Shown one piece after another: positions 1 to 64,000 of a stretch of DNA of 64,000 bases. A program made the position numbers and the translations under genes. Position 1 is the first letter of the stretch. Every line of letters begins with the position of its first letter. The notes under the pieces were generated by a model. It ran no database searches, had not been told where the DNA came from, and worked only from the letters and a program-made list of their open reading frames with translations. Source of the stretch: Leptolyngbya sp. SIOISBB (GTDB lineage Bacteria > Cyanobacteriota > Cyanobacteriia > Phormidesmidales > Phormidesmidaceae); the NCBI GenBank assembly GCA_010671905.1, contig JAAHII010000001.1:6162026-6226025 (forward strand). Direction: 5' to 3'.

Positions 1-434
1 CCATCCTGACTGGCACACCAGATGTCACAAGCTTGGTCGGAAGTGGAATAAGAGTTGAGGTCGAATAGATAAACTCGTGCGACTGTATCAGTGGCAAACA
101 CCAGCGGAGAACCCATGATGATTTCGTAGAGTGTTTGAGGATCGCTCGTGACTTGATTCCAATCGACTTCTTCTAAAAATTCTGGAAGCTCTACAAGCAA
201 TGGATATAGAAACATATCCGAAAGTTCTTTGTTAGGACAAAAAATACTTAAACAGGAGTGAAACCGACATGAGCCAAATGTCTTGTAGAAGTCCCTGTAC
301 TAAGACGGTAGGGAAATGCCATTGTGTGCCTCAAAATCCCTCATCTCCTCTTCGTCAAACACTTCTGGCGCATCATGTTCTAGTAGCTCAATGTTAGAGA
401 ATTGATTTAGCCAATGCTGAAAAATCTGACTCAT
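1..434 (-). pseudogene. SMI1/KNR4 (SUKH)-like gene with in-frame amber codon, partial
   Basis: The reverse strand reads as one continuous protein from an ATG at 434-432 to the window edge, except for a single TAG at 302-300 (codon 45). The frame on both sides looks like a SUKH/SMI1 protein: an acidic N-terminal helix, then LPS[stop]YRDFYKTFGS, where the family has a short LPxxY-containing segment, then a hydrophobic core with VFATDTVARVYLFDL. CAG to TAG would explain the stop. SUKH proteins often act as immunity proteins against secreted toxins; that role is inference here, since no toxin gene is visible. The gene runs off the left edge, so its C-terminus is unseen. The family call is by pattern only. 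Confidence 0.5.
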
Positions 435-482
435 GCCAAATTGGATCCTGTCGTTTAAAGCAGTGTGAGGAACAATCAGGTT

Positions 483-840
483 TCACGGTTTTGAGTTGAT
501 CTGAACGACACCCTGCCGCAAGACAGTCCATTCATCACCTTGCCAACGGATGACTGTGGAAGGCACACCCGATGCGGTTAAGGCAAAGTCCCCTAACTGG
601 ATTTTGAGGTTAGCGATCGCGCCTGGAGACAGCAGCAGCAACTCGGGAAATTGCGCCGAGATATCCCCCATGTCTTCTAAGGCGGGTTGACCCGAGCGAT
701 TGACGCTGGTATCGCGAGGGGGCCGGTGTGGGCCAACAGATGGCGCGCCAGGGCATGATTGGGCACGCGAATGCCAATGGTTCCGGTTTGTAAGGGATTC
801 ATCGCCGCCGGGACGCGATCTCTGACTGGTTGATAAAACC
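483..840 (-). pseudogene. Decayed Sua5/YrdC/TsaC-type threonylcarbamoyl-AMP synthase fragment
   Basis: Two reverse-strand frames together give the C-terminal half of a YrdC-family protein. The upstream frame carries DRVPAAMNPLQTGTIGIRVPNHALARHLL followed by TGPLA, read in separate stretches. After a break near 705-715 the next frame continues TSVNRSGQPALEDMGDI and ends with GVPSTVIRW...VLRQG, the usual YrdC ending. The N-terminal half, with the KxR substrate-binding residues, is missing, and upstream DNA shows no continuation. It is therefore both 5'-truncated and frameshifted, and almost certainly non-functional. An intact tsaC presumably lies elsewhere, as the enzyme makes the essential t6A modification of tRNA. 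The frameshift sign differs from the homopolymer breaks elsewhere in this window. Confidence 0.7.
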
Positions 841-938
841 TCAGCAATATCATCAAACGATTACGAAACAACTGGCTAATTGCCGCTTTTGCTACAGCCT
901 CAAATACGAACCCTTTATAATTTATATATAACTAAGCA

Positions 939-998
939 GGGGCGGAGAGGTCATCTTCTCTGCCCCATTGTTGTCTAGGCTCCAATCTTCTAGACAAC
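939..998 (+). other. Two consecutive hairpins upstream of sirB
   Basis: Bases 939-950 and 955-966 form a 12-bp stem (with G-U pairs) around a TCAT loop. Bases 970-978 and 990-998 form a perfect 9-bp stem (GTTGTCTAG/CTAGACAAC) with an 11-base loop. No T-tract follows either hairpin, so they are not simple terminators. They sit 120-180 bases before sirB and could be part of its leader or the remains of a repeat. Confidence 0.45.
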
Positions 999-1116
999 GG
1001 CTTAGCTGAGATTTTGACTGTACGCAAGCGGTACGGCAGTTTTCTAGGATCGTCGACTCAAGCTCATCCACCACTGTTGAATACAGTCACTCTCTTTTGC
1101 ATCAAGGGTAATCACT

Positions 1117-2055
1117 ATGCGCACGGCCTATTTGTTAGTCTCCCACGGTAGCTCTGACTCCCGCCATCAAGCTGGGTTGACCCGGTTGGCTCATGGGATG
1201 CGTCAGCACCTAGGGCGGTTGAGCCGCCGCGAGTCGGCTGCTGTTAGCACCGGCTTGCCACCTCTGTCAGCCCCCTTGAGTGCGACAGAAGTATCGACTC
1301 TCCAGTCCACTAGTCCAGGCTCCGAACCTGTGCATCTACGTTCACGATCTTCAGTTCAAGAAGCTTGTTCAGAGCTGCCGATCGTCGGGACCGCTACTCT
1401 CGAAGTGGCTGAGCATTCACTCGCAGAGCAGATCGTGCAATTTACCCAGCGCATCGCTCCGCAGGATGTGCAACAGCTCGTAATTGTGCCGTTATTTCTG
1501 CTCGCTGGGGTACATGTTAAAGAAGACCTGCCAGTGGAAATCGCCACGGCTCAACGGCAGTTGCCTGCCGACCTGCAGGTAAAGTGCCTACCGTACTTGG
1601 GCAGTCGGCAGCAGTTCAAACAGTATGTGGCGACCCGACTGGCTAAGACCAAAGCTGACCGATGTGTTTTATTAGCTCACGGTAGCCGCCGGACGTCGGG
1701 CAATCGGACCATTCAACAATTAGGACAGGGGCTTGATACCGATGTGGCATTTTGGACAGTTGCCCCCGATTTAGAAACGCAGATCTACAATCTGATGCAG
1801 CAAGGACATCAGCATATTGCGATCGCGCCCTTTTTCTTGTTTCCCGGCAGTATCACCGACGCGATTATTCATCGCACTGAACAAATTGCCGAGCATTTCC
1901 CGAAGCTCTCGTTGCGACTGCTATCGCCTGTGGGTACCAGCAGCGACTTGAGTAAAGTGATTGCCGAGATCGCCCTGACGGCTCGACATCGTCTGCCCAC
2001 TCTGTCTTGGAGTGCGTCAACTCCGCAGGTAGCAGAAAGTAGCATTACCGCTTAA
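1117..2055 (+). CDS. sirB: Sirohydrochlorin chelatase (CbiX/SirB family, two-domain)
   Basis: A 312-residue protein with two CbiX-like repeats. It inserts iron (siroheme) or cobalt (cobalamin) into sirohydrochlorin. The N-terminal domain starts YLLVSHGSSDSR with His10, and the second active-site His133 is in FLLAGVHVKED; these are the metal-inserting pair. The C-terminal domain repeats the fold with LLAHGSRR (His188) but has PGSITDAI where the second His would be, as in single-active-site long CbiX proteins. Residues about 38-88 are a Ser/Thr/Pro-rich insertion not typical of the core fold. The gene lies 73 bases upstream of cobA on the same strand, so the two consecutive siroheme steps are probably co-transcribed. 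The start is the first ATG of the frame. Confidence 0.9.
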   Translation: MRTAYLLVSHGSSDSRHQAGLTRLAHGMRQHLGRLSRRESAAVSTGLPPLSAPLSATEVSTLQSTSPGSEPVHLRSRSSVQEACSELPIVGTATLEVAEHSLAEQIVQFTQRIAPQDVQQLVIVPLFLLAGVHVKEDLPVEIATAQRQLPADLQVKCLPYLGSRQQFKQYVATRLAKTKADRCVLLAHGSRRTSGNRTIQQLGQGLDTDVAFWTVAPDLETQIYNLMQQGHQHIAIAPFFLFPGSITDAIIHRTEQIAEHFPKLSLRLLSPVGTSSDLSKVIAEIALTARHRLPTLSWSASTPQVAESSITA

Positions 2056-2128
2056 GATTCTCTTAATATTCTCAAGATTCAAGCTGCCAGAGCATTACCC
2101 ACACGCATAATTGAGAGGGCATAGAAAC

Positions 2129-3004
2129 ATGATGGATGTGCGTCAGCACAATCAGCGCGATCGCTTGCCAGGTAAGGTTTACCTGGTCGGTGCCGGGCCT
2201 GGCGATCCCGGACTGTTTACCCTGAAAGGCAAGGCCTTGCTAGAGGCCGCTGATGTCGTTGTTTACGATGCGTTGGTCAGTCCGCCCATCCTAGCGATGG
2301 TCAATCCTCTGGCTAAGCTCCTACCGGCTGGTAAGCGCCGGGGTTATCATTCTCTCTCTCAGGCTGATATCACCCAATTACTTATTGAGCAAGCCCAACA
2401 GCATGCCACAGTGGTGCGGTTAAAGGGCGGCGATCCTTTTGTGTTTGGGCGCGGTGGCGAAGAAATGGGGGATTTGTTGGCAGCGGGTATTCCGGTCGAG
2501 GTGGTTCCAGGGATCACTGCTGGGGTGGCGGTTCCGGCCTATGCCGGGATTCCGGTGACCCATCGGCGGCTGAGCTCTAGCGTCACTTTTGTGACGGGTC
2601 ATGAATCTATTGGCAAATACCGGCCTGAGGTGAATTGGTCGGCGATCGCTGAAGGCTCAGAAACTATCGTCATTTATATGGGGGTGCATAATCTCCCGAA
2701 GATTGTGCAAGCTTTAACGGATGGCGGCCTCCAGAGCGATACTCCGATCGCACTGGTGCGCTGGGGTACCCGTCCTGAGCAGTCAGAATTGGTCGCTACA
2801 TTAGCGACAATAGAGGATGAAATGAAGGCAACGGGGTTTGCCGCCCCCGCGATCGCGGTGATTGGCAATGTCGTCACGATGCGCGAAACTTTAGCGGTCT
2901 GTCAGCCTGAAATGATCACCAAGGCGGCGATGGCATCCTATGGTGGTGTAAATGTGCCAAGCGGAGTTTCAACAACTACTGAAACCCTTGCTACGATGGA
3001 ATAA
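2129..3004 (+). CDS. cobA: Uroporphyrinogen-III C-methyltransferase
   Basis: This SAM-dependent enzyme methylates uroporphyrinogen III at C2 and C7 to give precorrin-2, the branch to siroheme and cobalamin. The 291 residues contain the SUMT signatures in order: VYLVGAGPGDPGLFTLKG near the start, VVVYDALVS, RLKGGDPFVFGRGGEE, and VVPGITAGVAVPAYAGIPVTHR. There is no fused CysG dehydrogenase/chelatase part; the preceding sirB supplies the chelatase. The ATG at 2129 is preferred because GAGAGGG lies 11 bases upstream; a TTG at 2111 is in frame but overlaps that site. A short Ser/Thr-rich tail ends the protein. The following 220 bases before def hold no gene. Confidence 0.95.
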   Translation: MMDVRQHNQRDRLPGKVYLVGAGPGDPGLFTLKGKALLEAADVVVYDALVSPPILAMVNPLAKLLPAGKRRGYHSLSQADITQLLIEQAQQHATVVRLKGGDPFVFGRGGEEMGDLLAAGIPVEVVPGITAGVAVPAYAGIPVTHRRLSSSVTFVTGHESIGKYRPEVNWSAIAEGSETIVIYMGVHNLPKIVQALTDGGLQSDTPIALVRWGTRPEQSELVATLATIEDEMKATGFAAPAIAVIGNVVTMRETLAVCQPEMITKAAMASYGGVNVPSGVSTTTETLATME

Positions 3005-3223
3005 AAGCACCCGTAGCAGGCTTAGATCGTGATTTAAGCAGCATAGCAACGACACCCGTATCGCTTGAAGTCTGCCCCTTTCTCGATCAAACTGTGTGAG
3101 GAAAGGCAGGCTAGCGGCAGACGGTTACCTGCTCTGATGGTGAACTGTTGTCCTGTTACTGTGGGTTTCCTGGTGATGCTTGTCCTCTTGTTTGTCTACT
3201 GACGTTATTGATATTCATCCTTT

Positions 3224-3790
3224 ATGACTGCCACTATCCAAGTCGAAAAAAAGAAACTCAAAAATCCGCCTTTTGATATTCATACCCTCGGGGACAAAGT
3301 GCTGCGTCAACCGGCCAAGCGAGTTGCCAAGGTTGACGGTAGCATTCGCGACATGGCCTACGACATGCTTAAGACTATGTACAGTTCTGATGGCATTGGA
3401 CTGGCCGCTCCTCAGGTAGCCGTGAATAAGCAACTCATTGTGGTTGACACCGATCCAGAAAACGCGGCTGCACCTCCCCTCATCTTGATTAACCCCAAAG
3501 TCGTTCGCAGCAGCAAAGAAGTTTGCACCGATAAAGAGGGGTGCCTCAGTATTCCTGGGGTTTATTTAGATGTTATTCGGCCAGTGGCGATAGAAGTCAG
3601 CTTCAAAGATGAGAACGGTCGCCCCCAGCGGTTAAAAGCAGCCGATCTACTGGCTCGATGCATTTTGCATGAAATGGATCATCTGACTGGCGTCATGTTT
3701 GTCGATCGCGTTGACAATCAGCTGGCGCTGACGCAAGAGCTGCAGAAGAATGGGTTTTCAGCCCAAGATGTGAAGGCGATCGCCGACTAA
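3224..3790 (+). CDS. def: Peptide deformylase
   Basis: A 188-residue cytoplasmic metalloenzyme that removes the formyl group from nascent N-terminal methionine. All three family motifs are present: GIGLAAPQV (57-65), EGCLSIPG (105-112, with the metal-binding Cys) and HEMDH (149-153, the HExxH motif). It has the usual type 1 length with a lysine-rich N-terminal extension of about 15 residues. It stands alone, 220 bases after cobA, and the stop is followed 65 bases later by a small membrane-protein gene. Confidence 0.97.
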   Translation: MTATIQVEKKKLKNPPFDIHTLGDKVLRQPAKRVAKVDGSIRDMAYDMLKTMYSSDGIGLAAPQVAVNKQLIVVDTDPENAAAPPLILINPKVVRSSKEVCTDKEGCLSIPGVYLDVIRPVAIEVSFKDENGRPQRLKAADLLARCILHEMDHLTGVMFVDRVDNQLALTQELQKNGFSAQDVKAIAD

Positions 3791-3855
3791 GTCTTGCACT
3801 GTGCCCTCAGACTGCGTTACATAAAAGAAACAAATTTTCAGGAGAATATCAAACT

Positions 3856-4053
3856 GTGTGGACGCCAAAGAGTGGTTTGTTATTGCTATGTTCCAGCCTG
3901 GCGGCTATTTCTGCGGTCGCAGCCATTTTTGAGCTAGCCACTGGTGAACCAGATTGGGGGTTTGGGCCAACTTATGGGTTGATTGGGGTGGCGGTTCCCT
4001 TAGTGGGCCTCTTCTTTTATGCCGCTGTTAAGGATGCCAAAGCCAACATGTAG
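3856..4053 (+). CDS. Small two-helix membrane protein, unknown function
   Basis: A 65-residue protein starting at GTG with AGGAG 11 bases upstream. It has two hydrophobic segments (about residues 7-27 and 39-58) separated by a short acidic loop (ELATGEPDWGFGP), and ends in a charged VKDAKANM tail. The shape is like small thylakoid or plasma-membrane proteins of cyanobacteria, but I do not recognise the family. A good terminator follows at 4159-4196, which supports a real transcription unit. Confidence 0.65.
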   Translation: MWTPKSGLLLLCSSLAAISAVAAIFELATGEPDWGFGPTYGLIGVAVPLVGLFFYAAVKDAKANM

Positions 4054-4158
4054 AACCAACCAAGGGATTTGTCTATCTCTTAGGGCAAAACCTGCTCTCT
4101 TCAGGTATTTGGTTGAGCATTTGCAACCTGAGTAGAGCATATTCTTGATAAGGCTGGA

Positions 4159-4196
4159 AAAAAGCACCCAGACGATTACCGCCTAGGTGCTTTTTA
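4159..4196. terminator. Bidirectional rho-independent terminator
   Basis: AAAAGCACC at about 4161-4169 pairs with GGTGCTTTT at 4186-4194 around a 16-base loop. A-tract before and T-tract after mean it can work on both strands, ending the small membrane-protein gene on the plus strand and the DUF2949 gene on the minus strand. Confidence 0.75.
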
Positions 4197-4395
4197 TGAT
4201 GAGAATTATTGGGAAGAGGCTATTTGGCTAATGGGAATAGAGCTGTCTGCAAGGCCTTAGGCAAATCACCTCAGAGAAAACAAGGATGTTGCCGATGCAC
4301 CCGTAGACGAATACTCATTCACAATGACCCTACTGTCTGGGCACAGCGATCGAGCAAATGACAAAACCGGGTTATCTGAGAAAACCACCGGCTAA

Positions 4396-4602
4396 TCAAG
4401 CGCAAGCGGCATCGAGCCAATCATAAATTTGCTCAAGCTGCTCTAAAGAAATCAAACCATATTGCCAAAGCACTATCGGCAGGGGACCAGGATCTTGTTC
4501 GCAATGGCGTACTGCCATATTAATGGCGGCCTGTGAGACCTCCAATTCATCTTGCAAAAACTTGATCAAGCTGGCGTTCCTGATGTGGACGACGTTCTGC
4601 AC
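4396..4602 (-). CDS. DUF2949 family protein
   Basis: A 68-residue soluble protein whose whole length fits the cyanobacterial DUF2949 pattern: LIKFLQDELEVSQAAINMA, then EQDPGPLPIVLWQYGLI and SLEQLEQIYDWLD. The function of the family is unknown. It looks like a small helical domain. The coding end is followed, 200 bases on, by the bidirectional hairpin at 4159-4196. It stands alone, with nearly 1 kb of gene-free DNA upstream. Confidence 0.8.
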   Translation of the reverse strand: MQNVVHIRNASLIKFLQDELEVSQAAINMAVRHCEQDPGPLPIVLWQYGLISLEQLEQIYDWLDAACA

Positions 4603-5088
4603 CTTAATGGGTCTCCTCAGTCAAACGTTACCGTGTGTTATCGGCAGATTGTATCTAAGCCTGGTTGATCTGCACGGGTCGGTTAACCGATTCAGACAAT
4701 TTTGCTGCCATCGGTTTATCAATGGCAGCGCGATCGCAAATTTTCTACAGTGACTATCAGGCCGTATGCACCCTTAAACTCGGTAGGTGACTTCCTGATT
4801 AGGTCCTTGAAAATGCAGATGCTTACACAAGGCTGGTTTAGAGTATCAAATATTGCCGAGCTTGACTAGAGATTTCCGCAGATTTAGAGAAAGCGACCGC
4901 TGGCAAACCCGGATTTGTCCCGGCTAAGGCCCGGTGGATGGTCGAGCGCTCCAATGCTTGAATGGAACGGTGCAAGAGTTTGGCGAAAAACTTTAAACGA
5001 ACACTCCCCAATGCCACCGCCCGACTCAACCTCTGTTGCATCAGACTCATGTTCAAGGGGCTAGCAGTCCCTGCTTAGAGATCTCAAA

Positions 5089-5193
5089 TATAGCAAGCCG
5101 CAGGTTGATCAGGTCACCCTGGATTCTTGAAACCGCTTTCTGGCATGCATTTCAATTCCGCATTCCGACCTCAGCATTCCGCATTCTGCTATA
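5089..5193 (+). repeat. MITE-like dispersed repeat, copy 1
   Basis: A 105-bp element beginning TATAGCA and ending TGCTATA, a perfect 7-bp terminal inverted repeat. It contains several ATTCCGCATTCCGACCTC-like subrepeats. Similar copies lie at 43566-43662 (same strand) and about 55208-55295 (opposite strand). No coding capacity; it could be mobilised in trans by a transposase. Confidence 0.75.
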
Positions 5194-5474
5194 GGTTCTA
5201 TCGTCTTTGCCGGTTTGGGTTTGGTCTCAATGAGTAACTCTCAATCAAATTTTCTCGCACTAGCAGGCTGTCACTTTCCTACGCTTCTGCTTTTGCTAAT
5301 TTGAGTCCTACTGGGGTTGCACCACAGCCAGAGGCTAATTCATCGTGTTTTGACACTTGTCCATTTCTTGGCGTGGATGGGAAGGTGCCTCGAAAAGAAA
5401 GTTTTTGCCTCTAATCCTCTATGGTCACTTGCCCTAAGTACGGGTTCACTTCGGTGATTTGGTGCTCAAAGCTC

Positions 5475-5520
5475 ATACAAGTTGCCCATAACCTGAGCTA
5501 CTTGCATGGGCAACTTGTAT
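5475..5520. repeat. 14-bp perfect inverted repeat
   Basis: ATACAAGTTGCCCA (5475-5488) and its exact complement (5507-5520) flank an 18-base spacer. No T-tract follows, so termination is not the obvious role. It lies 65 bases past the 3' end of the reverse-strand tRNA-Ser, so it may affect processing or termination of that transcript. Confidence 0.5.
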
Positions 5521-5585
5521 CCTCAATTAGCAAAAGCGAGCTCCGGTGAGTGAATCCTGAACCTACTTTATGTCAAGGAATCAAA

Positions 5586-5672
5586 CGGAGAGGGAGGGAT
5601 TCGAACCCTCGGAAGGTGTGACCCTTCAATAGATTTCGAGTCTACCGCATTCGACCACTCTGCCACCTCTCC
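5586..5672 (-). tRNA. trnS-CGA: tRNA-Ser (anticodon CGA)
   Basis: The reverse strand folds as an 87-nt class II tRNA. The acceptor stem GGAGAGG/CCTCTCC has discriminator G. The anticodon stem is GTAGA/TCTAT with loop CTCGAAA, giving anticodon CGA for UCG codons. A long variable arm and a T-arm GAGGG-TTCGAAT-CCCTC follow. CCA is not encoded. Confidence 0.95.
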
Positions 5673-6001
5673 AGGTGTGTGTATTTTACCCCCTGACGGA
5701 GAAATCGACGGTAACTTTCTACGTCAAAAATTTCTCCTGCTGGTTTAGCCCCTTATGGCTAAGCCAGCTTCTTAGCTGCAAATCAAGCATCTAATGCAAA
5801 GCAAATATCCTGTTCGTCAGGGGCAGAGTTCAGGCGCAAAAGTCTGGACGGCTAATGCTTTCAATGAGCTGAATGGTTTACAGCGAGTTGCGATCAATCC
5901 CCAGAGATCTAAAAAGCACTGCTGGGGACTAATCGCCCAACAGTGCTAGAACTCTCACCCGTCTTACTCTGTCAAAGTCGCAATTGAGCTGCCTCTAGAA
6001 T
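5673..6001. other. Gene-free stretch
   Basis: No gene or clear structure is seen in these 330 bases between the start of tRNA-Ser and the end of the yugP pseudogene. They include the tRNA promoter region. Confidence 0.5.
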
Positions 6002-6654
6002 CTAATTGCGCCTCAATAAGAGCAAAACGTAGTACATCAAGTTGAGCAGTGCCGTAAACGCTGTAGCGACATAGGTTAGGGCTGCAGCTTGCAAAACAGC
6101 CCGAGCCCCTCGATTCTCTTCGCCTTGGAGAATACCGTACTCATCAATAAGCTTGAGGGCGCGTCGAGAGGCGTCAAACTCGACCGGTAGGGTCACCACA
6201 TGGAATAGCAGCACACAAGCAAAGAGAATGACTCCCACCCAAGCTAGGCCGAAAAGTTGCAGCATGAAACCAGCAAAAATCAGAATCGGCCCTAGCCGAG
6301 AACCTAAATTCACAGCGGGAACTAGACTTGCCCGCAGATTCATGAATTTATAGTCATCGACATCCTGCAGCACATGACCGCATTCGTGAGCGGCGACAGC
6401 GGCAGCGGCGAGAGATGTCGAACCATAAATGCCTTGGGATAGCCGGACTGCCTTAGCACCAGGATCGTAATGATCGGTCAATTCACCGGGCACTTGCTCA
6501 ACCTTGACGCCTTGCACACCCATTTTATTCAGAATGGTTTTGCGCTACTTGAGCCCCAGTCATGCCCATAGTAGAGGGCACTTGGGAGTAGCGCCGATAG
6601 GTGCCTTTTACTTTGTTTTGAGCCCACATGGTGGCAATAACGCCGGGCACCATG

Positions 6655-7813
6655 CAGGGTTGATTCATTGTAGGAGACGAAAAATCCTCTCAACCTGGTT
6701 GGCGAGCTCTCGTAGAGCGGAAGTAACCGACTTAAACCCATTCAGTCGGAGCAAATTGATAGTAATGGAACGAAACAGAGAGGCATTGAGCAAAGCGTTC
6801 GGGTTTCGGCCATACGTTTCATCTTCATGAAGGACGACATCTTTCGGCCAATGCAATTGATTTTCAATGCTCCAATGCCCTCGCACCATATTGTTCCAGA
6901 GTCTTGCCGTGGTCGCTAGAGAGCTGAGATAGTAGGCTCGATGAATGGAACATTTGTCTGGCGTACAGCGCCGTCGTTCAACACAGAGGATGGTTTTCGT
7001 CCCCTGCCAGCGTTGAGGGTCAATCCCTTGGGCAGAATACACGCTGACCCGCCGCTGTTCTTGACGGCCATGGTGGCATTCGAAGGGGGTTGAAGCGGTT
7101 TGTCGCGGTTGGCGATAACGAATGATCGTCTCGATCTGACGATACAGCTTCCCCTGATTCTCTTTAACCGCCACCACATAGTCATTGCCCCCCCTCAACA
7201 ATGAGCGACAGTGTTTTTTTTGCGCGTGAAGCGCATCCAGGCTGAAAGCCACTCCGCTCAAGTGGAGTTTCTCTAACAGATACTGCACAACCTTCAACTC
7301 GCTATTGTCGGTGGGGGGTCAGCGCGGCTAAATCGACGGTGATCCCTTGGGCTTGAGCAAAGACACTGACGAGTCCGACAAAGCGCGTTTTGCCGTCATC
7401 GTCGGTGATGGGTTGTCGAATCCGCTTCCCGTCAATGGCATATACATCCTCGTCTACCGTGAGATACTGGCGCATCCATTGAACAAAGGCGTCGCTGAGC
7501 GCGGCAAAGTCAAGCCCGATATGGGCTCGCCGGAAGGTCGAAAAGGACGGTACCGCGTCAAGGTCAATCTGCAATAAGTCAGCTACCTCGGAACCGTAGC
7601 GTTGCGCAAACTCCTCTAGGGGGCGATTCCCTCGATAACCCGCTAAATTTCCCATCACAATGAACACCAAAATGATCCACAGCGGATGGCGTTTCCCACG
7701 AGCATGACGATAGTCAGGGACGGTCTGTAGGGCTTCTATAAGGTTCATCGCAACATCAACGATACGGGTGCCTTACAGCTTAATTTTTATCTCATCACAT
7801 TGAATCAGCCCTG
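6655..7813 (-). mobile_element. ISAs1-family insertion sequence (1159 bp)
   Basis: The ends are inverted repeats: CAGGGTTGATTCATTG at 6655 and, on the reverse strand from 7813, CAGGGCTGATTCAATG. Both begin with the CAGGG typical of ISAs1. A 10-bp direct repeat GGGCACCATG flanks it at 6645-6654 and 7814-7823. The element sits in codon 11-14 of the yugP gene, in the same orientation. The clean target duplication shows a simple, fairly recent transposition. Confidence 0.93.
6665..7748 (-). pseudogene. ISAs1-family transposase, frameshifted
   Basis: The first frame (7748-7302) has the DUF4372-like N-terminus and start of the DDE domain (VYAIDGKRIRQP, first catalytic Asp). The second (from about 7310 to 6665) has FSLDALHAQKK, VAVKENQGKL and HWSIENQLHWPKDVVLHEDE, carrying the later catalytic residues. 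The two join if one base is removed from the G6 run at 7313-7318 (C6 on the coding strand). The repaired protein is 360 residues, normal for the family. H-repeat-associated proteins of E. coli are relatives. Whether the break is real, a sequencing overcall or a recoding site cannot be told from one copy. Confidence 0.88.
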
Positions 7814-7998
7814 GGGCACCATGAAGACAAGGTAAATCGGATCAAAGAACATAATGACGGCCTAACCCAAAAAGTTCAGAAAAACGCAACTGACACTAGC
7901 AAACACGATCTGGATGAATGGTTCCCTACGGCAGATATATAATTCCTACCGCTAGAGGGTGAATTTACATGATGCCAGATCCGACATTCATCGATTCG

Positions 7999-8037
7999 CC
8001 AGCCTTAAAGGTTTTTGAAGATTATCTTTAAGGCTGG
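7999..8037. repeat. 12-bp perfect inverted repeat
   Basis: CCAGCCTTAAAG (7999-8010) and CTTTAAGGCTGG (8026-8037) are exact complements around 15 bases. It lies between the stop of the reverse-strand TPR gene (8102) and the original start of yugP (7852). No T-tract is present, but the position suggests an end-of-transcript hairpin. Confidence 0.5.
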
Positions 8038-8101
8038 GAAGATGGCGTTTGTTTCTGAGCCTAAAACTCCTCAATAAGGCGTGAAAGTCAATTCCGTCAC
8101 T

Positions 8102-8587
8102 TTAGGGAGCGATGTTCTTAATGATATTGAGGGTTCTGGTGTATTGTGCTAACTGATTTTGCTGCCGGAAGAGTTGGGCAGCTGTCCAGAGATCATTGAC
8201 GCCGCTAGTGTAGTCGCCTTCTAGAGACAGTGCTAAGCCGCGCCCTCCATAGGCGGCCGCTAAGTCATCATCGATCGCGATCGCCGCACTGTAGTCAGCG
8301 ATCGCTGCTGTATTGTCGCCCTGCTGCCCCCAGGCTCCAGCCCGCGCACTATAAGTAATTGCGGAATTCGGATCCAACTCTAAGGACTCGGTATACAGAG
8401 CGATCGCGGCCTCTAAGTCGCCTTTTTCATACTGCAATACGCCTTGTTGATAGAGGGTTTGAGCCTGCTCTCGCCGAGACAACAGTAACTGCTCACTCGA
8501 TTCATTCGGGCTGGCCACAGCAGCCGTCATCGCCCCGAGCAGCAGCCCACCCGACATAGCGACAGAAATTAAGGCTTGGAGAGACAT
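8102..8587 (-). CDS. Secreted TPR-repeat protein
   Basis: A 161-residue protein with a signal peptide (hydrophobic core about residues 5-24, cleavage probably after AVASP) and about three tetratricopeptide repeats between residues 39 and 140. The repeats show the consensus A..LY..G...Y..GD...AI..Y..AL.LDP. TPR arrays bind other proteins, so a periplasmic scaffold role is likely, but the partner is unknown. It stands alone on its strand. Confidence 0.75.
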   Translation of the reverse strand: MSLQALISVAMSGGLLLGAMTAAVASPNESSEQLLLSRREQAQTLYQQGVLQYEKGDLEAAIALYTESLELDPNSAITYSARAGAWGQQGDNTAAIADYSAAIAIDDDLAAAYGGRGLALSLEGDYTSGVNDLWTAAQLFRQQNQLAQYTRTLNIIKNIAP

Positions 8588-8713
8588 AGGTTAAGCTTTG
8601 GTTAAAGTCTCCCTAGCTTAGCCGTTGAAATTTCCAAACGGGAAAGTCGTAACGAACCGTAAATCGATCCGTTACATCCCCTGGTTATTTAGTTGTATGG
8701 CTGACTCAGAAGG

Positions 8714-9499
8714 CTATTGCGCTGCCCGCACCTGGTTCAGCGCCTCGGCAAAGACATCGCTTTCCACGGCACCTGGGATGAGCATATCGCCCATGATGAA
8801 TGTTGGGGTACTGCCTATTTGCAACTCCTGAACGAGCGCTAAATCTCGGGCGATGGCTGTTTTCGCTTCATCGCTGGCGCGATCGCGGTTGAATTGTTCA
8901 ACATCTAATCCCAACTCTGTTGCCGTGCGGACATAGAGATCTTCGCCCAAGTCAGCTTGATTGACGAACAAGGCGTCGTGGAACTCCCAAAATTGATCTT
9001 GCTGTCCGGCAGCCCAAGAAGCGAGCGCCGAGGGTACGGCCTCAGGGTGAATACTCATGAGTGGCAAATGCTTATAAACGAACAGCACATCCGCTTCATG
9101 GTCAGCCATAAAGGCGTCGACTTCCGTCGTCGCGCGACTACAGTAGGCGCACTGAAAATCAGAGAATTTGTACAACACAATGTCAGCATCAGGGTTGCCT
9201 TTGGTCGGTGAATCCCCAATCAGCACCTCTCGACCCAAATCGTCTACGACTTCGGTGACCAATGCCTGATGTTCTTGTGAATCGGCGGGTGGGCTGGCCT
9301 CAACCGGTGCCGCGTCAGGGGCAGCAGCACCAGCCGGTAGCTCTTCACTGCTGCCCATCAAGTTAGCCAGCGAAACTAATAACGCGACTCCCACCAGACC
9401 AAAAAAGCCGACTCCCAACCACAAGGGCCAGTTTTTGGTTTTGGCACGAGGCGATGCCGGCGTGGGCTCAGTCGGGTGTTTGGAAGAAGAATTACTCAT
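8714..9499 (-). CDS. Membrane-anchored DsbA-like thiol oxidoreductase
   Basis: A 261-residue protein with an N-terminal membrane anchor (about residues 24-47), an Ala/Pro-rich periplasmic linker (50-75), and a DsbA/DSBA-like thioredoxin fold. The redox centre is CAYC (Cys117, Cys120) in FSDFQCAYCSRATTEV. The cis-proline loop is GSTPTFIMGD near the C-terminus. It probably forms or rearranges disulfides outside the cytoplasm. The start at 9499 is chosen because AGGA lies 6 bases upstream; a longer open frame extends to 9640 but lacks such a site and would bury the anchor. Confidence 0.88.
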   Translation of the reverse strand: MSNSSSKHPTEPTPASPRAKTKNWPLWLGVGFFGLVGVALLVSLANLMGSSEELPAGAAAPDAAPVEASPPADSQEHQALVTEVVDDLGREVLIGDSPTKGNPDADIVLYKFSDFQCAYCSRATTEVDAFMADHEADVLFVYKHLPLMSIHPEAVPSALASWAAGQQDQFWEFHDALFVNQADLGEDLYVRTATELGLDVEQFNRDRASDEAKTAIARDLALVQELQIGSTPTFIMGDMLIPGAVESDVFAEALNQVRAAQ

Positions 9500-9934
9500 G
9501 ATTTTCCTGATGAATGAAGGCGCGATCGCAGCAACACCCAGAAAGCTTATCAACTTCCGCAACACGGCTAAAGGCTGGCGGACACCGATGCGTTCAGTTA
9601 GCTCTACGAATGTGCTGAATTCTCTAGGAGGCATCAACACCTGAGAGCACGTGAGCTGGGCAAAGTTGAATTTGACTGGACGCTATTGCGATTATTCGCA
9701 GAACGGATACGGCTAACTCAAATGCAATGATTAAAGCTGGAATACAGACTGCAAATCGAATTGTCAAAACTCGCCTACCATAGCGCAATCGTCTGAGAAT
9801 TGACTGAGGAAGCCAGTACTCATCGGGTTGCTATTGCCCAGCAACGGTTTGGTCTTGTCGGAAATTAGGGCATGTTGAGTGAAGTAGACAGTTATAGGGT
9901 TGTACTCTGCCGAGTTGTATGTTGGGTAACGCTA

Positions 9935-10912
9935 ATGGTACGGGGCAAGATTTTGAGGATGATCGCAGGGTCGCTGTTGACTGCGATCGCTTTACCAGTC
10001 ATTGAGTCACCAGTCATTGCTCAAGGGCTCCATGAGGTGACGCTCCAGCCGTTGCCTCAGGCGGTGACAGAAATTGGTGGCGCGGCCTACATTCCCCCCA
10101 CTCGGTCGGCTTCTCCCAGACCAGTTGATGGTCCCTTACGAGCAGTGGTCAACGGCGACGATCGCACGCCTGTCCTGAGCGCGCGCTACCCTTGGTCCAC
10201 CATCGGTCGGGTCGATTGGCTAGCCGCCGATGGGGTTACCGTGTTAGGAGCCTGCACCGGAACCCTCATTGGGCCGCGCTTGGTGCTTACCAACGCCCAT
10301 TGTTTACTTGATCCCACTACTGACGAACCCACCACGCATCAGATCACGTTTCGCCCCAATGTGGTGCAGGGTGAGGCCGATGAGATCGCCACTGTGGTGG
10401 CCTATGACTATGGTGACAGTCCCTTTTCTGGCAACACTGCCGATGACTGGGCCTTGCTCACCCTCGATGTCCCCTTGGGAGAGCAATTTGGCTTTTTAGG
10501 TTGGCGTCACGTCGATTTTGCTGATGCCGATACGCTCACTGCCATGGCGGGTCAATTAAGCGTCGTGGGGTATTCGGCGGACTTTCCCACAGCGGCGTTA
10601 TCGGGACTGGGGGATCCGGGTGAAACGGCTGGCTTGAGTGCCGACTGCAGCATCTTGACCGAACTGGTAACGGGAGAATTTGCCGGTAGCCTGATTCACA
10701 CCTGCGACACGAATCCAGGGGCGTCAGGGGCGCCGATTTTTGCCCTATTTGAAGATGGCGAGTACTACATCGTGGGTTTACACACCGGTAGCGTGTCCCT
10801 CTTAGAAAACGTGGCCCTACCCACAGGCGAACAAACCGATGTCTTGAATCGCGGCATTCCGGTGTCGCGCTGGGCAGAGCAAGCAACTACTTTGCGAGAT
10901 GCCGAGGATTAA
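9935..10912 (+). CDS. Secreted trypsin/V8-like serine protease
   Basis: A 325-residue S1-type protease. A signal peptide occupies about residues 1-30 (cleavage near VIAQG). The catalytic triad is visible: His122 in LTNAHC, Asp171 in DDWALLTLD, and Ser264 in NPGASGAPIF. Three further cysteines (107, 238, 257) may form disulfides with Cys123. The NPGxSGxP pattern resembles glutamyl endopeptidase-like enzymes rather than HtrA; there is no PDZ domain. The ATG at 9935 gives a clean signal peptide; an in-frame ATG at 9872 with AGGG close upstream is the alternative. Substrate unknown. Confidence 0.85.
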   Translation: MVRGKILRMIAGSLLTAIALPVIESPVIAQGLHEVTLQPLPQAVTEIGGAAYIPPTRSASPRPVDGPLRAVVNGDDRTPVLSARYPWSTIGRVDWLAADGVTVLGACTGTLIGPRLVLTNAHCLLDPTTDEPTTHQITFRPNVVQGEADEIATVVAYDYGDSPFSGNTADDWALLTLDVPLGEQFGFLGWRHVDFADADTLTAMAGQLSVVGYSADFPTAALSGLGDPGETAGLSADCSILTELVTGEFAGSLIHTCDTNPGASGAPIFALFEDGEYYIVGLHTGSVSLLENVALPTGEQTDVLNRGIPVSRWAEQATTLRDAED

Positions 10913-10927
10913 GGGTGATCACTTGGT

Positions 10928-10996
10928 GGTCAAGATATCAGGCATCGGGTATCAGGTAATAGGGTTTGGGTGCTAGGTATCGGATATTGGGGCTGA
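10928..10996 (+). repeat. Degenerate short tandem repeats
   Basis: The stretch after the protease gene is made of imperfect copies of a GGTATCAGGT-like unit (ATATCAGGCATCGGGTATCA and similar). It has no coding capacity. Confidence 0.45.
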
Positions 10997-11020
10997 CATC
11001 CCGGTTGCTTGGCTAGAGGC

Positions 11021-11449
11021 TCAGCCTAAGAGCTTTGGGGGACTCGATGCTGCGGTTGTGGGCGTTTGGTGAAAGGTGTAGAGAATATCGCCGTAGGCGG
11101 TGGGCTCAAACTCAGCGAAAAAATCTTGTGCCCTCGCATCCAAAAAGGCGCGCGCTTGAGGTCCGGTGATGTGAGCCGCGATCGCAAAATCGAGGACACT
11201 GATTTTGCCCTGGGACTTTTCCAAACAGTGATAGAAGCACCGATACAAGCGCTGTTGAAATTGCCGATGGCGTCGCCATCCATAGCCCAATGCGCCAACA
11301 CTGGCCAAAAGCATTAACCAAGGCAGCAACAGTTTGATCAGCAAAATCAATAGCAGGCAGGCGATCGCCGCCCCGAGGCCAAGACTTAAACGAAAATTCA
11401 ACCGGTTGGCGTCAACTGACTGCAAACCCTGCCGGGACATGAAGGACAT
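11021..11449 (-). CDS. Membrane protein of unknown function
   Basis: A 142-residue protein. Residues about 22-57 are strongly hydrophobic and could form two membrane helices. A basic stretch follows (YGWRRHRQFQQRLYRCFYHC). The C-terminal 70 residues look like a small cytoplasmic domain with a helix-turn-helix-like pattern (GKISVLDFAIAAHITGPQARAFLDARA) ending in GDILYTFH. I do not recognise a named family. It stands alone, convergent with the upstream protease gene. Confidence 0.65.
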   Translation of the reverse strand: MSFMSRQGLQSVDANRLNFRLSLGLGAAIACLLLILLIKLLLPWLMLLASVGALGYGWRRHRQFQQRLYRCFYHCLEKSQGKISVLDFAIAAHITGPQARAFLDARAQDFFAEFEPTAYGDILYTFHQTPTTAASSPPKLLG

Positions 11450-11788
11450 CCCTTAGTTCTAATGTATTGCTTGCTATTGAGTGTAAGCGACTCAGGGGCA
11501 ATTGTCAGCGCGATCGTTACGTTTAAAGATTGACAGACGCCAAGTCAGACAACCTTCAGCCTTCGACAAACTCGCCCCCTCATCCGCAGACCTTCTGCCC
11601 GATACCAGACATTCCAGTCATCTGGGAACATCCCTTTCCAACCAACCCCCCAGCCAGACTCCGCCCATACACTGCACGGGCGAGGCATTCTCAAAAGCAC
11701 TCGACAATTTCAACTGATCGGTCACGGTGAGAATGCCTCGCCCCTACTCATCCACCCTCACACTCATCCACCCTCACACTCATCCACC
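11450..11788. other. Gene-free stretch with inverted and tandem repeats
   Basis: GGGCGAGGCATTCTC (11678-11692) and its exact complement (11729-11743) form a 15-bp inverted repeat around 36 bases. Directly after it, at about 11745-11791, a 16-base unit (CTCATCCACCCTCACA) is repeated nearly three times. No gene is seen. Confidence 0.6.
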
Positions 11789-13153
11789 CTAACCAGTCGT
11801 CCGCTCTAACCAGCCACGCATCTTGCCAGGATTCAGCAATCCATAGGGGTCAACCTGCGCTTTGAAATTGACCTGTACAGGATCGATCTGCTTCATGCCG
11901 CCATCTTCCAAAATGTAGGTGTGAGGATTGGCGATGAACGCGCCTTGCGCTTCGTGGTACTCGATGATTTCCTGCAGGCGTTCCGGTGTGGAAAACCGCA
12001 CCAACTGCAACGCGGCTGGCACCACTGCCCCAGCCACGCGGAAATATTCCAAATGCATCATCACTTCGTCACCAAAGTGCTCATACATATGCTGCAGTAG
12101 CTGCAATTCTGGATCATGGAGAAACAGGGTCTGCAGGTAAGTCAGCGACGGGTCCACATTCCGCGCGTGGAGAGTCGTATGGTTCCAGGTGAATTCTGCC
12201 AGCAGGGTCTTTTTGCCGGTTTCTTCGGCAGGCTTGTGATCAGTGATGGTGCCGCCAAATTCTTTCACCAGTTCTTGAAACAGCTCCATTGAAGGCTCTG
12301 CCACCATCAGCAAGGCAGCGTGACAGCCGTCGGGCAAATAGGCTTTCAAACTGGCAAAATAGCTGGGAATCGGGGCGGCGTGAATGCTGATCAGCTTTTT
12401 GATCAGACCGTCGGTGTTGCCTAACACTTGCCCAAATCGGGCCGCTGTCATGAAATCGTCGAACGTGACGATTACCTCAGCCCAGGGATACACCGGCCCC
12501 AGGGGGATTTCCAGCTCGGTGATGATGCCGTTGGTGCCGTAGGCATGGTTCACCTGCTGCACATCGTCACCCCGCAGTTCGATGACTTGAGGGTCATCCT
12601 CCAGCGTCACCACCCGCACTGCGTTGAGGTTGCCGCGATCGCGCAACTGCCCATACATAATCGAACCAATGCCGCCGCTGCCACCACCAATAAAACCGCC
12701 AATAGTGGCTGTCCGATAGGTCGAGGGATACATGCGCAGTTCCCATCCCTGGGGCTGCGTCACCTTATCAATCGCTGCAAGTTTGGCCCCCGGCTCGACA
12801 CAGGCCATCCCCGGTTTGACCCACTTTACCGCGTTCATGCGGCTCAAATCCAGAATGACGCCGCCGTTTAGAGGAATACACTGACCATAGTTGCCCGTCC
12901 CCGCACCGCGCACAGTCACTGGCACCCGCGCAGCAACACAGGCTTTTGCCACCGCTAACACTTCGGCCTCTGACTGGGGACGCACCACCAGATCGGCCGT
13001 TTTGTCTGCCAATTGGGTCTGCAAGATGGGGCTGAAGTGGTAATAATCTTTGGAAAGCTTTTCCACTTGGGGGCGATCGCGAATCACCTCCACCTCACCC
13101 AGGGTCTCAATAAAGCGCTGCCAATCCATATTGCTAGGAGCCGTTGCAGTCAT
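11789..13153 (-). CDS. FAD-binding oxidoreductase (GlcD/PCMH-type)
   Basis: A 454-residue flavoprotein of the vanillyl-alcohol-oxidase/PCMH fold. The FAD-binding half is clear: VVRPQSEAEVLAVAKACVAARVPVTVRGAGTGNYGQ, LDLSRMNAV and GGFIGGGSGGIGS. The C-terminal half resembles glycolate/D-lactate dehydrogenase subunit GlcD and ends in DPYGLLNPGKMRGW, the usual closing motif. Substrates are probably 2-hydroxy acids, but that is family inference. It lacks the iron-sulfur domain of larger fusions. It appears to be a single-gene unit; the CPBP gene on the same strand lies 190 bases upstream. Confidence 0.85.
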   Translation of the reverse strand: MTATAPSNMDWQRFIETLGEVEVIRDRPQVEKLSKDYYHFSPILQTQLADKTADLVVRPQSEAEVLAVAKACVAARVPVTVRGAGTGNYGQCIPLNGGVILDLSRMNAVKWVKPGMACVEPGAKLAAIDKVTQPQGWELRMYPSTYRTATIGGFIGGGSGGIGSIMYGQLRDRGNLNAVRVVTLEDDPQVIELRGDDVQQVNHAYGTNGIITELEIPLGPVYPWAEVIVTFDDFMTAARFGQVLGNTDGLIKKLISIHAAPIPSYFASLKAYLPDGCHAALLMVAEPSMELFQELVKEFGGTITDHKPAEETGKKTLLAEFTWNHTTLHARNVDPSLTYLQTLFLHDPELQLLQHMYEHFGDEVMMHLEYFRVAGAVVPAALQLVRFSTPERLQEIIEYHEAQGAFIANPHTYILEDGGMKQIDPVQVNFKAQVDPYGLLNPGKMRGWLERTTG

Positions 13154-13344
13154 CAGTTTCTAAAATTCGAGAAATGTTTAACGTTGCTTTTCCGTCGCCG
13201 CGACGGAGTTTTTCGTAGTGTTGCACACTTCAACCTGTTGTGCCTCACTGCTCCCTGAAGCCAGAAGAATTGCCGCTGGGTGTCCCATTCCCATTCCTGT
13301 CACCAACCACCGCTCAACCACCAGATTTGGGGGGGGCAGCCCCA

Positions 13345-14178
13345 TCAAATCCATCCCGAAAACTGCCAGACTAACCCCGCAGTGATCATTAATAATGTGA
13401 GATCTAAAACGTCCGTTAACGGCTGGGCGACTCTGCCCGTGAGCCAGGTGGGTTTATCGGCCACGGGTAGCGGGCGGACAAACTCGCCGATGTAAGCCAA
13501 AGCTGTGACCCACCCGGCATGGAGTCCCCAGGCGATCACGATCGCGCCACCGTCAGCCCAGCGAGCGCTCACCAACACCATGCCCAATAGCCACAGCCCC
13601 GGTTGCTGCCACAGCCCCGGTCGACCGTCCCAAATCAGGTGCGCCAGCGCAAAGAGGATACTGGCCGCGATCGCGGCAACCCATGGCAAAAATGCGAGTT
13701 CCAGTTGAGTCTGTAACCAGCCCCGAAATACGAGTTCCTCAATGCCTCCAATGGCGAGGCCCAGCAGAATCAAGCCGAGTACTGTGAGTAATCTGTTGGG
13801 ACTGGGGGGAGTGGGGGATGAACCTGTTTCGCTTTTGGGAATCGTAATCAGTCCCAACAGTCGTTTGCTCAGCAGCAGCAAACTCAGCCCCGCGATCGCA
13901 ACTCCCCATCCCAGCAATAGCTCAAGGGCGCTGCCCAGCGTCCAAACCAGGCCTTGATCAGACCAGGTTTGGCCCAGTTGACGATTCGCAACGGTAATGA
14001 TGAGTGGGGCGATGCCATAAAGCGGTAAGAGTAAGGCCAGCTTTTGCTCAGGTGGAGTGGGCTGAAACGGTCGCCACCCGAACTTTTGACTGAGCGGAAT
14101 GGCAATCACGCCCCAAACGCCTAGCCAGCTCAAAAAGAACCCAGCGATAACCATCATTGTGTTAAGGGGAGATTCCAT
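13345..14178 (-). CDS. CPBP-family intramembrane protease
   Basis: A 277-residue polytopic membrane protein with about eight hydrophobic segments. The CPBP (Abi/CAAX protease) motifs are present: EELVFRGWLQ (EExxxR) near residue 145, FALAHLIWD with the second motif His, and a later GLHAGW. These are glutamic-type intramembrane proteases. A hydrophilic linker at about residues 110-125 separates the first helices from the catalytic core. The substrate is unknown. The gene is the first on its strand after a 370-base gap. Confidence 0.88.
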   Translation of the reverse strand: MESPLNTMMVIAGFFLSWLGVWGVIAIPLSQKFGWRPFQPTPPEQKLALLLPLYGIAPLIITVANRQLGQTWSDQGLVWTLGSALELLLGWGVAIAGLSLLLLSKRLLGLITIPKSETGSSPTPPSPNRLLTVLGLILLGLAIGGIEELVFRGWLQTQLELAFLPWVAAIAASILFALAHLIWDGRPGLWQQPGLWLLGMVLVSARWADGGAIVIAWGLHAGWVTALAYIGEFVRPLPVADKPTWLTGRVAQPLTDVLDLTLLMITAGLVWQFSGWI

Positions 14179-14550
14179 AAAGCGATCTGACGGAGTCCAG
14201 AGGGCAGAGTTTATACCAGTTCTCCAGAATAGAGCTACGGATTGTAGTGGAGGGCTATGGGGGCAAGGGGGCGAAGGGGAAAGAATGTGTAGCTAGATTT
14301 TAGAAAATCGGTATTAGTAGCAAGGGTACTCCAAGAGATCACTGGCCCAAGCACCCGGTTTCTATGAACAACTGGCCAGAGACGATTCACCGGCTCCTAA
14401 AAACTGGGTGCTTCAGGCATGGAGCATCAGAGATTGGCAGTCAGCGTCAAAAAGTCTACTGGTGGCTGATTGCAATCATTTAGGGTGAGCTGAGCAAACT
14501 GCGGCTGGGGCGACCCCAAGGTCGGCAGGCTTCTCAGGAAGCTGAGATCC
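14179..14550. other. Gene-free stretch with an inverted repeat
   Basis: AAGCACCCGGTTT (14349-14361) and AAACTGGGTGCTT (14401-14413) are complementary at 12 of 13 positions. This is a hairpin of the AAACCGGGT type common between cyanobacterial genes. No gene is seen. Confidence 0.55.
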
Positions 14551-16365
14551 TCAGCTTTCTGGTTTGGCGATCGCGGCTTCTGGTATCAACTCATCCAAAA
14601 TCTGAAAGCGGATGTGATTAATCGCCAAATGCCGAACGGACAGACTTTCCGGTTTGTTGTCGGCATTGATTTTGCTGAAGGGAATGCCCTTGCCTAACTC
14701 GGTGTGATACCAGGCGAGGCCCATAAAGTAGCGCTCTGGATAAGGGCCGCGTTCTATCACGTCGTCCACATTAGATTCCATGGGCAGCCAGCCCACCCCC
14801 GGCACATAAAACTCCAGCCAGACATGGTTGAAGTCCGGTTCCAAGGGGAGATGACGATATTCCGGATGGGCTGGACATTTGTAGCGGCCAATCGTGCGAC
14901 AGGCAATGCCACTGAGGCGGGCCAGCGCCAGCAATACGCCAACGTATTCACCACAAGAACCCACACCTCGCTCTAGGGCGATATCAGGGGTGTCAATAGT
15001 CGGTTGAATGCCGTAGGAGAGGCGATCGTACACATAATTGCGAATGCGCAGCATCTTGCGCAACACATTCGTTTCTCGACCGGCCCCCTCCCGTGCCGCC
15101 GTCTGAATGATGGGGGTATCCATCGCCAGGTCATCATCATCGACCAGATATCGCTGAAAGCCTGCTGGTAGGGACTGCTCAGCATCAATATCGTCTGGCG
15201 TGAGGAAATATTTCAGGCTGTACATTTCGACGATCGCCTTCCATCCCACGAGGCCGCCTTGAAAGGGCTGCAGTTGGTCAAATCGAAAAACTGCCACTTG
15301 CTGGCCATCCTGCTCTTCCACGGTGAACGGATGACCAATGGGTTCCACATGACGGACTCGCTGCCGTCGGGTATTCGCGGGCAAGGCGATGCGCCATTCC
15401 ACATTGTCCAAGGTGACGGCATCCAGTTGGGACAGTTCTTCGACGTAGGAAATCTCGATCAGGAAACCATTGGAGAGGGTATAGCGCTCGTCTGAATTTG
15501 TATAGATAGAGAGCGGATGGATGAAGGTACGATCGCGAAAGGTCAATTCATAGGGCGACTCACTATTGGGGTTATCACGAATGAACGGTTCCTCGTCGGC
15601 ATAAACGATATAGCAAATCGGCTCACGGTCGGCGTCAGAAGCGTAAAACGTGATGCCCGTCGGCGAACTGTAGGGAGTGAGGGCACTGAATTGCACAGTG
15701 CCAGTCATCCGCTCCAAGCAATAGACAGTTTGTTCGACTTGGTCACAGACCCAGAGGCCAGCCTCGTTGACGGCGAGGGTTTCTGGCCCCACGCCAGGTT
15801 GCGGAAACTTGCCAATCTTGGCCCCACTACCCCGATCAAATAGATGGATATAGCCGGATTTTTGAGAACTGACGTAAACGATCGACTCCCAAACGGCGAC
15901 CCCATCGACGGAATAAGGCAATCGAGCAAAAAAGGTCGGTTTCAAGATGGCGCGATCGCACCAAAAGACTGATTCATCCTGCGCGAACCAAAAGGTATCT
16001 GCCGCGAATGACAACCCGACCACGTCCATCCAGTCCTTGTCTTCGAGTTGATGAGGATTCAGGATGACGGTGTTGTTGGTCTGCGGATCAATCTCAACCA
16101 GATAGCCCCGGACAGTATCGATCGAAAAGAGGCGATCGTCATCGGTGGCCAATCCAGACAGAGCATAGACCCCAATGGGACGAATGGTCGACGGTCCGGA
16201 CTGGTCGCTAGGGAGGCCATGCTCAGGGGTAGACATACGCGAAATCAGCTCCAGACTGGCCGGGTTGAGATTTTTGATAAATCGATTACGGCCCTCATTA
16301 TAGGGATTCCTGCCACCTTTACCGGCCTGTTGCAGTAATGATGTTGTAAGCGACGATGGTATCAA
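14551..16365 (-). CDS. Transglutaminase-like protein with beta-propeller-like N-terminus
   Basis: A 604-residue protein in two parts. Residues about 60-260 contain repeated short segments resembling an NHL/SMP-30-like propeller (GVYALSGLATDDDRLFSIDT, VVGLSFAADTFWFA, PETLAVNEAGLWV). From about residue 380 the C-terminal half is a transglutaminase/cysteine-protease-like domain with RIRNYVYDRLSY, the Cys motif GVGSCGEYVGVLLALARL, the His in FNHVWLEFYVPG and PMESNVDD. No signal peptide is evident, so it may be cytoplasmic. An internal ATG at 16236 is a possible alternative start. The combination is unusual and its substrate is unknown. Confidence 0.75.
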   Translation of the reverse strand: MIPSSLTTSLLQQAGKGGRNPYNEGRNRFIKNLNPASLELISRMSTPEHGLPSDQSGPSTIRPIGVYALSGLATDDDRLFSIDTVRGYLVEIDPQTNNTVILNPHQLEDKDWMDVVGLSFAADTFWFAQDESVFWCDRAILKPTFFARLPYSVDGVAVWESIVYVSSQKSGYIHLFDRGSGAKIGKFPQPGVGPETLAVNEAGLWVCDQVEQTVYCLERMTGTVQFSALTPYSSPTGITFYASDADREPICYIVYADEEPFIRDNPNSESPYELTFRDRTFIHPLSIYTNSDERYTLSNGFLIEISYVEELSQLDAVTLDNVEWRIALPANTRRQRVRHVEPIGHPFTVEEQDGQQVAVFRFDQLQPFQGGLVGWKAIVEMYSLKYFLTPDDIDAEQSLPAGFQRYLVDDDDLAMDTPIIQTAAREGAGRETNVLRKMLRIRNYVYDRLSYGIQPTIDTPDIALERGVGSCGEYVGVLLALARLSGIACRTIGRYKCPAHPEYRHLPLEPDFNHVWLEFYVPGVGWLPMESNVDDVIERGPYPERYFMGLAWYHTELGKGIPFSKINADNKPESLSVRHLAINHIRFQILDELIPEAAIAKPES

Positions 16366-16537
16366 TGCTTGGGGTCGCCGCTCTGACTTGCAAGATATTC
16401 TTTTCTGAGAAAATAAATTTATGCCCGCACAGTTTCAAGGGTGAGTTGTTTTCCTGAACTCACAAGATTCAGGCGCGATTCAGAAACGCCGGATTCCGCT
16501 ATGCTGACAGCCATGCCAACAAAGAGAGGAAGGCATT

Positions 16538-17413
16538 TTGGGGTCTGAGGTGATTAAGCAAGCAGAGTCCTCGGCACTGACCGTGGGGCGGTCTTGGCAT
16601 GGCAAAGTAGCGCTCACGTTTACGCAACGCGGCGATCGCACGGTGCCGCAAGCGCAAACTCAGGCTCCGCTGAAAGTGCAGCGGCCATTTTACCCAGAAG
16701 GGCCAACGGTCTGTCAGTCGGTACTGTTGCACACTGCTGGGGGTATGGTGGGAGGCGATCGCCTCAGCTACGACCTGCACCTGGAGGCCAATACCCACGC
16801 TCTGGTCACCACCGCCGCCGCCGCCAAAATTTATACCGATCATCCCCAGCCCGCCCGCGTCGACGGCACCATTCGCGTTGAGTCCGGGGCCTGGTTGGAA
16901 TGGTTGCCCCAAGAAGCGATCGTCTTTGAAGGGGCTCAATATCACCAAACTTGGCGCGTGGATCTAGCTGCAAATGCTCACTGGCTCGGGTGGGACATGC
17001 TGCGGTTGGGACGCACCGCCCGAGGCGAGCAATTTTGTCGGGGTGAGGTGCGATCTCGTTTTGAAGTGTGGCACGATGGCCAACTGATTTGGGTCGATCC
17101 GCAACGGTTGGTGGGCAGCGAAACGCTGTGGCAGAGTCCCCATGGCTTAAAGGGCTGCCCTGTGATCGGCACCCTCGCCTGGGTCGGCGATGTCCCGACA
17201 GTGGAACTCGTGAAAGCCGCGCGATCAGCTTGGGAAACGCTGCCAAATGCTCGTGGTGAGGTTGGGGTAACCCGCCTGCAACGCGGTCTGCTTTGCCGCT
17301 ATCGGGGCCACTCTACGAGTGAAGCGCGGCGCTGGTTTGTGCAGGTTTGGCAGTTGCTACGGCCCCAATACGGGGACACTTTGGCGACTGTGCCTCGGGT
17401 CTGGCAGCGGTGA
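16538..17413 (+). CDS. ureD: Urease accessory protein UreD
   Basis: A 291-residue UreD/UreH-family protein, part of the UreD-UreF-UreG complex that loads nickel into urease. Recognisable stretches are RPFYPEG, LLHTAGGMVGGDRLSYDLHLE, AAAAKIYT, WLEWLPQEAIVFEGA and LGRTARGE. The start is TTG at 16538, with AGGAAGG 4 bases upstream; no ATG is suitably placed. The other urease genes (ureABC, ureE, ureF, ureG) are not in this window. The next gene is convergent 60 bases on. It is intact by length and motif. Confidence 0.93.
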   Translation: MGSEVIKQAESSALTVGRSWHGKVALTFTQRGDRTVPQAQTQAPLKVQRPFYPEGPTVCQSVLLHTAGGMVGGDRLSYDLHLEANTHALVTTAAAAKIYTDHPQPARVDGTIRVESGAWLEWLPQEAIVFEGAQYHQTWRVDLAANAHWLGWDMLRLGRTARGEQFCRGEVRSRFEVWHDGQLIWVDPQRLVGSETLWQSPHGLKGCPVIGTLAWVGDVPTVELVKAARSAWETLPNARGEVGVTRLQRGLLCRYRGHSTSEARRWFVQVWQLLRPQYGDTLATVPRVWQR

Positions 17414-17474
17414 AAAAACGGATTCGGAGCTGATTCAGCTTGCCTCAGAGGACACATTCATTACCCCACCAGGG

Positions 17475-19305
17475 TTAAGCACCTCGACAGCTAAAGTGCA
17501 GATAAAGATATCCCCCTTTATTGCCTTGGGGCATGTCTGAGGCCAGTTGGCACAGGGAAGGTTTGGCCGTGATGAGCGGATCGTCAGGGTCGATTTCTGA
17601 GCGGATGACCCAGAGATCCATGGGCTGGCTGAACTGGCTCACCATGTTGGCAAAACTCTCTGTGACGGGGCGTTCAACGACGTCGCCCTGTTTGATCGCA
17701 AAGAAAACGGGTGGTGTCTGCCAACCGCTGCTCGGCTCATCCGGGTGAAAGGTGCGCTCAACTTCCCACCCTAAGCTGAGAAACTTGGCCCCAATGACCG
17801 TGGGCTCCGCAAAGATTTTCTCGGTTGAGGCGATCGCGATCGGATTCTCTGAGTGAGTCTGCATAAAGGGAATAAAGCGATCGGGGGCATAGTATTTGGG
17901 AAACGCCAAATTATTCACAATCATCAGCGCACTTAATAGCCCAGCCACCCAGGTTACTTGGACAAACCGCCGTCCACTCAGGCGACGCTGGCTAAACGGT
18001 ATCGTTAGACTGAGCGGGCCAGTGGGCGATCGCCCCTGCCAATATTTGGCAAAAATGCCCCCAGCTACGATCATCATTGCGGGGTAGTAGGTAAACATGT
18101 ACCGCAAACCCCGAGTAATGTCAGAGCCGTGGAAGTAGCAAATTAGGGCAAAGAGCCCCAACATGGCGAGCCAAAAGCCCCCCATCACGACCACCCCGGT
18201 ATGCCCCTCTGGGTCGCGATTGAGTTGTCGCCCACCCCGAACCATGGCAGGCACAAACTTAACGATGAATCCCAACGTCAGCACAATCGTGATCCCAATA
18301 AACACAAACTGATAGGGCTTTTGGGCAAAGAAATTGGCTGGCGTCACAAAACTCGTGATGATAGCCGCAAAGGTTTGAGCAATGGGATTCACGAACTCTA
18401 AGAGAGAGAATCCTTCTTCTTGCAAAAAGGTGGTTTGGGGGCTGCCGTAGAAATTTAATAGCACCGGCAACCAGGCCAAAATGCTAACGGCAGTCGTCAG
18501 CGCCACGGCATAAATGCGTCGCCAGTGAGATTGCCGTAGCACCGCAGCGCCATCGCGGCGAACTTGTTGATACGCGATCGCTGCGAGCACTAACCCTTGG
18601 GCGGTAAATGTGAGTGCTGAAAAGTAATGATTGGCAAAACTGAGGGCATTGATGGCCGTCCAGCTTACGCAAAGTAGCCAACTGGGTGCCTTGCTAGTGA
18701 GTATTGCTCGGGTGGCGATCGCAAAGTACCCCAGCGACAGGCTGATGAGCGTAATCGCCAGCCCATAATGTCGAGCTTCCTGCGACAAAAACAAACTAAA
18801 TGGTGACACGGCGACAAAAGCCGCACTGAGTACGCCCGCCAACTGGGATTGAAAGGTGTGCTTTGTCGCCCAATAAATCACGGGAATCGAGAGGGCTCCC
18901 CAAATCGCTGAGAATAGCCGCGAGAGCGGGAGTGATGCCGTTACCCCATCGGTGGAAAAGAGATCCATCCAGACATGGGCCAGCATGAAGTATAGCGGCG
19001 GATGATTGTTTTCCTGCAGCAGAAAGCGGGCCGAATCCATCGGGGTGGCTGCAGCATTGGCCCGAATGGGTTGCAACAATCCATCGAGATCGACGATTTG
19101 ATCTATCGGTAACAGGAAACTGCTATTTCCCAGGCTAAAAATAACCGTGCTGACCTCGTCCATCCAGGCTGTTTTGAGGTCCAGGTGGGCCACTCTGAGG
19201 GCCAACCCCAAAAGAAAAAAACGCCAATACCAACACCCAGGTTTGCTGGGTGGTTTGGGAGCGCTTTGACCTGACCTGTTTTGGGAGACGCAATACTGAG
19301 CTCAA
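17475..19305 (-). pseudogene. GT39-like membrane glycosyltransferase, frameshifted at its N-terminus
   Basis: The main frame (19211 to 17475, 578 codons) is a polytopic protein with about 10-12 membrane helices. It has the first-loop acidic motif WMDEV, ENNHPPLYFMLAH, and SRLFSAIWGALSIPVIYW, as in the GT39/ArnT-like superfamily that uses lipid-linked sugars. The first helix is split: a TTG start at 19305 gives a basic leader and WVLVLAFF in one frame, then LLGLALRVAHLD in the other. Removing one base from the A7 run at 19215-19221 restores a 610-codon frame. If the base is a sequencing overcall the gene is intact. The acceptor is unknown. Confidence 0.72.
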
Positions 19306-19718
19306 ACCGGCGACCTCATCGACAGAGATAAATCAATTGTTAAATCATAGTATCTGCCTCGGTGATGTGTGCTAGCGCATAGCTAACAATAGAAGTCTGC
19401 GCTTAGCCTGACGCAACGGTGTTGCCTTCGCAAAAAATGCATTTTGTCTGCCGATTTTGATTACCAGATTTTTGGATTTAAAGCGATCGCTGCCGCCACC
19501 ATCTAAAAGGATCCATCGATGACATCTGCGTTAGATTAACGTTGGGTTAAAGAAGACTGGATTGGTCATTCTAGGGGACGTCATCTTGAGGTTGGGGCGT
19601 CAGGCCAATCTCACATGATTTGTCGGACTACCTTGGTGACGCGCTGCGCGCTGGATAGCTTGGATTTTCAAGGCGACGAGTTCTCTGTCGTCAGGTCGTA
19701 GGAGTTAGGAGCATGCTC
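19306..19718. other. Gene-free stretch
   Basis: About 410 bases between divergent genes. It must hold both promoters, but no clear promoter pair, repeat or RNA was found. Confidence 0.45.
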
Positions 19719-20903
19719 ATGAAAACCGCCGTGAAATCTACTGTAGGTGTACTCGCCGTTGAATCTTTAGAAACCTGCATGCAGAAGACGGAAAAGTACG
19801 AAAAAGCGGTGGCGAAGAATACTGACCCCGAAGATTTACACCAGATGCGGGTACAGCTGCGGCGCTTGCGGACAGCGATGCAGGTGTTCGCGCCCAGCTT
19901 GCGGTTGCCGAAAGGGGCTCAAGAAGCGCAGGTGGCTCAAGTGGCTAGACAGTTAGGCAAGCAGCGGGATCTGGACGTCATCGGAATGACCTTGCGAGAC
20001 CAATTTGCCCCTGATTTGCCGGATGCTGAGCGCGCCATTGTAGAAACCGTGTTAGGTCGTTTGGCAAAGCAGCAAAAAAAAGCGCACAAACAAGTCAAAA
20101 AAGAGCTGAAAGGTAAGCGTTACGCAACTCTCAAGGCCGTCTTACATAAATGGACTGCGGCACCTGACTGCAACGCCACCGCTCGCCTGAGCATCGGTGC
20201 GGTATTGCCCGATCTGATGCTGCCTCTAATGAGTCAGTTATGGCTGCATCCCGGTTGGCTGCTGGGCATTAAAGTCAACCGAGGCGCCTTTAAGCCAGAT
20301 GCTCGCCTCAGTCCTGAGATGATTGATGCCATCGTGGCCGATCCAAGCAGTACCTTGCACCGTCTGCGCAAGCAAGTCAAGCGGGTGCGGTATCAATTGA
20401 AATTTGTTTCAGAGCACTATGGCGATCGCCTCAACGCCGATCTTGAGCGGTTTGCTGATTTGCAAGATGTCTTAGGAACGTTACAAGACAGCTTAGTGAT
20501 CGAAACCTTTTTGGCTAAGACCTTGTCTGACTGGCAAGTACAACTGCCCACCCTGCAGTCACTGCTAGTCGCTAGTCGTCATCGGGCCTGGCAAAGCTGG
20601 CAAACTCATCAAACTTATTTTTTAGATCCTAAAAATCGACAAGCCTTGAGATGGGTGTTGCTAGAACCGGGTCTCAAGTCGTCCACCAGTGCTGCCAAGG
20701 CGACGACTCAAAAAGCCCCAAAAGGGTCAGCAAAGACGGCGATCGCCAAAGACACAGCCCCATCTAAGCGGCGAACGACTCGGAAGAGCGGCGCATCAAA
20801 ATCAACGACCTCTGGTAAGTCCGCAAGGTCTAAATCCACCTCACGATCTTCCGCAAAATCAGCCAAAGCTGAAAATAATGGCGCCGCGCCATCCGACAGC
20901 TAA
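19719..20903 (+). CDS. CHAD-domain protein with Lys/Ser-rich tail
   Basis: A 394-residue protein. The first about 310 residues are a CHAD domain, a helical fold rich in conserved His and basic residues: DLHQMRVQLRRLRTAMQVF, LGKQRDLDVI, and LHRLRKQVKRVRYQLKFV. CHAD domains bind inorganic polyphosphate through these basic faces. The last about 75 residues are low-complexity Lys/Ser/Thr/Ala (KSARSKSTSRSSAKSAK), resembling histone H1-like tails. There is no linked CYTH domain. The ATG at 19719 lies 7 bases after AGGAG; another at 19713 is too close to that site. Confidence 0.87.
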   Translation: MKTAVKSTVGVLAVESLETCMQKTEKYEKAVAKNTDPEDLHQMRVQLRRLRTAMQVFAPSLRLPKGAQEAQVAQVARQLGKQRDLDVIGMTLRDQFAPDLPDAERAIVETVLGRLAKQQKKAHKQVKKELKGKRYATLKAVLHKWTAAPDCNATARLSIGAVLPDLMLPLMSQLWLHPGWLLGIKVNRGAFKPDARLSPEMIDAIVADPSSTLHRLRKQVKRVRYQLKFVSEHYGDRLNADLERFADLQDVLGTLQDSLVIETFLAKTLSDWQVQLPTLQSLLVASRHRAWQSWQTHQTYFLDPKNRQALRWVLLEPGLKSSTSAAKATTQKAPKGSAKTAIAKDTAPSKRRTTRKSGASKSTTSGKSARSKSTSRSSAKSAKAENNGAAPSDS

Positions 20904-20941
20904 CATCGAGGTTGCTCTCTGGTCGAAGAGGATGTTTACGC

Positions 20942-21739
20942 TTACCAGGCCAGGAACCAACTGCGCTGTTCCCAAAGCATCGCGACGCCGCTGACTGCTA
21001 CAAAGGCATAAACCATTTGGCGAAACTGATCGTTGCTGATGCGTTCTAGCACCCATTTACCAGCGAGATTAGCGGGGACAGCGCCCAAACCGATGAGCAG
21101 ACCATAGCCGATGTGGTCAGGCTGCAATACGCCGAGAGCAGCATAGCTCAGCAATTTAAAGATGTGCAGAAAGGCTTTATTAGAAGCTTTGGTAGCGATC
21201 ATGGCCTCTTTTTCGAGCCCGTAGGAAAAATACATCGGGTTCATGATCGGACCAGTACTGCCAATCAAGGCTGACCCGACGGAGTTTAAGAAGGCGACTG
21301 GGAGAAAGTACCAGGCTTGGACGGTGAAGGGGCGATCGCTCCAATTGAACACTCGGCCTAGCCAATAATTGACCACCATGCCGAGCAGCGCTACCCCCAG
21401 TAAAACTTGCAGCCAATCGACCTGTACCCAAGCAAAAATCCAGGCTCCGAGGATTGACCCGACTAAGCACCCAGGCAGATACCAAGCCGTCACCCGCCAA
21501 TCAATCTCTCGCCAAAAGAACAGACTCCGCTGGGTGTTGCCAATCAGCAGTCCGGTGGTGATAACAGGAGCTACTGCTTGGGCTCCCAACAGCACAGATA
21601 GCAGAGGAATCAGGATAAACGGACTGCCACCACCCGCCAACATACTAAAAAACCAGGCGACAAAACTCGCCCCTGAAATGAGTAAAGCGATCGCAGTGGT
21701 TGATAGCTCTAGTGAAACAAATGACACGTTGGCAGCCAA
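20942..21739 (-). CDS. TauE/SafE-family sulfite/anion exporter
   Basis: A 265-residue integral membrane protein with about eight helices and the TauE/SafE hallmark of two repeated halves. The first half has FSMLAGGGSPFILIPLLSVLLG. The second has VAFLNSVGSALIGSTGPIMNP, with a glycine-rich re-entrant region. Family members export sulfite, sulfoacetate or related organic anions; the substrate here is unknown. It is convergent with the CHAD gene, 38 bases apart. Confidence 0.88.
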   Translation of the reverse strand: MAANVSFVSLELSTTAIALLISGASFVAWFFSMLAGGGSPFILIPLLSVLLGAQAVAPVITTGLLIGNTQRSLFFWREIDWRVTAWYLPGCLVGSILGAWIFAWVQVDWLQVLLGVALLGMVVNYWLGRVFNWSDRPFTVQAWYFLPVAFLNSVGSALIGSTGPIMNPMYFSYGLEKEAMIATKASNKAFLHIFKLLSYAALGVLQPDHIGYGLLIGLGAVPANLAGKWVLERISNDQFRQMVYAFVAVSGVAMLWEQRSWFLAW

Positions 21740-21922
21740 TCCTTAAATTGTTAAGCTTGCTTAGTCGGCTTAAATATTCTTCATATTAGTTTAGAATACC
21801 CAATTGTGGTTAGGCACTAAGAAGTTATCGACTCGCCCAACGACGAGCCATGCCCAACGACGAGTCATCAAAATGCTGTTGTGTAGAGGACCTGCGCAAG
21901 TTTTGTCAGGTACAACGATCGC

Positions 21923-23785
21923 CTAACCCAACGACTCGCGATATTCCGCCAACAGCTTGGGCAGATAGTCATAGCCATCCACGCCAATTTGTTTTAGAAA
22001 TGCGGGGCGATAGGCGGCGAGGGCTTGTTGAAAGGCTTCTTGACCGATCTGACCGTAGAGAATGCTGAGAGTACCGGCAGGTTGATGCCACTGCTCAGAG
22101 TTGATCTGCCACAGTAGGTACATGCTCAGTGCCGAGCAGAACACGGCCATTTCTGTATTTTCGAGGTTTTGGTAGGCGATCGCCAGATAGCTATAATTCA
22201 CGCCCTGTAAAAAGACATCCCCAATCGCTTGGGCAATTTGCAACCCCTGTTCTAGCGCAGAGATCGCCTGATCGTAGTGTCGCAGCATCACTTGAGCCAC
22301 CCCAAGACTGTTGGCACACAGGGCTTCACTCGGTCGGTCTTGCACTTGTTCGCTCAGCTGTAGACCTTGTTCTAAATAGGTGAGCACTGACTCGATTTGT
22401 TCTGGCTCCACGGCTTGTTCTTGCGCTCGTGAGACTTCGCTGTAGCCAAAGTTTGCTAAGGCATTCGCTTCGCCAACGCGATCGCCTGCCTGCCGCGCCA
22501 GAATGAGCGCTCGCTGGCTATTGGCGATCGCGGCATCAAAGTCCTGCTGCATCACAAACGTGCGACTGAGATGGTTAAGATTGGCAATTTCGCATCGCTG
22601 ATCCTGCACCTCCCGAGCGCTCTCCAGGGCACGCTCATGGAACTGCTGCGCCAAGTCGTACTGGCCCAAAGCTCGTTGTGAGTAGCCCAATAGGGTGAGG
22701 ATGCGGGCCTTGGTATCGGTGTTGGGCACCTGCCGCAGCGGCTGATCCAAATAATCCAATAGCGTGCGGAGCGGTTCCCCAGATAGCGCTGTGAAAAGCC
22801 CCCCATAAAGCGGAAAGTAGTCTTGCTGAGAAAACTGTCGCAATACCTGTAGTGCCATCTGAAAGCAGCCGTCGGCCAGTAACGGTTGGCGTAGTTCGCT
22901 CAGGCGGCGAGAAATCTGACTCCACACCACCGCAAAGGTCAGGAAGGTTGCTATGGAGAGGCGCTTGCCGGCTTTGGCATCATAGGGTTGCTGATCAAAC
23001 CAGGTGACGAGAGAGACTTGTAACCGCTGCAGCGCGATCGCCATTTCGACCCACGTCCGCACCTCTAGGGGGACAGGAATCCCCTGCTCGGTCACCGCTT
23101 GATTTTCCGCCAGGTCGGCCAAAATGCTTTGGATGCTGGGGGTCTGCACCTGCTTGGCCCAGTAGGGCCACGGCCCCTGCGGTGACGAACTGCCAAACCC
23201 GATCGCCCGCTGCCCCTGATCATAAATCCAGCTGATGACATTACCTTCCAGTTGCTGCCAGGTGTTGAGTCCTTGCTGCAGGCCGGTGGCCAGCTCTTGT
23301 AGAGAGGGTTGAGCAGTGCTCTCGGTTTCTAATTGACGCAACTGCTGGGCCAGGGTCTTGATTTCGTCGCGGCTGAGGTGATCTGGCTGGTTTTGATCCA
23401 GCACTTGCAGCAGTGCTGTTAGGCGGTCTTGGTTTGTCGTCCGGATCAAAGTAGCGATCACCCCCGATAACACTGCCGTGCTCTGGTTATCTTTTTGCCA
23501 ATGCTCAAATTCACTTTGCAGCGTTGTCAGCGCTCGTTGGCGGCGAGTCGCCTTGGCTTGCTTGAGTTCGTCGGTTTCGTTGGCCAACACTGCTTTCACG
23601 GCCTCACTTTGAGCCGTCAACACCGTGGCAAACACCTCACCTTCCCCCGGCTCGATGTCAGACTGCAGCATTTTTAAGACTTGGGCTTTAGAGCGAATTT
23701 TGCCCTTTAACGTCATGGTGACGACTTGCTCAATGAGTTCCCGATAACGCTCTTCGGGGCTCGGTGATGCATTGGAGTCCGCCAT
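21923..23785 (-). CDS. Large TPR-repeat protein
   Basis: A 620-residue soluble protein. The N-terminal 300 residues are mainly helical and charged (KQAKATRRQRALTTLQSEF), without a recognised domain. Residues about 340-590 are tetratricopeptide repeats of the 40-residue kinesin-light-chain-like type: LLGYSQRALGQYDLAQQFHERALESAREVQD, then ANLNHLSRTF. It probably serves as a protein-interaction scaffold. There is no signal peptide or membrane segment, so it is cytoplasmic. It is a single-gene unit. Confidence 0.8.
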   Translation of the reverse strand: MADSNASPSPEERYRELIEQVVTMTLKGKIRSKAQVLKMLQSDIEPGEGEVFATVLTAQSEAVKAVLANETDELKQAKATRRQRALTTLQSEFEHWQKDNQSTAVLSGVIATLIRTTNQDRLTALLQVLDQNQPDHLSRDEIKTLAQQLRQLETESTAQPSLQELATGLQQGLNTWQQLEGNVISWIYDQGQRAIGFGSSSPQGPWPYWAKQVQTPSIQSILADLAENQAVTEQGIPVPLEVRTWVEMAIALQRLQVSLVTWFDQQPYDAKAGKRLSIATFLTFAVVWSQISRRLSELRQPLLADGCFQMALQVLRQFSQQDYFPLYGGLFTALSGEPLRTLLDYLDQPLRQVPNTDTKARILTLLGYSQRALGQYDLAQQFHERALESAREVQDQRCEIANLNHLSRTFVMQQDFDAAIANSQRALILARQAGDRVGEANALANFGYSEVSRAQEQAVEPEQIESVLTYLEQGLQLSEQVQDRPSEALCANSLGVAQVMLRHYDQAISALEQGLQIAQAIGDVFLQGVNYSYLAIAYQNLENTEMAVFCSALSMYLLWQINSEQWHQPAGTLSILYGQIGQEAFQQALAAYRPAFLKQIGVDGYDYLPKLLAEYRESLG

Positions 23786-24007
23786 AACACAACCTCAAAG
23801 TAAAGATAGAAACGTTTCAACATGCAGGCTTTTGAGGCATTTTAGCGACCGGCTGGTCGTTGCGGACAATCATCGCAACTGTAACCGAACATTCCGATGA
23901 CTCGGCTTGAAGGCTGGCCGTCAGTAATGGATGAAGGAAGAGCGATCGCCAAGTCCAGTTCTGGTCACGGAGTAGCTCAGGTAAGGTTTGCTGTCTTGGA
24001 GCAGCAA

Positions 24008-25237
24008 CTATGCTGCTTGAGACTTGCGCGCGACTGAGTCGAAATCAGACATCGACGTGGGAACTGTATCCCAATAGCGGGTAACCGCATAGGCCAGGGT
24101 GGTGACCCCCGCCGCGATCGCCGCCTCATTGACCTCAAACTTCGGATGGTGCAGTGGGTGGTTAGGGGTATCAGGCATCCCGACCCCCAACCGAAACATC
24201 GTGCCTGGGGCATGATCCAGATAGACTGAAAAATCCTCTGCCCCCAGAGACGGTTCCTCAATGAGCTGCACGTGCTGATCACCACAAACGCTACGGGCGC
24301 ATTGCTCAACCAGTTGGGTCAGGGCCGGATCATTCATCACAGAGGGGACTCCGGGGCGATAGCTTACCTCATATTTCGCGCCAAAGGCATGACAGACCCC
24401 CGCGACGATCGCGTCAATCCAATCCGGCAGTTCTTGGCGGGTGTCGGGATGCAGCGATCGCACTGTCCCTGTCATGCGCACATGATCGGCAATGACATTG
24501 GGGGCGCGCCCGCCTTGAATCTGGCCGATGGTCAATACGACCGGACGTAAAGGATTGTGGGTGCGGCTAATCGCCTGCTGCAGCGTCGTCACGACCTGAG
24601 ACGCGATCCAAATCGCGTCGATCGCTTCATGGGGACGGGCACCGTGCCCTGACTCGCCCACAATATTGATTTCTAGGTCGTCGGCAGCAGCGGTGAGCGC
24701 CCCGTAGCGAATGCCGATATCCCCCCCCATGATCGAAGGATAGACATGCACCCCTAAAATGGCCGCGACCCCGGCCATCACGTCATCGCCCACCATCCAA
24801 CGGGCACCCTGGGCAGTTTCCTCGGCGGGTTGAAAAATCAATCGCAGCGGCCCTGGTAGCGGTTCCTCCAGTTCAGCCAGCACCATCGCTACCCCGAGCC
24901 CGACAGCAGTGTGGACATCATGGCCACAGGCGTGCATCACTCCAGGTTTTTGCGACGTAAAGTCTAAGGATGTCTTTTCGAGAATCGGCAGTGCATCCAT
25001 ATCTGTGCGCAGAGCGAGCAAGTCTGAGCGTTCGCCATTCCCAGGCAGATCGGCGATGACGCCCGTTTTGCCGACCAACTCTTGCGTCTTTAAGCCACAA
25101 GAGGAAAGCACCCCCGCCACATAGGCGGCAGTTTGATATTCCTGCCCGCTCAATTCAGGATGGGTGTGGAGATGACGGCGGATTTCGATCAGGCGGGGCG
25201 TGAGACGGTCGGCGATCGCGCGAATTCGGTCAAGCAT
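24008..25237 (-). CDS. M20-family amidohydrolase (hippurate/IAA-amino-acid hydrolase type)
   Basis: A 409-residue metal-dependent amidohydrolase. It hydrolyses N-acyl amino acids in related enzymes. Landmarks in order: HTHPELSGQEYQTAAYV, ALRTDMDALPI with the metal-bridging Asp, HACGHDVH (Cys104, His106), the general-base pair in FQPAEET (Glu139-Glu140), and a C-terminal EEPSLGAEDFSVYL. The central dimerisation domain is present, so length and order are normal for the AmiA/HipO group. Cytoplasmic, with no signal peptide. Confidence 0.9.
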   Translation of the reverse strand: MLDRIRAIADRLTPRLIEIRRHLHTHPELSGQEYQTAAYVAGVLSSCGLKTQELVGKTGVIADLPGNGERSDLLALRTDMDALPILEKTSLDFTSQKPGVMHACGHDVHTAVGLGVAMVLAELEEPLPGPLRLIFQPAEETAQGARWMVGDDVMAGVAAILGVHVYPSIMGGDIGIRYGALTAAADDLEINIVGESGHGARPHEAIDAIWIASQVVTTLQQAISRTHNPLRPVVLTIGQIQGGRAPNVIADHVRMTGTVRSLHPDTRQELPDWIDAIVAGVCHAFGAKYEVSYRPGVPSVMNDPALTQLVEQCARSVCGDQHVQLIEEPSLGAEDFSVYLDHAPGTMFRLGVGMPDTPNHPLHHPKFEVNEAAIAAGVTTLAYAVTRYWDTVPTSMSDFDSVARKSQAA

Positions 25238-25646
25238 GAAAAGTAAGCAATAGCGTATTCATATCTTAAGAAGATTTCACCATACCACTCTGAATTTAGG
25301 CCCCATTAGTGATGGGCTTGCTCGACTTCAAGCAGGACCGGCTGCGGGAATTAGCTCAGCTCTGGATGGCAACGAGTTGTTGTACAGTCGCCGGGAGTCC
25401 CTCGGTATCGCCCCTCAGTTGCCAGTCCCCGTCCTCAAAGATCTATCACTGAGGTCTACAACTGAAAGCCTGAAACGATTCTATAGCGGTTGTTGAGGGC
25501 ACGGTAAGCATTACCGGTTTGCCGTGAAAAGTAAAAAGCGCGATCGCAGCAATAGCTACGATCGCGCTAAAGACCTTAGGAAGTTGGCAGAACGTCGAAG
25601 CGACTGTGGTTCTACCGTCCCCCAGCCAAAGGATTTAAGCAGTATC
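25238..25646. other. Gene-free stretch with the psb30 terminator
   Basis: Apart from the hairpin at 25533-25568, no gene or repeat was recognised in these 410 bases. Confidence 0.5.
25533..25568 (-). terminator. Rho-independent terminator of psb30
   Basis: On the reverse strand AGCGCGATCG (25568-25559) pairs with CGATCGCGCT (25546-25537) and is followed by TTTTTAC. It lies about 80 bases past the psb30 stop. The stem contains the HIP1 core GCGATCG. Confidence 0.85.
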
Positions 25647-25778
25647 TTAAAGATCGCCGCCGCGAGCTACCAGCAGGAAGACAATGATTGGTCCAGCAAT
25701 CACAATCATGGCTAGCATAGTCAGCTGAGCAATCAGCTCGAAGCTAATGCCACCGAAAAAATTTGAAATGAACTCCAT
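25647..25778 (-). CDS. psb30: Photosystem II reaction centre protein Psb30 (Ycf12)
   Basis: A 43-residue single-helix thylakoid protein: MEFISNFFGG, then ELIAQLTMLAMIVIAGP and a C-terminus FLLVARGGDL. The IAQLTMxAMIxIAGP core and RGG/RRGN ending are diagnostic of Psb30, which sits at the edge of the PSII reaction centre near PsbJ and cytochrome b559. The start is ATG 25778 with GGGAGG 5 bases upstream. A strong terminator follows. It is divergent from the YkgJ gene. The gene is short and easily missed. Confidence 0.94.
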   Translation of the reverse strand: MEFISNFFGGISFELIAQLTMLAMIVIAGPIIVFLLVARGGDL

Positions 25779-25899
25779 GGATCCTCCCAGACAACAATTT
25801 TGGCCGTTCCATAAGGCCTGACTGCGTTATTTTATCCGCTGTTGGGAACAGATATTTAACTAACTTTACAAAATTCTAAGGGAGGCAGTCTTTAATCTC

Positions 25900-26262
25900 A
25901 TGGCACATTGGCAATGTATTCAGAGCTGTGGCGCTTGTTGTCAGCTGAACCCGAGCGATCGCCCCGATTTAGAGAACTATCTCACCCCGGAGGAGCTCGC
26001 TCATTATCTCAGTCTGGTGGGTGACGATGGTTGGTGCATTAACTTTGACCACGAGCAGCGTCGCTGCACTATTTATGAAACCCGTCCCGATTTTTGTCGC
26101 GTGCAGCCCGACACCTTTAGTCGCATGTTTGGCATTGACCCAGCAGACCTGAATGAGTTTGCCATTGACTGTTGCGAGCAACAAATTGCTGGGGTCTATG
26201 GCAACCAAAGCGAGGAGCTCGATCGCTTTATCGCTGCCGTCGACTCACCGCCACAGACCTAG
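25900..26262 (+). CDS. YkgJ-family cysteine-cluster protein
   Basis: A 120-residue cytoplasmic protein with the YkgJ cysteine pattern: CIQSCGACCQL (CxxxCxxCC) at residues 6-16, then CINF, RRCTIYETRPDFCRVQP, and a late CCEQ. Such clusters are predicted to bind zinc or iron-sulfur, with no settled function. The start has AAGGGAGG-like sequence (TAAGGGAGGCAG) about 14 bases upstream. It precedes the Anbu gene by 165 bases on the same strand and may or may not belong to that unit. Confidence 0.88.
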   Translation: MAHWQCIQSCGACCQLNPSDRPDLENYLTPEELAHYLSLVGDDGWCINFDHEQRRCTIYETRPDFCRVQPDTFSRMFGIDPADLNEFAIDCCEQQIAGVYGNQSEELDRFIAAVDSPPQT

Positions 26263-26427
26263 CGCATCGCTCACAGCTTGAAAGTGAAGAATGCTCTGCA
26301 ATTTTGTTGACCGGGCAAAAAATTTGCTGTAATACGAACAGACCGATTCTTAAGTAATCGTTAATACACTTTTTGGTCACTACATTCAGTAGTCCTACAG
26401 CCTGTTTTAACTTCCTTCTCTTCCTCA

Positions 26428-27204
26428 ATGACTTATTGCTTAGGCATTCACGTCCGGCAAGGTGTTTTACTAGCAGCCGATTCCCGTACCAATGCCGGGG
26501 TTGACTACATTTCTTCTTATCGCAAGTTATTTGACTTTTCGGTGCCGGGCGATCGCGCCCTGATGCTCTGCACATCAGGCAATTTGTCCATTACTCAAGC
26601 GGTTTTGCACGCGCTAGAGCGCGACCTCATCACTAACGCCGAAGTCAATCTGCATACTTTGCCGACGATGTACGACATTGCCCGCTACATCGGCACCTGC
26701 ACCCGCCACCTGCAGGAAATCGATCGCCCCTGGTTGCAAAAAGACAACATTGATTTTCAGTGCAGTTTTTTGCTGGGTGGCCAGGTCAAAGGGGAAGAAC
26801 CGCAGCTTTACCTGATTTACGGCCAGGGCAATTGCATCCGCAGCACCCCAGAAACCCCTTTCTTACAGATTGGTGAAACGAAATACGGCAAGCCGATTCT
26901 CGATCGCACCTTAACTTACGAATCGTCGATTGAGGCGGTGGCGAAGTATGCGTTGCTTTCAATTGACTCCACCATGCGCTCTAACTTGTCGGTCGGGCCG
27001 CCCATCAATTTGTGCATGTACCACACCGACAGCTTTCAGATTGGCCACCGAGCGCGGTTTTATGCCGGCGATCCTTACCTGCTCAAAATGCGCAAACACT
27101 GGGAAGTGGCCCTACGCGAGGCCGCTGCCAGGATGCCCGAAATTGAATGGAATTGCAATGCCGTCCCTGATGGGCCGGATGTGAGCGACATCTCCGAGCC
27201 GTAA
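26428..27204 (+). CDS. Anbu, proteasome-type protease (Ntn hydrolase)
   Basis: A 258-residue member of the Anbu (ancestral beta subunit) branch of proteasome-like Ntn hydrolases. After Met removal, Thr2 would be the N-terminal nucleophile (MTYCLGIHV), with Asp18 in AADSRTN and Lys33 in SYRKLFDF completing the usual active site. Strand motifs such as CSFLLGGQ and LYLIYGQGN fit the fold. Anbu particles assemble as helical or lock-washer rings. The gene begins a same-strand run with ATP-grasp, alpha-E and transglutaminase genes, the known conserved neighbourhood. Its peptide substrates are not established. Confidence 0.93.
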   Translation: MTYCLGIHVRQGVLLAADSRTNAGVDYISSYRKLFDFSVPGDRALMLCTSGNLSITQAVLHALERDLITNAEVNLHTLPTMYDIARYIGTCTRHLQEIDRPWLQKDNIDFQCSFLLGGQVKGEEPQLYLIYGQGNCIRSTPETPFLQIGETKYGKPILDRTLTYESSIEAVAKYALLSIDSTMRSNLSVGPPINLCMYHTDSFQIGHRARFYAGDPYLLKMRKHWEVALREAAARMPEIEWNCNAVPDGPDVSDISEP

Positions 27205-27379
27205 CAATGACGCTAGGTTCATGGCTGAAACACTTGGACGCGGTAGGGCGATCGCCGCTGCGTCAAAGTGTTTCGGACTTCCTTGTGGCCGCATTAAGCT
27301 TTGCCAGAGGGTAGCCTTTGTTACGGTATACAGCTCAGGTAACCCAGTATGAGTGGTTCGACTGCCTTGGAGGGAATGC

Positions 27380-28825
27380 ATGGCCTGCTTGGATACCTAT
27401 GATCCCGGCGATTTTTATGATGAGTTGTTTCAAGCCAAGGGAACGCCCCGGCCTGCTGCCGCTGAATTGGTCCGCCGCATCCAGTCTTTACCCATTGAAG
27501 AACTCCAGCGCCGCCAAGAAGCTGCCCAAAATATGCTGTTTAAGCTGGGGGTAACCTTCAACGTTTACAGCGACAACCAAGGCACCGAACGCATTTTCCC
27601 CTTTGATGTCATTCCTCGATTCGTGCCCTACAGCGAGTGGGAATGGCTCGAAAAGGGGCTTAAACAGCGGATTGAAGCCTTAAACTGCTTTATCCATGAT
27701 GTTTACAACGAGCAAAAAATCATCAAAGATCAGGTGATTGCCTGGGAAGCGATCGCCACCGCTCCGGGTTTTTTGCGCCCCTGCATGGACCTACAGCCCC
27801 CGAAGGGCATTTGGTGTCACATTACCGGCACTGATTTGGTCAAAGATCGTGATGGCAACTGGTACGTCCTGGAAGATAATTTGCGCTGTCCTTCCGGCGT
27901 TTCCTATGTGTTGGAAAATCGGCGGGTCATGAAAAGCTCGTTTCCCCGCTTTTTTGATGCGCTTGATATCCAGCCGGTCGATGATTACGCCAGCCAGTTA
28001 CTGGAGGCGTTGTTGAATCTCGCCCCCGATAACCTGTCAGACCCTTGCGTCGTGGTGCTAAGTCCAGGGACTTATAACTCGGCGTATTTTGAGCATTCTT
28101 TCCTTGCGCAGCAAATGGGGACAGAGCTAGTGGAAGGGCGCGATTTGGTCGTGGCGGATGGTTATCTGCAAATGCGCACGACCAAGGGTCTACGTCGCGT
28201 GGATGTCATTTATCGTCGCATTGATGACGATTTCCTTGATCCGCAAGCGTTTCGGGCTGACTCGATGCTCGGAGTGGCGGGCCTGATGGACGTCTATCGC
28301 AAGGGACGGGTCGCGATCGCCAATGCCCCCGGAACCGGCGTCGCCGATGACAAAATGATTTACGCCTACGTGCCCCAGATGATCAAGTACTACCTGGGCG
28401 AAGACCCAATCTTGCCTAACGTGCCGACCTATCTTTGCGAAGATGCCAAGCAACAAGAGTACGTGCTCAGCCACTTAGAGGAACTGGTGGTCAAAGCCAC
28501 CAATGCTTCCGGCGGGTACGGCATGTTGATGGGCCCCCAGTCCACAGCTGAGGAACGAACGACCTTTGCTGAAAAGATCAAGGCGGATCCGCGTAACTAC
28601 ATTGCCCAGCCCACTCTCAGTCTGTCGCGGGTACCGACCTTGATTGACGGTCAGTTTGAGGGTTGCCACGTCGATTTACGACCCTTTATTCTGTATGGTC
28701 GAGAGATCTATGTAAATCCGGGCGGGCTGACCCGCGTAGCTCTACGGCGCGGTTCCCTCGTGGTCAATTCATCCCAAGGGGGCGGCAGTAAAGATACCTG
28801 GGTGATCAAGGAGGGCTCATGCTAA
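27380..28825 (+). CDS. Circularly permuted ATP-grasp protein (COG2308 type)
   Basis: A 481-residue protein of the circularly permuted type 2 ATP-grasp group, predicted to ligate amino acids or peptides using ATP. Visible stretches: [26 protein letters not shown], the ATP-grasp-like [41 protein letters not shown], and [17 protein letters not shown], a glycine-rich nucleotide loop. The ATG at 27380 is preceded by GGAGGG at 5 bases; an upstream GTG-type extension to 27353 lacks this. Its stop overlaps the next gene by 7 bases, so translation is probably coupled. Confidence 0.92.
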
Positions 28826-29775
28826 GTCGCGTTGCTGATTCTATTTACTGGCTCAACCGCTATGTTGAGCGAGCCGAAAATGTGGCTCGGTTTGTCGAGG
28901 TCAATCTCAACCTGCTGCTCGATACCCCGGTGGCTGGGCTCACTCAACAGTGGCAGCCCCTAGTGACTACCACGGGGGATCAAAAAATGTTTGAGGAGCG
29001 CTATGGCGATGCCAGTGCGGAAAACGTCCTAAAGTTTCTGACCTTTGATAGCGAGTACCCCAACTCTATTTTGTCCTGTGTGCAATCAGCGCGGGAAAAC
29101 GCCCGCGCCGTGCGGGAAACGATTTCGTCCGAAATGTGGGAGCAGGTCAATACCTTTTATCTGTCCGTTAAAGAAGCTGCCAATCAGGAAATCTCGGTAG
29201 AACGGCTCTACAGCTTTTATCCCGAGGTCAAAATGTCGAGCCACCTCTTTGCTGGGGTGATGGACGCGACGATGGCCCACAATGAGGGGTGGAATTTTGG
29301 ACGTTTGGGGCGTCTGCTCGAACGGGCCGACAAAACGGCGCGCATTCTAGATGTGAAGTATTACATTCTGCTGCCCTCGGTTAAAGATGTGGGGACTCCC
29401 TTGGATGAACTGCAGTGGATTGCCCTGCTGAAATCGGCCAGCGCCTATGAAATGTATCGCAAACGCCAGCGACGGGTAACCCCGGAGGGCATCACGCAAT
29501 TCTTGATTCTAGATCCAGAGTTTCCGCGATCCATTCAATCTTGCCTGCTGCAGGCAGAGCGATCGCTCCACCAAATTACGGGCACGACTATCGGCAGCTG
29601 GTGTAATAGCAGTGAGCGTACTCTTGGTCGCCTGCGCTCCGAATTGGAATACATGACCCTCGACGAAGTGTTTGCCCCAGGCCTGCACGAGTTTCTTGAT
29701 AAGCTGCAAACGCGGCTCAATACGGTGGGTGAGCACATCTACGAAGATTTTATGGCGGTGCCGCTGGCCTCTTAA
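28819..29775 (+). CDS. Alpha-E domain protein (COG2307)
   Basis: A 318-residue, almost wholly helical protein of the alpha-E family, which always travels with the ATP-grasp protein just upstream. The N-terminal signature [24 protein letters not shown] is clear, as are [39 protein letters not shown] and the C-terminal [19 protein letters not shown]. Biochemical role is unknown; partnership with the ligase is inferred from conserved context. It starts inside the last codons of the ATP-grasp gene (ATGCTAA overlap). Confidence 0.92.
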
Positions 29776-29788
29776 CGGAGCATTCTCT

Positions 29789-30661
29789 GTGCGCTATCAC
29801 ATCTCCCATACGACCCAATATCGCTATCAACAACCGGTCAAGTTGGGGGCACATACAGTAAGATTACGTCCCCGGAGTGATGGCAGTCAGCACTTACAGC
29901 AGTTTGCGATCGCGGTCTTGCCAGAGCCGGATAAGCGCTCCGAAATTTTGGATCTGGAGGGCAATGTGTGTCTGCGGCTGTGGTTTCCCGAGGTGGAAAT
30001 TACTGATCTCAAAATCCATACAGAGGCCACGGTTGAGACTTCCCGCGATAACCCGTTCAACTATCTGAGCGAACCCTGGGCGGTTACTGCACCCATGGAT
30101 TATCCCAGAGCGATCGCGACTCATCTTGCTCCGTACTTGCAACCGGCCTTGGCCACGACGTTTAATCCATCTGTGGTGGAGCTAGCGCAAACGCTACTTC
30201 ATGAGGTACAGGGCCATGTGGGCTTCTTTCTCTCGCGGCTCACCCAGACCATTTACGAGGAGTTTCAGTACTTCCATCGCCCGGAAGGCGAGCCGCAACC
30301 CACAGGCATCACCCTGCAGCAGAAATCCGGTTCCTGTCGCGATTTTGCCGTGCTGTTTATGGAAGCTTGCCAAGCCGTTGGTCTCGCAGTCCGGTTTGTC
30401 AGTGGTTACCAAGAAGGTGACGCCGAACAAGATAGTCGCGAACTCCATGCCTGGCCAGAGGTCTACCTTCCCGGTGGGGGGTGGCGCGGCTTTGACCCAA
30501 CTCACGGGTTAGCGGTGAGCGATCGCCACATCGCCCTCGCCGCCGCCGCCCATCCCCAAAACGCTTCCCCCGTCTCGGGTCAGCTCCAGCCAGGATACTT
30601 TGGACAATCCACGCTGGAGTATGAGATTCAGATACAGCGATCGGCCCTAGCGACAGATTAG
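29789..30661 (+). CDS. Transglutaminase-like cysteine peptidase of the Anbu cluster
   Basis: A 290-residue protein with an N-terminal beta domain beginning RYHISHTTQYRYQQPV and a transglutaminase core. The catalytic triad is Cys183 (GSCRDFAVLF), His220 (ELHAWPEVYL) and Asp236 (GFDPTHG). Start is GTG 29789 with GGAG 8 bases upstream and 13 bases after the alpha-E stop. It may cleave or cross-link peptides made by the ATP-grasp partner (inference). The last 47 codons (from about 30518) recur, diverged, three times downstream at 31324, 32184 and 34079, each after an unrelated gene cassette. Confidence 0.92.
   Translation: MRYHISHTTQYRYQQPVKLGAHTVRLRPRSDGSQHLQQFAIAVLPEPDKRSEILDLEGNVCLRLWFPEVEITDLKIHTEATVETSRDNPFNYLSEPWAVTAPMDYPRAIATHLAPYLQPALATTFNPSVVELAQTLLHEVQGHVGFFLSRLTQTIYEEFQYFHRPEGEPQPTGITLQQKSGSCRDFAVLFMEACQAVGLAVRFVSGYQEGDAEQDSRELHAWPEVYLPGGGWRGFDPTHGLAVSDRHIALAAAAHPQNASPVSGQLQPGYFGQSTLEYEIQIQRSALATD
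30518..30661 (+). repeat. Transglutaminase 3'-end repeat, parental copy
   Basis: This 144-base segment, still within the intact gene, encodes SDRHIALAAAAH...SGQLQPGYFGQSTLEYEI. It is the reference for three diverged downstream copies. Confidence 0.85.
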
Positions 30662-30779
30662 GTTGTCGTTATAAAACTCTCTTTCGGATTGCTAAGGCAG
30701 TGCATTTGTCGATGTTGAAGAGTCTGAGTTTTGCTTGGCCAAACTAGCTTCGGTTGATATGCGATCACGCTCAAACGAA

Positions 30780-31211
30780 ATGAATTTGTACAAACTGTCG
30801 AATTCTGCTTTTTTGGTTATAGCCTTGATAGAAGCTTCTCGAAATGCATTAATACACACCAGAATTGCATTCTCACAGCCAACGGATCAACTGCCTACGT
30901 ATCGTTTTTCTATAATCCTCTTGCTTACAACCATGAGTTTGGCTATTCATAACACGCACAGATTCTCTGAGCATCATCAAAACTGGTTGAGAAATATTGT
31001 AAATCTACTACCAGTATGGTTGAAGATGGTCAGCATACTTTTAGGGATTTATGGTTTTGCCACGGGATGTTACTGTTTGTCCTTATATATCTCGTCAGGA
31101 TACGCATTGGGTGATTGGGAATATTGGCGTTTGCGAGAAATATCCAGAGGCAGAACTATGCTTTATTATTGTTGCGCCTTAGTTTTTTATGCTTCTCTTA
31201 AAACAGAATAA
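30780..31211 (+). CDS. Small polytopic membrane protein, unknown (cassette 1)
   Basis: A 143-residue protein (158 if a TTG at 30735 is used) with about four hydrophobic segments: NSAFLVIALIEASRNALI, FSIILLLTTMSLAIH, a long one in WLKMVSILLGIYGFATGCYCL, and MLYYCCALVFYASL. It matches no family I recognise. The base composition is visibly more AT-rich than the flanking operon and lacks GCGATCGC, which points to a foreign origin. It lies alone between the real end of the transglutaminase gene and its first partial copy. No good ribosome-binding site decides the start. Confidence 0.5.
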   Translation: MNLYKLSNSAFLVIALIEASRNALIHTRIAFSQPTDQLPTYRFSIILLLTTMSLAIHNTHRFSEHHQNWLRNIVNLLPVWLKMVSILLGIYGFATGCYCLSLYISSGYALGDWEYWRLREISRGRTMLYYCCALVFYASLKTE

Positions 31212-31323
31212 TTGAAATTAGCTTTTTGAGCTCAGATGTAGATAGGTTTGAGTAACGGAATCCGGTGCCTTCGTTAGTAGGTTTGGCTCTCTGCTACGTC
31301 AGCGCGATCGCATGTGGAGAGAG

Positions 31324-31377
31324 GGGCAATCCACTCTAGCGTATGAGATTCGGCTTCAGAGATCGGCCATCACTTAA
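31324..31377 (+). repeat. Transglutaminase 3'-end repeat, copy A
   Basis: Reads GQSTLAYEIRLQRSAIT-stop (18 codons), matching GQSTLEYEIQIQRSALATD-stop of the parental gene. It has no start and is a non-coding relic. Confidence 0.85.
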
Positions 31378-31447
31378 AGCCAAATTCAAGAACAAAATCA
31401 AGGTTTCTAGAGCGATCGCGGCGACACAGCTTAAGCTCTTTCCCGTT

Positions 31448-31477
31448 TTGAACAGTCGCCAAGCCCTCCTGTATATA
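31448..31477 (+). promoter_or_regulatory. Predicted promoter of the VapBC-type operon
   Basis: TTGAAC (31448-31453) and TATATA (31472-31477) are separated by 18 bases, 34 bases upstream of the antitoxin ATG. The AT-rich TGTATATAC...GTACATC around the -10 box could be the autoregulatory operator. Confidence 0.5.
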
Positions 31478-31511
31478 CTTGTCGGTACATCCAACAAGGT
31501 GGAGCACGCCC

Positions 31512-31745
31512 ATGCGTACCCGCGTCTTCCAAAGCGGCAACTCACAAGCCGTCCGCATACCCAAAGAAATGCAGTTTGAGCGTTTAGACGTGGAATACGA
31601 AATCGAGCGCCAAGGTGACGCGATTATCGTTCGTCCCGTTGGGGTGCCCTTGACTAATATCCTCGACCGATTCGCGGCATTTTCGGACGACTTCATGGTA
31701 GCAGGACGCCCTGACCAAGGCATTCAGGAGCGGGACGCTCTGTGA
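31512..31745 (+). CDS. VapB/VagC-type antitoxin (AbrB-like DNA-binding)
   Basis: A 77-residue antitoxin. The N-terminal half is a swapped-hairpin AbrB/SpoVT domain: MRTRVFQSGNSQAVRIPKEM, then LDVEYEIERQGDAIIVRP. This part binds the operon promoter in relatives. The C-terminal tail (ILDRFAAFSDDF...RPDQGIQERD) should wrap the toxin. GGTGGAG lies 8 bases before the ATG. Its TGA overlaps the GTG of the PIN toxin by 4 bases, the classic coupled arrangement. Confidence 0.92.
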   Translation: MRTRVFQSGNSQAVRIPKEMQFERLDVEYEIERQGDAIIVRPVGVPLTNILDRFAAFSDDFMVAGRPDQGIQERDAL

Positions 31746-32173
31746 AGTATATGCTCGATACCAACCTCTGCATTTACCTGATGAAGCACCAGCCACCCTC
31801 TGTCGCTGCGCGATTTGCGGCCTGCCGCCAGGGCGATGTGGTGATTTCGGCCATTACGTTGGCAGAGCTAGAGTATGGGGTGCGGGCCAGCAACGAAGAG
31901 AGAAGAACACAGAATCGTCAGGCACTAGATGCCTTGGTTGAGATGATTCCAGCGGTAGCGTTTGATGATATGGCGGCGGCTGCCTACGCAGACTTTCGGG
32001 CCGCCACTCCTAACCGCCGCCGTGATGCCCTCGACAAGCTCATTGCCAGCCATGCTAAAAGCTTGAGCCTAACGCTGGTGACCAACAATCTCGTTGATTT
32101 TCGTGATTATCCTGATCTTGTATTAGAAAACTGGGTGGATGAAAATCAACGTGGCTCAATCGGGAGTGATTAA
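31742..32173 (+). CDS. VapC-type PIN-domain ribonuclease toxin
   Basis: A 143-residue PIN-domain toxin expected to cleave tRNA or rRNA when not bound by its antitoxin. Acidic metal-binding residues are visible: Asp6 in YMLDTN, Glu42 in ITLAELEYG, and Asp98 in DALDKLIASHA, followed by the TLVTNN strand. Start GTG at 31742 overlaps the antitoxin stop. The stop is only about 10 bases from the next transglutaminase-end relic, so the pair fills cassette 2 almost exactly. It appears intact. Confidence 0.92.
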   Translation: MKYMLDTNLCIYLMKHQPPSVAARFAACRQGDVVISAITLAELEYGVRASNEERRTQNRQALDALVEMIPAVAFDDMAAAAYADFRAATPNRRRDALDKLIASHAKSLSLTLVTNNLVDFRDYPDLVLENWVDENQRGSIGSD

Positions 32174-32183
32174 TGGAAACCGG

Positions 32184-32302
32184 CACGATCGCCACATTGC
32201 TCTCGCCGCCCCCCCGTCTCGGGTCAGTTCCAGCCTGGTTATTTGGGGCAATCCATGTTGGAATATGAGATTCGGATGGGGCGATCGCCAGTTCCCGTAT
32301 AG
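32184..32302 (+). repeat. Transglutaminase 3'-end repeat, copy B
   Basis: Begins at the codons for RHIALAA, has lost about 30 bases in the middle, then reads PVSGQFQPGYLGQSMLEYEI and ends RMGRSPVPV-stop. It is diverged from both the parental copy and copy C. Confidence 0.85.
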
Positions 32303-32319
32303 TTCTGTCAATCAAAAAG

Positions 32320-33267
32320 ATGATGTCAAAAAAGTTGTTAGCCTGTTTTTTGGTTTTTGCAGCAACCATCTTGAATTCATGCCAGTCAGGTCGTTTTGCT
32401 GCGTCTCAATCACAGTTCATCAACAAAACCATTTCAGAATATATCCTCTTTGCTGCTGGTGATAGCACTGATCCACTATTGCATGTTAGATATCCGTTCT
32501 CGAACTCGGAACATACATTAGAAAACTCTATGAATGAGCAAAAAGAGGGGGGATGGGAAAATTACGCGGTTAGTTTCGACTCAATCTCTTCTGATTTGCC
32601 TAAGCAAAGAAAAGCAATAAATCTTGAAAATAAACTAGAGACCATTAAATCAGATAATGGGACATGCACTTTGACTTTTCGATATCCTCAACTAAGTGGG
32701 TTCGAGAAAAATTGGCAAGCGGACATCAATCGAATTCTAAAGCAGCAAATCGTTGATTTTACCAGCACTTTTTATTTGACGGTTTCAGAACATGAGGGCT
32801 GTACGGAAGAGTCAGATTTGGATCATTTGGGGATGGAAGTAGACCCATGCATAGTCACTTTTGCCCAGAAGGACATTGTGAGTTTCTTTTGTCACACCAT
32901 CAGAGCAGGTAGAAGTGCATATCCCATCAGCAGCACTAAAGGAATCACTCTGAATTTGAGAACTGGAAAGATATACGAATTCAGTGACCTATTTAAGGAA
33001 AACTCCAACTATCAAAAAAGGGTTAGCGGCCTTATTCTTGAGCAGTACGATGCTTTGGCTGCCATTGATGCTGAGCTGCTAGCTTATGTTAGAGAGGATG
33101 AAACCTTTTACCTCCATACCAACTGCCCAGATTCCTCAATAAGTTCCACTTGTTTGGCTATACCTACTAACTTCACTAGCGGAGCATTGAGAGGGATGGT
33201 CTCCTACATAAATATTGAGGATTTAACAGATATTCTGAACTCTAGCCATGAATTTCAGATCCTCTAA
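32320..33267 (+). CDS. Lipoprotein with RsiV/PdaC-like DUF3298 domain (cassette 3)
   Basis: A 315-residue predicted lipoprotein: signal peptide MMSKKLLACFLVFAATILNSC with a lipobox-like ILNSC, Cys21. The body fits the DUF3298/DUF4163 fold: a first part FRYPQLSGFEKNWQADINRILKQ and a second part SFFCHTIRAG...GITLNLRTGKIYEFSDLFKE. Family members bind or sense cell-wall material and lysozyme in Firmicutes, but the role here is unknown. Composition is AT-richer than the neighbours and no HIP1 site is present, suggesting recent transfer. It begins 18 bases after repeat copy B. Confidence 0.72.
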   Translation: MMSKKLLACFLVFAATILNSCQSGRFAASQSQFINKTISEYILFAAGDSTDPLLHVRYPFSNSEHTLENSMNEQKEGGWENYAVSFDSISSDLPKQRKAINLENKLETIKSDNGTCTLTFRYPQLSGFEKNWQADINRILKQQIVDFTSTFYLTVSEHEGCTEESDLDHLGMEVDPCIVTFAQKDIVSFFCHTIRAGRSAYPISSTKGITLNLRTGKIYEFSDLFKENSNYQKRVSGLILEQYDALAAIDAELLAYVREDETFYLHTNCPDSSISSTCLAIPTNFTSGALRGMVSYINIEDLTDILNSSHEFQIL

Positions 33268-33431
33268 AGTAGCTTGCTTGTTTCTTTTAGTAGCTCGGAT
33301 TTAAGAACGAAACTTGCCCTAAAGTTGATTCTTAGAAAAAGTGGCGCGATCGCTTATGGAGTGAGGAGAGAAAACTACTGGCATTTACTCACAATAGAAT
33401 AGAGGCATGACTGGGCTATATGGGAGCCACA

Positions 33432-34043
33432 ATGACAGCACAAGCCGTACCGCAACTTCAGCCGCTTTCGCTTCAGCTTCCTCACGAGGTGATGCTAAAA
33501 GTCACGTCCGAGCAGTTTGCGGTGTTGGCAGCTGCGAATCGTGACCTGAGATTAGAACGCACTGCCACCGGAGAGTTAATCGTGAACCCACCTGCCGGTA
33601 GCGAGTCAGGACGCCGGAATGCGAAAGTGATCACGCAGCTTGGTATTTGGAGTGAGGCTAACGGAGAGTTAGGTGAAGCCTTTGACTCCTCGACGGGATT
33701 TGAGTTGCCGAATGGAGCCAATAGATCGCCCGATGCGGCTTGGGTGCGCCGAGAGCGTTGGGAAGCCTTGACGCCAGAACAAAGAGAGGGATTCGCGCCG
33801 CTGTGTCCTGACTTTATAGTGGAGCTGCGCTCCAAGACCGACAGGCTCAAGGTGTTGCAGGCAAAGATGCAGGAATATCTGGAGAACGGTACTCAACTGG
33901 GCTGGCTCATTGACCCGCAAACGCGACGGGTGGAAATCTATCGATCGGGTCAAGCAGTCGAAGTGTTGGAAAATCCCGAAATATTGTCTGGCGAGTCGGT
34001 TTTACCGGGGTTCACATTGGCCTTGAAACGCATTTGGAACTGA
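33432..34043 (+). CDS. Uma2-family (DUF820) putative endonuclease
   Basis: A 203-residue protein of the PD-(D/E)xK-like Uma2 family, abundant in cyanobacteria. Motifs: LIVNPPAGSESGRRNAKV, NGANRSPDAAWVRRERW (acidic), CPDFIVELRSKTDRL (E-x-K-like core), and GTQLGWLIDPQTRRVEIYR. Nuclease activity is predicted from fold, not shown. GGGAG lies 6 bases before ATG 33432. The stop is 35 bases before repeat copy C. It could belong to the inserted cassette or be an independent arrival. Confidence 0.88.
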   Translation: MTAQAVPQLQPLSLQLPHEVMLKVTSEQFAVLAAANRDLRLERTATGELIVNPPAGSESGRRNAKVITQLGIWSEANGELGEAFDSSTGFELPNGANRSPDAAWVRRERWEALTPEQREGFAPLCPDFIVELRSKTDRLKVLQAKMQEYLENGTQLGWLIDPQTRRVEIYRSGQAVEVLENPEILSGESVLPGFTLALKRIWN

Positions 34044-34078
34044 TGAGCACACATTTCGGAGCTTTGGGTGAGATCGGA

Positions 34079-34214
34079 GAGCGATCTCCACATCGCCCTC
34101 GCCGCCGCCGCCCAGCCCCAATACGCTGCACCAGTTTCAGGTCAGCTCCAACTCGGTGATTTCGGCCAGGCAATGTTGAAATATGAGATTCGGCTGGAGC
34201 GAGCGGCCCACTGA
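34079..34214 (+). repeat. Transglutaminase 3'-end repeat, copy C
   Basis: The most complete relic: SDLHIALAAAAQPQYAAPV then SGQLQLGDFGQAMLKYEI and RLERAAH-stop, open throughout but without a start codon context. Confidence 0.87.
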
Positions 34215-34270
34215 GAACGTCTCTAGAAGCAGTCAGCCAACTACGCTTCGCACCTACCAATCACGCTTGC

Positions 34271-35383
34271 CTAGTTTCTGACAAGCTGCAGGGTAGCTTG
34301 ATTATCGATAGGCAGATAGCGCCCGTCTGCATCCACCGCGCCGAACGCTCGAAACAGCCGATTCATCTCAGCGGGAAACTGGTCATAGTCACACCGGCTG
34401 TCCCCTGCTGAAATATCGGCCCAAAAGTCTTGCAGCTCTGGGGCGTAAAATTCAGCCTTGTCTGTCGACAAATTGAATGGTGGGCTAGTCAGCAGTCGCA
34501 CCATGAAATGCTGGGAGCGATCGCGCATCCACTGCCGCGACGTGATTTGCAAATCTGGCCAATCCGCTACGGCCTGCACCCGATGACTCTCGACGGCTAA
34601 CTGCAATTGCCCCGATGTTTGTGGCGTCAAGGTCAAAATTCGGTAAGGGTGAGGATAACTAACCAGCGAGCCCGTGGTGATTTCCCAGAGGTCGCCCGCT
34701 TGGGCGATATCTTGCACATGCAAATGTCCGGTAAATAGCAAATTCACCTGGCCTTCTCGCAGGCGAATGAGCAGTTCATCCCGATTTTGCGTGATGTAGC
34801 GACGTCCCATGGTATGGCGAGCCTGTCCTGGCAAATGTTCCAACACATTGTGATGAATGGCCACCATCACCCAGTCATCGCGCAGAGTCTCTAATGTGGC
34901 CGATAGCCAATTGAGTTGCGGCCCATCCACAAAACCGGCAAACAGTTGCTGGCCGTCTTCGTCAAAAGCAATGGAGTTGAGTCCAATTAAATGCATTCCC
35001 GGCAGCAGTTCTTGATGGTAGTAGGGGCGATCGCCGGTATAGCCAAAATCGCGATAGAGCTGGGGAAAGTCCGCCAGACCAAGGGTGCGATCGCCGCCGT
35101 CACGGTCAATAATGTCGTGATTGCCCGGCACGACATAGGCTGGAAACGGGAGTCGTTTGAGGCGATTCACCAACCATTCATGATTTTCTCGTTCGCCGTG
35201 TTGAGTCAGGTCACCGGGCAGCAGTAAAAAGTCGAGTTGCTCAGTTTCAAGCGATCGCAAAATTTGCTCAATGGCGGGAATGCTGACCTCCACCAAATGA
35301 AATCGCTGGGGAGTGTGGGCGATGGTGTGGGGCAACGCGATGTGAGGATCGCTGATGATAGCAAAGCGACAAGGACGAACCAT
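34271..35383 (-). CDS. Metallophosphoesterase (calcineurin-like)
   Basis: A 370-residue cytoplasmic phosphoesterase with the five metal-binding blocks: SDPH (Asp12, His14), GDLTQHG (Asp58), GNHD (87-90), AIHHN, and TGHLHVQD. It resembles the cAMP phosphodiesterase/Icc-like branch, but the substrate cannot be read from sequence. A C-terminal extension of about 110 residues follows the catalytic core. The gene stands alone and is divergent from the gamma-glutamylcyclotransferase-like gene, 125 bases apart. Confidence 0.87.
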   Translation of the reverse strand: MVRPCRFAIISDPHIALPHTIAHTPQRFHLVEVSIPAIEQILRSLETEQLDFLLLPGDLTQHGERENHEWLVNRLKRLPFPAYVVPGNHDIIDRDGGDRTLGLADFPQLYRDFGYTGDRPYYHQELLPGMHLIGLNSIAFDEDGQQLFAGFVDGPQLNWLSATLETLRDDWVMVAIHHNVLEHLPGQARHTMGRRYITQNRDELLIRLREGQVNLLFTGHLHVQDIAQAGDLWEITTGSLVSYPHPYRILTLTPQTSGQLQLAVESHRVQAVADWPDLQITSRQWMRDRSQHFMVRLLTSPPFNLSTDKAEFYAPELQDFWADISAGDSRCDYDQFPAEMNRLFRAFGAVDADGRYLPIDNQATLQLVRN

Positions 35384-35509
35384 ATTGATTTCAGCGTTGG
35401 CAAAAGCAAAACTGGCTACAGCCTAGCCCAAAGCGTTCTGCAGCAACCTCCTCCGTATCCAGTTCGCAGTAGATGGTGGCCCGTCGTTCAATATCAAGAC
35501 CAATCTCTG

Positions 35510-35926
35510 ATGCTTATGTACCCAGTCTTTGTATATGGCACGTTGAAACCCCAAGAAGCCGCTTACGAAAAATATTGCGACCCCTTTGTCGTGTCTGCCC
35601 AACCGGCCATTATGCGAGGAGAGTTGTTTCACTTGCCCCAAGGCTATCCGGCGATGACGGTCGGTGATCGCTGGATTCGGGGGGCGCTGCTGACCTTTCG
35701 CGATGCGGCGGCGATCGCCCGCATCGATCACTTTGAAGATTACGACCCCATGCGCCCCCCTCATGCCAATCTCTATCAACGACTGAGGCAACCCGTTTTT
35801 GCCATCACGCAACAGCCTTTAGGCACGGCGTGGGTTTATCTAATGTCACCGCAGCAAGTGTGTGTTCTAGGCGGCACTCGGGTCGACAATGGCAGGTGGT
35901 CTAAACAATTATTTCCCTCAATTTAA
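35510..35926 (+). CDS. Gamma-glutamylcyclotransferase-like (AIG2) protein
   Basis: A 138-residue protein of the GGCT-like fold. It opens with VFVYGTLKPQEAAYEKY (the YGTLK glycine loop), then RGELFHLPQGYPAM, and IDHFEDYDP, which carries the catalytic-type acidic residue. Relatives release 5-oxoproline from gamma-glutamyl peptides. There is no strong ribosome-binding site; ATG 35510 and ATG 35516 are both possible. Confidence 0.85.
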   Translation: MLMYPVFVYGTLKPQEAAYEKYCDPFVVSAQPAIMRGELFHLPQGYPAMTVGDRWIRGALLTFRDAAAIARIDHFEDYDPMRPPHANLYQRLRQPVFAITQQPLGTAWVYLMSPQQVCVLGGTRVDNGRWSKQLFPSI

Positions 35927-36045
35927 GCCCCTGGGGCGTAGCCGCGTAATCCTATCAGCAAATCAGTCCTCAGATTTGATCGGCTTGAACATTGGGTAAT
36001 TACTGAACTCATGTAAGGTATGTAGGACGCGTTATTTCAGACCGT

Positions 36046-37494
36046 ATGGTGGATGCCCTTTCCTGCTTTAGTTTCATCGGCAATTTCTTCGGAGTGCTTC
36101 CCTACAATGCGGCTTGGCCGTCTCTGATCGCCGAAGCCACAGAGGCCGAAATTGAACCGTTAGTGCTGGCAGGAGTGCTGCTGAGCCTGATTACCGTTTA
36201 TCTGGCGGCGAAGGTAGGCGGGGAACTTTGTGCCCGCGTGAATCTCCCACCGGTTTTGGGAGAACTACTGGGCGGCGTGATTGTGGGGGTTTCTGCCCTC
36301 CACTTAATTGTGTTTCCCGAAGGGGCAGGCGAGACGGGCTCTATGCTGATGGAACTGGTGAAAAGCACCAGCAGTATGGATTCTGAAGGGTTGCTTGCCG
36401 TCTTTCGGGGAGAGAGTGAAGTCGTCTCCATCTTGGCGGAACTTGGCGTCATTATCTTGCTGTTTGAGATTGGTCTCGAATCTGACCTCAAAGAGTTGAT
36501 TCGGGTGGGGCCACAAGCCGCGATCGTTGCTGTTATTGGCGTGGTCTTGCCCTTTGCCCTGGGCACCACAGGCCTGATTGCGCTCTTCAACATTGCCACA
36601 ATACCGGCGGTATTTGCCGGTGCGGCCTTGACCGCAACGAGCATCGGCATCACGGCCAAAGTGCTGGCCGAAATTCAAAAGCTCAGTTCAAAAGAAGGGC
36701 AAATCATTATTGGCGCGGCGGTATTAGACGATGTGCTCGGCATCATCGTGCTGGCTGTCGTGGCTAGTCTGGCAAAAACGGGAGAAATTCAAGTTCAAAA
36801 TGTCGTCATTTTGATCGTCAGTGCGGCAGCTTTTTTGGTTGGGGCCATTTTTGTGGGTCGTCTGCTTAGCCCGCTCTTTGTGGGACTGGTTGACCAGATG
36901 CAGACCCGAGGTGAGCTGATTATCACCTCTTTGATTTTTGCGTTTGTCCTGTCTTACATTGCTGCCACCATTCAGCTAGAAGCCATTCTGGGGGCGTTTG
37001 CTGCAGGCTTGATTTTGGCTGAGACGCCGAAACATAAAGAACTGGAAGAGCAGATCATTCCCATCGCGGATATGCTGGTTCCCATCTTTTTTGTGACTGT
37101 CGGGGCACGTACCGACGTCAGCGTGCTCAATCCCCTCAATCCCGATAACCGTGAAGGGTTAATCATTGCTTCTTTCCTGGTGCTGGTGGCGATTATCGGT
37201 AAGGTGGTCACTGGTTTCGCCATTTTTGGGCAGCCTGGCATCAATCGACTCGCGATCGGGGTGGGCATGATTCCTCGGGGCGAAGTTGGCTTGGTGTTTG
37301 CTGGGGTTGGTTCTGCCAGCGGCGCCCTGTCAGAGTCGTTGGAAGCAGCGATTATTGTGATGGTCATTTTGACGACCTTCGTGGCACCGCCTTTACTTCG
37401 CATTGTCTTTAAGGATTCTGACAGCATTCCCCCTGATGATGAGGTTCAGGTGGTTGCGAGCACGCCGTCAGAAGAACAACCAACCACTTCTTGA
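36046..37494 (+). CDS. CPA2-type cation/proton antiporter (KefB/NapA-like)
   Basis: A 482-residue transporter with about 12-13 membrane helices. Landmarks: NLPPVLGELLGGVIVG, LAELGVIILLFEIGLESDL, FAGAALTATSIGITAKVL, and the ion-site Asp pair in GAAVLDDVLGIIVL. The hydrophilic tail is about 30 residues with no TrkA-N domain, so it is a short Na+/H+ (or K+/H+) antiporter resembling cyanobacterial NhaS3-like proteins. An atypical N-terminal stretch of about 25 residues precedes the first helix. A terminator follows at 37647-37708. Confidence 0.88.
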   Translation: MVDALSCFSFIGNFFGVLPYNAAWPSLIAEATEAEIEPLVLAGVLLSLITVYLAAKVGGELCARVNLPPVLGELLGGVIVGVSALHLIVFPEGAGETGSMLMELVKSTSSMDSEGLLAVFRGESEVVSILAELGVIILLFEIGLESDLKELIRVGPQAAIVAVIGVVLPFALGTTGLIALFNIATIPAVFAGAALTATSIGITAKVLAEIQKLSSKEGQIIIGAAVLDDVLGIIVLAVVASLAKTGEIQVQNVVILIVSAAAFLVGAIFVGRLLSPLFVGLVDQMQTRGELIITSLIFAFVLSYIAATIQLEAILGAFAAGLILAETPKHKELEEQIIPIADMLVPIFFVTVGARTDVSVLNPLNPDNREGLIIASFLVLVAIIGKVVTGFAIFGQPGINRLAIGVGMIPRGEVGLVFAGVGSASGALSESLEAAIIVMVILTTFVAPPLLRIVFKDSDSIPPDDEVQVVASTPSEEQPTTS

Positions 37495-37501
37495 GTGTCG
37501 G

Positions 37502-37527
37502 CTCGCTGGCGCGATCGCGCCAGCGAG
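37502..37527. repeat. 26-bp perfect palindrome centred on HIP1
   Basis: A perfect two-fold symmetric sequence whose arms start CTCGCTGGCG and whose centre is GCGATCGC. It begins 7 bases after the antiporter stop, in transcribed DNA, so it also folds as a tight RNA hairpin. Confidence 0.75.
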
Positions 37528-37646
37528 TAATCCTGTCTTGCTCGCAGCAAGCAATCGATCCTCTCGTTGAATGGGCTGCCGCAGGCGGTGAGGTTGCCCC
37601 ACGGCAGTCGAGCGTCGTCACCTTCATAACTAACCCCGACACACAG

Positions 37647-37708
37647 AACCCCGGTTTCTTCTCTTGAACAAGCCAACACTCATGCTGACCTAAAAAGAAA
37701 CCGGGGTT
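37647..37708. terminator. Bidirectional terminator-like inverted repeat
   Basis: AACCCCGGTTTCTT (37647-37660) and its exact complement (37695-37708) flank 34 bases, with T-rich 3' sides on both strands. It sits between the convergent antiporter and tldD genes. Confidence 0.65.
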
Positions 37709-37730
37709 TTAGCTGCGCTCAGCTGACGAC

Positions 37731-39215
37731 CTAACGACCGCCGACGGTGATGGAGTCCACTTTGATGTGGGGCTGACCGACGGTGACGTAGATGCTGCCG
37801 CTGATGGAGCCGCAGAAGCCAGGAGCCAGACTCACATCCTCAGAGCACATGGAGATGCGCTGCATGACCTCCTTCGCCTCCCCGATCAGGGTCGCACCCT
37901 TCAGCGGCTTCGAGATTTTGCCGTTCTCAATCAGGTAGGCTTCGTCCACGCCAAAGTTAAACTGTCCGGTGGGGCCAACGCTGCCGCCGCCCATCTTCTT
38001 GCAGTAAATGCCCTTCTCCACAGAGTTGAATAGCTCTTCGTTGGTGAAGTCACCGGGGGCAATGTAGGTGTTGCGCATGCGAGAAGCGGCAGCGTAGGTG
38101 TAGCTCTGACGACGACCGCTGCCCGTGCGAGGATGACCGGTGCGCATGGAACCGGCGCGATCGCTCAAAAAGTTCTTCAAAATGCCGTTCTCGATCAGCA
38201 GGGTGCGCTGGGTGGGCATGCCCTCGTCGTCCATATCGATGGTGCCAAAGGCATCGTCCGACAGCCCCTCATCCCAGGCCGTGAGATTTTCGTGGGCGAT
38301 CTTCTCACCTTTTTTATCGATGAATGGCGTGGTACCCCGCTCGATTTGGGTCGTTTCCAGCAGGTGACCACAGGCTTCATGGAAGATCACGCCACCGAAG
38401 TGGTTCGCCATGATGATGGGATAATTCCCCGACTCGACATAGTCGGCATAGAGCATTTTGCCTGCCGACTCGGTAATGTCTTGGGCCATCTGGTCATAGT
38501 TCCAGGTGCGCAAAAAGCCTGGATCGCTGGTGTCACCCGCCCGCTGACCAATGGAGGAACGGTGCTCACCGTCCGCACACAGCAAGTTACAACCCACTGA
38601 TTGAGTTAAGCGAATATCGCGGGCAAAGGTCCCGTCGCTGGCCGCGACCAACACCTCTTGCCAATCGCGAAAATAGCCCGCCCGCCGCGCTTGAATATGG
38701 TTACCCTGCTTCGCCACCGAGGCGTTCGCCGCCAGCAATACATCGCCCATTTCTTGCATGGAACTGCAAGCCCCTAGCCAGGCATCTTTGTCTTTGGCAA
38801 TGGCATAGTCGCGCATCAGTTCCAGATTGGTTTCCGGAATGGAAGCCGCCGGACCCGGCAAAATCAGGCCCATGATGGAGAGCGCTTTTTCTAACGCGGC
38901 TCGCAAGCCGCTAAAGGAGAGGTCGTTGGTGCTGACGTAGCAGTCACCCTGGCCTTTGAACACGCGCACCCCGGCCCCGGTCACCAAGCGCGGAGAAATG
39001 CCGGTGATAGCGTCATCTTCGGCCATGCAACTAATGTATTGATTGCGCTCTAGGAAGAACTCAATAAAGTCCGCCCCGGCGGCTCGCCCCAACCCCAACA
39101 GCATGGATAGCGGATCGCGCCAAGAAGCATCGAAGCGATCGCGCGTGGCATCGAAGGTCAAATTGGGAATTTCTTGGGTGCGGAGAAATTTCGCGGGAAT
39201 CGTGGCGACGGTCAT
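37731..39215 (-). CDS. tldD: TldD-type metalloprotease
   Basis: A 494-residue TldD/PmbA-family protein. The zinc motif is HEACGH (HExxxH), with the third ligand Cys in [20 protein letters not shown]. Other family marks are [39 protein letters not shown] and [15 protein letters not shown]. TldD works with TldE as a heterodimeric protease that degrades unfolded peptides; the partner gene is not next to it. The ATG at 39215 is chosen; an in-frame ATG at 39260 adds 15 residues without a family match. Confidence 0.93.
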
Positions 39216-39875
39216 AGATGCCGTGTCCTTACCTATGGGGTATGCAATCACAATTGTCATTTAGTCTAGCAAAGGCATCTAGCAAAGTTGGCATTCATTC
39301 CTGGCTTAGTCACTAAGCGAATCGTTGCCGACCAACCTAACGCTTGATTTTCCTCGAATATCGTCCCAACAAATGAGTTGCCTTAGGCCAATCGATACAT
39401 CAACGTGGTCAGGTTTCAGTTGCCCGCTTTCAGGCAGATCATCCCTCTCTGTGCTCATATCATTCGCATTGTCAATATCGCCTCAATCACTAGTGCTCTG
39501 TCATTCGGTCGCGACCAAACCCTTTCAGTAAAGGAACGTCAGTCCCTAGCCGATGGCGTGAATGCGGGCGCGGCAATGCTTGGTCCCAAAGGCTTCTGAG
39601 ATTAATTGATGACGCGCCCTAAAGGTTCGAAAGTATTCAGCTCAAAATTGACCAACACTGGGAAGCTTTCCCCGGGATCTTCTCGGGGCCTTAAGCAAAA
39701 ACTGCTGCCAGCTCTTCTGCAAAAGTGAGGATGACGGCGGACAGAGGGGCAGTGGCAAAGTGCTTTCAGCTCTGTTTAGGGGTATGCCATTTGACCGCTA
39801 AAACGCGGTGCCTAGTCTAAAATCTGGGCGCATCGGCATCGGTAATGAACACAGCAGCAAGGCGATGGGAGTGAC
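39216..39875. other. Gene-free stretch with a transposon-derived fragment
   Basis: No gene is seen in these 660 bases, which hold the tldD and antiporter promoters. A 90-base fragment at 39492-39580 is shared with 60344-60438. Confidence 0.55.
39492..39580 (+). repeat. Dispersed fragment shared with 60344-60438
   Basis: Contains CCTTTCAGtAAAGGAACG and GGCGTGAATGCGGGCGCGG, matching the second copy at roughly 80 percent by eye. The second copy abuts an IS630-family relic, so this is probably an end of the same element type. Confidence 0.65.
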
Positions 39876-41522
39876 GTGCTAGAAGCCATCTGGGGTAGTG
39901 ATCTTTCTAGCGTTGGGGCAGTGCTGATGAGCCTGCTGACTGACGCAACTGACCTCGCTATTGAGCGTAACCTCAAGCAGTTTATGCCCGTATTGCTGGT
40001 GGCTCTCAGCGTCGCTAGCTTGCCGCGAATTTTTCCTTTTTTGCGGCAGGTTCCCTACACGTTGCTATTGGTCATCGTGGGGTTGGGGCTGGCCTTGGTA
40101 GAAGTGCGGCTCATTGACCTATCGCCGGGCCTGATTCTGCTGATTTTTTTGCCGCCGATTCTATTTGAAGCGGCGTGGAAAATGCCGTGGCCTGATCTCA
40201 AACGAGAGCTATTGCCCAGTAGCTTGTTTGCGATCGGAAGCGTCCCGATCACGATTATCGGCGTGGGTTGGGCCTTACATGAGTGGATGCACGTCAGCTG
40301 GACAACCGCTTTGCTGACGGGGGCTGGCCTCGCGGCGACGGACTCGGCATCCGTGTTAGGCGTATTTCGCGAGGTGGGGGCAGGTAAACGTTTGACCACC
40401 CTGTTAGAAGGCGAAAGCCTGTTTAACGATGGGGCCGCAGTCGTAGCGTTTAGCGTGCTGCTGGAACAGGCGATCGATCCGCAACCGATTAATCTCTCCA
40501 CCACACTGCTGCAATTTGTAGTTGTGAGCGCGATTGGTCTGGGGGTGGGTGGGGTGATTGGCACTGTGGTGGCCCTATTAACCCAGCGGTATGACTTGGC
40601 CTGGGTCGAGCAGACGTTGAGTCTTGTCACGGCCTATGGCGGGTACATTTTGGCAGAAGACCTCGGCGGGTCTGGGGTGATTGGCGTGGTCACAGCGGGA
40701 TTAATTATTGGCAATTTGAATCTGGTGCCCGGCGAGCAACCCCACAAACGCAGCACCATGATTGAGTTTTGGGAGTTCATTATCTTTTTGGTGAACTCCA
40801 TCGTATTTTTGCTGCTGGGGGATCAAATTTTGTTCCCTTATTTCTTGGAGCATATTGACACCAGCCTCGTGGCGATCGCGGCCGTCCTCCTTTCTCGTGG
40901 CATTGCCATCTACGGTTTCAGTGCCCTGAGCGGCTGGATTACGCGTAACCCCATTCCCTGGACGGAGCAGACTGTACTCTGCTGGGTGGGACTGCGCGGT
41001 TCGGTCGCGATCGCCCTGGCCCTCAGCATTCCTGACCTCGTACCCGATCGCCAACAGGTGATTTCCAACTCCTTTGGTGTGGTGTTATTTACCCTGCTGA
41101 TCCAGGGGTTAACCACCAAGTTTTTGCTCGACAAGTTGAACTTGCTGACGGACGAAAAGCTCTATCAGCAATACTTAAGCCTGGTAGCTCAGCGCGATGC
41201 CCTGCAAAAGATTTTGAGCTACCTATTGGATAGCGATCGCAAACCCACTATTGAGGCCGACAAATTTCAGCAAGAACTCGATTTTGTCAAAAGCATTCTG
41301 ACCGCAACTCAACAAGAACTCGCCACGATGCGAGAGGCTAATCCGACTTTAGAACCCTTGATTTTGCAACAGCACCAGGCCCAGCTTGTCGCGATCGAGT
41401 CTGGCACTTACGTTGACTTCGTCCAAGGCGGACTGTTGAAGGAAATTCCACCATCCGTCATTGAGCAAGCCTTCCGTCCCCAGGCTGATTCCTCCGATGA
41501 ACGCAGTCGTCGCTATCCCTAG
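39876..41522 (+). CDS. CPA1-type Na+/H+ antiporter (NhaP-like)
   Basis: A 548-residue transporter with about 12 helices: LILLIFLPPILFEAAWKM, LLTGAGLAATDSASVLGVFRE, and the conserved ion-site region GESLFNDGAAVVAF. A cytoplasmic tail of about 130 residues follows (from LLTDEKLYQQYLSLVAQRDAL), helical and charged. Start is GTG 39876 with GGGAG 6 bases upstream. It exchanges Na+ (or Li+/K+) for protons at the plasma or thylakoid membrane. A second antiporter of the CPA2 group is 2.4 kb upstream. Confidence 0.9.
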   Translation: MLEAIWGSDLSSVGAVLMSLLTDATDLAIERNLKQFMPVLLVALSVASLPRIFPFLRQVPYTLLLVIVGLGLALVEVRLIDLSPGLILLIFLPPILFEAAWKMPWPDLKRELLPSSLFAIGSVPITIIGVGWALHEWMHVSWTTALLTGAGLAATDSASVLGVFREVGAGKRLTTLLEGESLFNDGAAVVAFSVLLEQAIDPQPINLSTTLLQFVVVSAIGLGVGGVIGTVVALLTQRYDLAWVEQTLSLVTAYGGYILAEDLGGSGVIGVVTAGLIIGNLNLVPGEQPHKRSTMIEFWEFIIFLVNSIVFLLLGDQILFPYFLEHIDTSLVAIAAVLLSRGIAIYGFSALSGWITRNPIPWTEQTVLCWVGLRGSVAIALALSIPDLVPDRQQVISNSFGVVLFTLLIQGLTTKFLLDKLNLLTDEKLYQQYLSLVAQRDALQKILSYLLDSDRKPTIEADKFQQELDFVKSILTATQQELATMREANPTLEPLILQQHQAQLVAIESGTYVDFVQGGLLKEIPPSVIEQAFRPQADSSDERSRRYP

Positions 41523-41977
41523 ATGGAACGAAATTTAGACCTGATTCGAAGTCTATTCGATACGGCGAATAACACTACCTTGGCATTGCTGAATCGAAGT
41601 ATGAATCCGGTGTTTGAGGCCGCGGGCAAGATGCCCGCTCTCCGCTATTGATGGTGAGTTAACTCGTGTCATTCTTCTTTTCAGCGATTCAATTCATATC
41701 TAAAATCAGCAACGCCCACTACCTCCTCTCTCCTACAGGCTCCGCTGCGCTCTAGCGCAGCGCCCTCGCCCCTGCTTCCCGCCCCCAAAGCCCTAAACCC
41801 TCCCACCCATCCACCCGTTCACCTCCACCGATTTGCCCCCAATAGTTGCAAATCTCAACCCCCGAGAACAATCAGCCCCCACTCAGGGAATTCTTACTTT
41901 ACTCACGACTGCCTCCCCGGAACGACAACGCGCCGGTCAGTAGTATTGAGAGGAGTTCCTCGTCATCTAGTCCTGCT
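41523..41977. other. Gene-free or poorly supported stretch, C-rich
   Basis: About 41735-41845 is C-rich low-complexity sequence. The cyclase frame is open from a TTG at 41846, but the added 44 residues are low-complexity Pro/Ser, so I leave them out. Confidence 0.5.
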
Positions 41978-43420
41978 ATGGCCAGCCTTTTGCAATCTTC
42001 CGTCGGCCTGCTGCGATCGCGCCTCTCCCGCCGCATTGTGAGTTGGGTCTTTCTCAGCATTATCACGATTGAAGTCGTCATCTTTATTCCCGCTTTTGTG
42101 CGCCGCTATCGCGAAGAGTTGGAAGATCTGCAAGATGTTTCGAGCGAAGTGCTCTTTACCGCCAAAGCCACGGCGATGATGAATGCGGATCTAGGCAGCG
42201 TATTGCAACTGATTCAGCAAAATCTCAAGCCGGGGTCAGTCATCCTAGGTGCTAACTTATGCACGGCTGATGGCAGGGTGATCGATACCTTTGGTGAACC
42301 CCCCACTATTGACTGCACCGCAGTTCCAGCGGGACAAGTCGTGCGGCAGTTAACTGACGGTCGCCAGCGTTATGACGTCGCTTGGCCCAGCGATCGCCTC
42401 TCCGACGAATACATTTTGGTCGTGCGTCATGATGCCAGCGGCGTTATTTTCACAATGTGGCAGTATGCTCTGGCGATCGCCGGGCTGGTCATTATCATTT
42501 CTGCCTTTGTCACCTTCGTCACGATATTGATGTTGGAGCGCATTCTAATTATTCCAATTTTGCGGTTACGGGATGATTTACAGCAGGCGGGCGAAGCGGT
42601 GAGTCAAGATCAGCCGCCGCAGTTTCAAACCCAAGCGATGCATCGTCAAGATGAACTGGGGGAAGTTTCCCAGGCGTTTTGCAACATGTTTAAGCGAGTA
42701 CACCAAGAAATCAGCGATCGCAAACAAGCGGAGCAAGCCCTCAAAGCAGAACAAGCCAAGTCGGAAAAACTGCTGCTCAATATCTTGCCCAATAGCATTG
42801 CCGAACAGTTAAAGCAGGAAGTGGGCGCGATCGCCTCCCGGTTTGAAGAAGCCACTATCTTATTTGCCGACATTGTCGATTTCACCGGTCTGTCTGTCCA
42901 GGTCGCACCGGGTGAACTGGTGGACATATTGAACGAAATCTTTTCCACCTTTGACTGCATCGCCGATGGCCTCGGGTTAGAAAAGATCAAAACCATTGGC
43001 GATGCTTATATGGTGGTAGGTGGTCTACCCGAGCCGCGACCAGACCACGCCCAAGCCACCTTAGAAATGGCCATTCAGATGCTGGATGCCATTCAAGCCT
43101 TTAAGCGGAGTGATGGCACCCCCTTTCGTCTGCGCATTGGTATCAACACGGGGCCTGTGATTGCTGGCGTAATCGGCATCAAAAAATTCAGCTATGACCT
43201 CTGGGGGGATGCCGTCAATATTGCCAGCCGGATGGAAGCCCATGGGGTGGTCGATCGCATTCAAATTAGCGAAAGCACCTATTGCCGCATCCGCGACCAG
43301 TATCAGTTTGACGATCGCGGCTGTATTGACATCAAGGGCCGAGGCCAAATGCACACTTACTTGTTCAAAGGGCGAAAAACGCAGTCATCAGTTAGGACAG
43401 CAGAGTCCTCCGCGACTTAA
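41978..43420 (+). CDS. Membrane-bound class III adenylate cyclase
   Basis: A 480-residue signalling enzyme: membrane helix near residues 20-38, an extracytoplasmic sensor region (about 40-175), a second helix (LAIAGLVIIISAFVTFVTILML), HAMP linker, coiled coil (EISDRKQAEQALKAEQ) and the catalytic domain. Metal-binding Asp residues are in FADIVDFTGL and TIGDAYMVVGG. Substrate-specifying positions are Lys (LEKIKTIGDAYM) and Asp (YDLWGDAVN), the ATP-type pair, so cAMP is the expected product. The start is uncertain; a TTG at 41846 is also in frame. Confidence 0.88.
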   Translation: MASLLQSSVGLLRSRLSRRIVSWVFLSIITIEVVIFIPAFVRRYREELEDLQDVSSEVLFTAKATAMMNADLGSVLQLIQQNLKPGSVILGANLCTADGRVIDTFGEPPTIDCTAVPAGQVVRQLTDGRQRYDVAWPSDRLSDEYILVVRHDASGVIFTMWQYALAIAGLVIIISAFVTFVTILMLERILIIPILRLRDDLQQAGEAVSQDQPPQFQTQAMHRQDELGEVSQAFCNMFKRVHQEISDRKQAEQALKAEQAKSEKLLLNILPNSIAEQLKQEVGAIASRFEEATILFADIVDFTGLSVQVAPGELVDILNEIFSTFDCIADGLGLEKIKTIGDAYMVVGGLPEPRPDHAQATLEMAIQMLDAIQAFKRSDGTPFRLRIGINTGPVIAGVIGIKKFSYDLWGDAVNIASRMEAHGVVDRIQISESTYCRIRDQYQFDDRGCIDIKGRGQMHTYLFKGRKTQSSVRTAESSAT

Positions 43421-43565
43421 CGCAACGGCGAGTGGTAGTCGCACTCGCCAACTTCCTCAATCCTGCTGGCTCTCATCAGAGGCCATGCCAGCAGACTTTC
43501 TTGGCAGATTTAGAACTGTTTAATTCGCTTTAGTCGAAACGGGATTACGCTAGCGCTGATAGATG

Positions 43566-43662
43566 TATAGCAAGCCGTAGTTTGCTCAGGTTGCCTGGAT
43601 TTTTGAAACTGCCTTCCGGCATGCATTTCAATTCCGCATTCCGACCTCCGCATTCTGCTATA
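43566..43662 (+). repeat. MITE-like dispersed repeat, copy 2
   Basis: A 97-bp copy of the element at 5089-5193, with the same TATAGCA / TGCTATA ends and the ATTCCGCATTCCGACCTC core; the internal subrepeat count is one lower. Confidence 0.75.
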
Positions 43663-43687
43663 GCAGCAATCTTAGCCAGCAGATCAG

Positions 43688-44413
43688 ATGGGCAATTCAT
43701 TTCCACCACCTGGGCGATGCTCGCTCTCGGCCTTACCAGATCCCTACCAAACGGCTTTTCACCTTGGCAGTGCCCATCATCTACCGGGTCAATTCTTACC
43801 GGCCCACACAGATTGGTTCCTGCAAATTGTCTTTTTGCCGTTCATGCTGATGTACGCCTTTCCCATACTCACTTTTGGGCCATGGCTCATTGTTCAGGCA
43901 GTGCGTCAACCTGGTAGCTATCTGCAGTTTTTGAGCAAAGTGCTGCAGCAAACACTTCTGCAGATCGCCTTTACCGCTTTACTGTTGTCATTGGTCATCT
44001 TGCTCATCGGACATTGCACTTATCAAGCCTGGGATTTGGCCCAATCGTTCTACCGCACTTGGCACATTTCTCGGATGCGCCAAAAAAGAGAGTACGGTTA
44101 TGGACTAGTTTTGCTGTCTCATGCGATTACTGGGCGATTGGTGGATAATTTTGGCTGGCGTCGCAATTGTCTATGGTTACCGCGACAAGCGATCGCTCAT
44201 ATTGCATGGCATAAAATGCGCGAAGAAGGCGCCAAGCACTCGCGCTGGGTTTATCGCACCCGCATTTGCTATATTTCTACCGCTGGCGACAAACACTGGC
44301 TCACCCTCAAGGGCGATATCGTCAGAGTGGAGATAGGTGCGCCTGTGCCCATGAACGATCGTGATCTCTATGACACGCTGGTCGATTGGTGGCAATACCC
44401 CACGTCTGACTGA
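43688..44413 (+). CDS. Membrane protein of unknown function
   Basis: A 241-residue protein. Two strong membrane segments are seen (about residues 45-66, VFLPFMLMYAFPILTFGPWLIV, and 86-107, LQIAFTALLLSLVILLIGH). The C-terminal 110 residues are soluble and basic, with RTRICYISTAGDKHWLTLKGDIVRVEIG. I do not recognise the family. It starts just after a MITE-like repeat, so the first 40 residues may not be ancestral. No operon partner is evident. Confidence 0.6.
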   Translation: MGNSFPPPGRCSLSALPDPYQTAFHLGSAHHLPGQFLPAHTDWFLQIVFLPFMLMYAFPILTFGPWLIVQAVRQPGSYLQFLSKVLQQTLLQIAFTALLLSLVILLIGHCTYQAWDLAQSFYRTWHISRMRQKREYGYGLVLLSHAITGRLVDNFGWRRNCLWLPRQAIAHIAWHKMREEGAKHSRWVYRTRICYISTAGDKHWLTLKGDIVRVEIGAPVPMNDRDLYDTLVDWWQYPTSD

Positions 44414-44537
44414 GATTATATGACCTCGTCAGCATGGCAGCCCGAGCCCTTCGTCCTACCTGTCTAGCTTCCTTAACTCCCCTGCCCAGGGAACGATTCA
44501 CAAATTTAGATCGCGCGTGACCAGATACCGAGAGTTG

Positions 44538-44846
44538 CTAAATCTGATCTTGAAAATCTTCCAAGGCTTGGAGTAAGTCACTCATACACCCAACCGGGAT
44601 TAAATCCATTAAAGGTATTTGCTGACGACCACCCCCTACCGGCACGGTAATATCTTGCAGCACCGCCGTGACATCGCTTTCGCCGATGCGATCATCCACC
44701 AACAACGGATACAACCGTTGCGCAACCAAGGTATGCAGCTTGGCATCATTGAGATACAGATGCCACTTGGCGATATCTAAATAGACTGCTTCGCCAATAT
44801 TGGCAGCTAATTTTTCTAGCGTTTCAGCAGGGGGAGAGTCATACAT
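44538..44846 (-). CDS. DUF3181 family protein
   Basis: A 102-residue soluble protein fitting the cyanobacterial/plant DUF3181 family along its whole length: LEKLAANIGEAVYLDIAKWHLYL, then LHTLVAQRLYPLL and VPVGGGRQQIPLMDLIP. Function is unknown. It is followed on the same strand direction by no partner within 100 bases; the 2TM-protein gene is 58 bases upstream and may be co-transcribed. Confidence 0.75.
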   Translation of the reverse strand: MYDSPPAETLEKLAANIGEAVYLDIAKWHLYLNDAKLHTLVAQRLYPLLVDDRIGESDVTAVLQDITVPVGGGRQQIPLMDLIPVGCMSDLLQALEDFQDQI

Positions 44847-44904
44847 GGGTTGATTTCCTGAAAACTTGCAGCCATCAGAAGGAGCCTAAAGCAGCGACCT
44901 GTCC

Positions 44905-45186
44905 TTAGCCTCCTCCTTCAGGGACATCTTCTGGTTCGATAACGGACTCACCGGAATAATCCGCGATCGCAAAAATGTAGATAGCGTGAATTGCAAGTAT
45001 CGCAAACCAGATCGGCGTCACCTTGATCACCCAAGGCACCCAAGCTTCGTTGATCTGATGGGCAAACCAAAGACCCGAGTTCACGGCAGTAAAACCGGCC
45101 ACATGTACCGCAAAGGTCATCCGGTCATCTAGTTTACGAAAGGCAGGATCGCGACGATCAGGTTTTCGAGGCCAACGAGGCGGCAT
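44905..45186 (-). CDS. 2TM-domain small membrane protein
   Basis: A 93-residue protein with two membrane helices, FAVHVAGFTAVNSGLWFAHQI and IWFAILAIHAIYIFAIADY, preceded by a basic segment (RWPRKPDRRDPAFRKLDDR). This is the 2TM-domain arrangement found in many cyanobacterial proteins. It ends in an acidic tail, and its role is unknown. It lies 34 bases downstream of moaC on the same strand, so the two may share a transcript. Confidence 0.75.
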   Translation of the reverse strand: MPPRWPRKPDRRDPAFRKLDDRMTFAVHVAGFTAVNSGLWFAHQINEAWVPWVIKVTPIWFAILAIHAIYIFAIADYSGESVIEPEDVPEGGG

Positions 45187-45220
45187 GAGCTACTCATCCA
45201 ATACAGTTCACTCTCTTATT

Positions 45221-45721
45221 TTACGGGTTTGCCTGGTAGTCGCCTGACTTACCTCCAGTTTTTTGCAAAAGTCGCACCGTCTGAATGGACATGGATTTCT
45301 CCAACGCTTTGGCCATGTCATACAGAGTGAGTGCGGCTACCGAGACCGCCGTTAACGCTTCCATCTCCACTCCAGTTTCGGCTTTAGTTCTGACCAGGGC
45401 TTGGATGCGGTATCCCGGCAGTGATCGCTGGGCTTCAATCGTCACCTGCACTTGGCTCAGCGGCAACGGATGACAGAGGGGAATTAACGATGCTGTTTGC
45501 TTAGCCGCCATAATGCCCGCTAACCGGGCCGTGCCTAAAACATCCCCTTTAGGGCTATTACCCTGCTCAATCTGCTCCAGCGTTGTTAAAGACATTTTGA
45601 TCAGCCCTTCCGCGATCGCCTCCCGCACGGTAGCGACCTTTTGAGAGACATCAACCATGTGGGCTTCCCCTTGCTCATTCAGGTGGGTCAAGGGTTTCGA
45701 GGGGTTTTTCGGCTGAGACAT
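45221..45721 (-). CDS. moaC: Cyclic pyranopterin monophosphate synthase MoaC
   Basis: A 166-residue enzyme that, with MoaA, makes cyclic pyranopterin monophosphate, the first intermediate of molybdenum cofactor. Family stretches are [31 protein letters not shown] and [25 protein letters not shown], with the catalytic-type Lys/Asp in [10 protein letters not shown]. Start ATG 45721. Molybdate transport genes lie only 1.2 kb away on the other strand, a fitting neighbourhood for cofactor synthesis. Confidence 0.97.
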
Positions 45722-45773
45722 AGAAAATTGCTATTTTTGCGTCATAGACTGTGTTACTATTTAACTCCTGTAA

Positions 45774-45847
45774 GGGCGTGTAGCTCAGTGGACTAGAGCA
45801 CGTGGCTACGGACCACGGTGTCGGGGGTTCGAATCCCTCCTCGCCCG
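45774..45847 (+). tRNA. trnR-ACG: tRNA-Arg (anticodon ACG)
   Basis: A 74-nt tRNA with D-arm TAGCTCAG, anticodon arm CGTGG-CTACGGA-CCACG giving ACG (decoding CGN after A34-to-inosine editing), and T-arm with GGTTCGAATCC. Acceptor GGGCGTG/CTCGCCC has one U-U mismatch. CCA is not encoded. Confidence 0.95.
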
Positions 45848-45862
45848 TTTTATTTTCACTTA

Positions 45863-45903
45863 AAAGGCTTCGGCAGGTTGTTCCATGACTTGCCGAAGCC
45901 TTT
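45863..45903. terminator. Terminator hairpin after tRNA-Arg
   Basis: AAAGGCTTCGGCA (45863-45875) and its exact complement (45891-45903) flank 15 bases, 15 bases past the tRNA. A-rich and T-rich flanks make it usable from both sides. Confidence 0.7.
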
Positions 45904-46610
45904 GGGTTTAAAGACTGAAAAGACTCGCTAAACCCAGTCGACGTCATCAGCCTTGGCACGGCTAACCCTGACCGGAAGGCGACAGGAACGTCCGGAGAAC
46001 GGTGACGGCTGAGCTGCGAGCAACTCTTGCTTGTGCAAAAGAATCCTCCTGCACGAAACCTCGCCCGCCAAGCACTGTGCAGGACAATATTTCACTTTTA
46101 GAAAGCAACTTTATGCGAGCATCCTATCGATTTCAACAAGAGGTTAAGCAGCCCTTTTTAGCCACTTTATTGCGTAATTAGAAGAATAGAAAAAACTTAT
46201 AAAAACGGCATTTTTTATACAGTTTTTCCAAAGGATTTATCAATATGATGTTGGCATCAGCGTGACGAATGCTGGGAAATTATTTTTTCGGCACTTAGGT
46301 TCCTGGCATTGATTTTGGATGTTTCCTTAAATCAAGGATGTATCAGCAAAACTTGGATTGTTGACAGATGATTTCCAGAGGCTTTAAGCGATCGTCTTCT
46401 CATTTTTGGGAAGCACGGAAAGCTTTCATGCTGTCGTGAAATCCCGCTGTATCAAGGCGATGGGAAGCCTTGCAATCGCTATCACTCAGTCAACTGATTC
46501 GGTTTGATCGTGACCTTAAATCAACCTGACAGGCCTTAGAATTCAACTTCTGCCTGTCTATTTTGGAGTCTAAAGTGTTCGCTTGCTCTCAATAAACTTT
46601 GGAGATCCCT
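45904..46610. other. Gene-free stretch, partly structured
   Basis: About 700 bases with no convincing gene. From 45941 to 46012 TCAGCC pairs with GGCTGA around the internal CCGGA/TCCGG pair, which might be a small structured RNA. From about 46080 to 46300 the DNA is unusually AT-rich. Confidence 0.45.
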
Positions 46611-46946
46611 ATGCTCCCTCACATCGAAGTTGCCCCAGAGAATGCCCAGCAATTAGCCTTAGATTTCTTAGTGGATGAATGGAATCTATCGGTAAATGAT
46701 CGAGAATGGCTCACGGTGATCACGGCTCGATTGATTGGCGAGAGCTGGTATGTCGTGGAAATTGGCGTTGAAGGCTTGCCCGATAAATGGGCCATACAGG
46801 TTTATGACACCGGAGAATGCGACCCTGACTATACTTTTGTGTCACCGATCGCCACGCTTGACCCCTCCGAGGCTGAACTCATGCCGTCGGCGATCGCCAC
46901 AATGTTAGAGGCCGAGCGCCACACGTTATCCTCGACTCGGGTTTGA
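46611..46946 (+). CDS. Conserved-looking hypothetical protein upstream of modA
   Basis: A 111-residue acidic soluble protein starting at ATG 46611 with GGAG 6 bases upstream. It has no membrane segment. The central part (GESWYVVEIGVEGLPDKWAIQVYDTGECDPDY, read in shorter pieces) looks like a small beta sheet. I do not recognise a family. It ends 22 bases before the modA start, so it may be the first gene of the molybdate operon. Confidence 0.65.
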   Translation: MLPHIEVAPENAQQLALDFLVDEWNLSVNDREWLTVITARLIGESWYVVEIGVEGLPDKWAIQVYDTGECDPDYTFVSPIATLDPSEAELMPSAIATMLEAERHTLSSTRV

Positions 46947-46968
46947 GGCATTGATCACATTGATCACT

Positions 46969-47784
46969 ATGAACCGACGCAACTTCACGGCTTTAGTAAT
47001 CTTGACCGCTAGCTTGAGTGCGATCGCCTGTACTCAAGCCCTGCCCCCATCCGCCCCGGTCGCAAGCCTGACATCCCCTAACCGCCGCCCATCAGTTGAA
47101 CTCACGGTCTCTGCTGCGGCTAGCGTGCAGGATGCGATGCGAGACATACAGGTGGCTTATCAGGAGGCGACTCCCCAGGTCACCATCACTTACAACTTTG
47201 GTTCGTCAGGCTCCTTAGCGCAGCAAATTACACAAGGTGCGCCAGTCGATGTCTTTCTCTCTGCATCACCGATGTGGATGGATGACTTAGAGAGCAAAGG
47301 CGAGATTATGGCGGGCTCACGTCAAAATTTGCTGCAAAATGCGATGACCTTAGTGGTGCCCAAGCATGCCACGGATATGGCCAGCTTCCAAGATTTGTCA
47401 ACGGACCGAGCGCGCAAAATTGCGATGGGTGAACCCGAAAGCGTCCCCGCTGGGCAGTACGCCAAAGAGGTGCTGGCAGCCCTCGATATCTTTGAGGCGA
47501 TTCAGCCCAAACTCGTATTTGCCAAAGATGTGCGCCAGGTGCTCGCGTATGTCGAGACCGGCAATGTCGACGCTGGTTTGGTATACGCTACCGATGCGCA
47601 GGTGTCTGACCGCGTGCAGGCGATCGCTACTGCACCAGCGACCAGCCACGCTCCCATCATTTATCCGCTCGCCGTCGTGCAGGATAGTGATGAGACTGAG
47701 GCCGCTCAAGCCTTTGTTGAGTTTTTGGCCAGTGCACCGGCGACGGCCATTTTTCAGGGCTATGGCTTTGGTATGGCAGAATAG
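46969..47784 (+). CDS. modA: Molybdate ABC transporter, substrate-binding lipoprotein
   Basis: A 271-residue periplasmic molybdate-binding protein anchored as a lipoprotein: signal MNRRNFTALVILTASLSAIAC, with lipobox SAIAC. The mature part shows ModA marks: LTVSAAASVQDAMRDI, FGSSGSLAQQITQGAPVDVFLSA, VPAGQYAKEVL and DAGLVYATDA. The ATG at 46969 gives the cleanest signal peptide. It heads the transport genes modA-modBC on one strand. Confidence 0.95.
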   Translation: MNRRNFTALVILTASLSAIACTQALPPSAPVASLTSPNRRPSVELTVSAAASVQDAMRDIQVAYQEATPQVTITYNFGSSGSLAQQITQGAPVDVFLSASPMWMDDLESKGEIMAGSRQNLLQNAMTLVVPKHATDMASFQDLSTDRARKIAMGEPESVPAGQYAKEVLAALDIFEAIQPKLVFAKDVRQVLAYVETGNVDAGLVYATDAQVSDRVQAIATAPATSHAPIIYPLAVVQDSDETEAAQAFVEFLASAPATAIFQGYGFGMAE

Positions 47785-47843
47785 CGCCTCGACTGGGTTC
47801 AAATCAGAGCGATGGATGCTCAGCGTCATTTGGAGCCATGCTG

Positions 47844-48740
47844 ATGCCGATGCCGGATGATCTGACGCCGCTTTGGATTTCGCTTAAAACGGCCCTCGTC
47901 GCTACGGTGCTGGCGGCAATTTTGGGCATCACGATCGCCCGCTGGATGATGAGCTATCGGGGCCGCGCTCGCGGGTGGATTGATGGTCTGCTGACGCTGC
48001 CACTGGTACTACCCCCCACGGTCATCGGCTTCTTATTGCTGCTGCTCTTAGGGAAAAACAGTCCCCTGGGTCAATGGCTAGACCAAATCGGCATCTCGCT
48101 TATTTTTACCTGGACGGCCACGGCGATCGCCGCCACCATCGTGGCCTTTCCGCTGATGTACAAAACTGTACTCAGTGCCTTTGAGCAGGTGGATTTGAAC
48201 CTGATCAGTTCAGCTCGGACCCTGGGCGCATCGGAATGGCGAATTTTTTGGCAAGTGCTGTTACCGCTTGCCTGGCCAGGGGTTTTAGCCGGCACAGTGT
48301 TGGCCTTTGCCCGGGCGTTAGGAGAGTTTGGAGCCACCCTGATGGTGGGGGGTAGCATTCCCGGTGTGACCCAGACCGTTCCCATCGCCATCTTTTTTGC
48401 GGCTGAGGCGGGGCGTATGGGGGTCGCCTTGGCTTGGGTCTTACTGATGATCGTCATTTCCCTCGCGGTCATTGCAGGCATTAATCAAGGCAATCAGCAG
48501 CGATCGCCCCAATTAACTCACCCCCCTAGGGTGATGCAGCGACTTTTTAACGGGCTCTACTTTGGCTATTTCAAGGTGCAACAGTTTGGTCTAAGGCCCA
48601 TGGGACAGCAACCTCAGCCGCGATCTCTCACAGCTTCCCCCAGCAGCCCTATCCCAGTTCTCCCCATCCCTCCCTCAAGCCGTTCACCCAGCCCACAGTC
48701 CACAAGGGCAGGCCCCAGCGGTCAGATCGCCTACCGTTGA
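47844..48740 (+). CDS. modB: Molybdate ABC transporter permease ModB (front part of a frameshifted modBC)
   Basis: Residues 1-225 are a standard ModB permease with five or six helices and the EAA loop SSARTLGASEWRIFWQVLLPLAWPGVL followed by GEFGATLMVGG. It then enters a Pro/Ser-rich tail and stops at 48740. The frame one base over is open from 48595, carries another Pro/Ala-rich linker and runs straight into ModC. This suggests an original ModB-ModC fusion, as known in other cyanobacteria, broken by one extra base between 48595 and 48740 (the C5 run at 48637-48641 is a candidate). ATG 47844 is 8 bases after GGAG. Confidence 0.85.
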   Translation: MPMPDDLTPLWISLKTALVATVLAAILGITIARWMMSYRGRARGWIDGLLTLPLVLPPTVIGFLLLLLLGKNSPLGQWLDQIGISLIFTWTATAIAATIVAFPLMYKTVLSAFEQVDLNLISSARTLGASEWRIFWQVLLPLAWPGVLAGTVLAFARALGEFGATLMVGGSIPGVTQTVPIAIFFAAEAGRMGVALAWVLLMIVISLAVIAGINQGNQQRSPQLTHPPRVMQRLFNGLYFGYFKVQQFGLRPMGQQPQPRSLTASPSSPIPVLPIPPSSRSPSPQSTRAGPSGQIAYR

Positions 48741-48762
48741 TCCAGAAAATACGGCTCCCGAG

Positions 48763-49901
48763 TTGGCCGCGCCTCTCCAGCCCTCATCCCAAGCACTACT
48801 CAACCCCAATACCCCCCGCTCTCCAAGTCAGACTGAACTACGGGTCAAGTTAGAGAAACAAGTGCCGGGATTCCGACTCCAGGTACGCTTTCGCGCGACC
48901 GATGAACCCTTAGGGTTATTAGGGGCTTCGGGCTCTGGCAAAAGCATGATCTTACGCTGCATCGCTGGACTCGAAACGCCCTCTCAAGGTCGGATTGTGT
49001 TGAATGGGCGGGTGCTGTTTGATTCGCAGCAACGCATTAATGTGCCGAGTCGCGATCGCAAAGTGGGTCTGGTGTTTCAGCACTACGCACTGTTTCCGCA
49101 TCTCACCGTGGCGCAAAATATTGCCTTTGGCATGGGGGAAATACCCCAAACAAAACGCGCTTCAGAAGTGGTGCGATATCTCGACCTGATGGGGTTGACG
49201 GGAATGGGCGATCGCTACCCCCACCAACTCTCTGGCGGTCAACAACAGCGGGTGGCCCTGGCCCGGGCGCTGGCCATCCGCCCTCAGATTTTGCTGATGG
49301 ATGAACCGCTCTCTGCCCTTGATACCTACCTGCGGAGTCATATCGAAAAGTTGCTGGTAGAAGTCCTCACCAGCTATCAGGGCGTCACCCTCTTCATTAC
49401 CCATAAGTTAGAAGAGGCTTACCGTATCTGCTCGAATCTATTGGTGCTATCCGCCGGAGAAGTTTTGGCGAATGGTGCCAAGGAGGAGATTTTTCAGCGC
49501 CCGCCGACTTACGAAGTGGCTCAGGTCACTGAATGTAAAAACTTCTCGCGAGCTCGACAAGTGGATGCCAATCATATTGAGGCGATCGATTGGAACTGTG
49601 CCTTAGAGGTGATCGATCCACTGCCATCCTCCCCCCTTCTATGTCGGTTTACGCGCTCACCATGTCCAGTTTTTGCGTAAAGGCAATCAAAGTAATACCT
49701 TTCCTGGTTGGCTGACCATGCTTACCGAAACCCAGCACAAGGTGAGCCTTTACATCAAGCTCCATAGCCCGCCGGACTCCCCCCATGACTATCATTTTAC
49801 AAGCCGAGGTCTATCGTGAAAAGTGGGATCTCCTACAAACTCGGGAACAGCCGTGGCACGTTCGCTTAAACCCAGTTCATCTCATGCCGATGACCCAATA
49901 G
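48763..49901 (+). pseudogene. modC: Molybdate transporter ATPase ModC, frameshifted (rear part of modBC)
   Basis: The ATPase core is intact: Walker A GASGSGKSM, Q-loop VFQHYALFPHL, signature LSGGQQQRVALARAL, Walker B ILLMDEPLSALD, and H-loop FITHKLEEA. The listed start is a TTG with no good ribosome site, which fits a former fusion. The open frame ends at 49680, but the C-terminal TOBE-like domain continues in other frames: drop one base of C6 at 49631-49636 to read FYVGLRAHHVQF, then one of T4 at 49795-49798 to read LQAEVYREKWDLLQ, ending at 49901. With the linker repaired too, modBC is exactly 685 codons. Confidence 0.85.
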
Positions 49902-49969
49902 TTTCACCCTCATCGGAGCCAGTAAATTCCGCATCTAGCCAGGATTTGCCCCAAAAGTGATTTACCCTC

Positions 49970-49998
49970 TTGACAAGCAAATACAAAAACCGTATATT
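49970..49998 (+). promoter_or_regulatory. Strong promoter of the DUF4278 operon
   Basis: TTGACA (49970-49975) and TATATT (49993-49998) are separated by exactly 17 bases, a near-consensus sigma-70 promoter. It ends about 18 bases before the first riboswitch aptamer, so the transcript would start at or just before the aptamer. Confidence 0.8.
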
Positions 49999-50015
49999 TG
50001 GATACAGAAAGCAAA

Positions 50016-50129
50016 TCGTTCATCCAACCAGCATATCTGGCTAGGACGGAAGTAGGAGAGAACCCTCTGAAGGAACGCGCCTCTTTCACTACACGATCAA
50101 CATCTCTGTTGTCATTTGGAGGCGAAATA
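50016..50129 (+). promoter_or_regulatory. Glutamine-riboswitch-type leader 1 (glnA / Downstream-peptide RNA)
   Basis: The aptamer (50016-50081) has the family blocks in order: TCGTTCATCC, AGGACGGAAGTAGGAGA, and CTGAAGGAACGCGCC. CGTTC (50017-50021) pairs with GAACG (50073-50077) to close stem P1. CGCCTC just after P1 (50078-50083) can pair with GAGGCG (50119-50124), the ribosome-binding region, giving a translational switch. In Synechocystis, relatives bind glutamine and switch on small inhibitors of glutamine synthetase. Confidence 0.93.
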
Positions 50130-50300
50130 ATGAGCTTACGTTATCGTGGTGCAGAATACGAACCCTGCAAAGCCGGTTTTAACTATTTTGAAGAAGTGAT
50201 TGGGACCTACCGAGGTGCTCCTGTTACTCGTCGAGTTGCCACTAATGCTCCAAGTCAGCATGTTGACGGCTTGACTTACCGTGGTGCCAAGGTTCGCTAA
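50130..50300 (+). CDS. DUF4278 protein, copy 1
   Basis: A 56-residue protein: MSLRYRGAEYEPCKAGFNY, then IGTYRGAPVTRR and a C-terminus DGLTYRGAKVR. The YRGxxY/YRGAxV motif recurs three times, typical of cyanobacterial DUF4278. No membrane segment and no known activity. GGAGG lies 8 bases before the ATG and is partly sequestered by the leader. This copy differs most from the other two, notably CKAGFNYFE instead of TPQVQLTE. Such short proteins behind glutamine riboswitches may act as nitrogen-status effectors (inference). Confidence 0.92.
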   Translation: MSLRYRGAEYEPCKAGFNYFEEVIGTYRGAPVTRRVATNAPSQHVDGLTYRGAKVR

Positions 50301-50317
50301 AACTGTTTGTCGCTAAA

Positions 50318-50422
50318 TCGTTCATCCGACCAGGGTATCTGGCTAGGACGGAAGTAAGAGAACTTCTCTGAAGGAACGCGCCTCTCAATTCTCTACAAAT
50401 CATTCATTAAGAGGCGAAAATC
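50318..50422 (+). promoter_or_regulatory. Glutamine-riboswitch-type leader 2
   Basis: The same blocks as leader 1: TCGTTCATCC, AGGACGGAAGTAAGAGA, CTGAAGGAACGCGCC (50318-50382). P1 is CGTTC (50319-50323) with GAACG (50374-50378). CGCCTCT then faces AGAGGCG located 6 bases before the ATG, an even longer anti-SD/SD pairing (7 bp). The leader follows the first stop by only 17 bases. Confidence 0.93.
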
Positions 50423-50593
50423 ATGACCCTACGTTATCGCGGTGTTGAGTACAGCACTAAAACCCCTCAAGTTCAACTCACTGAAGAAGTGATCGGCCAA
50501 TATCGTGGCGCGACTGTCAGCCGTCATGTAGCTCAGAATTTGCATGCTGACCACGTTGATGGTTTAACTTATCGTGGTGCCAAGGTTCGCTAG
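50423..50593 (+). CDS. DUF4278 protein, copy 2
   Basis: A 56-residue protein: MTLRYRGVEYSTKTPQVQL, IGQYRGATVSRHVAQNLHAD, DGLTYRGAKVR. It keeps the three YRG motifs. The C-terminal codons and the downstream spacer match copy 1, while the body matches copy 3, so this middle unit looks like the product of unequal exchange. Start is exactly 293 bases after copy 1. Too short to be picked out by usual length cut-offs. Confidence 0.92.
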   Translation: MTLRYRGVEYSTKTPQVQLTEEVIGQYRGATVSRHVAQNLHADHVDGLTYRGAKVR

Positions 50594-50610
50594 AACCGGC
50601 TGTCGTTAAA

Positions 50611-50715
50611 TCGTTCATCCGACCAGGGTATCTGGCCAGGACGGAAGTAAGAGGATTTCTCTGAAGGAACGCGCCTCTCAATTCTCTACAAATCATTCAT
50701 TAAGAGGCGAAAATC
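50611..50715 (+). promoter_or_regulatory. Glutamine-riboswitch-type leader 3
   Basis: Nearly identical to leader 2: TCGTTCATCC, AGGACGGAAGTAAGAGG, CTGAAGGAACGCGCC (50611-50675), P1 CGTTC (50612-50616) with GAACG (50667-50671). The CGCCTCT/AGAGGCG pairing before the ATG is unchanged, although the P2/P3 arm has small differences (GGATTTCTC for GAACTTCTC). Confidence 0.93.
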
Positions 50716-50886
50716 ATGACCCTACGTTATCGCGGTGTTGAGTACAGCACTAAAACCCCTCAAGTTCAACTCACTGAAGAAGTGATCGGCCAATATCGTG
50801 GCGCGACTGTCACCCGTCATGTGGCTCAGAATTTGCATGCTGACCACGTTGATGGTCTTGTCTATCGCGGTGCAGTCGTTAAATAG
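50716..50886 (+). CDS. DUF4278 protein, copy 3
   Basis: A 56-residue protein differing from copy 2 at one central residue (ATVTRHV for ATVSRHV) and in the C-terminus (DGLVYRGAVVK instead of DGLTYRGAKVR). It begins exactly 293 bases after copy 2. The near-identity of leaders and bodies shows recent duplication. The last unit is followed by a terminator. Confidence 0.92.
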   Translation: MTLRYRGVEYSTKTPQVQLTEEVIGQYRGATVTRHVAQNLHADHVDGLVYRGAVVK

Positions 50887-50951
50887 GCTGGCGATCTTCC
50901 TGATGGGGAAGAGAAGCATTCTGGAGTAACAAAAACTTTGGGAGTTGAGAA

Positions 50952-50974
50952 AGGCGCCTGCGGGTGTCTTTTTT
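50952..50974 (+). terminator. Rho-independent terminator of the DUF4278 operon
   Basis: AGGCGCC pairs with GGGTGTCT (G-U pairs included) around a short loop and is followed by TTTTTT at 50969-50974. It lies 65 bases past the last DUF4278 stop. Confidence 0.75.
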
Positions 50975-51077
50975 CTTAACCTTTTGTTGCTACTGTATGG
51001 GTTGAGGTTATTTAGCTTGCGGCTAGTCTGGCGTTGATGACGGATCTAGCGGCAGGTTGGGGAGTGCCAGCCAACTC

Positions 51078-52469
51078 ATGGACGTAGCAAACGAATGGTT
51101 TCTGGTTTCTGGCGCGATCGCAAGCTTTGGCTTGGGCTGGCTTTTACGAGGCGTTGTTCACAGACAACCGCTCGCTCGCTCTGCCACAACGATACCTTCA
51201 CCAACGGCATCTGCTGATCAAGCTGCCAACGCTGAATCACCCTCGACGCTTCGCTCCACTGACCTCACTAGCTACGACTTGCTGCAACAGGCACCCGTCG
51301 GCTATTTAGAAGTTGACGATGAAAATCAGCTGATTTGGATTAATCCGCTAGCGAGCCAGATGTTGGGCATCCCGATGGTTAATCAGAGTGGGGAACCGAC
51401 TAGCCCTCTCTCACCGAGACTGCTGCTAGAACTGGTACGGTCATTTGAGCTCGACCAACTGATTGAACAGACTCGCCAAGCCCAGCGATCGTGCCAACGT
51501 GACTGGGTTTTAAATTTAGTGTCACCTGATCCGATTAATCCTAACGAGGGGATTGCTTATCCGTTGCGCGGTTGGGGGATGCCTTTACCGAATCACCATG
51601 TCGGTATTTTTCTCGAAAACCGACAGGAAGCAGAAACTCTCGTGCAGCAGCGCAATCGCTGGACCTCAGATGTGGCTCACGAGCTCAAAACGCCTTTAAC
51701 ATCCATTCGGTTGGTGGCAGAAACCTTGAGAGAGCGGGTCGACCCAACTTTGCAACAGTGGCTAGATCGTCTCCTGAATGAAATCTTGCGCCTCAGCAAT
51801 CTAGTCGAAGATTTGCTCAACCTCAGTCGGCTAGAACGGAGTGGGGGCACTGGCCTAACCCTTAAGCCAGTAGAGGTGCCGCGGTTGATTTTGGCGGCTT
51901 GGCAAGGGTTAGAACCTCTGGCCGACATGAAGCAGGTAGAAATCGCCTACGAAGGTCCTGAAGAACTGATTGTGCAACTCGATGAACCGTTGATGCACCG
52001 GGTGTTCATCAACCTCATCGACAATGCGATCAAGTACAGTCCGCAGGAAGGCACAATTTATATTCGGGCCACGGTTGAGCCGGAATCGGCGATCGCTGAC
52101 TCTGGCTCAACGACAGGGAATTCACAGCAACTACGAGTCGATGTCATTGATGAAGGCAATGGCTTTCAAGACAGCGATTTACCCCACATTTTCAATCGGT
52201 TTTACCGTGCCGATACGTCTCGGAAACGTCCCATGGCCGACCATTCAGCCTCGCCATTAATTCAATCCCCAAATTTCGCTAATTTGCTTAGCAGTGGTGC
52301 TGGTCTCGGGCTCGCCATCTCACAGCAAATTGCCGAGGCTCACGGTGGCCGGTTACTGGCCCAAAACCATCCAGAAACCGGCGGTGGTTGGTTGAGCATT
52401 TTGATGACCACTAAGCCACTTTCATTACAAGAAGCGAGTGCGGTCAAACAGTCCTCTGCTCAGTCTTGA
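51078..52469 (+). CDS. SphS/PhoR-like sensor histidine kinase
   Basis: A 463-residue kinase with an N-terminal membrane anchor (WFLVSGAIASFGLGWLLRGV), a low-complexity Ser/Thr/Ala linker, a PAS domain (LLQQAPVGYLEVDDENQLIWINPLA), the phosphoacceptor H-box VAHELKTPLTSI, N-box NLIDNAIKYSP, G1 IDEGNGF and G2 GAGLGLAIS. The order matches the phosphate sensor SphS/PhoR; no response regulator gene is next to it. ATG 51078 is preferred, with a TTG at 51057 also in frame. Phosphate sensing is inference by similarity. Confidence 0.85.
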   Translation: MDVANEWFLVSGAIASFGLGWLLRGVVHRQPLARSATTIPSPTASADQAANAESPSTLRSTDLTSYDLLQQAPVGYLEVDDENQLIWINPLASQMLGIPMVNQSGEPTSPLSPRLLLELVRSFELDQLIEQTRQAQRSCQRDWVLNLVSPDPINPNEGIAYPLRGWGMPLPNHHVGIFLENRQEAETLVQQRNRWTSDVAHELKTPLTSIRLVAETLRERVDPTLQQWLDRLLNEILRLSNLVEDLLNLSRLERSGGTGLTLKPVEVPRLILAAWQGLEPLADMKQVEIAYEGPEELIVQLDEPLMHRVFINLIDNAIKYSPQEGTIYIRATVEPESAIADSGSTTGNSQQLRVDVIDEGNGFQDSDLPHIFNRFYRADTSRKRPMADHSASPLIQSPNFANLLSSGAGLGLAISQQIAEAHGGRLLAQNHPETGGGWLSILMTTKPLSLQEASAVKQSSAQS

Positions 52470-52777
52470 TCCGTCACGAGGTTAAGTGTCATCCGCAATG
52501 GCAACACCTCGAACAAACCTATTATCTGGCCCAAAAATCATCAGCAAAATCCCGTAATTTTTAGCCACTATATGAATTCTTGAAGAAGACTGCACAACAC
52601 AAGTGTCGGCAGCAAATTCAGCGGGATACATTGAAGTATCAAGTTTTTGGCAGACTCTAGTAATGGCCCTATTGGAGCTGACTCAGTGAGTATCCAGTAC
52701 GTGGCGATACTGGCAACGCCGATCCACAAACACAAGTGGGTTTTAACTGCTGTTGGTGCACCTTCCCCATTAATATC
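52470..52777. other. Gene-free stretch
   Basis: About 310 bases between the kinase and the TPR gene. No repeat, RNA or clear promoter was recognised. Confidence 0.45.
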
Positions 52778-53689
52778 GTGGCTGTTTCTCAAACCCAAGC
52801 AACTCAAATTTGGCATGGTCAAGCTCATGCCCTATTGAATATTGGTCGGTATCGCTCGGCGATTGAACGCTATGAACAAGTTTTAGCGGCTAACCCCACA
52901 GACGCCAAAGCTTGGATGGAGAAAGGCTATGCCTTGTGTGCATTAGGCCAATACGTGATCGCTCTGCAAAGTTTTCAGCAAGCGATTAAACTCGCCCCTA
53001 AACAGGCAAGAGCCTGGCACGGTCAAGGTATTGCGCATGCTAGAACCAATGACTTTGAGGCGGCTTTAAGGAGTTTTGATCGAACGATCGCGCTGAATCA
53101 GCATGATGGCAAAGCCTGGCGTAATCGGGGGAATGCTTTATTACGTCTCAATCGGTATCCAGAAGCCGCTGATTGCTTTAACGAACTCATTCAGCAGGAA
53201 CCCGATAACTACTATGCCTGGTATGACCGCGCGATCGCGCTAGCTGCCATGCGTCGTTTCCACGATGCCCTCAGTTGTCTAGATACGACTGTGGCCATTA
53301 AGCCCAATTGTTACTATGCCTGGACCTATCGGGGTGTCATGCTGAACAAGTTACATCGGTTTCGCGATGCCCTGGACAGTTTTGACCGCTCACTGCGATG
53401 TCGGGTGCCGAATCCTAATGCCTGGTACGGCAAAGCATCGACCTTTGCTCTGCAGGGCAAGGCCGCTGACGCGGCTCGTTGGCTGCGCAATGCGATCGCA
53501 GTGAATCCCAGCTTGTATCGAATCATGGTCCGAACGGATCCGAACTTCAGCATCATCATCAAGAGTCCAGAAATTCAAGCAGTCATTAGTGCTAAGCATC
53601 ATTCAGCCGAACTGACCGCCAAATCTTCTATAGAATGGCGGCAGTATTCTTCGCTGGCAGATGGCCCGAACTCCCCATTTAACCTTTGA
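52778..53689 (+). CDS. TPR-repeat protein
   Basis: A 303-residue soluble protein with about six tetratricopeptide repeats from residue 12 to 230, e.g. ALLNIGRYRSAIERYEQVLAANP and ALCALGQYVIALQSFQQAIKLAP. GTG at 52778 is the likely start because the upstream residues are Cys-rich and unlike the family. Its last 29 bases overlap the helicase gene in another frame, which suggests translational coupling. No signal peptide. Confidence 0.82.
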   Translation: MAVSQTQATQIWHGQAHALLNIGRYRSAIERYEQVLAANPTDAKAWMEKGYALCALGQYVIALQSFQQAIKLAPKQARAWHGQGIAHARTNDFEAALRSFDRTIALNQHDGKAWRNRGNALLRLNRYPEAADCFNELIQQEPDNYYAWYDRAIALAAMRRFHDALSCLDTTVAIKPNCYYAWTYRGVMLNKLHRFRDALDSFDRSLRCRVPNPNAWYGKASTFALQGKAADAARWLRNAIAVNPSLYRIMVRTDPNFSIIIKSPEIQAVISAKHHSAELTAKSSIEWRQYSSLADGPNSPFNL

Positions 53690-55139
53690 CCGTGGCACCC
53701 TAGTTTTGCATCCGCCTCCTAAGGGCAAAGCTTGGATTGACTTTGCCACTTGGGACGATCGCATCGAAAAATTTCGCATCCCGGCTCATCAATATCGGGC
53801 TCTGGTAGAAACCCTGAGAAAAGAACAAGTCGCCTTTACCGATCAGGTATCGCAATTTGATGTCCTCTCTCTTAAGCTCCAAACGGCTTGGCAGCCTTAT
53901 CGACATCAGCAAGAGGGACTCGATGCCTGGATTAAAAGTGGTTGGCGAGGCATCGTTGTACTACCAACTGCTGCGGGCAAGACTTACTTGGCTTATCTGG
54001 CCATGCAGGCAACTCCTCGCAGTACCCTCATCACGGTACCGACGTTGGATCTCATGCATCAGTGGTATGACCAGTTGCTACAGGTCTTTCCAGATGTGGC
54101 AGTAGGGTTGTTGGGGGGCGGTTCGCGCGATCGCACGCCCATTTTGGTGGCCACCTATGACAGCGCCGCCATTCACGCTGAGACGCTGGGTAATCAATAC
54201 GGTTTGCTGATTTGCGACGAGTGTCATCACCTTCCCAGTGACTTTAACCGGGTCATTGCCGAATTTTCCATTGCTCCCTACCGTTTGGGGCTGACGGCAA
54301 CGCCCGATCGCGCCGATGGTCGCCACGATGACTTACAGCACTTGCTGGGTCCTATCGTTTATCACAAACAGCCTCAGGACTTGGCCGGCGATACCTTAGC
54401 ACCCTATGAAGTGGTGCAGCTCAAGGTGGCTTTGAGCCCGATAGAACAAGAGCGATACGAGACCTTGATTCAGCAGCGCAATGATTTTTTGCAAGGGGCA
54501 AATATCTGGCTAGGCAGTCTGGAAGGCTGGCAGCGATTTGTGCAGGCGAGTGCCAAGTCGGCTGCAGGTAGGCGAGCAATGTTAGCGCATCGCGAATCAC
54601 GGGCGATCGCGTTGGGCACTGCTGGTAAACTGCGCGTTTTGGCAGATTTACTCGAACGCCATTATCCCGAACGCTGTTTAATCTTCACGGCAGACAATGC
54701 CACGGTGTACCGCATTTCTGAAGACTTTTGGATTCCTGCTATAACTCACCAGACTGCGGTCAAAGAACGTCAGGCCATTTTGGAAAAGTTTCGCAGTGGT
54801 GAGTACCCTACATTGGTAGTTTCCCAAGTGCTGAATGAAGGCGTTGACGTCCCCGATGCCAGCGTAGCCATTCTGTTGTCAGGGACTGGGTCCACTCGCG
54901 AATATATTCAGCGCCTAGGCCGAATTTTGCGCAAGGGATCGAGTGGGCACAAACGCGCCATCCTATATGAAGTCATCGCCGAAGAAACGACTGAAGAAGG
55001 GATGTCACGGCGGCGACGGACTCAGCGATCGCCCCGTCAAGCTGGACAACTAGAACTGTTGCCCAATCAAACCGCGTATCCATCGACGGCGCAACCTTTG
55101 CCCCAAGCGGCTGAAGCGGAGCAAGATTGGCCAGAGTGA
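53661..55139 (+). CDS. XPB/SSL2-like DEAD/DEAH-box helicase
   Basis: A 492-residue SF2 helicase of the XPB (RAD25) type. Motif I is LPTAAGKTYLA, motif II DECHH, motif III LTATPDRADGR, motif V VVSQVLNEGVDVPDAS, and motif VI YIQRLGRILRKG. The N-terminal 75 residues (WIDFATWDDRIEKFRIPAHQYR) are a small DNA-interaction-like domain, and the C-terminal 65 residues are a disordered tail. It probably unwinds DNA in repair or transcription. It overlaps the TPR gene by 29 bases. Confidence 0.92.
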   Translation: MARTPHLTFDRGTLVLHPPPKGKAWIDFATWDDRIEKFRIPAHQYRALVETLRKEQVAFTDQVSQFDVLSLKLQTAWQPYRHQQEGLDAWIKSGWRGIVVLPTAAGKTYLAYLAMQATPRSTLITVPTLDLMHQWYDQLLQVFPDVAVGLLGGGSRDRTPILVATYDSAAIHAETLGNQYGLLICDECHHLPSDFNRVIAEFSIAPYRLGLTATPDRADGRHDDLQHLLGPIVYHKQPQDLAGDTLAPYEVVQLKVALSPIEQERYETLIQQRNDFLQGANIWLGSLEGWQRFVQASAKSAAGRRAMLAHRESRAIALGTAGKLRVLADLLERHYPERCLIFTADNATVYRISEDFWIPAITHQTAVKERQAILEKFRSGEYPTLVVSQVLNEGVDVPDASVAILLSGTGSTREYIQRLGRILRKGSSGHKRAILYEVIAEETTEEGMSRRRRTQRSPRQAGQLELLPNQTAYPSTAQPLPQAAEAEQDWPE

Positions 55140-55207
55140 ATAACCTCAAGAAAGAGAGGTTATATTCCCTTCTCTCAATACCAGCGACATAAAGAGCATC
55201 AACAATC

Positions 55208-55295
55208 TATCAGCAGGATGCGGAATGCGGAATGCGGAGGCCGGAATGCAGAATTGAAACGCAGGCCAGAAAGCAGTTTCAGCAGGTCAGAGATC
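55208..55295 (-). repeat. MITE-like dispersed repeat, copy 3
   Basis: Reverse-strand copy with the CTCCGCATTCCGCATTCCGC core and TTTCTGGCCTGCGTTTCAAT-like section, with a decayed TATCAGCA end. The TATAGCA terminus is less perfect than in copies 1 and 2. Confidence 0.6.
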
Positions 55296-55501
55296 AGACT
55301 GAATTAAGGATGAGTGATCGTCAGCAGTTAGCTGCCCGACAGTATTCGCTGGCGATGACTCTTGGAAGCAAGGAACAGTGAGCGATCGCCGATGCTTAAA
55401 GGATTACTGGAGTTCCGACTGAATTGCCGTTGCTGAAGCTGTCAAAGTCGCAAAAGCTGGCCTGCTAAGGGATCTGCGGGGAAATAAAGTACCTCTTGGA
55501 G

Positions 55502-55521
55502 GGGCGCAAGGCCTTGCGCCC
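55502..55521. repeat. 20-bp palindrome
   Basis: GGGCGCAAGG followed by CCTTGCGCCC, a perfect palindrome, 48 bases past the end of the SDR gene. It may act as the operon-end hairpin, though no T-tract follows. Confidence 0.65.
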
Positions 55522-55569
55522 TTACAGTCAATGTTCTTGCTGGTAGGGGTGTTATTAAATCGCAAGCCC

Positions 55570-56391
55570 CTAAGTTTCGGTTCCTGCCGTTATTTTTGCT
55601 AAGACGGTCTCGATCAGACTGACAACCGCTTGGCACTTCTGGGCATCTAAAGCGTCCGGATGGGGGGCGGCAAACTGACCGGCATCGTTGTCAAAATACT
55701 GGCCAGAGGCTGTTGCAAACTCGTCTGCCAGAGCTGCGCGACAGAGGATATCTGCACCGATACGAATATCACTGCCCGCAATCCCAAAAGCTTGTTTCAC
55801 CATTTTGCTACCTAGTAGTGAGCCAGGATTCACGGCAATGATCGCCGGACCGTCATCTTTGAGGGCCAGAGCCAAACTGCGAGACCACATGGTTAGGGCC
55901 AATTTACTTTGGGCATAAGCCACGCCGTCAGACAAGCTGACTTGTCCCGTCAATGCTTGCGGATTGACGGGCGACTGGGCCGCAGATGATAAATTGATGA
56001 CTCGTCCCGACTGATCCAGCAGCGGCAGCAGCCGTTTTGTCAGCAAATAAGGAGCGATCGCATTCACCGCAAAGCGGACATCAAGTCCGTCCTGAGTAAC
56101 CGGTTTAGGTGTGTTATATACACCCGCGTTGTTGATGAGAACGTCAAGTTTGGGATGTTTTTCAGCCACTGCCGCTGCTAGTGTTTCCACACTGGCCATC
56201 AATGATAGGTCGGCGACATCACTGTCAACTTTCCCTCCACCGGATAATGTGGAAAGCGTTTTTGCGGCATCTTCTAATTTCACTGGGTTGCGCCCATGCA
56301 AGATCACATGGTGCCCCATCGAGACCAGCATCTTCGCTGTTTCCAGTCCGATACCGTCGGTAGAGCCGGTAATTAAAATCGTTTTTGCCAT
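55570..56391 (-). CDS. Short-chain dehydrogenase/reductase (SDR)
   Basis: A 273-residue NAD(P)-dependent oxidoreductase. The Rossmann glycine motif is TGSTDGIG (residues 8-15), followed by VLINNAGVY and the catalytic Ser...YAQSK (Tyr-x-x-x-Lys). An Arg after the second strand (HGRNPVKL) favours NADP(H). Substrate unknown. It is the last gene of a four-gene operon, 13 bases after the luciferase-like gene. Confidence 0.92.
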   Translation of the reverse strand: MAKTILITGSTDGIGLETAKMLVSMGHHVILHGRNPVKLEDAAKTLSTLSGGGKVDSDVADLSLMASVETLAAAVAEKHPKLDVLINNAGVYNTPKPVTQDGLDVRFAVNAIAPYLLTKRLLPLLDQSGRVINLSSAAQSPVNPQALTGQVSLSDGVAYAQSKLALTMWSRSLALALKDDGPAIIAVNPGSLLGSKMVKQAFGIAGSDIRIGADILCRAALADEFATASGQYFDNDAGQFAAPHPDALDAQKCQAVVSLIETVLAKITAGTET

Positions 56392-56404
56392 GACAGGCTC
56401 CTTC

Positions 56405-57373
56405 TTAGACTGAAAATTCTGGCAATATCTCGTCGGCCAACCGTTTCAGAGTGATTTCGATATCCGCCTGGTTGAATCGCAAATTCAACGCCACATGGTT
56501 GATGCCGATTTGTTCCAGCGATTTCAGGTACTCTCGCAGATGGTTTACCCCCAGGCGGAGTCCCAGGTGGAGCGGTTGGGGTTGGGTGTCGGGATTTTTG
56601 GTTAGATCGATATAAAGCGGCTGCATCACGGGCTTGTCAGCTCCGCCAACAGCTTCAACCCGCGATCGCCAATCATGAATGATACGCGCTTGCACCGCAG
56701 TATTCCGGGGATAGGTCATCCAGCCGTCGCCGTTCCGGGCGATCCACTCGGGATCTTGCTGGCTAGCACCGGTAATCAGCAGCGGCAGTTTGCCAGAGGT
56801 CGGTTTGGGCAGCATGTCCAGCCCACCCTTCGGGCTACCAAACGCATTGGCAAACACGGGTGAGGTTTCACCCATTTGTCTGATATATTCAAAGCTTTCT
56901 CGAAACGCCGCGCCGCGATCGCCAAAGGGTAAATTGAGCGCCGGATATTCCTCGGGGCGATCGCCCGAAGCCACCCCTAGCAGCAATCGCCCCCCTGAGA
57001 GCACATCAACAGTAGCTGCAGCTTTGGCCACATGGGCGGGGTGGCGCAGCGGCAAAATAATGCTGGATACCCCCAGGGCAATTCGCCGAGTTTGCCCTGC
57101 CAGCAATCCCAAATAAACGAAGGGATCGTAGGTCTGTCCGGCATCCCCAAAGGTTGGCACGTTGAACGGCACGTCTCGCAACCAAACGGCTGAAAACCCT
57201 AATTCTTCAGCCAGTTGAACTCGTTCAATGTGGCTTTTCATTGTGGGTACCGGCCCCCTGGGATAGGTCTCGATCGGGACCACCAGACCGAGGCTTAATC
57301 GATTTGGACGGAACACCGTGTTATAGGCCCGGTTGATGGACTGAAACTGTGTACCTTCTAAAGTCTTGAGCAT
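56405..57373 (-). CDS. Luciferase-like flavin-dependent oxidoreductase
   Basis: A 322-residue LLM-class TIM-barrel enzyme using FMN from a partner reductase. Family stretches are LGLVVPIETYPRGPVP, AEELGFSAVWLRDVPF, RHPAHVAKAAATVDVLSGGRLLLGVASGD and LLITGASQQ. It resembles the BA3436-type branch of this superfamily. ATG 57373 is chosen because GGAG lies 6 bases upstream; another ATG 12 bases earlier contains that site. Confidence 0.9.
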   Translation of the reverse strand: MLKTLEGTQFQSINRAYNTVFRPNRLSLGLVVPIETYPRGPVPTMKSHIERVQLAEELGFSAVWLRDVPFNVPTFGDAGQTYDPFVYLGLLAGQTRRIALGVSSIILPLRHPAHVAKAAATVDVLSGGRLLLGVASGDRPEEYPALNLPFGDRGAAFRESFEYIRQMGETSPVFANAFGSPKGGLDMLPKPTSGKLPLLITGASQQDPEWIARNGDGWMTYPRNTAVQARIIHDWRSRVEAVGGADKPVMQPLYIDLTKNPDTQPQPLHLGLRLGVNHLREYLKSLEQIGINHVALNLRFNQADIEITLKRLADEILPEFSV

Positions 57374-57443
57374 ACTGAACTCCATTTTCTAGCGAGCCCA
57401 GGGCGCAAACTGCGCCCCAGGTAGTCCCTTCATCGATTGTCGA

Positions 57444-58290
57444 TTAGTTAACTTCCTGAACACTAACGACCATGTCGGGCCAACTCCGTTGATTGTCCAT
57501 ATCGAACTGGGCACCGTTATCATCAGCCCATTGGAAACGTTTCAACGCCGGGGTTTGACTGGTGGACTGATAAAGCCAATACGCCTCTTCCTTTAGGGCT
57601 TCATCGATGGGTTTATCAATCGACGCATAGACCGTCTGCTTGCACGCATTGATCGACTCAGCGGGCCAGAGCGCGATGCGGTTGGCCAACGCTTCGACAA
57701 ACGGACCAATTTCTTCTGGATCGAGGGCCTTGTTGATGGTGCCATAGGCTTCCGCTTGATCCGCATCAAAGTCTTGAGCACCGAGAACAATTTCTAACGC
57801 CCGGCCTAGACCGACCTGACGAGCCATTCGGGAGGCGCCGCCACCACAGGGCAGAATGCCCATCCCAACTTCCATCTGCATAAATTTAGCCTTACCACGA
57901 GCGGCGAAACGCATATCGCAGGCCAGCGCAAATTCGTGACCACCGCCGCGAGCAAAGCCTTCGATTTTAGCGATAGTAGCCTGGGGTAGTTTACTGATGC
58001 GTTCCAACACCACCTGCAAATCGAGCAGTTTCACCTCTTCACGAGAGACTGCAGTTGCCGACATATCCTTGAGAAAATTCGTGTCGGCATGAGCCACGAA
58101 AATCTCAGGATTGGCGGATTGGAATACGACTACCTTAATATTGCGATCCGCTTCCAGCTTTTGGGCCAGCATATTCAGGTCGGCAAGCATCGGCAAGCCC
58201 CTGAATATTGACGGGTGGGTAGTCGAAGGTGATCCACGCAACTGCGTTTTCGACGTTGACGTTGAACGTGGTGAAACCGTCATAGTTCAT
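57444..58290 (-). pseudogene. Enoyl-CoA hydratase/isomerase-like protein, frameshifted
   Basis: The true start is ATG 58290, with AAGGAG 8 bases upstream. The first 33 codons read MNYDGFTTFNV...VAWITFDYPPVNIQG. Then one extra base in the C4 run 58198-58201 shifts the frame, and the rest reads GLPMLADLNMLAQKLEADRNIKVVV. Removing it gives exactly 282 codons. The crotonase landmarks follow: IAKIEGFARGGGHEFALACDMRFA (oxyanion hole) and GILPCGGGASRMARQVG. It lacks the usual Glu pair arrangement of true hydratases, so another crotonase reaction is possible. If the base is an overcall, the gene is intact. Confidence 0.85.
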
Positions 58291-58349
58291 TGGATATCTC
58301 CTTCATTTTCATTGATTTGATTCCTAAAACGCAGCGTTTGGGTGTAGTC

Positions 58350-59360
58350 TTACTCACTGAAACCATCCAAAACGGTCTTGCCGATCGCCTTGCCGCTCTC
58401 CTGTAGTTCATGAGCCGCCCGCAAATTGGCGACATTGAGAACACCGCCATGGTGGTTGACCGTGGACTGCAACGTGCGATCGTCCAACAGCGCTGAGACC
58501 CGGTTGAGCAACTGATGCTGCACCGCCATGTCATCGGTTTGGAACATCGACCGGGTAAACATAAATTCCCAGCTCAAAGACAGCGCTTTACGCTTCAGAG
58601 AAGCCACATCAAGCGAGTCAGGATCGTCGATCAGGGCAATCTGGCCACGCGGTTTGATGAGTTCTCTAATGGCGGCGAAATGCTGTTGAGTGTGCGTGAG
58701 TGCGGCCACGTATCGTGGCGCAATGCCCAGAGCCTTCATCTCTTCATTTAAGGGATTGCGGTGATTGATCACGTGGTCAGCTCCCATCTTTTTGACCCAA
58801 GCGCTTGTATCCTCCCGCGAGGCGGTGGCAATCACGGTGAGCCCCGTTAGCTGCTTCGCAAGTTGAATCAGAATCGAACCGACACCGCCTGCCCCCCCGA
58901 TTACCAACAGTGATTCACCGGCACCTTCACCTTCTTTAAGGCCCAGACTATCGAACAGGATCTCCCAGGCCGTAATACTGGTCAGAGGCATACCAGCCGC
59001 TTCGGCAAACCCCAGCGACGCGGGCTTACGGCCCACAATGCGCTCATCCACCACGTGCAACTGAGCATTCGTTCCTGGACGGGTAATGTCACCCGCATAA
59101 AACACTTCGTCGCCGGACTGGAACTGTGTCACGGCTGAGCCCACTGCTTTCACGACTCCAGCCGCATCGAAACCAAGAATGCGAGGCCCATTATCTGGTT
59201 GTGCCCCTGAGCGAACTTTGACATCGACCGGGTTGACCGAAATTCCCCGAACTTCCACCAATAAGTCATTAGGCCCAGGCTGCGGGGGGGCCGTTGCAAA
59301 CTCAACGAGGGCGTTTGCGGCCGAGAGGGGGCCTGCATCCGTATAACCAATTGCTTTCAT
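58350..59360 (-). CDS. Zinc-type alcohol dehydrogenase / quinone reductase family protein
   Basis: A 336-residue MDR-superfamily NAD(P)H oxidoreductase. The N-terminal GroES-like domain has [10 protein letters not shown] and [14 protein letters not shown]. The nucleotide-binding part is [22 protein letters not shown]. Zinc-ligand cysteines of classic alcohol dehydrogenases are absent, so a quinone-reductase-like role is more likely. ATG 59360 is set by GGAAG 8 bases upstream; the open frame continues far upstream without a match. It is the first gene of the operon. Confidence 0.9.
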
Positions 59361-59428
59361 GCTGATGCTTCCTTGCGATCTGTGAAGTTCGTTGCCAACA
59401 TCATAATCATTCGCATAAGAAAGATAAT

Positions 59429-59439
59429 CAGGCTGATCG
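59429..59439. promoter_or_regulatory. Candidate LysR operator
   Basis: ATCAG-G-CTGAT is a short palindrome in the 107-base divergent intergenic region, flanked by GATAAT repeats. LysR proteins usually bind such inverted sites near their own gene. Confidence 0.35.
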
Positions 59440-59467
59440 CTAAATGATAATTCGGCTTTTTTTGATA

Positions 59468-60352
59468 ATGGATACTTTGTCACTCCGCTTGTTTTTGCGA
59501 ATTGCCGACCTGGGCAGTGTCTCGGCAGCGGCGTATGACCTGTCACTTTCACCGGCTAGTGCCAGTGCTCGTCTGGTCAAACTTGAAGCAACGGTGGGAT
59601 TTCGGATGTTCAACAGAACCACCCGTGCGGTGTCATTGACCACGGATGGTGAAGCGTTTCTGCCCTATGCTCAGCAGACCCTAGAGATTTTGGAAACTGG
59701 GCTCAGCGCAGTCAAAGGACAACGAGCAGAGGCGCAAGGTTTGCTGAGAATGACCATGCCTGGTTCCTTTGGACGGATGTATATCATTCCAATCCTGGCC
59801 GAATTTCAGGCTCGCCATCCGGCCGTCAGCCTTGATTTACGGCTATCGGATGAAGTACTGGATGTGGTCGAAGGGGCTTACGACCTGATTATCCGCAATG
59901 CCAGTTTGGTCGATAGCCGCTTGATTGTGCGGCAGTTGGCCCCTGATCGGCGTCTGTTGGTGGCCTCTCCCGCCTATTTGGAAAGGTATGGGATGCCTTC
60001 AACACCTACTGATTTGACCGAGCATCAGTGCGTCATCCTAGCCGAAAATAATCGATGGAAGTTTGCCAACGGTCAGACCATTAGTGTTCCGAGATCGATC
60101 TCTGTTAACGATGGTGAAGCCATGCGAACACTGATCGAGCAGGGGATGGGCATCGGCATCAAGTCATTGTGGAATGCTAGCGCCAGCCTGAAATCTGGGC
60201 GGCTCGTTGAGGTGCTGTCAGACTTTCCGCTGGTTACAGAAGTCTCGATCTGGCTGCTTTATCCTAGTCGCCGCATCGTGGCCCCAAAAGTTCAAGCTAT
60301 GATTGATTTTCTCATTGAGCAGTTTCAACCGGTTCCCCCCTGGGAGTGCTAG
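59468..60352 (+). CDS. LysR-family transcriptional regulator
   Basis: A 294-residue regulator: winged helix-turn-helix at the N-terminus ([36 protein letters not shown]), then a type 2 periplasmic-binding-like effector domain ([21 protein letters not shown]). It is divergent from the four-gene redox operon and probably controls it, with the inducer likely a substrate of those enzymes (inference). Start ATG 59468 fits the family; an earlier in-frame ATG at 59444 adds only a hydrophobic MIIRLFLI. Its stop lies inside the shared repeat fragment at 60344. Confidence 0.92.
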
Positions 60353-60438
60353 ATACTGTCATCAGATCGCGGTCAAATCCTTTCAGCAAAGGAACGACAG
60401 CCCCTAGCCTATGGCGTGAATGCGGGCGCGGAAATGCT
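60344..60438 (+). repeat. Dispersed fragment shared with 39492-39580
   Basis: CCTTTCAGcAAAGGAACG and GGCGTGAATGCGGGCGCGG as in the other copy. It overlaps the last bases of the LysR gene and runs into the IS630-family relic, suggesting a transposon end inserted at the 3' end of the regulator gene. Confidence 0.65.
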
Positions 60439-61122
60439 GATCCATCCCACATACAAGGGTCTGGGAGCCATGGCGGAGGGACTCAAATTTCACCCGCGCA
60501 CTGCGTCCCGGCTTCATCGCAATGTTGGGCATCGTCCGCTCCCAAGCCTGAATCCCAGGCATCTCATCGAGGCTAAAGGTGAATTCCCGCCGCTCGGCGA
60601 GTTCGGCAACTGGTTGATAGATCTGGCAAATGTCTTCGACTTGGGTTCTGAATTCGGGGTCGGGGGGGATGCCACCAGTAACGACTCGGGTGCGGTTTGA
60701 GTTCAGCTTCGGCTAACAGACACCCCACATGACGCGGGCTAATCCTGTCAACAATCGGTGGCTGGATGAACTCATCGACCAGTTTGGCGGGTGTCCAGGG
60801 ACTCATCGGACGGCCATACTGTTCCGGCAGCACACTGGCTCAAGCCTACAGTGCGGTGATTGGCTCTAGCGTCAAGGGGGGCGGGGTGCCACTGCGATAG
60901 GCATCCTGTCACCGAGAATTCCCGACCACTCAGGTCTCGCCAACGGGGCCGCCAACGCCGACTCATGGTTTTGTCGATGCCTAAAGCTCGCGCGATCGCA
61001 CCATGACTCTCACCGTCTGCGGCGTGCAGGATGATTCGGGCGCGCCAGGCGGTTTGCTGAGGTGTGCTGGGACGCTTCGCAAGCGGCTCTAACTCATAAC
61101 GTTCTGACTCGCTTAGGAACAA
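60395..61122 (-). pseudogene. IS630-family transposase relic
   Basis: Reverse-strand pieces in more than one frame: MFLSESERYELEPLAKRPS and SHGAIARALGIDKTMSRRW (N-terminal helix-turn-helix) from 61122; then GRPMSPWTPAKLVDEF and ISPRHVGCLLAEAELKPH; then FSLDEMPGIQAWER and FESLRHGSQTLVCGMD (start of the DDE domain). Frameshifts and two nonsense codons near 60850 separate them, and the remaining DDE motifs are missing. It is a dead, 3'-truncated copy; the lesions are multiple, unlike the single-base breaks elsewhere. Confidence 0.85.
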
Positions 61123-61172
61123 GGATTGTATAAATTCCGCAATTTGGCCTGAGGCACAGCGGGATCACATTT

Positions 61173-61256
61173 CCCCTCTTGGGAGGGGCAGCGGGGTGGG
61201 TTGACCATGAGTGCTGGGGATTAAACCCACCCCGCCTACGGCACCCCTCCCGAGAG
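61173..61256. repeat. Palindromic repeat element, left part (split by an IS)
   Basis: CCCCTCTTGGGAGGGG (61173-61188), then the 11-bp inverted repeat CGGGGTGGGTT/AACCCACCCCG (61192-61202 with 61224-61234), then CCCCTCCCGAGAG, whose closing GGGG lies after the IS at 62440. Restored, it is a near-symmetric element of about 90 bp of a kind often scattered in cyanobacterial genomes. Confidence 0.75.
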
Positions 61257-62428
61257 TAGGGTTGATTCTCTATAGGAAGGAAAGTAATTTTGGCATATCG
61301 TGCTGAAAGTGACGGATAGCGCGGGTCAGAGAGTCATGCCCGGCTTGGCGAAATGCCGACAACGCCCACGTTCGCAATAACGCCATCAAGGTAGCGGGGC
61401 GAGTTGCGTGAATCAACGAGGCATCTTCCTGCTGCACCACGTCTTTGACCCGATGCAAGCGATTCTCAATGGCTCCGCGATGCTCGCGAATCAAGTGGGC
61501 CGCTTCAGGGGCGGGAATCACGCGGGTCAAGAGGTACCCACTGTGGTGCTGAAAGCTGCTGCCCTCGCGCCAGCCGCAACGCTCTACGGCGACGAAGGCA
61601 GCGACCTCAGGCCATGTCTGAACCAGTTCGGGAGGGGCAGTAAAGACTTCTACCCGTCGTTCCACACAATGTCCATGGGAGATGTCCAGCACGGCATAGT
61701 CACGGCTTAACGGTTCCTGAGTGTGGGCACAGTGCTGCGCTTTTTGGAGCAACGTTTTCTGATTCGCTTTTAAGCCGATGCAAGCGTCATTGCCACTTGC
61801 CACAATCGCCGTGAGTGTTTTTTTGACAGTGCAAGGCATCTAGGGTGAACCAAGCCCCGCGCACGTCTAGATGTTTGAGTAAGCGGCGCACCGCCGCAAT
61901 TTCGTTGTCGCTCTGAGTTGCAAAACTCTCCTGAGCGGCGACCCAACCGTAGTCATGGACGCAGGCACTCACCACCGTGACATAGTCTTGATGGTGGCCA
62001 TGACAATCCTGAACCGTTGAGCCCAAAGCCTTACCATCGAAGGCAATTGCCCGCACCCTTTGCAGGGCGTCATCCCGGTTGGCCCACCGTTCGAAGCATT
62101 GGGTGACGGCGGTGCCATCGACGGCATGGCTCATCCGGCGAACGGTCGAGTACTTGGGAGCGGCTTTGGCCTGAAAGCCCAAGTCCGCCATGACTTGGCG
62201 ATAGTGACGACTCATAAAGTCACTCATGCCCCGTAGCGAGGTGTAGCCACTCATGGCACTCAGCAAACTCAGTAGTAACAACGCCCACAACGGATAGTCA
62301 ACCGGTTGATTACCGCGTCGCCAATCGCGGATAGCTTTCAGATCCTCAAGTAAAACATCAAGACTCATGGTAGTTGCTCCGTTGACTACCCCGATCTTGC
62401 TTTTTATTCCTTTAGAGAATCAGCCCTA
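61257..62428 (-). mobile_element. ISAs1-family insertion sequence (1172 bp)
   Basis: Ends are TAGGGTTGATTCTCTATAGG at 61257 and, reversed from 62428, TAGGGCTGATTCTCTAAAGG. An 11-bp direct repeat CCTCCCGAGAG flanks it (61246-61256 and 62429-62439). It belongs to the same family as the copy in yugP but is clearly a different element, with a different transposase and different ends. Confidence 0.92.
61270..62368 (-). pseudogene. ISAs1-family transposase, frameshifted
   Basis: From 62368 the first frame has GYTSLRGMSDFMSRHYRQV, IAFDGKALGSTVQD (catalytic Asp) and AWFTLDALHCQK. The rest, in the next frame, has IGLKANQKTLLQK, HGHCVERRVEVF and EHRGAIENRLHRVKDVVQQEDAS. Dropping one A of the A7 (coding strand) at 61818-61824 joins them into 365 residues, normal length. 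The frames overlap by about 50 bases. Confidence 0.88.
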
Positions 62429-62607
62429 CCTCCCGAGAGGGGAGAAACTGGCACATTATTAAATTCCCGATCCTTAGCAAAATAGATGGCGCTGATAAAC
62501 GGGGCATCACAGGGAGGCTCTAAAGGGGTGGCTAAAAGGGTACTCTCACTTCTGCCATGCAGTACTAGAATCACCTGCAATGTGGATTGCTCGTCTAGAA
62601 GCCACGC

Positions 62608-63204
62608 TTATTCTGGTAACGAGCGATCAATCGTGTCTGCAGGCAGTTGGGGGACTAACACCGGCCCCTCAGCAGTTGCTTCGATTGAGTAAAACAAGCT
62701 ACTTTCGGCTGACGCACAGCATAGAGGATCATCAGGGCTATAGCGGTTAAACGCGGCGTTGAGCGAGTCTTCCCTATACAGATAGACATTAAAGAGACTG
62801 CCGTCAGTCCGAGAGTCCATTAATACGGGGGATAAGGTGCCCGCAAAATCGCCATCGACAAAGACAAATATTTGATAGCTAAAGGGTCGACACATGCCGT
62901 CAGCGTTGGCCATGCCAGTCACGACGGTGGTGTCGCCAAAAATGTAAGCGGGGCCTGACAAGGTCCACCCAGCTGCTGCGACGAGCGCATCTTCGTATAA
63001 CCGAGGAGAGCGAAAGACTTGTTCACACTCCGATAAATTGGAATATTCCAGATCGGGTGCGACTGGAATGGCGGCACCAGGGGTATTCCAATTCGCGTCA
63101 GTATCGAGCCAGCTACCATCTTGAGGGGACTGGGCTATGGTCGTAGAAGCGTATAGCAGAAGAAATCCTCCAGGCAAGGCAGCAAGCAGTTTTGTAATTT
63201 TCAT
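62608..63204 (-). CDS. Secreted LppP/LprE-like protein
   Basis: A 198-residue protein with a signal peptide (MKITKLLAALPGGFLLLYA, cleavage near TIAQS). The body fits the LppP/LprE pattern: SGPAYIFGDTTVVTG, IFVFVDGDFAGTLSPVLMDSRTDG, and FNRYSPDDPLCCAS, with the paired Cys near the end. Family members are exported lipoproteins or secreted proteins of unknown function; here the lipobox is not convincing. It stands alone on its strand. Confidence 0.7.
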   Translation of the reverse strand: MKITKLLAALPGGFLLLYASTTIAQSPQDGSWLDTDANWNTPGAAIPVAPDLEYSNLSECEQVFRSPRLYEDALVAAAGWTLSGPAYIFGDTTVVTGMANADGMCRPFSYQIFVFVDGDFAGTLSPVLMDSRTDGSLFNVYLYREDSLNAAFNRYSPDDPLCCASAESSLFYSIEATAEGPVLVPQLPADTIDRSLPE

Positions 63205-63427
63205 GTTGTTGAACGATGGCGATGATTTCGAAACTTGATATCAGATGATCGGTGAAAATCGTATCTGACGCATAGCTCAATAGGTGGCTAAGCTAGGTTT
63301 CATTTAATCAAGTCATTTAATCAAAATCGCGATCGCATGTGAGGTCACAGGCTCCAAACTTCCTCAGAGTTAATCGAGCACATTGAACCGCAAAACGGGT
63401 CTGGCGTTATGGACACGAAATGAACTT

Positions 63428-64000
63428 ATGAAGAGTCTTTTCTGGAAACGGTTTTGGCCCGTTAGCGTGATCGCCTTATCGGCCGCATTCACTGTGATCA
63501 TCGCATTGCCTGCACGATGGTCACTCAATACTCCAGTCCATGGAGGGCAACTCACCGAGGTCGCCCAAGTGATGCCTGCGGCGATCCAGCTCGATACGAA
63601 TTGGGATGACCGGAGTCTTTATGAGCCTGGGATGCAGCCAGCCTTTACCCACGAAATTGAGGCCCTGCCAGCGATTACCCAATACCACATTGCGGCTGAG
63701 TTGACCCTCGACCAAGACGCGATCGTGCAGGGGCAACAGCGACTGCACTACACCAATCAAAGTCATGACACTCTCGACCGGATTGTGTTGCGGCTATATC
63801 CCAACTCACCGCCGCTCAACAATGCGGGCAGTCTCAGCGTGACGAATGTACGAGTGCGGGAGCAGCCAATTGCGCCTTTACTCTCGGTAGACGACACTGT
63901 GTTGACGATACCTTTACCAGAACCGTTAGCGCCCGGCGAGGCTACTACCCTCAGCCTCAACTTTGAAACCCGGATCAAGCAAGGGGAAATTTCTCGTTCT
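63428..64000 (+). CDS. M1-family metallopeptidase, N-terminal part
   Basis: Open from ATG 63428 to the window edge (191 codons), so incomplete. An N-terminal membrane segment (FWPVSVIALSAAFTVIIALP) is followed by a beta domain with ITQYHIAAELTLDQDAIVQGQQRLHYTNQS and LDRIVLRLYPNSPPLNN, typical of the aminopeptidase N N-terminal domain as found in membrane-anchored M1 peptidases. The zinc site (HExxH) lies beyond the window. Family call is moderately certain. Confidence 0.75.
   Translation, partial: MKSLFWKRFWPVSVIALSAAFTVIIALPARWSLNTPVHGGQLTEVAQVMPAAIQLDTNWDDRSLYEPGMQPAFTHEIEALPAITQYHIAAELTLDQDAIVQGQQRLHYTNQSHDTLDRIVLRLYPNSPPLNNAGSLSVTNVRVREQPIAPLLSVDDTVLTIPLPEPLAPGEATTLSLNFETRIKQGEISRS

Follow-up and report, generated by a model that had tools for sequence, protein, structure and literature searches.

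In accretion of the ICESt/CIME type, elements are added in tandem in the 3' end of a gene, with the end repeated, the gene left intact and the modules arranged in a row. PMC4057263 describes a comparable case, PAISt at bacA, and PMC3967940 describes orphan rhs-CT/immunity modules, in which displaced 3' fragments, with small genes after them, lie behind an intact gene. Chromosomal integron cassettes offer a further parallel, in which each unit carries a single gene or operon, repeats mark the unit borders and toxin-antitoxin (TA) pairs occur among the cargo.

The array described here, in a cyanobacterial genome, shares these features and departs from each of the systems. Compared with the ICESt/CIME and PAISt cases, it has no recognised recombinase, its repeats are unequal in length, each module holds a single gene or operon, and an unrelated gene end elsewhere in the genome is involved too. 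In contrast to the rhs-CT modules as presented in PMC3967940, the repeated gene, denoted TG, is not a polymorphic toxin gene and has no relationship to its cargo. Unlike integron cassettes, the modules are bounded by gene-end sequence that has no notable fold (z of -0.95 against shuffles, 33 of 200 of which were as good; this concerns folding only, the attC motif aside) and that adjoins no Phage_integrase match. An integron cassette array was rejected on the latter ground, with no such match within 30 kb. Among the top-ranked literature matches, we found no publication on gene-end cassette arrays of the present kind.

Results

An insertion behind a conserved gene row

The array lies within the 64,000-nucleotide stretch of DNA that was analysed (hereafter, the window, to which all coordinates without a contig label refer), part of the 8.34 Mb, two-contig genome of Leptolyngbya sp. 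SIOISBB. TG is a transglutaminase-like gene (29777..30661, plus strand; Pfam Bact_transglu_N and Transglut_core) with an unsettled start codon, the ORF opening at 29672. It closes a row of genes identified with Pfam as proteasome-like, circularly permuted ATP-grasp, Alpha-E and transglutaminase-like, the last three of which lie side by side in each of the five genus relatives examined, where the TG orthologues are 70-82% identical. In the host, an insertion of 3.4 kb, so far seen in this genome only, separates TG from a convergent metallophosphoesterase gene (MPE; 34271..35383, minus strand; Pfam Metallophos), the original neighbour, which adjoins TG in relatives G001, G005 and G003. The insertion carries an orphan gene for a 158-aa protein, a vapBC operon, a gene for a 315-aa PdaC/DUF3298-like protein and a Uma2 family gene. 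Elsewhere in the window, an ORF region at 49998-50898 contains tandem repeats with a unit length of about 300 nt.

Copies of the TG gene end border the modules

Taking the 3' end of TG (30513-30661, plus strand) as the reference, we identified three further copies of it, all on the TG strand and each closing with a stop codon that is in frame with the TG end. Copy A (31324-31377, stop at 31375-31377) forms, together with a HIP1 site at 31304-31311, junction A (31304..31377); it retains only the last part of the TG end, with 82% identity over 45 nt, and is preceded by a spacer that is single-copy in the host genome. Copy B (32186..32302) opens at CGATCGCC, closes with TAG and matches the TG end at 83% over 77 nt and at 92% over a 25-nt block, the gap of 22 nt between the two corresponding to a deletion in the copy. 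Copy C (34075..34214), the most distal, matches at 79% over 135 nt and lies 56 bp from MPE. The copies are thus of unequal length (54, 117 and 140 nt for A, B and C). The starts of copies B and C coincide with one CGATC site of TG or precede it by 7 nt, and the 5' start of A is about 80 nt further into the TG end. Searched against the whole host genome, the TG end matched four places only, all at the TG locus, namely, TG itself (E = 5.5e-90), A (1.6e-5), B (4.4e-16) and C (1.5e-25), so that chance matches or a genome-wide repeat family can be excluded.

Direct repeats of the gene 3' end therefore mark the module borders at A, B and C, and at the boundary that separates the 315-aa gene from Uma2 there is a candidate only. 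No copy of the TG end was found there by BLAST; a HIP1 site with a flank resembling that of junction A is present (33346..33371, plus strand), matching at 11 of 16 nt. Of the 4803 HIP1 flanks in 2.0 Mb that were compared with that of junction A, this one scores best, but four others, outside the array, reach 10 of 16. This site is possibly a very worn fifth junction, D.

The empty site in relatives and the age of the copies

In G001 and G005, both of the same genus as the host, the match to MPE starts, with residue 367 of 370, 62 bp past the TG stop codon, and in G003 it starts 88 bp past it; G004 has other genes after TG, and in G002 the contig ends at TG. Given that copy C lies 56 bp from MPE, compared with the 62 bp between the TG stop and MPE in G001 and G005, the most plausible reading is that copy C is the original end of TG and that the insertion lies upstream of it. 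By eye, the last codons of copy C and its stop resemble the TG end of these two relatives. TG was matched in 54 of the 58 relatives, and C-terminal partial TG matches occur in the host only. In a sample of 20 relatives with a TG match, 19 have DNA downstream of the gene (the exception being G002), and in none of these 19 was a same-strand copy of the gene end detected behind TG at E <= 1e-4; the best match, in G015, is 62.5% identical with E = 0.007. Both the empty site and the gene-end copies can be read directly from the genomes compared.

Over the 42 nt common to all copies, the TG end is matched at 34 positions by A, 34 by B and 29 by C, small numbers that fit C as the oldest copy. Copy C shares 101 of 129 nt and 30 of 43 aa with TG, and the G001 gene end shares 102 of 129 nt and 36 of 43 aa; because fewer amino acids are kept at near-equal nucleotide identity, copy C looks less constrained as a coding sequence. 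The distance between C and TG (96/124) is about equal to that between G001 and TG (99/124). In a tree of gene ends that comprised seven sequences besides the TG end itself and left out copy A, B and C grouped weakly (bootstrap 58; FastTree 0.88), and the copies are too short for the tree to resolve this set relative to G001 and G005. The new ends may thus have come from other strains or from local duplication.

The vapBC operon

The segment between copies A and B (31378-32183) contains vapB and vapC and no other cargo, as the original prediction had it. The antitoxin gene vapB (31514..31745, plus strand; ATG start at 31514) encodes 77 aa with a MazE_antitoxin match in Pfam and clears the NCBIfam VapB model NF040493 (75.2 bits against a cut-off of 60). 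The toxin gene vapC (31742..32173, plus strand; from GTG at 31742 to the stop at 32173) overlaps it by 4 nt and encodes 143 aa with a Pfam PIN match of 59.7 bits (cut-off 23.6). The operon as a whole (31514-32173) is separated from copy A by 136 bp and from copy B by 12 bp. VapC matches solved tRNA(fMet)-specific VapC toxins, the best being 3zvk (E = 4.8e-20), and carries MLDTN, LAELEYG, LDKLIASHA and TNN at places aligned with the solved proteins. These segments include what we take to be the conserved acidic, catalytic residues of PIN domains; the 3zvk chain has G at the position of the first of these D residues of VapC. The pair can be considered established as VapBC on the strength of these matches.

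The resemblance to the tRNA(fMet)-specific branch extends to VapB in front, the 4-nt overlap, the PIN toxin and a conserved upstream motif. The differences are that the host VapC continues for 11 residues beyond ENWV, whereas the matches of the closest solved chains end at NW, and that it stays below the cut-offs of both NCBIfam models for tRNA(fMet)-specific VapC, one of which is set at the equivalog and the other at the subfamily level (NF047863, 117 against 140 bits; NF010285, 75.4 against 143 bits).

The original prediction also placed a promoter about 70 bases after copy A. A promoter-like -35 element, TTGAAC, can be recognised by eye at 31448, 70 bp past the copy, and the pattern TGTATATACTTGTNNNTACR, a promoter- or operator-like 20-mer at 31470-31489 (plus strand), has a single match in the window and none in shuffles, and recurs upstream of 4 of the 5 close VapC homologues; a consensus promoter scan, however, listed no promoter upstream of vapB. 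The five homologues, in G011, G002, G013, G026 and G028, are 74-82% identical to VapC. In the four for which VapB is at least 74% identical too, the DNA shared with the host begins at 31455-31470 and stops at 32139-32149; the conserved unit is thus the operon with its upstream motif. In G011, the vapBC homologue is followed by a Uma2-like stretch, and both of these kinds of cargo are present in the host array.

The other cargo genes

The 158-aa gene (30735..31211, plus strand) encodes a protein with no Pfam or NCBIfam match and with one weak match among the 58 relatives. The 315-aa, lipoprotein-like product of the third cargo gene (32320..33267, plus strand) shows weak similarity to PdaC and DUF3298, with E-values of 0.004 and 0.03 that fall short of the cut-offs, and has relatives in G002 and G003 only among the 58 genomes, at 44% identity at best. 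The Uma2 family gene (33432..34043, plus strand) is securely assigned (Pfam Uma2, E = 8.8e-47) and has 17 further match rows in the host genome. In GC content, vapBC (53.8%) and Uma2 (54.4%) can be set against the 158-aa (38.6%) and 315-aa (40.1%) genes and against the window as a whole (52.6%).

Neither a phage nor a plasmid origin of the insertion was adopted: there was no phage match, and the 22 plasmid records that matched did so over short pieces only, at 60-80%. In the 10 of these 22 records that were listed, VapBC genes, Uma2 genes or no annotation lay under the match.

HIP1 sites and the boundaries

PMC4390886 reports that there is some evidence that HIP1 takes part in site-specific recombination and in illegitimate recombination, and none that it does so in homologous recombination. 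In the array, copy B opens at CGATCGCC, a HIP1 site lies 13 nt from copy A, and copy C begins near GCGATCTC; at the second locus described below, a HIP1 site lies 17 nt from the copy. Expressed as the fraction of 2.0 Mb that lies as close to HIP1, the background is 0.04 for A, 0.214 for B (0.011 for CGATCG), 0.645 for C, 0.049 for the second locus and, for three further loci, 0.083 (PfkB), 0.844 (3955892) and 0.019 (3977244). For 4 of the 7 boundaries, the HIP1 distance is thus equalled or undercut in no more than 8.3% of the 2.0 Mb, whereas copy C and the 3955892 locus lie far from any HIP1 site. The proximity is uneven, was noticed post hoc and depends on boundaries drawn by BLAST, and is taken as a lead only.

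Similar loci elsewhere in the host genome

We scanned two portions of the host genome for gene-end copies, 1.22 Mb with 964 ORF-genes and 0.8 Mb with 631, about 2.0 Mb together. Within these 2.0 Mb, one further locus was found that combines a gene-end copy with an insert and an empty site; there, the gene at G000:C1:2514994-2515986 has a 57-nt copy of its end (82%) 2.45 kb downstream (region 2514994-2518493). The gene has no Pfam match and is presumably an MBL-type exonuclease; neither of the two ORFs searched in the insert has a Pfam match. The DNA that follows the end copy in the host is found within 33 bp of the gene end in G001 and within 88 bp in G005, the same next gene lies about 770 bp away in G004, and G003 shows no match within 1.5 kb, so that clean empty sites were seen in 2 of 4 relatives (with a protein check for G001).

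Other loci match this arrangement in part. At the PfkB locus (G000:C1:2227526-2232099), a 220-nt copy comprising the gene end and 80 bp of downstream DNA lies 3.36 kb away, beyond three recognised ORFs, a DUF1400 hydrolase, an ABM protein and an isochorismatase; there is no clear empty site, the neighbours being different in G001 and G005. Perfect tandem duplications that span gene ends and carry no cargo were found at 5550200 (unit of about 96 bp; G000:C1:5550104-5550263) and 2446315 (about 82 bp; 2446233-2446341). Two candidates come from the host scan only, a gene-end copy 298 bp downstream at 3955892 and a 51-nt copy 6 kb downstream at 3977244. A 98% copy lies 162 bp behind 591550, inside an array at G000:C1:570001-598000 that we assume, from its YD-type sequence, to be Rhs-like; this array contains many orphan C-terminal fragments with small genes interspersed. 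Six repeats of about 161 nt, mostly intergenic, 84-93% alike and spaced 0.7-2 kb apart, occur at G000:C1:5517700-5524380.

Local direct repeats are plentiful in the host (130 pairs in the 1.22 Mb). The scans returned 22 gene-end rows for 964 genes and 27 for 631, compared with 11 gene-start rows for 962 genes and 42 for 629. An excess of ends over starts as a signature of 3'-end targeting was, therefore, dropped: starts are copied too, and many of the rows resemble paralogues or repeats of the Rhs type. Among the end rows, close inspection covered six loci, the two short tandem duplications and two more, and the remainder were judged by extent and identity.

Discussion

We favour, with a probability of roughly 55%, the reading that the array arose by stepwise accretion through recombination in the TG gene end and that one cargo of the insertion is VapBC, a mobile type II TA operon of an ordinary kind. 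In each event, a new TG-like gene end together with a cargo would have been placed into the 3' end of TG, keeping TG intact; the displaced older end would persist in worn form, still with its stop codon, and copy C, beside MPE, would be the oldest such end. General recombination most probably made the joints: on the side of TG they would rest on homology, and on the opposite side they would be illegitimate or formed through short homology, at or close to CGATCG sites of the HIP1 type. The order of events, this mechanism and the part played by HIP1 are inferred. Several observations weigh against this reading: the weak grouping of the copies in the tree, the distance of C from TG, about that of G001, the uneven proximity to HIP1, the lack of a clean empty site for the second locus in G003 and G004, the abundance of local direct repeats and of copied gene starts in the host, and the lack of a firm family for the 158-aa and 315-aa cargo proteins. 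Homology-facilitated illegitimate recombination, in which one end is joined by homology and the other illegitimately, is described in PMC3240628, and PMC3784515 describes the creation of tandem duplications by transformation. Either process could produce the observed layout, in which the intact gene comes first, the old end follows the cargo and the left-over copies are of unequal length.

Two other routes to a similar layout have to be weighed against accretion by general recombination. The 3' end of TG might be an attachment site at which small elements without a recombinase of their own, resembling cis-mobilisable elements, were integrated in succession by a recombinase acting in trans, each restoring the gene end. 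Such site-specific accretion would account for the gene-end copies with stop codons, the intact TG and the common 5' boundary of B and C, and it has a known counterpart in the gene 3' end and 8-bp palindrome used by PAISt at bacA (PMC4057263). Enzymes that might act in trans are encoded in the genome, with 17 rows (16 over the cut-off) for Phage_integrase, the sole recombinase family searched genome-wide, the nearest about 34 kb from the array. This route, however, needs a recombinase and a fixed core, and profile matching found no recombinase among the cargo proteins; moreover, the copies differ in length, none is seen behind TG in the 19 relatives, and the second locus, at an unrelated gene end, is not readily explained by one recombinase, all of which makes this account doubtful. 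No more probable, in our estimate, is that slippage or unequal exchange first duplicated the gene end locally and that unrelated insertions landed between the duplicates later. The two perfect, cargo-free duplications are what the first step of such a process predicts, but several separate insertions would be required, each between duplicates, and repeated rounds of duplication would be needed as well, given that the copies look different in age. Taken together, the second locus and the tandem duplications lead us to lean towards general recombination over one recombinase with one site.

The original prediction went further and regarded VapBC as an addiction module that helps to keep the array in place, in which case post-segregational killing would select against loss of the segment. 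The operon looks intact, and TA cassettes are said, in PMC11551772, to stabilise the superintegron of Vibrio cholerae; by this analogy alone, it is plausible that VapBC could resist loss of the segment once present. The expected association of the pair with repeat copies was not borne out: same-strand direct repeats (E of 0.01) flanked none of 8 other loci with VapC homologues, in a scan that recovers the repeats at the host array, with flanks of 111 to 5000 bp (right flanks of only 111 bp in G002 and 369 bp in G026) and with three of the eight homologues only 44-45% identical. In addition, no TA pair was recognised in the second insert bounded by gene ends, of which two ORFs were searched. 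A single array from a single genome is too little to judge stabilisation, and, with no association in the comparison, we consider a maintenance role for VapBC unlikely.

A broader extension of stepwise accretion would be a recombinase-free, integron-like stacking of genes in HIP1-rich cyanobacteria, with gene 3' ends as landing and exchange sites, joints of the HIP1 type, single-gene cassettes later swapped or lost between gene ends, and TA cassettes slowing the loss. We regard this as a highly speculative scheme and quite improbable at present.

The TA pair itself appears routine, and the manner in which the array was formed is mildly unusual. With the original end, the empty site and the differently worn ends all visible, the array constitutes a readable record of stepwise gene gain. 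If arrays of this kind prove to be general, they would provide a simple way to locate and order single-gene gains in cyanobacteria without a mobile-element enzyme, and would let the role of HIP1 in recombination be tested.
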